Origin: a virus | DNA length: 31,168 nucleotides | IMG/VR virus record: IMGVR_UViG_3300046323_000573 | Location: 1 to 31,168 of that record | Strand: one strand, 5' to 3' | Shown here: one piece after another, positions 1 through 31,168 of the stretch | Layout: the number at the start of each line of letters is the position of its first letter | Position numbering within the stretch: position 1 is the first letter of the stretch | Made by a program: the position numbers and the translations under genes | The notes under the pieces: model-generated | The model's input: only the letters and a program-made list of their open reading frames with translations | Databases searched by the model: none | Told to the model about the DNA's origin: nothing

Positions 1-96
1 GTAAGGCACTGCATCGGCTTGATTAATTTCATCAATCATTGAATTGATAGCGTCCACTTTTCTTTGTACTGCTATCGGGAATTTTTTTGTATTCAT
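1..96 (-). CDS. Hypothetical protein, N-terminal 32 residues (runs off the window)
   Basis: Leftward reading frame opening with ATG at 96 and still open at base 1, so only the first 32 residues are visible (starts MNTKKFPIAVQRK). The visible part is charged and helical-looking. No family is recognised. The start is supported by the element AACTCTCACA lying four bases upstream of the ATG, which also precedes the neighbouring gene at 377. It probably shares a transcript with that gene, because no separate promoter is visible in the 41 bases between them; instead there is a strong hairpin. Confidence 0.6.
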   Translation of the reverse strand, partial: MNTKKFPIAVQRKVDAINSMIDEINQADAVPY

Positions 97-100
97 TTTG

Positions 101-110
101 TGTGAGAGTT
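101..110 (-). promoter_or_regulatory. Leader element AACTCTCACA, copy 1
   Basis: Reading leftward, the ten bases AACTCTCACA sit four bases before the ATG at 96. The identical ten-mer occurs ten bases before the ATG at 377. It does not resemble a purine-rich Shine-Dalgarno sequence. It may be a translation or regulatory signal specific to this module; that role is inference. Confidence 0.4.
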
Positions 111-111
111 A

Positions 112-129
112 AACCCCCTTTCGGGGGTT
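112..129 (-). terminator. Perfect 7-bp hairpin with GAAA loop between two leftward genes
   Basis: On the leftward strand AACCCCC pairs perfectly with GGGGGTT around a GAAA tetraloop, eight bases after the stop of the gene at 138-377. Only three Ts follow, so it may be a partial terminator, an attenuator or an mRNA-stabilising hairpin rather than a full stop. Confidence 0.5.
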
Positions 130-137
130 GGTTAATG

Positions 138-377
138 TTATCCTTTGTAATTTGCTTCAATCCAATTGGTAAGCGTTTCTTTATTGGTTTGGTCTAATTC
201 CATAAACCAACGAAAGTAACCTTGTGTACCACTGCCTAAGCGTTCGGCATACATGTTGAACTTACTTCTTAAGTGGTTTGCCATGCTAGGCTCGGCTTTC
301 CAAACTTGCTCGATAAAATCGTGGTTGAAGTTGTGTCCGAAGTACATGAACTTGTTAATTGCTTCAAAATTTGTCAT
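138..377 (-). CDS. Hypothetical protein, 79 aa
   Basis: Complete leftward frame of 79 residues, ATG at 377. It is soluble and probably all-helical, rich in Phe, Trp, Asn and Glu, with no signal peptide or membrane segment. It ends with WIEANYKG after a segment LDQTNKETLTNWI that looks like a short helical bundle. I recognise no family. Codon choice includes several codons (CGC, GCC, CGA types) that are less frequent in the long leftward block beyond 1155, so this may be a distinct, perhaps early, gene module. It has its own upstream promoter candidate at 525-555, a leader of about 140 bases with hairpins, and the AACTCTCACA element just before its start. Confidence 0.6.
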   Translation of the reverse strand: MTNFEAINKFMYFGHNFNHDFIEQVWKAEPSMANHLRSKFNMYAERLGSGTQGYFRWFMELDQTNKETLTNWIEANYKG

Positions 378-387
378 AGTATATAAA

Positions 388-397
388 TGTGAGAGTT
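388..397 (-). promoter_or_regulatory. Leader element AACTCTCACA, copy 2
   Basis: Second exact copy of the ten-base leader element, ten bases upstream of the ATG at 377. Exact conservation in front of two unrelated genes within 300 bases argues that it is functional, though its role is unknown. Confidence 0.4.
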
Positions 398-399
398 AT

Positions 400-430
400 G
401 CGGTTGGTAATCGGCTCAACCGCTTAGCCG
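400..430 (-). promoter_or_regulatory. Two overlapping, mutually exclusive leader hairpins
   Basis: In the leftward leader, CGGCT (426-430) can pair with AGCCG (412-416), while GCGGTT (418-423) can pair with AACCGC (400-405). The two stems overlap, so only one can form at a time. The second stem ends immediately before the AACTCTCACA element, so the choice could affect translation of the 79-aa gene. The pairing is seen in sequence; the regulatory role is inference. Confidence 0.35.
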
Positions 431-524
431 TTTATGTTAGGTATTATTCAGTATTTCAAAGAAGTCGGCTCGTGGCTTAGTAGAGGCTACAACGTGCTTC
501 CAACGCTGGTTGCTTTCAACACTA

Positions 525-555
525 CAAATGTAGTAATTAATTTGATATAAACAAG
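525..555 (-). promoter_or_regulatory. Candidate Bacteroidota-type promoter for the 138-377 gene
   Basis: On the leftward strand a TACATTTG (TAnnTTTG) box at 532-525 lies 19 bases after CTTG (555-552), an imperfect -33 TTTG. Transcription would begin near 518 and give a leader of about 140 bases before the ATG at 377. Confidence 0.45.
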
Positions 556-1116
556 CGTTTATGTAAAAAAGTTTCAATTATTTTTATAGCCCAATGTTTT
601 CGGGGCTTCACAAAGAAACTGCCTACTAAACTTAAAATAAGGCTCTATATTGAACGATTATAATGCTTATGGTACTCTACTATTAAAAACAATAGTTCTT
701 TCAATACAAGCAAAATCCCAGTAAATACGTACCTCTGTTATTGCTATCACATACGCAAGTAAATACATAAAAACTTATTAACAATTATAGTAGTTTATAA
801 CTAGTCTAGATAAGACAAGAAAAGGACAAGCCTACAAGCATACTACTACATACACACTATAAGCTAAGACTATAACACTACACACTACTATAAGTAAATA
901 GTATAAAAATAACTTTGAAAAGTCAAAACTCTTTTAAGGCTATTTCCTGAACTATCGGACATCAATATAAAAATAGGGGGGGTGGGGTAAAATCCCCAAA
1001 ATTTTGGCGGGCTTATAGCTATGGTGGTTAGGGTATCCCCCACATACGGTCAAAAAATACCCTCCCTAAAAATACAACCCTACTAGATTACTAGGATAAA
1101 GAGGGGGGGGGGTACC
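541..1116. other. Gene-free, AT-rich region with short palindromes and G-runs
   Basis: No reading frame on either strand looks coding. The part from about 660 to 905 is rich in ACTATA/TACTA-like words and short palindromes, for example ACTATT...AATAGT near 679-696 and ACTAT...ATAGT near 890. The part from about 975 to 1112 carries a G7TG4 run with GGGGTAAAATCCCC, an inverted pair GGGTAT...ATACCC, a palindrome CCTACTAGATTACTAGG and a run of ten G. It lies downstream of the terminator of the long leftward block. It could be a replication or transcription boundary, but nothing identifies it. Confidence 0.4.
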
Positions 1117-1147
1117 AAAACAAAAACCCCTCCGTATTAGGGAAGGG
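1117..1147 (-). terminator. Intrinsic terminator closing the leftward block
   Basis: Eight bases past the glycosyltransferase stop, the leftward strand has CCCTTCC pairing with GGAGGGG (7 bp, one G-T wobble) around CTAATAC, followed by TTTTTGTTTT. This is a good Rho-independent terminator for the genes starting at 9023 or further upstream. Confidence 0.75.
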
Positions 1148-1154
1148 TCTATAG

Positions 1155-1934
1155 TTAGTAATTGAATACTGTACGTTCGGGCCAAGCTCTCTGGTAATGT
1201 TTATTGTCTGGTTTGTATAGTATCTCTACATGGAAACCTAGTTTTTTAACTATCACAGGCTTTTCATTTTCATCTAGGATTAATGGATTGTAATTTGGAT
1301 TGAATAAGATCCTAGTCTTATTGTGGATCCCTGGTAAGATTTTTGTATTATAGGGGGCATTGTGATACTCGCTTGCTCTGAATGCTTCACCTAGTACAAC
1401 TGGTCCTGTTATGTCTAATGGTCCAGTACAATAGTCTCTAGTCAATATGTTACCTCTAGATATTGCAATTGCATTGTTAACTACTTTGTCTTTAGGCTTT
1501 ACCATCATAATTGCATTGTATAATTCCGTATCTGTAAAGGTAGCTGGGTGGTCTAGGCAAAATACTCTATCCATCCCCTGTATGATCTCATCAAATGGGA
1601 CCCAGGATACTTGTGTAAAGTCGCCCCAAATTCCACCGTAGTTATACAAGAGCAGGTATCTAAAAAGATCAGATTTGTACGCTGTGGGTATCAAGATGTT
1701 GTATGCTTCTAAATAATCTTCTCCCCATTCGTCTTTTATGAACTGCTCACAATCTGCGTCATCAAAATAAAACAGCTCGTAATCAGGGTTTTTGTCTATG
1801 ATTGACTCTTTGTAGATTTGTTTTATGATTTCAGGTAGATCTTCTAGACTCATTGAGCCTGATCTGTATACCCACTTAGGGATACCCTCTCCTTCCCAAA
1901 TTCTACCTTTCAAGTCTTTGTAAGTTTTTATCAT
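1155..1934 (-). CDS. Capsular-polysaccharide-type glycosyltransferase
   Basis: 259 residues, cytoplasmic, no signal peptide. Near the N-terminus is IPKWVYRSG (18-26), the usual opening strand of OCH1/GT32 and Caps_synth-type glycosyltransferases (family knowledge). Then come AYKSDLFRYLLLYNYGGIW (85-103), matching the A..SD..R...L...GG(I/V)W signature, and GDFT (104-107), which occupies the metal/nucleotide-sugar position. Caps_synth proteins often have D-x-T where GT32 enzymes have DxD, so the site need not be broken. It likely transfers a sugar to a glycan or to phage or host surface material; donor and acceptor are unknown. Its start overlaps the end of the FkbM-like methyltransferase gene by four bases (ATGA), indicating translational coupling and a shared glycan role. 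It is the last gene of the block, followed by a terminator. Confidence 0.75.
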   Translation of the reverse strand: MIKTYKDLKGRIWEGEGIPKWVYRSGSMSLEDLPEIIKQIYKESIIDKNPDYELFYFDDADCEQFIKDEWGEDYLEAYNILIPTAYKSDLFRYLLLYNYGGIWGDFTQVSWVPFDEIIQGMDRVFCLDHPATFTDTELYNAIMMVKPKDKVVNNAIAISRGNILTRDYCTGPLDITGPVVLGEAFRASEYHNAPYNTKILPGIHNKTRILFNPNYNPLILDENEKPVIVKKLGFHVEILYKPDNKHYQRAWPERTVFNY

Positions 1935-2626
1935 TGTATAAATTTTAAGTCTATGTCAGAAAGGTATTTATTATTAGGGCTGTCTAGTTCTGTTGGGAAA
2001 GCCTCGTTGCTAAGAGTAGCTTCTTTGACTATCGCCTTCGAAATAAATGTAAGCTCTAGTACCATCGGAAAATCTATATCTTTATACCTAAAAACCCGTG
2101 AACAGTTATTCCCGTGTATGTGGCAAATATAGAAGTGTTTGTTTAATTCTTTGATATGGTGGATAAACCTATCTCTGACAAAGTCGTTTTCTAAGCTGTG
2201 TACCTCTAGTACAATACCTGTGGTGATGTTGGCGAGCTCTTCTATGTTAGTGTTTGCTAACCATTCGTACTCACAACCCTCTACATCCACCTTGAGCAGT
2301 GCTCTTCCGGATATGCCAAGTTCTTTATAGTGGTTCACAAAGTTGTCTGTCTCCTCTTGAGGGGTTCCAGAAATTCCTTTTTTATACCAAGTAAAAAGAT
2401 CAGGATGCTTTGTATCAACACCGTCTATTGTGTGATCATACCCGTATACTTTCTTGTTAGTAAGCTCGATGTAATGTTCATCAAACGTAATGTCTTCAGC
2501 TATACCGTAACTAAACAAACATTCGCTGTCTTCTAACATTTGTAATGGGAGCACGTAGCCCCCATCATTTTCACTTCCAACTCGTATCTTATCGCCTACG
2601 TTGTATACTCTTAATTGATCTATCAT
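1931..2626 (-). CDS. FkbM-like SAM-dependent methyltransferase
   Basis: 231 residues. The stretch LLKVDVEGCEYEWL (110-123) is the hallmark strand and acidic motif of FkbM/Methyltransf_21 proteins. SYGIAEDITFD (39-49) fits the glycine/acidic SAM-binding region, and IVLEVHSLE continues the Rossmann-like core. FkbM proteins methylate hydroxyls on sugars or small molecules (established for the family); in phages they commonly sit beside glycosyltransferases. The gene overlaps the downstream glycosyltransferase by four bases and starts two bases after the stop of the preceding coiled-coil gene. I infer a two-enzyme pathway decorating a glycan or phage component. The exact substrate cannot be read from sequence. 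Confidence 0.7.
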   Translation of the reverse strand: MIDQLRVYNVGDKIRVGSENDGGYVLPLQMLEDSECLFSYGIAEDITFDEHYIELTNKKVYGYDHTIDGVDTKHPDLFTWYKKGISGTPQEETDNFVNHYKELGISGRALLKVDVEGCEYEWLANTNIEELANITTGIVLEVHSLENDFVRDRFIHHIKELNKHFYICHIHGNNCSRVFRYKDIDFPMVLELTFISKAIVKEATLSNEAFPTELDSPNNKYLSDIDLKFIQ

Positions 2627-2628
2627 TT

Positions 2629-2862
2629 CTAGCTCAACAGTTTCTTGAAGTTTTTCAACAAGTTTTGAGTAAGTTTATTTTCTCCCTCAATGTGGTCTTG
2701 TTCATCTTTCAAGGCATTGATTTGATCCTCTAATTCTCTAGAGTAGTTTTCTTGCTCTTGTGCTAATTTATTTAAGTCTTCTTCTACTTTCAAGAAAGAG
2801 CTCAAAATGTCTACCCTTTTTTTAGATAGATCGACTGCGTTGGTTTTTGTTGTCCAAAACAT
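2629..2862 (-). CDS. Small coiled-coil protein, 77 aa
   Basis: Unrecognised. From about residue 12 to the end it is a continuous amphipathic helix with heptad-like Leu/Ile/Phe spacing (VDILSSFLKVEEDLNKLA, then LEDQINALKDEQ, then LLKNFKKLL), so an elongated dimeric coiled coil is likely. There is no membrane segment. It sits in a tight operon between the Acb2/Tad1-like gene (four-base gap) and the methyltransferase gene (two-base gap). Function unknown. Confidence 0.65.
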   Translation of the reverse strand: MFWTTKTNAVDLSKKRVDILSSFLKVEEDLNKLAQEQENYSRELEDQINALKDEQDHIEGENKLTQNLLKNFKKLLS

Positions 2863-2866
2863 ACTG

Positions 2867-3145
2867 TTATAGTTTAAAGGTTAATGCTTTTACAATTGTC
2901 ATTTGTGCTGATAAGATATCTTCGAAAGCTTTGTTTCTGATCAAGGCTAAGATCTCTTGTTTGATATGAGGTAACTCATGCTCTTTGTCGTCTGTATCAA
3001 AGTCTTCATAGACAATGTCAGCTAACTCTGCACATAGTTCTTTTACTCTGTCTACTTTGGTGTTTCTGCTTGGGTTAAAGCTAAGCCCAACTAGTGTTTG
3101 TCCTACTGACAACTCTTTTACTTCTTTTTCTTGGTATTGGTCCAT
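2867..3145 (-). CDS. Acb2/Tad1-like hairpin-domain protein, candidate anti-CBASS sponge
   Basis: 92 residues, two to three helices. The pattern VGQTLVGLSFNPSRNTKVD (14-32), then a helix with KELCAELADIV, a charged linker, and a final helix with AQMTIVKALTF (81-91) closely matches what I remember of small phage proteins now annotated as Acb2/Tad1 hairpin-domain proteins (T4 Vs.4 type). Members bind cyclic di- and trinucleotides and blunt CBASS and related signalling defences (family knowledge). The call here rests on pattern recall, not a search. The gene starts 28 bases inside the end of the ClpP-like gene. The absence of a later Met forces this start. The context is a host-takeover cluster, which fits counter-defence. 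Confidence 0.55.
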   Translation of the reverse strand: MDQYQEKEVKELSVGQTLVGLSFNPSRNTKVDRVKELCAELADIVYEDFDTDDKEHELPHIKQEILALIRNKAFEDILSAQMTIVKALTFKL

Positions 3146-3636
3146 TTTTTATTTATGTTTAATCTGTTAAAATCTTTTCTGTAGAGTACTACGTCTTTTC
3201 CTTCTTTGTATTCCTTAATCTCGGATTTTGTAAGCCCTAGATCTAAGAATTTTTTGGCCATCAGCTCGTTATCGTTATCCAACTGTTCTAGTAGGATTGG
3301 TATCGAGACAAACTGCTGTCTTCTTGTGTAGACTTGTCGATCTGTTTTGTGAAATAAGATACAGTCTAGGCTTTCTGTCAGTATAATTTTTCCCTGGTAA
3401 TCTGTCAATAGGAATGTGCCGGCCGACATAATAACGTCTGTAAGATAAATGTCAATGTCGTCTTTTCTAGTGTTCAGATAGTGTATAAGTACTCTTACTT
3501 CAGCTATTTCTCCTCCCTCTGTGGTAAAAAATAAATCTATCTTTTCGTGTAGGGCCAAGATATCTATCAGCTCTTGTACCGATTCCCAATCTATTGGGTT
3601 ATCAAAGTGATATACGTATCTTTTACTATCCTCCAT
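3118..3636 (-). CDS. ClpP-like serine peptidase
   Basis: 172 residues. It has the ClpP/crotonase-like pattern: FFTTEGGEIAEVRVLIHYL (36-54) corresponds to the ClpP SPGG oxyanion segment, VIMSAGTFLL (68-77) holds the probable nucleophile Ser71, and ILFHKTD (93-99) holds the probable His96. The tail ELMAKKFLDLGLTKSEIKE and GKDVVLYRKDF resembles the ClpP handle and C-terminal part. The usual PGG is replaced by EGG. It is cytoplasmic and could be a stand-alone protease, a partner of host Clp ATPases, or a prohead-type protease. Its position far from the capsid genes favours host takeover or protein turnover. It overlaps thioredoxin by 11 bases upstream and the Acb2-like gene by 28 bases downstream. 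The very basic Lys-rich tail (KKWTNTKKKK) lies in the overlap. Confidence 0.7.
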   Translation of the reverse strand: MEDSKRYVYHFDNPIDWESVQELIDILALHEKIDLFFTTEGGEIAEVRVLIHYLNTRKDDIDIYLTDVIMSAGTFLLTDYQGKIILTESLDCILFHKTDRQVYTRRQQFVSIPILLEQLDNDNELMAKKFLDLGLTKSEIKEYKEGKDVVLYRKDFNRLNINKKWTNTKKKK

Positions 3637-3877
3637 TTTCTAAGTCGTTTACTTTTTGTAAGTAACCATCTCTTGTAATAAGTCCGGAGTGTCTGTCAAC
3701 TTCTACACCGTCTTTTAGGAAGACTAATGTTGGTACATTTCTGATCTTATACTTTACTGCCAATCCCTCTTCATCTTGGTCCAAATCTACTTCTTGTAGG
3801 TTTAATCCCTCTAACTGCTTCGATACTACTGAACACGGTCCGCACCATGTTGCATAAAATTTTAATGTTGTTACCAT
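3626..3877 (-). CDS. Thioredoxin-like protein
   Basis: 83 residues, shorter than the usual 105-110 because the first strand and helix are missing. The active site WCGPC is at 11-15 and the cis-proline segment NVPTLVFLKDG follows (Pro49), so redox chemistry should be intact. It is a cytoplasmic disulfide reductase. Possible jobs are electron supply for ribonucleotide reduction or service to Cys-containing phage proteins; the sequence does not decide. The ATG at 3877 overlaps the upstream stop by one base (TAATG), so translation is coupled. Confidence 0.85.
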   Translation of the reverse strand: MVTTLKFYATWCGPCSVVSKQLEGLNLQEVDLDQDEEGLAVKYKIRNVPTLVFLKDGVEVDRHSGLITRDGYLQKVNDLENGG

Positions 3878-4149
3878 TATCCTACTATTTTTAAAAATTG
3901 ACCTGTCTTATCAAACAGGAGTGTTAAATCAAACTTCTTATCTAGGTGTGTTAATATGGGCCTTAAGTCCCTCTCTTCTCTGTGTTCTACAAATCCTCCG
4001 GGAACTGGTATCTTTTCTATTCTATAATAGAAATTATCAAAGAAGTCCTGAGGAGTCGCTTTCCCACCCTCTTCTATAAAATACTTATAGAACCAATTAA
4101 CATCTATGTTTCCAGAGTTTCTCATCTGGATGTACTGTTGTTTTATCAT
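3877..4149 (-). CDS. Hypothetical protein, 90 aa
   Basis: I place the start at ATG 4149 (MIKQQYIQMRNSGN). A longer frame exists back to 4266, but it would be read through the tRNA-Cys gene, so it is not coding there. The protein is soluble, mixed alpha/beta and rich in aromatic residues (NVDWFYKYF-like and FFDNFYYRI segments), ending FDKTGQFLKIVG. I recognise no family. It begins 15 bases after the tRNA-Cys 3' end and runs straight into thioredoxin with a one-base overlap. Confidence 0.6.
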   Translation of the reverse strand: MIKQQYIQMRNSGNIDVNWFYKYFIEEGGKATPQDFFDNFYYRIEKIPVPGGFVEHREERDLRPILTHLDKKFDLTLLFDKTGQFLKIVG

Positions 4150-4163
4150 CTTACTTTCTTTAG

Positions 4164-4237
4164 ACTTGCTGGAGGGATTCGAACCCACGACTTTTAGTTT
4201 TGCAGACTTCTTCTTTGGACCACTCAGACACAGCAAG
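4164..4237 (-). tRNA. tRNA-Cys (anticodon GCA)
   Basis: Leftward tRNA with a perfect 7-bp acceptor stem (CTTGCTG/CAGCAAG), discriminator U (typical for Cys), D-loop with AGTGG, anticodon loop CTGCAAA giving anticodon GCA, and T-loop TTCGAAT. The anticodon stem has only three firm pairs and the T-stem has a T-T mismatch, so it is somewhat degenerate. No CCA is encoded. It is embedded in a protein-coding operon and must be excised by RNase P and RNase Z-type processing. Confidence 0.8.
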
Positions 4238-4242
4238 ATTAG

Positions 4243-4312
4243 TAGCGTAGCGTGGACTCGAACCACCCCTCTGGCTTATGAGACCAGAATGCAACCTTTA
4301 CACTTTAACGCT
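4243..4312 (-). tRNA. tRNA-Met-like (anticodon CAT)
   Basis: Leftward tRNA with anticodon stem CTGGT/GCCAG, loop CTCATAA (anticodon CAT) and T-loop TTCGAGT with GTGG/CCAC. The acceptor stem shows five firm pairs (AGCGT/ACGCT) and a likely A discriminator. The D-arm is weak (GTGT/GCAT with wobbles), giving a short 70-base gene. The 5' boundary could be one or two bases further out. CAT could read Met, or Ile if C34 is modified. It lies five bases upstream of tRNA-Cys. Confidence 0.65.
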
Positions 4313-4318
4313 ATATTT

Positions 4319-4377
4319 GGGGGCTGTCCAGGCTCAGTTCTGTCTTTCGACCTGTCAAACAATATTACCCTGCCCCC
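4319..4377 (-). ncRNA. Unclassified hairpin RNA next to the tRNA pair
   Basis: About 59 bases closed by GGGGGC (4377-4372) pairing with GCCCCC (4324-4319). Inside is a small GTC-GAAA-GAC hairpin and possible AGG/CCT pairing. It sits between the stop of the 117-aa gene and tRNA-Met, six bases before the latter. It has no T-loop and no anticodon arm, so it is not a normal tRNA. It could be a small stable RNA, a processing element or a weak terminator; on the plus strand it is followed by a T-run. Confidence 0.4.
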
Positions 4378-4384
4378 GATTTTT

Positions 4385-4738
4385 TTAGTAATTTAGATTT
4401 ACAGTGTATATCTCTTTTACTACAACTTCTTTTGGATTAAAGTTATCTTCTAACTCTTTTGCTGCTAAGAGGTCGATAGATACTCCATCAATCTTTTCTG
4501 CCCAAAACTCTTTTACAAATTCTGAAGAGATGATATTGTTATCTTCGTCTCTCTTCACTTTAAAAATTCCAATTTTTACTTGCATGTGTGCTTTTTTACT
4601 TGTTAAACAAATACTTGGTAAATTAGAAATATAGCTAGTTCCGTTACTAATTGTACCACTTAGTCCTAATCCTGGTGTTGGGATATTACCCAAATAGGGA
4701 TTACTTGTTAATGTTAAATTACTATTAATAGTCTCCAT
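4385..4738 (-). CDS. Hypothetical protein, 117 aa
   Basis: Two parts are visible: residues 1-45 are polar and low-complexity (Asn, Ser, Thr, Gly, Pro), and 50-117 form a compact beta-rich domain (MQVKIGIFKVKRDEDNN, then FWAEKIDGVSIDLL, then KEVVVKEIYTVNLNY). No family recognised. ATG 4738 is taken as the start, but Met52 could also open the folded part. It follows groES by seven bases, so it belongs to the chaperonin operon and may be related to capsid folding or assembly; that link is only positional. Confidence 0.6.
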   Translation of the reverse strand: METINSNLTLTSNPYLGNIPTPGLGLSGTISNGTSYISNLPSICLTSKKAHMQVKIGIFKVKRDEDNNIISSEFVKEFWAEKIDGVSIDLLAAKELEDNFNPKEVVVKEIYTVNLNY

Positions 4739-4745
4739 ATCTCTT

Positions 4746-5003
4746 CTATATCATTAATAGGTTAGTCTGATGAGTCAGTACAACTTTGTATTCGTCTGTC
4801 TCTTCTATTTGCTCTGCAATAACACCGTTGAACAAAACTTCTGATCCGATGTTATTAAGGATAATCTCCTTACAGTCTGTTGCAGCATCAATCAAAAATA
4901 CTTTTGGCTTTTCTTGATCGATACCGAACAAATCTTTTTTCTCTTCTAAGTTTTCTACTTTTAGTAGAACTCTTTCAAATAATGGCTTCATACTTGGCTT
5001 CAT
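4746..5003 (-). CDS. groES: GroES-like co-chaperonin
   Basis: 85 residues from ATG 5003, four bases after the groEL stop. A GTG at 5021 in frame would overlap groEL and is less likely. The opening MKPLFERVLLKV matches the GroES first strand (RPLxDRVxVK), GSEVLFN matches the GDIVIFN strand, and VVLTHQTNLLMI matches the final strand with ExDILAI. The mobile-loop region (about EKKDLFGIDQEKPK) is short and divergent, which is the part that contacts GroEL. It would cap the phage GroEL or the host chaperonin, as T4 gp31 does for E. coli GroEL (established). Gene order is groEL first and groES second, the reverse of most bacterial operons. Confidence 0.8.
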   Translation of the reverse strand: MKPSMKPLFERVLLKVENLEEKKDLFGIDQEKPKVFLIDAATDCKEIILNNIGSEVLFNGVIAEQIEETDEYKVVLTHQTNLLMI

Positions 5004-5007
5004 AGCG

Positions 5008-6546
5008 TTATAGTCCTGCACTAGTTATTAAACAATCTGTTTGTAGGACCAAAGAAGCAACTGAAGTAGCGTTCTCAAGAGATACTTGTACAACTTTGGC
5101 CGAGTCAATCACACCTTTTTCTAACAAGTTTTCTACTTTACGAGTCTTAACATTGATGCCTTGACCGTAAACTCTTAATCTAGCTTCGTACTTCTCTTTA
5201 TCCATACCTGCATTAGCTAAAATTTGTTCAAAAGGCTTCTGGATAGCTGCTTTAATCAACTCATAACCTTCTTTTTGACCTCCTTTTAGCTTCTTTTTCA
5301 TCTTGTACTTAGAGATGTACAATAAAGTAGAGCCTCCACCAGCAACATATCCACCTTCTAAGGCAGATTTAACTGCACTAACGGCATCATCTATTCTATC
5401 TTTCTTCTCTTTCACTTCAAGATCAGTAACTCCGCCTACAGTGACAATAGCAACAGCATTTCTTAAGTTTGATAACCTTTTTGAAAGCTTCTCTCTGTCA
5501 ATTGTGTCTGTTGTGTTCTCAACCTGGCTTTTTAAAACTTCAATTCTGCCTAATAAATCCTCGCTTTGCGAATCGCAAATTATAACAGTTCTGTTTTTGT
5601 CAGATATAGCTTTTGAGGCATGGCCTAAAACTGCTTTTTCTGAGAATTTTGGACTAAAAACTTTTGCTCCGGTGAAAATAGCAAGATCTTCCAAAATGTT
5701 AGATCTGTTTACCCCAAAATCAGGGTTCATACTAACTGATACTCTGAATGTACCTTGCATTTTACTTTTGACAAGCATTGTCATAACGCCTTCATCGACA
5801 TCTTCAGCGAAGATCAACAACCCCTTACCTTCGGACTGAGCTTTTCTCACATACTCAGCAACGTCTCCAACTGCATTAATCTTACCGTCAAAAATCAACA
5901 CGTAAGTGTCTTCTAGAACAGCAGTTCCTGTACTATGGTCTGTTACAAAGTGTGGTAATGACCACCCTCTATCAATTGACATACCTTCGATGTAATCTAC
6001 TGTAGTGTCTTTTGTCATTCCTTCTTGTACGTCTACTGTACCATCTACTCCGATCTTCTTGTAAAGCTCTGCAATAATTCCTCCGATAACCTCATCGTTA
6101 TTGGCAGAAATAGTAGCAATTTGCTTTACCTCTTTGTCGTTTACATTTTTCTTCAAGGCTTTTAATGCAACATTAATGTCCTCTAATCCAATTGTAATAC
6201 CTTCTCGAAGTTCTACGTGTGAAATACCAGAATCTAGTTTTTCTACTCCTTTGTTAATAAGCTCCTGAGTAATAACTGTTGCAGTAGTTGTACCGTCACC
6301 AACCAAGTCCACGGTTCTTCTTGCTGCTTCTTTTATTAACTTAGCACCCATCTCCTCATAAGCATCCTCCAAATGAATACTTTCTGCAACTGTAACACCA
6401 TCTTTAGTAATGTGAGGCTTAAACCCCATTTTATTCTCGATGATAACAGTCTTACCTTCAGCACCCATCGTAGTCTTTACTGCATTTGATACAGTGTTTA
6501 TCCCATTTATAAGGGCCTCTTTAGCTTCTGCTCCTAATTTTAACAT
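5008..6546 (-). CDS. groEL: GroEL-like 60-kDa chaperonin
   Basis: 512 residues, ATP-dependent protein-folding chamber. Signature pieces are in order: GAEGKTVII and ITKDGVTVAESI (equatorial, catalytic Asp in TKDG), DLVGDGTTTATVI (nucleotide binding), an apical domain with LIFAEDVDEGVM and VSMNPDFG, and ALEGGYVAGGGSTLLYI (equatorial AGGG). The protein is some 30 residues shorter than cellular GroEL and ends CLITSAGL, without the GGM-repeat tail that normally projects into the cavity. All ATP-site elements I can check are present. It is probably used to fold capsid or other large phage proteins, with the co-chaperonin encoded directly downstream. A dedicated phage GroEL is uncommon; phages more often carry only the co-chaperonin. 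Confidence 0.95.
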   Translation of the reverse strand: MLKLGAEAKEALINGINTVSNAVKTTMGAEGKTVIIENKMGFKPHITKDGVTVAESIHLEDAYEEMGAKLIKEAARRTVDLVGDGTTTATVITQELINKGVEKLDSGISHVELREGITIGLEDINVALKALKKNVNDKEVKQIATISANNDEVIGGIIAELYKKIGVDGTVDVQEGMTKDTTVDYIEGMSIDRGWSLPHFVTDHSTGTAVLEDTYVLIFDGKINAVGDVAEYVRKAQSEGKGLLIFAEDVDEGVMTMLVKSKMQGTFRVSVSMNPDFGVNRSNILEDLAIFTGAKVFSPKFSEKAVLGHASKAISDKNRTVIICDSQSEDLLGRIEVLKSQVENTTDTIDREKLSKRLSNLRNAVAIVTVGGVTDLEVKEKKDRIDDAVSAVKSALEGGYVAGGGSTLLYISKYKMKKKLKGGQKEGYELIKAAIQKPFEQILANAGMDKEKYEARLRVYGQGINVKTRKVENLLEKGVIDSAKVVQVSLENATSVASLVLQTDCLITSAGL

Positions 6547-6551
6547 ACTAT

Positions 6552-6734
6552 TTATTCTTCTTTTTTATAGAAACTCTCTGCTTCTTTTAATAATCTCTGA
6601 TTATCCTCCCAGACTCTGGTAAATCTTTTTTGGTCTTTCTCCCAATTTCCCGACATTCCCGGGAATAACATTTTTAAATCTCCAGACTCTTTGAAAGAAT
6701 TATACTGTTTCTGTATTTGACTCTCCTCTTTCAT
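6552..6734 (-). CDS. Hypothetical protein, 60 aa
   Basis: Start set at ATG 6734 (MKEESQIQKQYNSF); a GTG at 6776 would overlap the upstream gene more deeply. Small, highly charged, helical, with a central FPGMSGNWEKD turn followed by a long basic/acidic helix ending SFYKKEE. No family recognised. It overlaps the preceding gene's end by 35 bases and lies five bases before groEL. Confidence 0.55.
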   Translation of the reverse strand: MKEESQIQKQYNSFKESGDLKMLFPGMSGNWEKDQKRFTRVWEDNQRLLKEAESFYKKEE

Positions 6735-7008
6735 AAGCTCTCTCTTGTAAATTATACAATAAGTTTTTGAAATCACTTCCTTCTAACAGATCCAAGGGTT
6801 TATTTATTCTGTAAACCACTTTATCTTTACCACCAAATTCGTTAGACAACTTTGCAACAAAAGCATCATATTCTTCCATAATGCCCGTTTCTTTATTTAA
6901 CGATTTTTCCTTAGAAAAGGAGAGGTAAGTACATACCCCTCCTAAATTTTGCTTAACGGCAGCCAAGCTTTGTTTAAGGTATAGTGAAAGCAATTGCTCG
7001 TCTCCCAT
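6700..7008 (-). CDS. Hypothetical protein, 102 aa
   Basis: Unrecognised soluble protein, mostly helical: LLSLYLKQSLAAVKQNLGG (5-23), a middle acidic segment with EEYDAFVAKL, and a final helix LLYNLQERAYERGE. ATG 7008 follows the preceding stop by one base, so translation is coupled. It lies within the SSB-to-groEL run of small genes. Confidence 0.6.
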   Translation of the reverse strand: MGDEQLLSLYLKQSLAAVKQNLGGVCTYLSFSKEKSLNKETGIMEEYDAFVAKLSNEFGGKDKVVYRINKPLDLLEGSDFKNLLYNLQERAYERGESNTETV

Positions 7009-7009
7009 C

Positions 7010-7420
7010 TTATTTTACCTCAGTTAACTCGTTTGCTTTTTCTAATTCTTCTCTTGATTTAGCTACGCCATTTTCAACGTTTCTTGTATGGATCTCCATA
7101 ATCAATTGTTGAGCGTCTACCATATCAACAGTAAGTTTTGAAGAATACTTAAACTTTACGTTGTTTGCATTAAATGTTGCCTCTCTGTCAGTAACAGGAA
7201 CTACAACACCTAATTTGATATCCTCTGCAGAAGGATTTTCTACATGAGATCCATCTGCTGTACTTAAATATCTCAATACCTCTGGCATATAGCTTTCGGC
7301 TGTTGCATTTATTCCGTGCTCTACTGCAACCTTAAGTGCCATGAATTCTTTTGCACTAATTGTAATTTGCTCATCTCCAAGATAACCAAAATTCATTGGG
7401 TTTTTTAATTCTGCTGACAT
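7010..7420 (-). CDS. Hypothetical protein, 136 aa
   Basis: ATG 7420 (MSAELKNPMNFGYLG) is one base after the upstream stop and is preferred to a TTG at 7444. The protein has a helix with AKEFMALKVAVEHGI, a beta segment AEDIKLGVVVPVTDREATF, and a C-terminal helix with REELEKANELTEVK. It may be an adaptor or regulatory protein, but I recognise no family. It is co-transcribed with its neighbours. Confidence 0.6.
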   Translation of the reverse strand: MSAELKNPMNFGYLGDEQITISAKEFMALKVAVEHGINATAESYMPEVLRYLSTADGSHVENPSAEDIKLGVVVPVTDREATFNANNVKFKYSSKLTVDMVDAQQLIMEIHTRNVENGVAKSREELEKANELTEVK

Positions 7421-7421
7421 A

Positions 7422-7697
7422 CTATACAGGTTTTTGATCTTCAACTTGTTCTTCCGGAATTACTTGAAACTCTCCGTTAGAAATGTTAATGTTAACTTTT
7501 CCGTACTCTTTTTCTAACTCTGCTCTGAACTCATTGAACTCTAAGTCCTTTTGCTCTACTTGAGATAGGATTGCTTTTTTAGCTGCTTCGTAGTTTAGGG
7601 TTGTTTCGCCTAATGCCATGTTAGCATTTGTAAAAAAGTTTCTAAACTCTTGTAACTTAGTTAATTGTTCGTCTTTAATTTTTGAAACTACTTCCAT
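7422..7697 (-). CDS. Hypothetical coiled-coil protein, 91 aa
   Basis: Residues 5-65 are predicted helical with long acidic/basic amphipathic stretches (LTKLQEFRNFF, then EQKDLEFNEFRAELEKEYG), followed by a short strand VNINISNGEFQVI and a polar tail. It resembles small phage accessory proteins with a helix-hairpin and terminal strand. No specific family. It lies 31 bases downstream of SSB and is one base from the next gene. Confidence 0.6.
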   Translation of the reverse strand: MEVVSKIKDEQLTKLQEFRNFFTNANMALGETTLNYEAAKKAILSQVEQKDLEFNEFRAELEKEYGKVNINISNGEFQVIPEEQVEDQKPV

Positions 7698-7728
7698 TGT
7701 ATACTTCTATTTTTATTATTAATTATTC

Positions 7729-8475
7729 TTAAAATGGTAAATCATCATCATCGTCATCTGAAACTACAGGTGCCTCAAAAGCTTCCTGAGGTGTAACTGG
7801 AGCTACTCGTTTTGCAGATGCCTCATCTTTTGGTTCAGCAGCTGGTGCCTTTTGTTCTTGTTGAGCTGGCTCATCTTTTTTCCAAGTCAATCTAGCTTCT
7901 TCTTTCTCTAATAAAGCAAGTAAGTAAGTGTCTTTTGCTTCCAAAGATGTAGCAGACGGTTTCTTTTTACCTAACTTTTCTACGAACTCTAATGCAGGGA
8001 TATCTCCTTTTACTAAAACTCCTTCTTTATTGTAGTAGCTGTTTGTGATAGCAGATTTCAATTTCTCTCCACTAACTTTAATACTAAGACCAATTCTAGA
8101 ATACTTCTCTCCTTCAGGTACAAAGTTATATCCAGATACTGTAAGGTTTTGACCTTTCTCTAATTGAGGTAACAATTTGATCAAAGATTCTGCGTAAGTA
8201 TTATCTACTTGTTGTTTTTGATCGTAAATAGAAATTGGCAAGTAATAAATATCATCACCGTCTTTTAAACTGATTGATATTTGTTGACCGAATTTCCCAT
8301 CATAGATAGAAACTGAATCTAAAACCCCTGTTACTCCATCTGAGTAATACTTTCTGTAACTTACATTACCTTTTGTTGATGTATGCTGTGCATATCCATC
8401 TAAAACCTCTTTTGAGTACTGGAAAAATTTACCTGATCCAAACTCTAACTGCAAATAATTTTTACTTAACGCCAT
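7729..8475 (-). CDS. Single-stranded DNA-binding protein (SSB-like)
   Basis: 248 residues. The N-terminal ~150 residues form an OB-like beta-rich domain (VTGVLDSVSIYDGKFGQQIS, then ISIYDQKQQVDN, then GQNLTVSGYNFVP). A Pro/Ala/Lys/Glu-rich linker follows, and the last nine residues are DDDDDDLPF. This acidic aromatic tip is the SSB C-terminal peptide that recruits replication and repair proteins (established). The N-terminal domain does not resemble bacterial SSB closely, so it is a divergent or phage-type SSB. It would coat ssDNA during replication and recombination, with the RecA and helicase encoded upstream in the same direction. Confidence 0.8.
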   Translation of the reverse strand: MALSKNYLQLEFGSGKFFQYSKEVLDGYAQHTSTKGNVSYRKYYSDGVTGVLDSVSIYDGKFGQQISISLKDGDDIYYLPISIYDQKQQVDNTYAESLIKLLPQLEKGQNLTVSGYNFVPEGEKYSRIGLSIKVSGEKLKSAITNSYYNKEGVLVKGDIPALEFVEKLGKKKPSATSLEAKDTYLLALLEKEEARLTWKKDEPAQQEQKAPAAEPKDEASAKRVAPVTPQEAFEAPVVSDDDDDDLPF

Positions 8476-8884
8476 TCTTCTTTACTTTTTTAATTTTCTT
8501 TTCTATTTGTTTAATTGTTTCTTTTACACTGATTTTATAATCTAAATCTAGGTAAACAGTACTTCCTGGTAAAGCTCCGTCTGCTTCTGAGAAAAACACT
8601 ATAGCACCTGGCCTAATTTTAGTCTTTGTCTCTATTGCTTCTAAATCTTCTTGCTTAACTTGGAAGATTGCTTTAGTAGGACTGTCTGACATCTCCATTA
8701 AATCTTCCGGTGGGTCAATCCCAAGCTCTTTGTAGTACTCATAATCTCTACCGTAATCATCTTTTTGTACACCTTGTGTGTCTAAAAAAGATTTTGCTAA
8801 ATTATCCCCGACATCTTTTTTTAAGACCATCGTAATAATTGTTAAATCAATAAACTCTTTTTGCGGCTTTGACTTCTTACTCAT
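8462..8884 (-). CDS. Hypothetical protein, 140 aa
   Basis: Unrecognised. It starts with a basic segment MSKKSKPQKEF, contains an acidic middle (DDYGRDYEYYKELGIDPPEDL), a beta-rich part around KIRPGAIVFFSEADGALPG and VYLDLDYKIS, and ends in a strongly basic helix (IKQIEKKIKKVKKNG). It overlaps the SSB start by 14 bases and the preceding small gene by eight bases. The context suggests a DNA-replication accessory, but that is positional only. Confidence 0.6.
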   Translation of the reverse strand: MSKKSKPQKEFIDLTIITMVLKKDVGDNLAKSFLDTQGVQKDDYGRDYEYYKELGIDPPEDLMEMSDSPTKAIFQVKQEDLEAIETKTKIRPGAIVFFSEADGALPGSTVYLDLDYKISVKETIKQIEKKIKKVKKNGVK

Positions 8885-9023
8885 ACTTTTCTTTTTTTAC
8901 GAGCGTGGTAATTTTTACCTTATTACCTACGACTCTGATTTCTAAATTTTGCTCGAAGTTTATTTTACTTCTTTCTATTGGAGCACCGTTTAAAAAATAC
9001 TTAAATTTTACTTCTTCGCTCAT
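8877..9023 (-). CDS. Hypothetical protein, 48 aa
   Basis: Short leftward frame, ATG 9023 to TAA 8877 (starts MSEEVKFKYFLNGAPIERSK, ends KKEKYE). It appears to be a small beta-strand protein (VKFKYFL, LEIRVVG, KVKITTLV). It is convincing because it begins 20 bases downstream of a strong promoter box at 9043-9050 and overlaps the start of the next gene by eight bases, as is typical of this operon. Function unknown. Confidence 0.65.
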   Translation of the reverse strand: MSEEVKFKYFLNGAPIERSKINFEQNLEIRVVGNKVKITTLVKKEKYE

Positions 9024-9042
9024 ACTTTTATTATTTATTTTG

Positions 9043-9074
9043 CAAAGATACAACAAATTTTTTAAACTACCAAA
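9043..9074 (-). promoter_or_regulatory. Bacteroidota-type promoter for the SSB-groEL operon
   Basis: On the leftward strand TTTG (9074-9071), 20 bases, then TATCTTTG (9050-9043). It lies between phoH and the 48-aa gene and gives a leader of about 15 bases. It is one of several near-identical promoters in the window. Confidence 0.75.
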
Positions 9075-9091
9075 CTTTTTTTAAAAACTTT

Positions 9092-9778
9092 TTATTTTTT
9101 ATTGTGCTCGTAGTCTAATATCTTAGAAATCAACTCAGAACGGTGGTTTGATTTAAGTTTGTGCCAGCTAATTTCTTGAATAGCTTTTGATAAATCCATT
9201 GCATAGTGCAATCCAGTGTAGCCATCCTTAATATCACTTTGTTCATTGTCACCATTTATGATGATCTTTCCTCCTTTACCAAGTCTTGTTAAAATAGCTA
9301 ACATTTCGTGTTTAGTAAGGTTTTGTGCCTCCTCTACTACTAGCACTTGACCTTTATCAATTGTCTTACCCCTAATATACTGTACAGGTAATCCTTGTAT
9401 CTGGCCCTCTTTGATGTGCTTATCTACCTTATCTTTATCGTAACACTTGTATAAGTTATCACGGAAAGCTTCAATATAAGGGTCAAATTTAGAATCTAAT
9501 TCCCCTGGTAAAAATCCCAAAGACTTTCCAACCTCAACTGCAGCTCTAGTTACCAACACTTGTGTAACTTCTTTCTTAAACATAAGATCTAAAACTGATT
9601 GTGCTGTAACTAAGGACTTGCCTGATCCAGCATAACCTGTTATAACAATTATCTCTGAGTTGTAGATTGACTCTTTTACCTTTTTCTGATCTTCGTCTAA
9701 AGTAATTTTATACTTTATTTCGTTCTTTAACACTCTGGCCGGTTTAGCTGAAGTTGCTTTTTCTTTTGCTATGTGCAT
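9092..9778 (-). CDS. phoH: PhoH-like ATPase
   Basis: 228 residues from ATG 9778, four bases after the upstream stop; an upstream TTG at 9790 would overlap and is rejected. Walker A is GYAGSGKS (48-55) and Walker B is VLVVEEAQNLT, with the EEAQN form usual for PhoH/PIN-associated ATPases. Then come GKGGKIIINGDNEQSD (a sensor-like Gly/Asp-rich strand) and SWHKLKSNHRSE with the arginine-finger region. PhoH-like ATPases are frequent in phages, and some have RNA helicase activity (family knowledge); the phage role is not settled. It is downstream of recA and the GIY-YIG gene, probably in the same transcript. Confidence 0.9.
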   Translation of the reverse strand: MHIAKEKATSAKPARVLKNEIKYKITLDEDQKKVKESIYNSEIIVITGYAGSGKSLVTAQSVLDLMFKKEVTQVLVTRAAVEVGKSLGFLPGELDSKFDPYIEAFRDNLYKCYDKDKVDKHIKEGQIQGLPVQYIRGKTIDKGQVLVVEEAQNLTKHEMLAILTRLGKGGKIIINGDNEQSDIKDGYTGLHYAMDLSKAIQEISWHKLKSNHRSELISKILDYEHNKK

Positions 9779-9782
9779 ATTA

Positions 9783-10247
9783 TTAATCAATTATTTTTTT
9801 ACCAAAACGTCTTATTGATACCCCATCATTTAGATACTTAGGATCTTCTAATGCATCAGAACAGATAATATGCTTTGCTTCTTGATAAGTCAAGTCATTA
9901 TCATTTGTAGAAAACATTATAATCTCACGAAAGATATCATACTTTGTGCTGTTTGCTTTTATATACTTGTTGCTTGATACATAAGCTTTCCAGTCTCCCT
10001 CTTTTATGACATACTCGTACGCTTTCTTCCTTTTATCTTTGAGAGCGGCTGTCTCCTTTTTACCAAAAGCTCTTTTACGCTTCGTATAAACATTCTTTTT
10101 ACCAATGTACTCAAATGCTACAGCTCCTGATTTTTTATCTCTCAGTGTAAGCTTATAGACAAAGCCCCATACTTTGGGGCAATGTCTTTGCATATCAGTA
10201 ATTGAATTTATATCATGTCCTTGGTATATCCAATTATGTACTGCCAT
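9783..10247 (-). CDS. GIY-YIG-like nuclease (Seg-like homing type)
   Basis: 154 residues. GFVYKLTL (28-35) and FEYIGKKNVY (45-54) are the two strands of a GIY-YIG fold in the divergent VYK...YIGKK form seen in phage Seg-like nucleases. Further on are DWKAYVSSNKYI and YDIFREIIMFS, matching the W..Y.gSs and F..EI.. motifs of that group (family knowledge). An Arg/Lys-rich insertion lies between. It could be a free-standing homing endonuclease or a domesticated nuclease in recombination. It sits between recA and phoH, two bases from recA's stop, with no sign of its own promoter. Confidence 0.6.
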   Translation of the reverse strand: MAVHNWIYQGHDINSITDMQRHCPKVWGFVYKLTLRDKKSGAVAFEYIGKKNVYTKRKRAFGKKETAALKDKRKKAYEYVIKEGDWKAYVSSNKYIKANSTKYDIFREIIMFSTNDNDLTYQEAKHIICSDALEDPKYLNDGVSIRRFGKKIID

Positions 10248-10249
10248 AT

Positions 10250-11233
10250 CTAGATATTAAAGTATTCTCTAATTTTTTGCTCAAGCTCTTCAGCTAATTC
10301 TGGGTTATCTTTCAACAGTTGTTTTACGTTAGCACCTCCTTGGCCTAATTTTGTATCACCGTAATTGTACCATGATCCTGTTTTTTTGATAATTCCAATA
10401 TTTTCTCCAATAGCTAATATTTCACTTGTTCTATCAATACCTTCTCCAAATATGATATCAAACTCAGTTACTTGGAAAGGAGGAGCAAGTTTGTTTTTAA
10501 TAGTTTTGGCTTTTACCTTACTGTTAATAACATGGCCTTCGCTGTCTGTGTCTCCTTTACTTTTTCTCATATCAATACGAGTAGAAGCATAGAATTTAAG
10601 AGCCTCTCCACCAGGAACTGTCTCTGGACTACCAAACATAACACCAATCTTCATACGAATCTGATTTGTAAAAAGAAGTACTGTGTTTGTTTTGCTAACA
10701 ATACCTGTAAGTTTTCTACAAGCCTGTGACATTAAACGTGCATGAAGACCCATTTTAGAATCCCCCATTTCACCTTCAATTTCAGCTTTTGGTGTTAATG
10801 CAGCAACTGAATCAATGACACAAACTGATATTTTACCAGATGCAATCAAAGCTTCAGCAATTTCTAGTGCTTGCTCACCATTATCAGGCTGTGAGATTAT
10901 TACTTGGTTCATGTCTAATCCTAAATGCTCTGCGTAGTTTCTGTCGAATGCGTGTTCTGCGTCAATAAAAGCTACCCTTTTGTTAGGGTTATCCTTTTGA
11001 GCCTGTATCATAGTATGGATACATAGCGTTGTCTTACCTGAACTTTCCGGTGCAAATATCTCAACCATTCTTCCTTTACCCCAACCACCACCGGTGATAA
11101 TGTCCATTCCCAATGAACCTGTACTTTGTCTTTCTGTTTGGATAACTGTGTCACCTACGATAACAGCACCTTTTCCAAATCTTTTGTCCATACTCGCAAG
11201 TACGTCCAACAACGGGTCTTTTTCTTCTGCCAT
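10250..11233 (-). CDS. recA: RecA recombinase
   Basis: 327 residues, about 20-25 shorter than cellular RecA, mostly at the C-terminus. The family landmarks are intact: [14 protein letters not shown], Walker [10 protein letters not shown] (61-69), [33 protein letters not shown] split across strands 3-4, [13 protein letters not shown] (L2 region), and [11 protein letters not shown]. It forms ATP-dependent filaments on ssDNA for strand exchange and repair. It has its own promoter (11255-11285) and a short leader; the GIY-YIG gene and phoH follow on the same transcript. Confidence 0.97.
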
Positions 11234-11254
11234 AATTTACTTTTAATTTGTGTA

Positions 11255-11285
11255 CAAAGGTACAAAAAAATTACTAATTAACAAA
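11255..11285 (-). promoter_or_regulatory. Bacteroidota-type promoter for recA
   Basis: On the leftward strand TTTG (11285-11282), exactly 19 bases, then TACCTTTG (11262-11255), upstream of the recA ATG at 11233. The bases before TTTG read TTAAATATATTTG, resembling the extended -33 motif seen at other promoters here. Confidence 0.8.
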
Positions 11286-11290
11286 TATAT

Positions 11291-12688
11291 TTAAGAAATA
11301 TTTAACAAAGTTGCTATCTCTTTTTTCAGCCAATTTTGATTAGGTCTGAATGTAAAATTCTCCATAATCCAAACTAGGTAACCTTTATCTTTAGCAAGTA
11401 TTGCATTGAGTGTGTGATCTTTATACTTACCAAAAGTAAGCCTAGTTGTACCAACACCTGACACTGTAACACCTACTGTTTTTGCTATATTAGGATTGTA
11501 CTTTTTCTCAAGGTTTGACTTTCTTGGTCTATTTTTTGCCTCTATCGGGTAGTTACTTATTAGAAACTCTCCATTAAAAAGACCCCAACCATAACCTTTT
11601 ATAAACTCTACAGTAAAATCCTCAACTCTTCCAAATCTTTTATAGTTCTCACTAAGATCAATAACAACGGTCTTTGTCTTATTATCGTGTATACGAACCC
11701 CTCTACCAATCATTTGGTAGTAAAGTGCAAAAGACATTGTTGATCTTGCTAGTATAATAGTCTCTAATTCTGGATAATCAAACCCTGTAGTTAGGATCCC
11801 TACGTTTATTACAACCTTGATATCTCCATTTTTAAAACCTTCAATTATCTCATCTCTTTCTTTTTTAGAGGATAGTGAACTAACATATCTAGAACCTTTT
11901 ATCTTATTTGATAAAATTTCTGCCTCCGCTATAGAGGGTACAAATACTAGTATTGATTTAGAACCTTCATACAAACAATGCTCTACATTATCAACAACTT
12001 GTGATTGTAGGTCATTATTCTGATAGAAGCTCTTCATGCTATCTTCTGTGTAATCTGATCCTGATGAGTTAACTTTTAAAAATGTATCATCCTGCTCAAC
12101 TATACGGTATTCTAGAGGGGTCCAGTGACTTCCGGTCACCATACTTCCTATTTGATGAACATAAGCAATATCAGTAAACAACTTTCCTTTTACTTTTGTT
12201 AGCATCTTAAGCTCGGCACCACTCATAGAGCTCGCCAATATAAATGGTGTTGCGGTAAGTCCTAGTGTATTGTTTATTCCTAAGTCTTTTAAAAAAGAGC
12301 GTAGTTGTGATCCTGACTTTACGCCAATATGAGCCTCATCAATAATAAGCTTCTTGACTTTTAGTCTCTTTAGCTCATTGACGGCTTTCTTTATAGAACC
12401 TATAGTTGCAAAGGTAACTTTACTTATTTCTTTTACTCCAGCAGATGCCGAGTATATAGTAGCTTCACCGCCAACATCTATAAACTTCTTATAGTTCTGC
12501 TCAAGCAACTCTTTTGAAGGCTGTAGGATAACCACAGGCTCGTTTAACTGCTTTACTATTTCTGCTATTACAATTGATTTACCGGCACCAGTAGGTAACA
12601 CAAGTAACTCTCGTCTTGACTTATCTGAGTTAAGCAGTTCCAAACCTTTTGCAACTGAATCACTTTGGTAATCTCTTAATTTATACAT
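11291..12688 (-). CDS. SF2 DEAH-box DNA helicase with ExoX-like C-terminal domain
   Basis: 465 residues. The frame could open at 12733, but the promoter box at 12704-12711 lies inside that extension, so ATG 12688 (MYKLRDYQSDSV) is the start. RecG/UvsW/type III-like SF2 motifs are visible: RDYQ, Walker A LPTGAGKS (31-38), LIIDEAH (motif II), LGLTATP (motif III), VFVPS and later ILTTGFDYPE and YQMIGRGVRI (motifs V and VI). After the helicase core, LTFGKYKDHTLNAILA and YLVWIMENF match the ExoX-like C-terminal module (FGKYKG..L.EI...YL.W) known from exonuclease X and phage proteins. It likely unwinds or anneals DNA during replication and recombination; the extra module may tether a partner or DNA. 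Confidence 0.85.
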   Translation of the reverse strand: MYKLRDYQSDSVAKGLELLNSDKSRRELLVLPTGAGKSIVIAEIVKQLNEPVVILQPSKELLEQNYKKFIDVGGEATIYSASAGVKEISKVTFATIGSIKKAVNELKRLKVKKLIIDEAHIGVKSGSQLRSFLKDLGINNTLGLTATPFILASSMSGAELKMLTKVKGKLFTDIAYVHQIGSMVTGSHWTPLEYRIVEQDDTFLKVNSSGSDYTEDSMKSFYQNNDLQSQVVDNVEHCLYEGSKSILVFVPSIAEAEILSNKIKGSRYVSSLSSKKERDEIIEGFKNGDIKVVINVGILTTGFDYPELETIILARSTMSFALYYQMIGRGVRIHDNKTKTVVIDLSENYKRFGRVEDFTVEFIKGYGWGLFNGEFLISNYPIEAKNRPRKSNLEKKYNPNIAKTVGVTVSGVGTTRLTFGKYKDHTLNAILAKDKGYLVWIMENFTFRPNQNWLKKEIATLLNIS

Positions 12689-12703
12689 ACTTAAATATTT
12701 TTG

Positions 12704-12734
12704 CAAAGATACAACAATTATACTAAACTGCAAA
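12704..12734 (-). promoter_or_regulatory. Bacteroidota-type promoter for the helicase gene
   Basis: On the leftward strand TTTG (12734-12731), 19 bases, then TATCTTTG (12711-12704). The start codon at 12688 follows after about 15 bases, leaving a very short leader, and this fixes the helicase start. Confidence 0.8.
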
Positions 12735-12771
12735 ACTTTTATGTAAATATTTTACAATTATTTTCAGTACT

Positions 12772-13125
12772 GTCTTTCTAAGGCTGTTCCTTAGAAGACC
12801 GCCTTTTTGTGGTACAATGTTTTGTAGGAAAACACCCCCTTACCCCCTCTTTAAAAATAAAAGAAGAAGTAAGGTGAGCCAGCAGCGGAAAAACACCGAA
12901 TCCAAGGACCTGCTGTAGATTTTTTATTTGTATACTGAAAGACGCTTTGTCTTATTCGACAGCATTATTTATTTAGCTGCCTACGTTCGTAAGTGGGCTG
13001 AAATCTTAAACAGCCCTCCTCTGGCGGTCTTCATTACAAAACAGTAATGCCCTCTTCCATTTAGCATAGGTTATACGAAACCGCAACGTGAATCTTTTCA
13101 GATAGCCACACGTCATTAATTATAT
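12772..13125 (-). ncRNA. Candidate structured non-coding RNA
   Basis: About 350 bases with no convincing gene, GC-richer than its surroundings (about 41% by hand count in 12961-13080), and transcribed leftward from one or two promoters just upstream. Visible helices on that strand: CACGT/ACGTG pairing 13109-13113 with 13086-13090, enclosing ATCT-GAAA-AGAT; CATTAC/GTAATG at 13032-13049; GGGCTG/CAGCCC at 12995-13016; GGCAGC/GCTGTC at 12958-12981 (works only leftward because of a G-U pair); AAGAC/GTCTT at 12939-12953; CAGCAG/CTGCTG at 12880-12915. A 10-bp long-range helix joins 13023-13032 with 12794-12803. A final 11-bp hairpin with one bulge (12772-12799) overlaps that helix's 3' arm, so the two compete. 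It does not match RNase P, tmRNA, 6S or tRNA patterns I know. A 36-aa frame (13116-13006) exists but looks accidental. Confidence 0.55.
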
Positions 13126-13131
13126 TTTTTG

Positions 13132-13162
13132 CAAAGGTACAAAACCTTTTTCAAATAAAAAA
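13132..13162 (-). promoter_or_regulatory. Weaker leftward promoter nearest the candidate ncRNA
   Basis: TACCTTTG (13139-13132) on the leftward strand is a perfect TAnnTTTG box, but the -33 position (13162-13159) reads TTTT rather than TTTG. Transcription would begin near 13125, immediately at the structured region. Confidence 0.5.
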
Positions 13163-13183
13163 ATAAAATTGTAAATATTTTTG

Positions 13184-13215
13184 CAAAGATACAAACTCTT
13201 TTTTTATTTTCCAAA
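13184..13215 (-). promoter_or_regulatory. Strong leftward promoter toward the candidate ncRNA
   Basis: On the leftward strand TTTG (13215-13212), 20 bases, then TATCTTTG (13191-13184). The bases ahead of the -33 box read TTAACAAATTTG, the extended form shared with rightward promoters. It is back to back with the rightward promoter at 13240. Confidence 0.75.
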
Positions 13216-13239
13216 TTTGTTAACTATTCTTTTAACTTA

Positions 13240-13271
13240 TTTGGATATTAGAAATCTTTTTTGTAATTTTG
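13240..13271 (+). promoter_or_regulatory. Rightward promoter for the late-type block
   Basis: TTTG (13240-13243), 20 bases, TAATTTTG (13264-13271), followed by the ATG at 13289. The -33 side reads TTAACTTATTTG. Together with the leftward promoter at 13184-13215 it forms a divergent control region of about 90 bases. Confidence 0.8.
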
Positions 13272-13288
13272 CATAAAAACCAATTAAT

Positions 13289-13573
13289 ATGTCAACAAAA
13301 GATTTTACCTATTCAGAATTTCAAGAACTTACCTATGAGGAGTTCTACGATTTGTTGTGGGAAGATGTATCAGAAAAGATAGTTTCTACAGCGTACCTCG
13401 ATGAAAACGAGGATTTTATAAGCAACCTTACATTTGATTTGTTCAGATTGTATCAGATGAATCCAGTATTAACAATAAGAGTTATGTCAAGAATGGCAGA
13501 ATCTTTCTTCTTTAATACTTTCAGATTTCAACCAATGACTAGTAATATTATTGAGATACAAGATAATTATTAG
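13289..13573 (+). CDS. Hypothetical protein, 94 aa
   Basis: First gene of the rightward block, with its own promoter and a leader of roughly ten bases. The protein is acidic and rich in Phe, Tyr and Glu (SEFQELTYEEFYDLLWED), followed by a helix with RVMSRMAESFFFNTF. It is soluble, with no membrane segment or known motif. Its position right after the divergent control region, apart from the structural genes, makes a regulatory or takeover role conceivable. Function unknown. Confidence 0.65.
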   Translation: MSTKDFTYSEFQELTYEEFYDLLWEDVSEKIVSTAYLDENEDFISNLTFDLFRLYQMNPVLTIRVMSRMAESFFFNTFRFQPMTSNIIEIQDNY

Positions 13574-13592
13574 TTAAATAATTGTTAAATAA

Positions 13593-13624
13593 TTTGGAAT
13601 TCTCAAAATAGCTTCGTACCTTTG
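13593..13624 (+). promoter_or_regulatory. Rightward promoter before the 13642 gene
   Basis: TTTG (13593-13596), 20 bases, TACCTTTG (13617-13624). The -33 side reads TTAAATAATTTG. The GTG start at 13642 follows, with transcription expected near 13631. Confidence 0.75.
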
Positions 13625-13641
13625 TACAAAAATAATAGCAA

Positions 13642-14001
13642 GTGAGTTTTCCAACATTAAAAAGTAAGTACAAAAACGAAATAGATCTTATTGATAAGAT
13701 TTTACGTGTCTACTCAATATCGCAGGATGTTCCCTTAAGAAACTTTGAAAGACTAATACTAATTTATTATATTAGGAATGGTTATAGCAAAGAGACAAAG
13801 GAGTTCATAAAGGAGGATACTGGGAAAAAAGATGGTGATATTAGAGTGGCAGATGTGCATCTTAGAGATAAGGGATATTTAATGTCAAGCGAGAAAAATC
13901 TAAGAATGAGTAAGTTATCTCCAGACATGGAGAGTGTACGTGATAGTTTTGTAAAAAATAAAAAGCAAGTGTATGTCCTGGCCTTTCAAAAAAAGCAGTA
14001 A
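13642..14001 (+). CDS. Hypothetical protein, possible winged-helix, 119 aa
   Basis: GTG start at 13642, chosen because it is the only in-frame start close to the promoter; the next ATG codons lie deep in the frame. Residues 15-60 are helical (EIDLIDKILRVYSIS, then FERLILIYYIRNGYS), followed by ETKEFIKEDTGKKDG and a segment DVHLRDKGYLM that looks like a winged-helix recognition helix and wing. It may bind DNA. The downstream HU/IHF-like gene overlaps it by 29 bases, which links the two functionally. No firm family. Confidence 0.55.
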   Translation: MSFPTLKSKYKNEIDLIDKILRVYSISQDVPLRNFERLILIYYIRNGYSKETKEFIKEDTGKKDGDIRVADVHLRDKGYLMSSEKNLRMSKLSPDMESVRDSFVKNKKQVYVLAFQKKQ

Positions 14002-14437
14002 GCAGGTATACTTTACAGAAGATATAGTAGAAGAGCTATCTGCAATAACAGGAAAAGATAAAGAGCTAATAGCAGATATAATAAAGCATAACATATTTTA
14101 TCTCAAAAGATCGATACAGGCAGATGAAGAACTGGTATTAGTAAATTTTCCAAATCTTGGTAAGATGAGGTTTAATTACTATCTTGGAATGTGTTTGGTC
14201 AATTATCTTGGTCGTGCAAAGAAGTATGATTACTTAAAGAAAAAAATAAGATACTTACGTGAAGTTCTTAAAAAGAAAGATGGGGGTGAGTTAAAAAACT
14301 TTAATAAACCATTAGTTCATAATTCTATAAGGCATAGAGAAAAAGATGTACCAAGAAATATCTTGCCATTTTTTTACAAGTATTGGAAAATTTTAGAAAC
14401 AACACACAATGAAGAGCATATCAAATATTTTAAGTAA
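13973..14437 (+). CDS. HU/IHF-like DNA-binding protein
   Basis: 154 residues. After a short N-terminal tail, residues about 13-68 follow the HU/IHF pattern: two helices (TEDIVEELSAITGKDKELIA, then IIKHNIFYLKRSI) and the strand VNFPNLGKMRF, equivalent to the VGFGTFEVR turn of HU. The beta-arm region of HU is not clear. Instead there is a basic helical extension with YLKKKIRYLREVLKKKDGG. Proteins of this kind recur near structural genes of crAss-like and other Bacteroidota phages (family knowledge), possibly for genome condensation or packaging. ATG 13973 overlaps the previous gene by 29 bases. Confidence 0.6.
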   Translation: MSWPFKKSSKQVYFTEDIVEELSAITGKDKELIADIIKHNIFYLKRSIQADEELVLVNFPNLGKMRFNYYLGMCLVNYLGRAKKYDYLKKKIRYLREVLKKKDGGELKNFNKPLVHNSIRHREKDVPRNILPFFYKYWKILETTHNEEHIKYFK

Positions 14438-14726
14438 AGTTAGACTTGCAATAAAAAGCAGGAGGGAATATCAAAAAACATTAACAGATCTTCAAAAAAA
14501 GAGGCTAAAGGTATGTAAGATTTGCCCAACGAATTCTGACAACAAAGCCCAATTAACCTTTAAAGATCAAGTTAAAATGGCGATGAATAAAACATTAAAT
14601 TTTATAATGCGTGTCAGCGTAGATGATAATTCAATTTGCACAAATTGTGGATGTAATTTAATTTTTAAAAGCTCTCAGGAAGACCCTGAGAATATGTGCC
14701 CGGAAAATAAGTGGAACAATTTATAA
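14409..14726 (+). CDS. Small Cys-rich, putative zinc-binding protein
   Basis: 105 residues. A basic helix (LTDLQKKRLK) leads into CKICP (36-40), then CTNCGCNL and MCPENKW near the C-terminus. The spacing CxxC...CxxCxC...C suggests a zinc ribbon or knuckle. This arrangement recurs in small proteins of Bacteroidota phages in front of terminase genes (family recall, role unknown). It overlaps the HU/IHF-like gene by 29 bases. Confidence 0.6.
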   Translation: MKSISNILSKVRLAIKSRREYQKTLTDLQKKRLKVCKICPTNSDNKAQLTFKDQVKMAMNKTLNFIMRVSVDDNSICTNCGCNLIFKSSQEDPENMCPENKWNNL

Positions 14727-14733
14727 TAAACAT

Positions 14734-15054
14734 ATGAAATTAGGATTGACCTCAAAGATAGAGGAAATAGAAAAAGACAAAGAGTACAAATTAAATTTTG
14801 GAACTCTAAAAAAAGGAACAGAGATATCTGAGAAAATTCAGATATTAGGAGAAGATATTGCACACTTAGCAATTACAAAATCCTGCGGTTGCACAATGCC
14901 ATCCGTTGAGATACTTCCAGATGGTGTAGAGATAACAATAAGTTATGACAACAACAAAGTTGGAATTATTAATCAGTGGGTATTAGAAAGATACTTAGAA
15001 AACGGAGAACAAAAAACATTAAAAATAAACCTTTCAGGACAAATACAAGAATAA
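14734..15054 (+). CDS. DUF1573-like beta-sandwich protein
   Basis: 106 residues. The core SCGCTMPSVEILPDGVEIT and ISYDNNKVGIINQ fits DUF1573 domains (CGCT followed by a Pro/Gly-rich stretch and strands around a Gly turn), which are Ig-like in Bacteroidota proteins. There is no signal peptide, so this copy is likely cytoplasmic or virion-associated. It ends LKINLSGQIQE. It starts seven bases after the previous stop and is followed directly by the next gene. Confidence 0.6.
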   Translation: MKLGLTSKIEEIEKDKEYKLNFGTLKKGTEISEKIQILGEDIAHLAITKSCGCTMPSVEILPDGVEITISYDNNKVGIINQWVLERYLENGEQKTLKINLSGQIQE

Positions 15055-15252
15055 ATGAATTTTAAAAACAACGCAGTAAGAGAGTTACAAGAATTTTCAA
15101 AGGAATTCCCAGACTACACTTTAGGAGAATTATTATACAGTGCTCTTAGATTAACAGGGGCTAAGAAAATATCAGACATCTTAGAACTTACGGATGAAGA
15201 GATTTTTTCAGCTATTGAAAGAACAAAACAAGAAGAAAAAGAAATATTGTAA
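15055..15252 (+). CDS. Hypothetical protein, 65 aa
   Basis: ATG follows the previous TAA without a gap. It is helical: FKNNAVRELQEFSKEFP, then YTLGELLYSALRLTGAK, then DEEIFSAIERTKQEEKE. Small proteins with FPxYTLGE(L/I)xYS and a C-terminal acidic helix occur in other Bacteroidota phages (recall, not searched). No function known; possibly an assembly or packaging accessory. Confidence 0.6.
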   Translation: MNFKNNAVRELQEFSKEFPDYTLGELLYSALRLTGAKKISDILELTDEEIFSAIERTKQEEKEIL

Positions 15253-15253
15253 T

Positions 15254-15694
15254 ATGGAATTATTAAAAGATAAAGTAGCATCTCTTTACGTTGAATACAA
15301 AGAGTTCGAAAAGGTAGTAAAGGCTAAAAATGAAGCTCTTTACAAAGATAAATCTAGCCTGAAAGAGGTTGTAGAGGGTAAAACTGTAGAGGAGTTGCAA
15401 CAGGTTTTAGTACACACTTATGTAGATACAATACTGTACAACAAAGATTTACAGATATTATTCTTTAAACTAATCGTTAGTATAGAGACTTACTTAGAGG
15501 TTGTAGGACAAGGTTTGCAAGAAGATATTCAAACCTTCTACTCAGAGATGAAAAACTGGGCACCTAAAAGAGTCTTTGTAATTGAAAAAGGAGAGTTAGT
15601 AGAAACAGAGCCAGGCACTTTGGAAGAAGAAAGAGCCAAATTTCTAGAAAGTGATTTCTTCAAACAAATGCTGGAAAAAACAAAAGATAATTAA
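15254..15694 (+). CDS. Hypothetical protein, 146 aa, just upstream of terminase
   Basis: ATG 15254 (MELLKDKVASLYVEYKEF) begins one base after the preceding stop. A longer frame back to 15194 would overlap that gene. It is mostly helical and acidic with coiled-coil potential in 1-45 (LYVEYKEFEKVVKAKNEAL). Its place directly before terL, with a one-base TAATG overlap, makes a small-terminase-like role possible; no HTH is evident. Unrecognised. Confidence 0.55.
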   Translation: MELLKDKVASLYVEYKEFEKVVKAKNEALYKDKSSLKEVVEGKTVEELQQVLVHTYVDTILYNKDLQILFFKLIVSIETYLEVVGQGLQEDIQTFYSEMKNWAPKRVFVIEKGELVETEPGTLEEERAKFLESDFFKQMLEKTKDN

Positions 15695-18453
15695 TGTCAG
15701 ACTATGTAGATAGTTTTATAAAGAGCCACAAAGAGTATTTTAGAAGAAACAGGAAAGTAATTGAAAGCAACTACTGGAATGACAATAAAAAGTATGAGGC
15801 TGCAATGAAAAGTTTTTCAGAGCAGATATTATCCATACAACAAACTGATGTAGAGAACAAAGAGAAAGAGCTCAAGGAAATTGAGAAGGATGTAAGATCT
15901 TTTACTGAATCTACTAAAAAAACTAAAGAGGCCTTATTTAAACAGGAAAACGAGCTTACCACGTCAATACTTGGTAGGCTTTCTGTGTTTATATCAGAAG
16001 CAGATGGAGACAGAGGTCTTGAAAAAACACAGTCTTTTATAGACGAAACTGTTGACATTATAAACTTACACATCAAGAAGTGTGATGACTACTTGAAGTA
16101 CAATATGGATGTACTTACCCAAGAGGCTGAGACAGAAGATGAAGTAGAGTATAAGTCTTATGAGGTTGTTTTTCAGGATTTGGTATTTAATGAAAAGATA
16201 AAAATACAAGAGAGACTTGCAAAACTTAAGATAAACAATTCTATTGAAAGTGCAGATATAAAATTCTTCAATAATAAACAAGCCTCTCTCTTGATGCGAG
16301 AGCCCCTAATGCTGCTCCGAGAGGACGTAAAAGAGATTATTGAAAGAATACCTGTGGACTGGTCAGTTAGGACCTCTAAGGAGATGTTTATAAACATGAA
16401 TCCAAGAGATATACCTAAGTGGAATAATAAGAAGCACTTCTTTGCACAAGACCCGGTAGTTTTACAGTTTTGGACAGAGGAGATAAATAAAATAAAGCAT
16501 GGAGTAAATATAAATGGTTATTTTATACACCCTTGGTTATATTTTCACTTGAATTTTTTTAGAACACCAATTCCACAAGCAGATGGTAGTGAACCAAATA
16601 CACAACCAGACTTACGAGATAACGAATGGTTTTTTGCAGAAAATTTAGTAAGATCTGTAAATCCAGAAAACGAAAACTTCTATGCCAAAGCATTACTAAT
16701 GTATGGTACAAGACGTTTTGGTAAATCTGTAATCCTAGCATCTTTGGCCCACTGGAGAACTATAACTAAGTTTAACTCATTTGGTTCAGTAATTGGTGGT
16801 AGTTCATCGGATATTAATGCATTGACAAGTAAGATTAAAACATCTATGACTTACATTGATAAGCCATTACAGATAGATATCTTAAAACAAGAGTGGGAAA
16901 ATGGAGAAACAACATTTGGTATAAAAGAGGATGCATCAAATCCTATCATATTTTCTACACTAATTGTACAGAACTTAGAGTCAGGTGCGAAGTCTAAAAC
17001 ACAAAAGACTGCGGGTCTTGCACCATCAGTATCTATCTACGATGAGATAGGTAAGTATGCCTTTTTAAAACCATACCTTGCAGCATTACCTTCATTTAAA
17101 ACACCCTTTGGGTTTAAGTGTGTAACTGTACTAGCAGGTACTGGAGGGGAGGCAGACTTATCAAAAGATGCAGTAGATGTACTATCTAATCCAGAGGCCT
17201 ATGATCTTTTACCCATGGATTGGGACTTATTAGAGAACCACATTGACCCAGATCATATTACTTGGAGAAGAAGAAAGTTTGCTACGTATTTTCCTGGACA
17301 AATGGCCTATGAAAAAGGATTTGTTAAGCAGAAGCAATCATTTTCTGATTTCTTAAGGATAAGTGATGCAGAAGAGTTAAGCAAGATAACAATACATACA
17401 ACAAACTGGGAGAATAACACAAAGCTTTTAAAAGATGCCATATTAGAGGCCAAAAGCATAGGAGGGACAAAAGGGCAACTACTAGAACAGCAAAGAAGAG
17501 TTCAGTACCCAATTGACCCAGAGGATTGTTTTATGTCATCTGAAGAGAACCCGTTCCCGGCAGTAGAGGCAAAAAGACACAAAGATTATCTATTAGAATC
17601 AGGCGGAGGCGGTAAAAAAGTTACTATTATTCAAGAGAGTAATGGTAAGATCACCTATGAAATGACTAATAAAGAGCTTGCGGAATATCCACATCAAGGA
17701 GGCTTTATTGATGCCCCTGTAGTATTGTATGAAGATCTACCAGGAGAAAAACCAGTTCCGTATTTATACGTTGGTGGATTTGATGATTATAAGCAAGAAG
17801 AATCTGGTACAGACTCTATTGGATCATTCCACATATACAAAGTAAATATTGGTATGGATAAATGGTGTGGTAGAATTGTAGCCTCTGTTGCATCTAGACC
17901 TGACCCACATAACAAACTATACAGACAGATCTTTTTATTAATGCAGGCTTTCAATGCCAGAGTATTTATGGAGAATGCCGATATGGGATTCAAAGAATAC
18001 CTAGATAGAAAAAGAGCAACTGACCTTTGGTTAGTAGAGTCTATGGACTTTAAGTCTGATATGACTCAGCAATCAAATGGTAGAAGAAGATATGGTTGGA
18101 ATCCTAGCCCAGAAAACAAAAAGTTTTTATTGGGTCTTGTAAAGAACTATGCTAAGCAGGAGTTTACAATAATTGATGACAACGGGGAAGAGAAGACAAT
18201 ACTTGGTGTGCAAATGATTAATGACATAGGATTATTAGATGAGATGATTATGTACAAAAAAGACAATAACGTGGATAGGATAACATCCTTTATGTCTTGT
18301 CTTGGGTATGAGTTTTACTTATTTAATAACTACATGTTACCAAATGCATCTAGTATGAGAAAGCAAAAACCTGAAGATACCAAAAAAACACCTGAAAAAA
18401 GTCTAGCACAAAGACTTTATGGTGGATCAGGGAGAGCAAAAAAGTTTTACTAA
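15694..18453 (+). CDS. terL: Terminase large subunit
   Basis: 919 residues. About 300 N-terminal residues are largely charged helix/coiled coil, then GYFIHPWLYFHLNFFRTPI (Bacteroidota-phage terminase style). The ATPase has Walker A-type GTRRFGKS near 338-345 and Walker B VSIYDEIGK near 445. The RNase H-like nuclease follows, with GGFDDY near 694, RVFMENADMGF near 755, and INDIGLLDEMI near 840 supplying acidic residues. It packages DNA into proheads with the portal. The protein is unusually long because of the N-terminal extension; typical TerL is 450-700 residues. It is followed by a homing-type gene and then portal, so the packaging genes are split by an insertion. Confidence 0.9.
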   Translation: MSDYVDSFIKSHKEYFRRNRKVIESNYWNDNKKYEAAMKSFSEQILSIQQTDVENKEKELKEIEKDVRSFTESTKKTKEALFKQENELTTSILGRLSVFISEADGDRGLEKTQSFIDETVDIINLHIKKCDDYLKYNMDVLTQEAETEDEVEYKSYEVVFQDLVFNEKIKIQERLAKLKINNSIESADIKFFNNKQASLLMREPLMLLREDVKEIIERIPVDWSVRTSKEMFINMNPRDIPKWNNKKHFFAQDPVVLQFWTEEINKIKHGVNINGYFIHPWLYFHLNFFRTPIPQADGSEPNTQPDLRDNEWFFAENLVRSVNPENENFYAKALLMYGTRRFGKSVILASLAHWRTITKFNSFGSVIGGSSSDINALTSKIKTSMTYIDKPLQIDILKQEWENGETTFGIKEDASNPIIFSTLIVQNLESGAKSKTQKTAGLAPSVSIYDEIGKYAFLKPYLAALPSFKTPFGFKCVTVLAGTGGEADLSKDAVDVLSNPEAYDLLPMDWDLLENHIDPDHITWRRRKFATYFPGQMAYEKGFVKQKQSFSDFLRISDAEELSKITIHTTNWENNTKLLKDAILEAKSIGGTKGQLLEQQRRVQYPIDPEDCFMSSEENPFPAVEAKRHKDYLLESGGGGKKVTIIQESNGKITYEMTNKELAEYPHQGGFIDAPVVLYEDLPGEKPVPYLYVGGFDDYKQEESGTDSIGSFHIYKVNIGMDKWCGRIVASVASRPDPHNKLYRQIFLLMQAFNARVFMENADMGFKEYLDRKRATDLWLVESMDFKSDMTQQSNGRRRYGWNPSPENKKFLLGLVKNYAKQEFTIIDDNGEEKTILGVQMINDIGLLDEMIMYKKDNNVDRITSFMSCLGYEFYLFNNYMLPNASSMRKQKPEDTKKTPEKSLAQRLYGGSGRAKKFY

Positions 18454-18465
18454 TATTTAACTAAT

Positions 18466-18496
18466 TTTGCACTCTCAAAAAAATTAACTAATTTTG
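18466..18496 (+). promoter_or_regulatory. Promoter before the homing-type gene, built of a duplicated box
   Basis: TAATTTTG occurs at 18462-18469 and again at 18489-18496. The TTTG of the first copy lies exactly 19 bases before the second, so it serves as the -33 element. Both copies sit in the same longer word TTAACTAATTTTGC. Transcription would start near 18502, close to the ATG at 18515. Confidence 0.7.
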
Positions 18497-18514
18497 CGGT
18501 TTTAAAATTACACA

Positions 18515-19234
18515 ATGAAAAAACTCACAACAGAAGAGTTTATTAATAAGGCAAGTGCAATTCATAGCAACTTGTACACGTATCTTAAAGCAGAGTATGT
18601 AAATAATAAAACTAAAGTTATAATTACTTGTAACATACATGGAGATTTTGAGCAAAAGCCAAATGATCATATGTTAGGAAAAGGCTGTCAAAGATGCTGT
18701 AAAGTATTTAAAGGAACTTCAAATACATTTATAGAGAAAGCCTATAAAAAACACGGTATAAAATATGACTACTCAAAAGTAAACTATGTTAATAATAAAG
18801 AAAAAGTAGAAATAATTTGCAAAGAGCATGGTATTTTTTTCCAATCCCCAAATAATCACCTAAGAGGTAAACAATGCCCAGCTTGTAGCTATTTAAACAA
18901 AGGGTATAGCAGAGGATCCTATATGCTACAGGCAAGAGGCAGAGAAGCTATATTATATTTAATAAAATGCGAAGACAGAAATGAAAAATTTTATAAGCTA
19001 GGTATAACTATTAATGGAGTAGACAATAGGTATAAAAATAAAAAAGATATGCCATATTATTATACAAAAATAATAGAAATAAGAGGAGATGCAGGAGAAA
19101 TATATGATATGGAGAAGAAAGCCTTAAAAGCACTTAATGCTTTTAAATACAACCCAAAATTAAACTTTAAAGGATACACAGAGTGTATAAAAACAGAAGA
19201 ACAATATATAATAAACGAACTTACTAAACTATAA
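18515..19234 (+). CDS. DUF723-repeat plus T5orf172/GIY-YIG-type homing endonuclease
   Basis: 239 residues. Two similar N-terminal units start at about 7 and 73, each of the form F..KA...H...Y.Y....Y.NN..KV.I.C..HG.F.Q.P..H..G..C..C (ITCNIHGDFEQKPNDH; IICKEHGIFFQSPNNH), the DUF723-type DNA-binding zinc module. The C-terminus has ILYLIKCEDR and FYKLGITINGVDNRY, a T5orf172/MUG113-like GIY-YIG nuclease. It is free-standing, carries its own promoter and sits between terL and portal, as mobile homing genes do. Its TAA overlaps the portal ATG by one base, so the insertion has been accommodated neatly and portal can still be translated. Confidence 0.75.
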   Translation: MKKLTTEEFINKASAIHSNLYTYLKAEYVNNKTKVIITCNIHGDFEQKPNDHMLGKGCQRCCKVFKGTSNTFIEKAYKKHGIKYDYSKVNYVNNKEKVEIICKEHGIFFQSPNNHLRGKQCPACSYLNKGYSRGSYMLQARGREAILYLIKCEDRNEKFYKLGITINGVDNRYKNKKDMPYYYTKIIEIRGDAGEIYDMEKKALKALNAFKYNPKLNFKGYTECIKTEEQYIINELTKL

Positions 19235-22008
19235 TGGAATCATCATATCACTCATTTTACAATGGTGTAGGGACATCGGTTTCCTCTACACACTCTCTCC
19301 CAACACAAACTATACCCGATAGTCAGAAAGAGAAATTACCATGGAAAAAAAAGTGCCTTGACGCTTTAGAATCCATAGGTATTTTACAGCTTTCCGAAAA
19401 TGTTAAATTTCGTGACTTGTATAAAATGCTTGAAGGAAGGCTTGCCTATTCTGACTATGAGCCAGACAACCAAATCTTAGACAGAGTTAGAGATCTAGGA
19501 GACAGTGTTGGGATACCTACGTTTGTTAAACACTACGACTTTATTGGTATCATAACCAGACAATTAGTTGGAGAGTGGCTAGAGCAAAAAGATGACTTTA
19601 AAATCGATACTATAGATGATATCTCTCAAAATGAATACTTAAGAGAAAGATCAGGAAAAGTAAGAGAGTATGCATTAGACACATTCAAAAAAGAACTAGA
19701 GATAGAACTTGCAAAAGTAGGAATAAATCCAAACAAGCAAGATTTCCAATCAGAAGAAGAACAACAACAATATTTACAACAGCTAGAAGAGGAAAAAGCC
19801 AAAATTATATCACCTGCTCAAATAGAAAAGGAGATGAAAGATTGGAAAACTAAAGCTGCTGAATGGGCGGAGCATGTCGTAGAAAAAGATCAACAAAGAT
19901 TCTACATGGATAAGCTAGATAAACAAGAGATGGAAGATTTCTTGATAACTGGTAGATTCTTTAGAAACTACTATATTGGATACGACTATTACAAGCCAGA
20001 AAGATGGTCTCCGCTAGAAACATTCTTTTCTCAAGATGTTACAGCAGAAAACCCACAAGATTGCGAGTATGTAGGTAGAGTATTTTATATATCTCCATCA
20101 GACATAATCAAAAGATACGGACACTTGTTAACACCTCAAGAAATAAAAAGGCTTAACACAAACTATGCAGAGACCTCAAGCGGCAATGCAGATGCAAAAG
20201 TACAATCTTGGAAAAATTCAATGAATAATGGGATGTTTGGCCAAGTTCAAACAATTCCTTTTCATAACTACTACAACTATGACTTAGGTCTTCAAATTCA
20301 AGATGCCTTAGACATACCTATGGGAGAGGTACTAGTTGATACACCAGATGGACAACAAAGAGTACCAAACTGGTTGAGCCCTTTCCAAAATAATAACCAT
20401 TTAGGTTTTAGCTATAGCTCAGTACAGAGAGATGATATAAACGTAAGAAGAGACTTACTACAAGTAACAGAGGGTTATTGGAGAAGCTGGAAGAGAATGT
20501 GGTTTATAAACTACACTACAGATGCCGGCTATGAAGATACAGCTATTGTTACAGATGACATTTTACCTGAGTTCGTAGCAGAGAATAACATTAAGAAAGT
20601 TACAACTAAAGCTTTGAGAGATATACAAAAGGATCTTGAAGCTAATACTATGTACGAATTCTACGTTCCAGAAATCTGGCAAGGTACTAAAATTAATGCT
20701 GGTAATTCTTATTTAACAGATAACTTGTACTTAGCAGTAGAACCGTTACCTTACCAAATACGTGGAGAATCTAATATCTTTGATGTTAAGATTCCGGTAG
20801 CTGGGGTAATTTCATCATCTGTAGCACAGAAACTAAGACCTTACCAAATTGGTTATAATATCTGTTTAAATCAGATTTTTAACTTATTGGAGAAAGAGAT
20901 TGGTATGTTCTTCTTGTTTGACATAAACTTTTTACCGTCTGAGTACAAAGACCATGGTACAATAGAGGAGTCACTAGAGAAACTTAGAGATCTAGCAAAA
21001 GATGTAGGACTTGTTCCATTGGATACAACTAAGCAGAACATGGCTGGGGCCAATGGGCAAATGAATACATTTATGACCCAAGATATATCATTTGATAAGC
21101 AAATAAATAGTAGAATTCAATTATCTGAGTACTACCAAAAAAAGGCTTTAGAGCAAATAGGTATAACTCCTCAGAGGCTAGGACAACCAAGTGTGTATGA
21201 AACTGCCACCGGAGTAAAACAAGGTACAGAAGCTTCTTATATGCAAACAGCTGACATTTTTAACACAATGGCAGTAGCTAGAAGAAAAGCCATGGAGATC
21301 CATTTATCAATAGCACAGTACTGCCAAAAGGAGTATCTAGATGTTGATTTTGTATTCTCTAATTCAGACGGAGATAAAATTTTTATGCATCTTTCTGATC
21401 CAGATTTTCCACTAAGAAGAATTGGAGTATTCCCTGTCAATGATCCTAAGAAACGTAGAGAGCTTGAAACAATGAAACAAGCCTTATTAAATATGAATAC
21501 TTTAGGAAGCGACTTACTTGACTATGCAGAGTTATTCTCAGCAGACACAATAGTAGAGCTTGTAAGTATTGGTAAGAAAGGACGTGCAGAGAAACAAAAA
21601 GAAGTTGAAGCACAAAGAGCACACGAACAAGAACTTGCTGATAAGAAACTTCAGGCAGAGGCTATGGATAAGGATAAAGAGAGAAACTTTAAAGCCGAAC
21701 AGAATCAAAAAGATAGAGAGGCTAGTATTCTCAGAGAAGAAATTCAAGCTCAAGGCCGTGCTGCAGATAAGCAAGCAGATGCACAATCATTCAAGAACAT
21801 TAGTGCTCAAGCTGATATGGCGTTAAAAGAAGTTAAAACTAATAGCGACATAGAATCAAACAGCAGAAAACTAGCCCTACAAGAACAACAGGCATCACAA
21901 AAAGCCGAAAGTATTGGTAGAGACTTAGAGCTGAAGCTTAAGGAAATAGAGCAGAAAGATCGCCAAATGATGAATGACCGTTATGTGGCAGAGATAAACA
22001 AGAATTAA
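19234..22008 (+). CDS. Portal protein
   Basis: 924 residues, long for a portal (commonly 450-750). Central features are typical of Bacteroidota-phage portals: DYYKPERWSPLETFF and NWLSPFQNNNHLGFSY-like crown/wing segments, SYSSVQRDDINVRRDL, and KLRPYQIGYNICLNQI. Residues about 760-924 are a Gln/Lys/Glu-rich coiled coil (for example DKDKERNFKAEQNQKDRE), an unusual extension that may enter the capsid or contact scaffold. It forms the dodecameric vertex for DNA entry. Assignment rests on position after terL and before the scaffold/capsid pair and on general resemblance, since portals share few motifs. Confidence 0.75.
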   Translation: MESSYHSFYNGVGTSVSSTHSLPTQTIPDSQKEKLPWKKKCLDALESIGILQLSENVKFRDLYKMLEGRLAYSDYEPDNQILDRVRDLGDSVGIPTFVKHYDFIGIITRQLVGEWLEQKDDFKIDTIDDISQNEYLRERSGKVREYALDTFKKELEIELAKVGINPNKQDFQSEEEQQQYLQQLEEEKAKIISPAQIEKEMKDWKTKAAEWAEHVVEKDQQRFYMDKLDKQEMEDFLITGRFFRNYYIGYDYYKPERWSPLETFFSQDVTAENPQDCEYVGRVFYISPSDIIKRYGHLLTPQEIKRLNTNYAETSSGNADAKVQSWKNSMNNGMFGQVQTIPFHNYYNYDLGLQIQDALDIPMGEVLVDTPDGQQRVPNWLSPFQNNNHLGFSYSSVQRDDINVRRDLLQVTEGYWRSWKRMWFINYTTDAGYEDTAIVTDDILPEFVAENNIKKVTTKALRDIQKDLEANTMYEFYVPEIWQGTKINAGNSYLTDNLYLAVEPLPYQIRGESNIFDVKIPVAGVISSSVAQKLRPYQIGYNICLNQIFNLLEKEIGMFFLFDINFLPSEYKDHGTIEESLEKLRDLAKDVGLVPLDTTKQNMAGANGQMNTFMTQDISFDKQINSRIQLSEYYQKKALEQIGITPQRLGQPSVYETATGVKQGTEASYMQTADIFNTMAVARRKAMEIHLSIAQYCQKEYLDVDFVFSNSDGDKIFMHLSDPDFPLRRIGVFPVNDPKKRRELETMKQALLNMNTLGSDLLDYAELFSADTIVELVSIGKKGRAEKQKEVEAQRAHEQELADKKLQAEAMDKDKERNFKAEQNQKDREASILREEIQAQGRAADKQADAQSFKNISAQADMALKEVKTNSDIESNSRKLALQEQQASQKAESIGRDLELKLKEIEQKDRQMMNDRYVAEINKN

Positions 22009-22072
22009 AGATTGTTTAACTAATTAAATATAATTTAACAACAGAAGTATAAAAAAGGCAAATTTTAACTAA

Positions 22073-22104
22073 TTTTGCCAATCCAAAAAAAACCATTAAT
22101 TTTG
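22073..22104 (+). promoter_or_regulatory. Promoter before the scaffold/capsid genes
   Basis: TAATTTTG occurs at 22070-22077 and at 22097-22104. The TTTG of the first copy is 19 bases before the second, the same arrangement as at 18466-18496, and the upstream word TTAACTAATTTTGC is identical. The ATG at 22113 follows after about eight bases. Confidence 0.75.
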
Positions 22105-22112
22105 CAGAGAAA

Positions 22113-23264
22113 ATGAGAACAGAACAAAACCAACAAGAGCTGTCATTTGAACAATTATTAGAAATGAACGATTTCTCCTTAGATGGAGAACAAGTAATTA
22201 ACGAACCAGATATCGACATTAATATTAATGAAGAGGAGGAAGAAGAAGCTGAAGTAGATATTGATCCAATAGATACAGAGGATACTAATAAGGAAGATGA
22301 TAAGAAAAAGGTTGAGACTAAGAGTAAAGCTAAAGACGAACCTAAAAAAGATGAGATAGTTTTTGATAATTCAAGTAGTGTATACTTTGACATAATTAAA
22401 GACAAATTAGATTCTGGAGAATGGGAAGACGTGCTTATTGAAACGGAGGATGGAACTGAGAAGTTGTTATCTGAGTTAGATTCTGTAGACAAAGAAACTT
22501 TCAAAAATCTTGAAAGAGCTATCAAAGATCAGAAAGACGAAGAGTTCAAATCAAAATACATTGAAGTAGACGGATTAGACGAAGTTAAAAAACGTCTTAT
22601 CAGCATCGTTAAAAATGGGGATTTAGAATTAGCGAAAGCTTTATTTGAAAACCCAGAGACATTAGAAGAGCCTTTCCAAGGTTACGATGAAGATAACGAT
22701 GATCACAATGCAGATGTATTGGCTTGGTACTATAAACAAGTATTAGGACACAGCCCTTCTGAAACTAAGGCTTTAGTAGAGTCTTCTAAAAAAGATCTTA
22801 CATTAGATGTAAAAGCACAAAAAATTGTGCAGTATCAAAGAGATCAATTCTACAAAAATTTAGAAGCCAAAGAGCAAGAACTTATTGCTAACCAAGAAAA
22901 GGAGCAAGCAAGAATTAAAGAATACAAAAAAGGATTATTATCAGATCTTAAACAGGATGGAGTTTCTGAAAACTTAGCTAGAAAATTTGCAGATGTTGCA
23001 ACTAAGAAAACAGAAAGTGGATCTTTTGAGATAGATGACATTTACGAAGAGTGGATGAATGATCCTAAAAAAGCAAAAGAACTTATTCAATTTATGTTAG
23101 ATAAGGAAACTTATTTAAAAAGAGTAACTTCAGAAGTAAAGAAAAATGTACAATTAGATAATCTTAAAAAGATTAGAATCGTACAAGACACCAGTAGAGT
23201 AGAGAGAAGTAAGAAAGAAGAAACAGCTCCTATCTCACCACTGGAAACTTTGAATTTCGATTAA
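22113..23264 (+). CDS. Scaffold-like acidic coiled-coil protein
   Basis: 383 residues directly before the capsid gene, the usual place for scaffold. Residues 20-85 are strongly acidic (INEEEEEEAEVDIDPIDTED), followed by Lys/Glu-rich segments. Residues 240-310 are coiled coil (KNLEAKEQELIANQEKEQAR). A conserved-looking tail EEWMNDPKKAKELIQFMLD precedes a basic end and a final LETLNFD. It probably templates prohead assembly and is lost or cleaved later. No scaffold-specific motif exists, so the call is positional plus compositional. Confidence 0.65.
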   Translation: MRTEQNQQELSFEQLLEMNDFSLDGEQVINEPDIDININEEEEEEAEVDIDPIDTEDTNKEDDKKKVETKSKAKDEPKKDEIVFDNSSSVYFDIIKDKLDSGEWEDVLIETEDGTEKLLSELDSVDKETFKNLERAIKDQKDEEFKSKYIEVDGLDEVKKRLISIVKNGDLELAKALFENPETLEEPFQGYDEDNDDHNADVLAWYYKQVLGHSPSETKALVESSKKDLTLDVKAQKIVQYQRDQFYKNLEAKEQELIANQEKEQARIKEYKKGLLSDLKQDGVSENLARKFADVATKKTESGSFEIDDIYEEWMNDPKKAKELIQFMLDKETYLKRVTSEVKKNVQLDNLKKIRIVQDTSRVERSKKEETAPISPLETLNFD

Positions 23265-23297
23265 CAATAATAAACAAAAATTAAATTAAATTAAAAA

Positions 23298-24992
23298 ATG
23301 GTAACACAACAAAACATTCCTTTCGTTGTAAATGGAGACCAAGTTATAATGTTCACAGATAAGAAAACAGTTTCTTCTATTGGTGGTGCACAAGACTTAC
23401 CTTCACTTTACTCATGGTACAAAGAAGACCCAAACAAACATCACTTAGGTTTGATGAACTTATGGGGAAAACAAGCTGTAAGAAGCTACGGTATTCTTAG
23501 AGAATTATTGCAAAACAAAGCTATCCTAGAAGTAAATGGATGGGACGGTGGATTTACTTACGACATTCCTGTAGAAGAGTACAAAGGATGCTACACAACT
23601 CGTGATACATCAACTCAAGCTTATCCAGGTGTTGACGGAAGTACTTTCAAAATTGTATTGAACAGAGCTTACACAACAGGAGACGTTTTATCTAACGATA
23701 AATACTACGGACAACAAATTATTGTTTCTGGAGAAGAGCCAGTTGTAGCTGTAGGAGAAGGTTTTGAGCACACTGTTAAATTAGCAGATAACGATAAGAG
23801 CACTTGGTTCTTAGCATCTAACTTGGCAAAAGGTATCCAATACTTTAAAGTTGGTCACGCTATCTTAGGAGAAAGAGGTACTAACTTCTCTCACTTTGAT
23901 TTACCAGATACAGTTGGAACAATGAGATGTGAATTCCGTTTAGGATCTGCATCAGGGGTTGAAGCTTACATCACAGGTATGGCTGACTCTAAATCATTCT
24001 CTGGAGCTGATGCTCAATCTAAATCTTATTTAGACAAATTACAATCAGAGTTTGGTGGTAATGACTACGCTGTCTTAACTAACTTAGTTACTAAAGGTGG
24101 TAAGAAAGTTCCAGACATGAAAAATGCAAAAATTGGAGCAACAATGGAGTTCTTAACAATGAGAGAACTTGAGAGATTGACTGCACAAAAACTTTTATTC
24201 CAACGTGCTGCTACAGTTCGTGATTCAAATGGAGTTGCTAGATTAAACGAAGGTTTATGGCACCAATTGAGACGTGGAAAACTTGTTAAGTATGGTCGTC
24301 CAGGTGGAATCACTCGTGATCACTTGAAAGAAGCTGCAGAATATGTATTCCGTATCAACCCATTTAAACAAGATGTTGAAAGACGTTTAAAATTCAAATG
24401 TGGTAAATACGCATACCAAAACATCTTAGAGATCTTCTCTAACGAAGTTAATGCACAAAATGCTTCATTGAATACATTCTTAGGTACTGAGAGAACTATC
24501 CCTAACCCAGTTCGTGGTAATGATCCATTCAACTTGGAGTATGTGCCAATTCGTTTCACTAAAGTTTTCATTCCTGGAATCGGAAGTGTTGAAATTGAAG
24601 AGGATACATCATTGAACATGATGGAAGGTGTTGATCGTTTGGCAGGTGGATTCCACCCAGAAAACTTATCACCAACTGCTTACTCAATGGTTATTTGGGA
24701 TGTTGAAGATCAAATGTACTCTAACAACAAAGCTTTACCAGCAGGTGCTACTTTAGTAGACGGTGGTAACTCTGGAGCTAACATTTATTTAGTTAAACCA
24801 CAAGGCGAAATGTGCTACTGGGGTACAACTAATGGACGTTACGATTACAGAAAAGCTGGAGATATCATGTCTTCAATGAAACAAATCGGACAAGAATTCT
24901 GGGCATTTAACATCGCAGATATTCACGTAAGAGATTTAACTCGTTTCGTTATGATCGAGTTAGACGAAGCTGGAAGAAAAGGCTTCAACTAA
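23298..24992 (+). CDS. Major capsid protein
   Basis: 564 residues. Its position after the scaffold and its high-expression codon use (many CGT arginines where neighbours use AGA) point to the main head protein. The N-terminal arm is followed by ELLQNKAILEVNGWDGGFTYDIP, with a helical segment MEFLTMRELERLTAQKLL (spine helix) and repeated beta elements such as PNPVRGNDPFNLEYVPIRF, fitting an HK97-fold capsid of the larger Bacteroidota-phage type. No cleavage site is evident. It has a leader of A-rich bases and no promoter of its own between scaffold and capsid, so it is transcribed from 22073. A strong hairpin follows the gene. Confidence 0.8.
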   Translation: MVTQQNIPFVVNGDQVIMFTDKKTVSSIGGAQDLPSLYSWYKEDPNKHHLGLMNLWGKQAVRSYGILRELLQNKAILEVNGWDGGFTYDIPVEEYKGCYTTRDTSTQAYPGVDGSTFKIVLNRAYTTGDVLSNDKYYGQQIIVSGEEPVVAVGEGFEHTVKLADNDKSTWFLASNLAKGIQYFKVGHAILGERGTNFSHFDLPDTVGTMRCEFRLGSASGVEAYITGMADSKSFSGADAQSKSYLDKLQSEFGGNDYAVLTNLVTKGGKKVPDMKNAKIGATMEFLTMRELERLTAQKLLFQRAATVRDSNGVARLNEGLWHQLRRGKLVKYGRPGGITRDHLKEAAEYVFRINPFKQDVERRLKFKCGKYAYQNILEIFSNEVNAQNASLNTFLGTERTIPNPVRGNDPFNLEYVPIRFTKVFIPGIGSVEIEEDTSLNMMEGVDRLAGGFHPENLSPTAYSMVIWDVEDQMYSNNKALPAGATLVDGGNSGANIYLVKPQGEMCYWGTTNGRYDYRKAGDIMSSMKQIGQEFWAFNIADIHVRDLTRFVMIELDEAGRKGFN

Positions 24993-25008
24993 TAAATAGT
25001 TAAATAAT

Positions 25009-25036
25009 CTTGCCCCATCTTAATCGGTGGGGTAAG
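25009..25036 (+). terminator. 11-bp hairpin after the capsid gene
   Basis: CTTGCCCCATC pairs with GGTGGGGTAAG (11 bp, two wobbles) with loop TTAATC, 17 bases past the capsid stop. No T-run follows, so it may be a weak terminator or an mRNA 3'-end stabiliser for the abundant capsid message. Confidence 0.55.
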
Positions 25037-25048
25037 AAATTTAACGAA

Positions 25049-25080
25049 TTTGTAGGATTCAATATTTATTTGTAATTTTG
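25049..25080 (+). promoter_or_regulatory. Promoter between the capsid gene and the next virion gene
   Basis: TTTG (25049-25052), 20 bases, TAATTTTG (25073-25080). The -33 side reads TTAACGAATTTG. The ATG at 25149 follows after about 60 bases of A-rich leader. Confidence 0.75.
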
Positions 25081-25148
25081 CAGAACAAACCAACCAAAAG
25101 AATGCAACCCAACACAGAAAAAAGTTAAGTAACCAAAAATTAAGAAAC

Positions 25149-26120
25149 ATGGCAATAAAGCCCAAAGAGACAGATAATGTTATCTTAAACATCTATGATT
25201 TTCAAATCAAGAAAGATACATTATATGAAATAAAAGAAAAGTTAGATACATCAGCACCAGATGGTTTTAAAGAGTTTAACACAACAAAAGTATTAAGTGA
25301 TACAGTTGTAGACACTTTCCCAGGAGCAGTATTTGACAGAGAAAGAGGTATTTGGGATACAGGTTTATACCCAACTTCTTCATCTTTTATGAGAGCTATA
25401 CCTGCAGACTTAAGAGTTGCAGCATTGAGATCTATAAAAGAAAACATTATTAAGCCCATAGAGGCAGAAAAAGGAGTAGATATTTTAGACCACACTGCTA
25501 ATAATAATCAGTTTTGGGATTCTTTTAGAATTGATTTGCAGAGAGGAAAAATATTTGACACAGCTAAGGCAGAGGATTTACTTAGGTTATACTTGTTACT
25601 TATCCACAGAAGAGTAACTCCTAAGCATATGGAATCTCATCCAGAATTTAAACAACCTATTTCAATGTACTGTATTGTCGACAAAGACAGTTCTGTATCT
25701 AGAGAGGCTGAAAGAGAGATGAGACAAGCTAAAGCATCTGCTTTATTCTACAACTTATTAGGATCAGATAGAGAAGGACTAATCAGAGTATTAGACTACT
25801 TAGGAATCAGTGCCAATAATGGTACAGAGGATGGAGTACTATACACAGTATTTGGAAACTTTATCAAATCTAAAGAGGACAAATTCCAAAACGATAAAGT
25901 CTTTATTGATACAGTTGAAAGATATCAAACTGAAGCTGGTGAAGAAGAGATTTATATCCACTCTAAATTAAAAGAATTTTACCTAAAAGGTAAAGTAAAA
26001 AACAAAAAAGGAGAAATCTGGTTAGACGATGTCTTTGTTGAAAGCGGTTGGAAAAATGCCGCTAGAAAAATCAAAGAAGATAAAGAGTTGAAACAGTTGT
26101 TTACTACACTTTTAGAATAA
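25149..26120 (+). CDS. Hypothetical virion-associated protein, 323 aa
   Basis: Downstream of the capsid gene with its own promoter. The N-terminal part is mixed (FDRERGIWDTGLY); the middle is helical with LRVAALRSIKENII and LLRLYLLLIHRRVTPKHM. The C-terminal part is helical with basic patches (KNKKGEIWLDDVFVESGWKN). No catalytic motif. Proteins at this position in Bacteroidota phages are often head or neck components, but that is positional inference. It ends just before an intrinsic terminator. Confidence 0.6.
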   Translation: MAIKPKETDNVILNIYDFQIKKDTLYEIKEKLDTSAPDGFKEFNTTKVLSDTVVDTFPGAVFDRERGIWDTGLYPTSSSFMRAIPADLRVAALRSIKENIIKPIEAEKGVDILDHTANNNQFWDSFRIDLQRGKIFDTAKAEDLLRLYLLLIHRRVTPKHMESHPEFKQPISMYCIVDKDSSVSREAEREMRQAKASALFYNLLGSDREGLIRVLDYLGISANNGTEDGVLYTVFGNFIKSKEDKFQNDKVFIDTVERYQTEAGEEEIYIHSKLKEFYLKGKVKNKKGEIWLDDVFVESGWKNAARKIKEDKELKQLFTTLLE

Positions 26121-26130
26121 CATTAAATAC

Positions 26131-26156
26131 GGGGGGTGTTTAGCCCCCCATTTTTT
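26131..26156 (+). terminator. Intrinsic terminator between virion genes
   Basis: GGGGGG pairs with CCCCCC around TGTTTAG and is followed after one A by TTTTTT. It ends transcription after the 323-aa gene. The next ATG (26162) is only six bases further on, so readthrough must supply it. Confidence 0.8.
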
Positions 26157-26161
26157 AAAAA

Positions 26162-26827
26162 ATGACTACAGAACAAGCTTATATAAAGTTTCAGATAAAA
26201 GTTAATGACAACTTTGAAAATTCGAATGTTGCAGGAGATAGAGGTAGATTCGTAGTCTTATTTAATGAAGCACAGAATAAGATGGTAGAATACATCTTAG
26301 ACAACAAGAAAAATGATGAATTAAGATACATCCAAAAAATCTTAGTATCTAACCACAAGATACAAAAAAGTCAATCTGTTGAGTTTGCAGATACATTCAA
26401 ACTACCAAGCAATTACTTCGATATTTCATCGGCCTACTCAAAAGGCTCAAACAGTACTTGTAAAGATCAAAAAATAAATCTTTTTGAATTAAAAGATGAT
26501 AATAAGGTCGAAATACTACAAGACGAGTTTAACAAGCCATCCTTCTTAGCTAGAGAGGCACCGTTTACAATTACAGCAGATAGCCTACACGCTTACAAAG
26601 ACTGCTTCACACACGATGAATTACTTTTATCTTACTACAGATACCCAGTACAAATTAGTACAATAGTAGAGGATGATCCAGAAAGCCCTTTTAACGAAGA
26701 AAACAATCCAGAATTTGATGATAGATTTGTAGACAGAATAATATCTATGGCTGCAAGTTTATTCAAAGGTAATAGCTCTGATCCTGCTTATCAAGTAGAT
26801 ATGCAAAGAGCACTACAAAAAGTATAA
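26162..26827 (+). CDS. Putative head-tail connector (adaptor) protein, 221 aa
   Basis: 221 residues. The N-terminal half has a helical segment FVVLFNEAQNKMVEYILDNKK, a feature of phage connector/adaptor proteins. A polar stretch TFKLPSNYFDISSAYSKGS follows, then a beta-rich segment with LLLSYYRYPVQIST, ending with a helix DDRFVDRIISMAASLFKG. This helix-strand layout (FxxAxN...Y and LP.DY type) resembles the ring/adaptor proteins under the portal in related phages. The call is moderate. It lies between two terminator hairpins and shares a transcript with its neighbours through readthrough. Confidence 0.5.
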   Translation: MTTEQAYIKFQIKVNDNFENSNVAGDRGRFVVLFNEAQNKMVEYILDNKKNDELRYIQKILVSNHKIQKSQSVEFADTFKLPSNYFDISSAYSKGSNSTCKDQKINLFELKDDNKVEILQDEFNKPSFLAREAPFTITADSLHAYKDCFTHDELLLSYYRYPVQISTIVEDDPESPFNEENNPEFDDRFVDRIISMAASLFKGNSSDPAYQVDMQRALQKV

Positions 26828-26863
26828 TAACAAAAACAATAATTAACTAAATTAAAATTAAAA

Positions 26864-28840
26864 ATGGCAAGTCACGCACCACAAACAATCTTATTTGTTA
26901 CTAACGAAGGTTCAGTAATGAATAATGGCTACTCTACAAGATTAGCAAAAGGTCAGTTTGGTATTGTTGATAAAGGAGCTACTCCATCTGCATTAGGTAT
27001 GGCAGTAGTAAACACTTTTCCAGCAACTCCAAAAGATAGATTATTCGAATTGAAATTAGGTATCGCACCTTTGACTCCAACTCGTTCTCAATCTAACAAA
27101 GCATATTCATCTATGCCTTTCAAACTTTCAGAAATTGTTGACATCAAAGTTAACGCACCAAAGTTAGGAGTATCAGTAGATGAGTTTATTATCGGTTATG
27201 ATGGTATCAACTGGGATACAGCATTAACATTACAACCTGGAGATAACGAAGTTATCGACATTACATTAGCTGGAGAAGCTATTGGTATGTTAGGTTACCC
27301 AGAAGCAAAAGTAACAGTAAAACTTTACTTAGAAGCACCAAACGCTATTCCAGGACAAATGTCATCTGTTAACATGGAGAAAATTGTTCAAGAAGGTGTT
27401 GAAAGATTAAAACAAGTAACTTTATTAGGAGGAGTTCCTATTACTGAGTACATTGATATTACTCCAGTAAATAGCTCAAACCCACAAACTGTAACAGGTA
27501 CTGCATACACTTTCTTTAAGTTAAAAGTACAAGACGCAGGTAATGCAAGTGCATTAGGATTAGTTCAAGCACAATACCCAGCTCACTTAGTAAAAAGAGA
27601 AGAGTTTATTGGAGGTGTTTCTGAATATGTAATCTTGGCACCATCAAATACATCTTTAGCATCATTCGCTCAAATCTCGTCTTCTCAAGACTCTGATTGT
27701 GCAGGATCTCCTGATTGTACAGATACAGTAACAAACATTGCATGGACTGCAGGTGAAGTTGGTACAGCAGTAGCTAAAACTTTTACTTTGCAATTGGCAG
27801 ATGATAAATGTGGAGATAGCAAATTAGCAGCACTTCAAGCAGCTTACCCAGAATTGGCAATCAGTGCAGGGCAATCTCAAGCATGTCAAACAGTTTATAC
27901 CACTACAGTATTATCTAACATCGTTTCAGAAGAGTGTTCACCAATCTTAAGAGACTTGTTCTTAGCAGAGGCACCAGCACCTTACGAATTCGTAAGTTGG
28001 GAAGCAGCACCAGTACAATACAGTGGAATGGGTAATATGGGTATCCACTTGAAAGGTAAAGTAAACATCTTTGCTGGATCAGAAGAATACAGAGATGAGT
28101 TACCATTCGTTTACTCTTCTACAAGAATCTCTATTGCAAATGCAGCTCCTGGACTTGTTTCAGAGTCATTCAAATTGGGATCTAACGGAAGATTCAATGT
28201 AAAAGCTCTTTCAATTGCAACTGAACCAGAAGCAGTAGGTGGTCAATTCTATGACTTAGAAGAGCGTACTAGAGTATACTTTGAAAATCGTCAAAGATTA
28301 GCAGGTAATAACTACGGTAAATTAGTATTAGGACAAGAATCACACTTGAAACCTACAGTACAATACGTAGACTACTCTATCCGAATCAGAACAAATCGTT
28401 TTGCTCAATCATTCTCAGGAGAGGTTGTTGAAAACATCGATTACCACATCTTAGTAGATTCTTGTAAATACGAAGGAGTTGAAGCACTAATTAACCAATT
28501 AGCTACAGCAGCAGGTTTACCTACAGTAGAAGCTTACCCAGTTATTGCAGGTACAACAACTACTACAAACTTTAACCAGACTACAAGTACTACAGGTGCA
28601 CAATTCCAAGGGAACTGGTCACAAGGATCAGGAAACGATGTATGTTTCTACCCTTCAGGAGTAATAAACTTTAGTTTGATGGGAGGAGACTTTGATAGTA
28701 CCGCTGGTATATCATGGGGTAACTACTCAGGACCTATGATTGGATCTACATTCACAGTAAGCTATAATGGTAAATACAGACAGTTTACTAACATGGGTGG
28801 AAATACAGCATCAGCTTCGAGTGGTGTTCAATTTTGCTAA
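26864..28840 (+). CDS. Abundant virion protein of unknown type, 658 aa
   Basis: Large beta-rich protein with CGT-containing codons and an A-rich leader, both consistent with high expression. The N-terminal ~160 residues (LAKGQFGIVDKGATPSALG; GYDGINWDTALTLQPGDNE) resemble a jelly-roll or tube-like module. A middle region holds several cysteines (DSDCAGSPDCTDTV, DDKCGDSK, SQACQ, EECSP) that could form disulfides. The C-terminus is Thr/Ser/Gly-rich (GTTTTTNFNQTTSTTGAQFQ) and ends VQFC. It could be a tail tube/sheath-like, head-decoration or fibre protein. The sequence does not decide, and no repeats or lectin signature are clear. Confidence 0.55.
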   Translation: MASHAPQTILFVTNEGSVMNNGYSTRLAKGQFGIVDKGATPSALGMAVVNTFPATPKDRLFELKLGIAPLTPTRSQSNKAYSSMPFKLSEIVDIKVNAPKLGVSVDEFIIGYDGINWDTALTLQPGDNEVIDITLAGEAIGMLGYPEAKVTVKLYLEAPNAIPGQMSSVNMEKIVQEGVERLKQVTLLGGVPITEYIDITPVNSSNPQTVTGTAYTFFKLKVQDAGNASALGLVQAQYPAHLVKREEFIGGVSEYVILAPSNTSLASFAQISSSQDSDCAGSPDCTDTVTNIAWTAGEVGTAVAKTFTLQLADDKCGDSKLAALQAAYPELAISAGQSQACQTVYTTTVLSNIVSEECSPILRDLFLAEAPAPYEFVSWEAAPVQYSGMGNMGIHLKGKVNIFAGSEEYRDELPFVYSSTRISIANAAPGLVSESFKLGSNGRFNVKALSIATEPEAVGGQFYDLEERTRVYFENRQRLAGNNYGKLVLGQESHLKPTVQYVDYSIRIRTNRFAQSFSGEVVENIDYHILVDSCKYEGVEALINQLATAAGLPTVEAYPVIAGTTTTTNFNQTTSTTGAQFQGNWSQGSGNDVCFYPSGVINFSLMGGDFDSTAGISWGNYSGPMIGSTFTVSYNGKYRQFTNMGGNTASASSGVQFC

Positions 28841-28865
28841 GATAGTAAATAATAGATTAAACTTT

Positions 28866-28897
28866 AAAAAGGAGGAGCAAAACACTCCTCCTTTTTT
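28866..28897 (+). terminator. Intrinsic terminator after the 658-aa gene
   Basis: GGAGGAG pairs with CTCCTCC around CAAAACA; flanking AAAAA can pair with TTTTT, and the 3' side ends in six Ts. It separates the 26864 gene from the holin cluster. Confidence 0.85.
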
Positions 28898-28934
28898 ATA
28901 TTAAAGAAACTACAACATTATAATAGAATAGAAA

Positions 28935-29399
28935 ATGAAAGACTATTTTGGGGGCATTGCCTTAACCATGAAAGAGTTCATAGCTTATATTGTGACATCC
29001 CTCATAATGTTTTTTACTCCAGTAGGAGGAATACTAATTGCAGTAGCAGTTGCAATAGCACTAGATACAATTTTTGGAGTATCTAAGGCCATAACAAAAA
29101 AAGAAAAATTAACCTCAAGAAGGGCCAGTAATATAATCTCTAAGTTTGTCTTATATCAATCAGCTATATTGTTGATATACACAATGGACAAATTTTTACT
29201 AGGAGAGTTTTTTAAACTCTGGTTTAGTATAGAATTCTTTTTTACAAAAGTGGTAGCAATAATAATAATTTTTATTGAGATGCTTAGTATGAAAGAGAAC
29301 TTTGAAGAAGCTTTTAATATTAGCATATTTGCTAAGCTAAAAGAAGCTTTAAAAAGAACAAAAGAATTTAAAGACGATATTCAAGAAATAACAAAATAA
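28935..29399 (+). CDS. Phage holin (toxin secretion/lysis family)
   Basis: 154 residues with three clear hydrophobic segments (about FIAYIVTSLIMFF to 45, VLYQSAILLIYTM near 75-87, and VVAIIIIFIEML near 110-122). The pattern LDTIFGVSKAITKKEKLTSR after the first hairpin and SMKENFEEAFNIS after the last is typical of the phage_holin_4/toxin-secretion holin family. The tail is basic and cytoplasmic. It would make the inner-membrane lesions that start lysis. The ATG at 28935 gives an 11-residue lead before the next Met, which may allow two start forms, as in dual-start holins. No endolysin is in this window. Confidence 0.85.
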   Translation: MKDYFGGIALTMKEFIAYIVTSLIMFFTPVGGILIAVAVAIALDTIFGVSKAITKKEKLTSRRASNIISKFVLYQSAILLIYTMDKFLLGEFFKLWFSIEFFFTKVVAIIIIFIEMLSMKENFEEAFNISIFAKLKEALKRTKEFKDDIQEITK

Positions 29400-29407
29400 A
29401 TATAAAA

Positions 29408-29956
29408 ATGTCACAGATAGTAGGAGAAATAAAAATAGACTTTGATGTAATACAATCAACAGTTCAGACACTATGGGTCGGTGACAGCAGTGATTGGGTA
29501 CATGCAGAAACATTACCTGCAACTATAGATGTAATACTACCGGGTTCAAAAAAAGCCTTAGTATTTTCTTATAAGAAAAATGCAATCACATCACTTAATA
29601 GCCACAATCTAGGGATCACTTGTTTAAAAGGAGATTGTACAGATGAGGTATACGGAGACTTACCAGATGGTGTTTACACAATAACGGTAAAAAGCGGCTA
29701 CTCAAATTTTGAAGCCACTAAATACTATTTAAAAACAGATAGAATTGAACTTGAAGTTTCAAAAATGGTAGTAAAACACGGATTTGAATACTCTAAATCC
29801 GATAAAAATTTCAGAGATAAAATCTATGATATTGATTGGTTAATAAAAGTGGCCAAGGCACATGCAAAATTGGGAGACTTTGTAAAAGCAGATAGATTTT
29901 TTAACGAAGCAAAAGAAGAACTAAAATCATTCGGTAACTGTAAAGAATGTATATAA
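29408..29956 (+). CDS. Putative tail or connector protein, 182 aa
   Basis: The N-terminal half is a beta sandwich (TIDVILPGSKKALVFSYKKN, then GDLPDGVYTITVKSGYS); the C-terminal ~60 residues are helical with a TPR-like segment (LIKVAKAHAKLGDFVKADRF). The last residues, NCKECI, hold a CxxC. Proteins with a DLPDGxYTI strand and YYLKTD segment occur among structural genes of Bacteroidota phages (recall). It is followed two bases later by a small partner gene. The role is not established. Confidence 0.55.
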   Translation: MSQIVGEIKIDFDVIQSTVQTLWVGDSSDWVHAETLPATIDVILPGSKKALVFSYKKNAITSLNSHNLGITCLKGDCTDEVYGDLPDGVYTITVKSGYSNFEATKYYLKTDRIELEVSKMVVKHGFEYSKSDKNFRDKIYDIDWLIKVAKAHAKLGDFVKADRFFNEAKEELKSFGNCKECI

Positions 29957-29958
29957 TC

Positions 29959-30303
29959 ATGGCAGGACAACAAAACTATCTATATCTATCCCAAGAAGCC
30001 TATTATGATAAGGCAGAGGAAGAGATACTAAGATCAGCAGACTTATACTACATTAGTAAAAGGTTTGGTGTAGGAGAGGGGCCGGATAAAGAAAAACTTA
30101 GACACAATCAATTGTTCTACAATATCCTATGTACAGATGAATGTGAAATTGCAGATTGGATAAATAAGAAAATAAATGGAGACTTAGAAGGAAGAGTTAA
30201 TAAACTCAAGATGAAGGATCATAAAGTTTACGATTTTAATTATGGGTACAACGACTCTGATAAAATATCAGATTGCTGTAATTGGGGAGAATTAGAATGG
30301 TAA
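29959..30303 (+). CDS. Hypothetical protein, 114 aa
   Basis: I choose ATG 29959 (MAGQQNYLYLSQEAYY), two bases after the previous stop; ATG 29947 would lie inside it. It is helical with charged repeats (EEEILRSADLYYISKRF), contains LCTDECEIADWINKK and ends CCNWGELEW with a Cys pair. Likely a small partner of the 182-aa protein. No family recognised. Its stop overlaps the start of the following GIY-YIG gene by seven bases. Confidence 0.6.
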   Translation: MAGQQNYLYLSQEAYYDKAEEEILRSADLYYISKRFGVGEGPDKEKLRHNQLFYNILCTDECEIADWINKKINGDLEGRVNKLKMKDHKVYDFNYGYNDSDKISDCCNWGELEW

Positions 30304-31010
30304 AAATTTGTGGAGTATACAAAATAACAAGCCCCTCCGGAAGAGTTTATATAGGACAAAGCGTAAATATAAAAAGAAGATTTTCAGAATATAAAAGCAG
30401 GAATAAGTGTAAACAACCCATACTACACAGATCTTTTAAAAAATACGGGGTTCCTTATCATACTTTTGAGATAATTGAAGAATGTAAAAGAGAGTATTTA
30501 AATTTAAGAGAGCGTTACTGGCAAGATTTTTATAGAGTATTAGAAGGAGGTTTAAATTGTATCCTTACAAAAACAGACACTAAACCATACGTCTATACTG
30601 AAGAAAGTAAGTTGAGAAAGAGAGGTGAAAATAACGGAATGTTTGGTACTAGAGGCAAATCCTCTAAATCTAAAAAAGTTATTTGTACAAAAACCTTAAA
30701 GATATTTTCTAGTATAACAGAAGCTTCAGAAAGCATAGGGATACATAAGAGAAGCTTGGCTAGTTATTTATGTGGAAGAAGCTATAACAAAACAAATTTT
30801 TTATACCTAGAGGATTACAATAGTAATAATACAGTATCATTTAGAGATAAAAAACAAAAGAGAGTGATAGATATAGAAACAGGTACTATATTTGACTCAA
30901 TAAGAAAAGCAGCAGATAACCAAGGCATTAAAAAGCAAACTCTAACAGACTGGTTAAACGGGAGATATAAAAATAAATCCACATTAGAATACTACGATGA
31001 AACAAGCTAA
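30297..31010 (+). CDS. GIY-YIG homing endonuclease with NUMOD modules
   Basis: 237 residues from ATG 30297 (a TTG at 30282 is less likely). GVYKITSPSGRVYIGQSVNI is a complete GIY-YIG start, with RRFSEYK supplying the conserved Arg. NNGMFGTRGKSSKSKKV resembles NUMOD3. Two NUMOD1-like units follow: FSSITEASESIGIHKRSL with YLCGR, and FDSIRKAADNQGIKKQTL with WLNGR, each probably an HTH DNA-binding motif. A free-standing homing endonuclease wedged between two structural genes. It overlaps the upstream gene by seven bases and the downstream start by 14, so it has been fitted into the operon. Confidence 0.9.
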   Translation: MVKICGVYKITSPSGRVYIGQSVNIKRRFSEYKSRNKCKQPILHRSFKKYGVPYHTFEIIEECKREYLNLRERYWQDFYRVLEGGLNCILTKTDTKPYVYTEESKLRKRGENNGMFGTRGKSSKSKKVICTKTLKIFSSITEASESIGIHKRSLASYLCGRSYNKTNFLYLEDYNSNNTVSFRDKKQKRVIDIETGTIFDSIRKAADNQGIKKQTLTDWLNGRYKNKSTLEYYDETS

Positions 31011-31168
31011 TTCAGAGGTAAAACATTACAAGGTAGTTGAACTACCACAGTACCCAAGGCCTAATACAGTGTATTATGTCAAAGGCACCTCAGAAACAGA
31101 TGTCAAAACATATATTACAGACTTAAACGGAGTTCCCGTACCATTAAATGATGAGATAGGAGATATAG
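30997..31168 (+). CDS. N-terminal part of the next late gene (open at window end)
   Basis: ATG 30997 opens a frame that is still open at the window end (57 codons seen). It starts MKQANSEVKHYKVVELPQYP and continues PNTVYYVKGTSETDVKTYIT. The VVELPQYPRPNTVYYVKG type of opening, with T, N and G near short strands, is common at the N-terminus of tail-fibre or receptor-binding proteins, which begin by docking to the particle. That assignment is an inference from this short stretch. Confidence 0.6.
   Translation, partial: MKQANSEVKHYKVVELPQYPRPNTVYYVKGTSETDVKTYITDLNGVPVPLNDEIGDI

Follow-up and report, generated by a model that had tools for sequence, protein, structure and literature searches.

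What is encoded in a stretch of 600 bases that carries no gene and lies exactly where the two gene blocks of a phage part from each other? The virus record analyzed here, referred to as the window (31,168 bases), consists of a leftward block with genes for a helicase, RecA, PhoH, SSB and GroEL and a rightward block with genes for terminase, portal and capsid proteins (RecA, SSB and GroEL were assigned by reading of the translations), and the two diverge in the gene-free gap 12689–13288, one of two gaps of more than 200 bases in the window. A sequence-only reading had proposed that about 350 bases of this gap (12772–13125) give rise to a leftward structured RNA, and it is this proposal that we followed up by comparison with related phages.

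A predicted transcription unit in the divergence gap

The features on which the following argument is built are located as follows:

11291–12688, minus strand: helicase gene (ResIII/Helicase_C; PF04851 and PF00271, phrog_16), first gene of the leftward replication block
12704–12711, minus strand: TATCTTTG, separate promoter box of the helicase gene
12829–12874, minus strand: P7, predicted intrinsic terminator found by terminator scan, a 15-pair hairpin (12874–12838) with the U-rich tail GGGTGTTTTC
12829–13126, minus strand: predicted structured non-coding RNA gene, about 298 nt, conserved in 18/18 contigs of the clade and backed by fold statistics
13132–13139, minus strand: TACCTTTG, Bacteroidota-type –7 promoter box of the RNA, a TAnnTTTG box present here in 13/13 members
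13184–13191, minus strand: TATCTTTG, second, upstream promoter-like box with the TAnnTTTG pattern
13289–13573, plus strand: gene for a 94-aa protein (phrog_38534, function unassigned), syntenic in the clade and first in the rightward packaging and structural block

The stretch lies well inside the gap, it is free of genes as had been claimed (reading frames do not exceed 48 aa in the 13 members compared), and the RNA is richer in GC than both flanks (40% versus 19% and 28%). The leftward TAnnTTTG boxes that had been noticed were located at 13132–13139, 13184–13191 and 12704–12711. They run on into the near-palindromic TTTGCAAA(A) (13132–13191, 12704–12711), and for this reason two of them also have a TAnnTTTG match on the opposite strand (12696–12703 and 13176–13183). 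Judged solely by the promoter type, the host probably belongs to the Bacteroidota.

The promoter and terminator patterns place the predicted 5′ end of the RNA near 13126 and its 3′ end near 12829, and the covariance model of the family (R1) matches the window at 12878–13116 with 252 bits. The terminator hairpin, whose arms were followed in the alignment of all 13 members and scored directly for the window, combines a pyrimidine-rich 5′ arm, in which C/U exchanges leave pairing intact, with a conserved G-rich 3′ arm made up of two G runs (GAGGGGGUAAGGGGGUG in the window). As P7 closes the conserved RNA near 12829, positions 12772–12828 lie outside it, and the originally proposed 3′ limit has to be corrected. 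The correction also affects the structures that had been placed there. A 3′ hairpin (12772–12794) lies beyond the terminator and is not conserved. The 10-bp long-range helix between 13023–13032 and 12794–12803 is indeed present in the window, but its 3′ arm is located past the terminator and not conserved: in the 12 members whose sequence reaches far enough downstream, an exact helix is confined to the window and the near-identical contig L002, while 8 of the 10 positions are kept in L009 and five to seven in the remaining members. Its 5′ arm is instead part of a conserved arm of the RNA, P3, and of the invariant segment CGCCAGAG. A switch between hairpin and long-range helix is therefore unsupported, both elements lying past the terminator and the helix being missing in nearly all relatives. 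The RNA may or may not take part in the early/late switch or serve as a decoy, as had also been suggested. What is left, on the evidence of sequence patterns, is an element with its own promoter, its own terminator and no conserved frame, as would be expected for a stand-alone terminated sRNA.

Several observations elsewhere in the window and its relatives may be recorded alongside. The second gene-free gap (378–1154), in which the window has no frame of 40 aa beginning with ATG, includes a stretch (692–1046) that matches positions 8788–9144 of L236 with 71% identity over 371 aligned columns; with its runs rich in G and C, it may hold terminators or a further conserved element that does not code for protein. 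A gap of 156 bases behind the capsid gene (24993–25148) is likewise conserved in the clade (72–97% in the longer matches). The replication block contains, clade-wide, a gene for a SegE-type GIY-YIG endonuclease (PF19835; 9783–10247, minus strand), and a phage GroEL gene with a small adjoining GroES-like gene was named by reading (4746–6546, minus strand); a GroEL homologue is also present in L215. In the latter, the homologue of the 94-aa gene (1984–2238) is opposite in strand to its rightward neighbors, unlike in the clade of the window, and a small gene of Cellulophaga phage phi17:2 (L219, 8932–9207) is placed like it, the similarity being one of placement alone.

Conservation and fold of the RNA

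A search of IMG/VR with the helicase yielded nine relatives that are strongly conserved directly upstream of the helicase gene. Pattern scans with several motifs of the RNA agreed with one another, and those with the 3′ motifs extended the collection to 18 public contigs, the same 18 that reach or exceed 64% terminase identity with the window. The RNA was found at the same site, between the helicase and the 94-aa gene, in all loci examined, and only once per record in six members of the clade that were searched over their whole length; the next relative by terminase (46%) did not give a significant match to the model. In five relatives, the RNA is 60–79% identical to that of the window, compared with 24–53% for the spacer to the helicase gene and 68–78% for the first 300 bases of that gene. 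Outside the clade, a model search of 395 Bacteroidota genomes returned no match, which is a weak test given that five candidates were scored per genome, and blastn against phages and plasmids returned nothing but short chance matches. A loose two-motif scan of genome contigs listed at least 118 stretches; the few fetched stretches that passed the loose motif filter showed nothing of the architecture of the RNA.

The structure was derived from an alignment of 13 distinct sequences (A2, A3) with RNAalifold and a covariation search over all column pairs. The latter contributed helix P5a and a pseudoknot with the P4 loop, and P5b came from reading the alignment. The resulting fold comprises 61 pairs in 15 helical segments and one pseudoknot. 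Its elements, all on the minus strand, are:

13085–13114: P1, stem 13109–13114/13085–13090 together with an inner hairpin, six pairs with two-sided changes in total
13092–13103: inner hairpin of P1, 13100–13103/13092–13095, with a GAAA loop in most members
13069–13082: P2, short hairpin, 92% of cells paired, covariation weak
13018–13065: P3, long arm GCU-AAA-UGG-AAGA-GG ... CC-G-CCA-G-AG(C), tip helix 13044–13049/13032–13037
12995–13016: P4, hairpin GGCUG..CAGCC, three pairs with two-sided changes, 100% of cells paired
13001–13006: first pseudoknot strand, in the P4 loop, partner 12917–12922
12917–12922: second pseudoknot strand, A-rich, directly 5′ of P6, partner 13001–13006
12932–12992: P5a/P5/P5b, three-way junction, ten pairs with two-sided changes
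12880–12915: P6, hairpin CAGCAG..CUGCUG, three pairs with two-sided changes (CG/UA/AU), 100% of cells paired

The junction is closed by P5a (12989–12992/12932–12935) and holds P5 (12976–12981/12958–12963) and P5b (12951–12953/12939–12941). The core four pairs of the pseudoknot are formed in 13/13 rows, and one pair changes on both sides between G-C and A-U. P3 contains the invariant segments AATGGAAGAG and CGCCAGAG and shows compensatory change in a single pair of the GG/CC step and in a single pair of the tip, the tip helix requiring a one-base shift in three members. P6 encloses GGAUUCGGUGUUUUUCC, which is invariant save for one C/A position. A GUAG/CUAC pairing beside P6 was rejected; its last base is taken by P6, and the pseudoknot extends into its 3′ strand.

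Across the 13 sequences, 94.4% of 792 cells that should pair do so, compared with 84.3% in shuffles, and sliding the partners by one to three columns lowers the value to 29–51%, although a structure has an advantage over slid variants of itself when it is tested on the sequences from which it was derived. More weight belongs to the two-sided changes, which affect 25 pairs and 84 cells, as opposed to 14.0 and 23.0 in shuffles, and 0 of 500 shuffles reached either value; the rows stem from a single clade and are related, such that not all of these changes are independent. Most of them fall into P1, P4, P5a, P5, P5b and P6. The comparison with relatives that the sequence-only reading had suggested thus brought the compensatory changes to light, and most of the six local helices it had named are real and covary. 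It had also taken the leftward strand from a helix that needs a G-U pair, and the full alignment supports this strand, with 40 G-U cells in leftward orientation versus five A-C cells that would become G-U on the opposite strand. Single-sequence folding yielded a z-score of –3.76 for the span originally proposed and merely –2.29 for the true RNA, and the case therefore rests on conservation and covariation and not on free energy. Invariant positions make up 44% of the unpaired and 43% of the paired ones, which is to be expected as such an RNA would work through its fold and its loops.

These data bear on two alternatives. One is that the region is no more than intergenic DNA, or hides a short gene, and owes its conservation to constraints on the DNA itself. 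Some members do have frames of up to 48 aa, but the compensatory pairs and the lack of a long shared frame contradict this explanation, and we regard it as most improbable. The other is that the RNA and its terminator form a cis-acting leader that works by attenuation or antitermination, in the manner of a riboswitch or of put/nut elements, and controls whether transcription continues into the helicase-recA block. In favor of this, transcription toward that block would begin with the RNA, and a terminator stands at its end. Yet the TAnnTTTG box of the helicase gene is found in all members with sequence there (12/12), and 112–296 bases separate the terminator from the helicase start; read-through, though it may occur, is thus unnecessary. 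With a promoter of its own for the helicase, the RNA does not look like the leader of the helicase mRNA. Furthermore, the terminator includes neither the pseudoknot nor any covarying helix, and a conserved alternative pairing of the terminator arms was not found. Such a leader appears improbable.

Known RNA families and possible protein partners

No family of Rfam 15 reached its gathering cut-off over the RNA in a test that included 6S, tmRNA, RNase P, SRP, ROOL, GOLLD, riboswitches and ribozymes, and at E values up to 10 nothing credible appeared over the RNA in the window and six other loci that carry it; a known RNA family was accordingly ruled out. The only Rfam matches in the window are two tRNAs. 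One of these (4243–4312, minus strand; 33.3 bits, cut-off 29) adjoins tRNA-Cys (4163–4237) and is not reported by ARAGORN. The same program proposes permuted tmRNAs over tRNA-Met genes in L237 (12757–13328) and L242 (11720–12105), which are likely false positives.

Protein coding was rejected as well: none of the 13 members has a reading frame longer than 48 aa within the RNA, no long frame is common to them, and a conserved protein frame, named in the sequence-only reading as evidence against an RNA, was thus not found. In four relatives of 123–131 kb, each searched with a positive control, genes were absent for a TnpB/Cas12f-type nuclease (PF07282), a reverse transcriptase (PF00078) and Ro60/TROVE (PF05731), which would be the phage-encoded partners of OMEGA/TnpB guide RNAs, retron ncRNAs and Y RNAs, respectively, and these three classes were rejected on this basis, although a Y RNA might still use a partner protein of the host. 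A description of the RNA was not found in the open-access literature. The closest cultivated relatives are the Cellulophaga phages phi17:2 and phi4:1 (Lightbulbvirus), which have the 119-aa gene in common with the window and whose terminase and helicase are 34% and 40% identical. They differ in that the RNA model does not match them and in that, close to the corresponding position, phi17:2 carries a tRNA array; crAss001 gave no match either, and the 12.5 bits obtained for csAssE-Sib are at chance level.

Taken together, comparative sequence evidence strongly supports a real non-coding RNA gene, folded and strongly conserved, which is apparently undescribed and without match among the catalogued RNA families. 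The original proposal of an undescribed leftward structured RNA holds because of covariation in 13 homologues, the lack of an Rfam match, the conserved promoter and terminator and a position at the sole divergence point of two near-complete relatives.

Could the RNA belong to another class of structural RNAs of phages, for instance those that serve in packaging or form ROOL/GOLLD-like RNA-only assemblies? ROOL and GOLLD are likewise phage-encoded, elaborately folded and of unknown function (PMC12286853), and the terminase gene lies 2.6 kb from the RNA. On the other hand, the RNA of about 298 nt is far shorter than the GOLLD members of >800 nt, has another fold without Rfam match and is encoded at the divergence point, outside the tRNA islands. 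We consider this possibility a little less probable still than that of a leader.

Possible roles: free RNA or origin transcript

In the two near-complete relatives (128,227 and 131,453 bases, both with terminal repeats), the RNA marks the only clear divergence of gene direction as well as the minimum of the cumulative GC skew, and the gene arms on either side are similar in length. This raises the main rival to a trans-acting RNA, namely that the first leftward RNA runs over the phage origin and that its fold and G-rich 3′ end favor a stable RNA-DNA hybrid which primes or opens replication. The helicase, RecA and SSB genes come next, and there are precedents. Phages of the c2 type produce a non-coding transcript in the interval that separates their first two early promoters, where early and late genes diverge. 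It presumably starts their replication, and plasmids can replicate from cloned origin regions (PMC7150918). ColE1 RNA II is a non-coding transcript able to open an origin (PMC5043065). Like the PE1 transcript of Lactococcus phage c2 (Ceduovirus), the RNA predicted here is non-coding and lies between the first two leftward promoters at the point of divergence, but host and phage are unrelated and the RNA has a conserved pseudoknotted fold and a terminator. With RNA II it may share the character of a structured non-coding transcript, an origin-like place and a G-rich stretch; it differs in stopping at an intrinsic terminator, and an antisense RNA I is not evident. Placement of the origin by GC skew was rejected, as the skew tracks gene direction, which alone can yield such a minimum, and it is thus no independent evidence. 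A DnaA box is absent near the RNA (the single one in the window is at 25600), the RNA is missing in more distant relatives, and a primer needs neither a conserved releasing terminator nor conserved loops. We therefore judge an origin transcript to be possible but somewhat unlikely.

We favor, with a probability of about 0.45 and hence tentatively, a stand-alone RNA gene whose product is a compact, folded RNA with a role in trans, because a primer would hardly account for a freeing terminator and for loops that do not vary. Host RNA polymerase would make the RNA as the first leftward transcript when infection starts, transcription being predicted from the promoter and terminator patterns, and the terminator would free it as a separate molecule. 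The freed RNA would then act in trans, its conserved unpaired segments binding a protein that most plausibly belongs to the transcription or replication machinery of host or phage, while the host is being taken over or when early genes give way to late ones. A local role linked to an origin would suit the location at the divergence point and the GC-skew minimum just as well.

To our knowledge, few structured phage RNAs have been described, and several of these have no settled function. The RNA described here is universal in its clade, strongly constrained and encoded at the point from which early and late transcription run apart, perhaps close to the replication origin. The consensus, the covariance model and the helices named here allow direct testing, and the family is a candidate for submission to Rfam. 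We think it rather doubtful, though conceivable, that it represents a new class of phage RNA machine, i.e., an early, pseudoknotted RNA of about 300 nt, carried by a whole clade of Bacteroidota phages, that would bind the host machinery for transcription or replication at the divergence point and redirect it by a mechanism new among viruses. If the RNA indeed acts on host polymerase or on the origin, this would constitute a new takeover route for phages of Bacteroidota.
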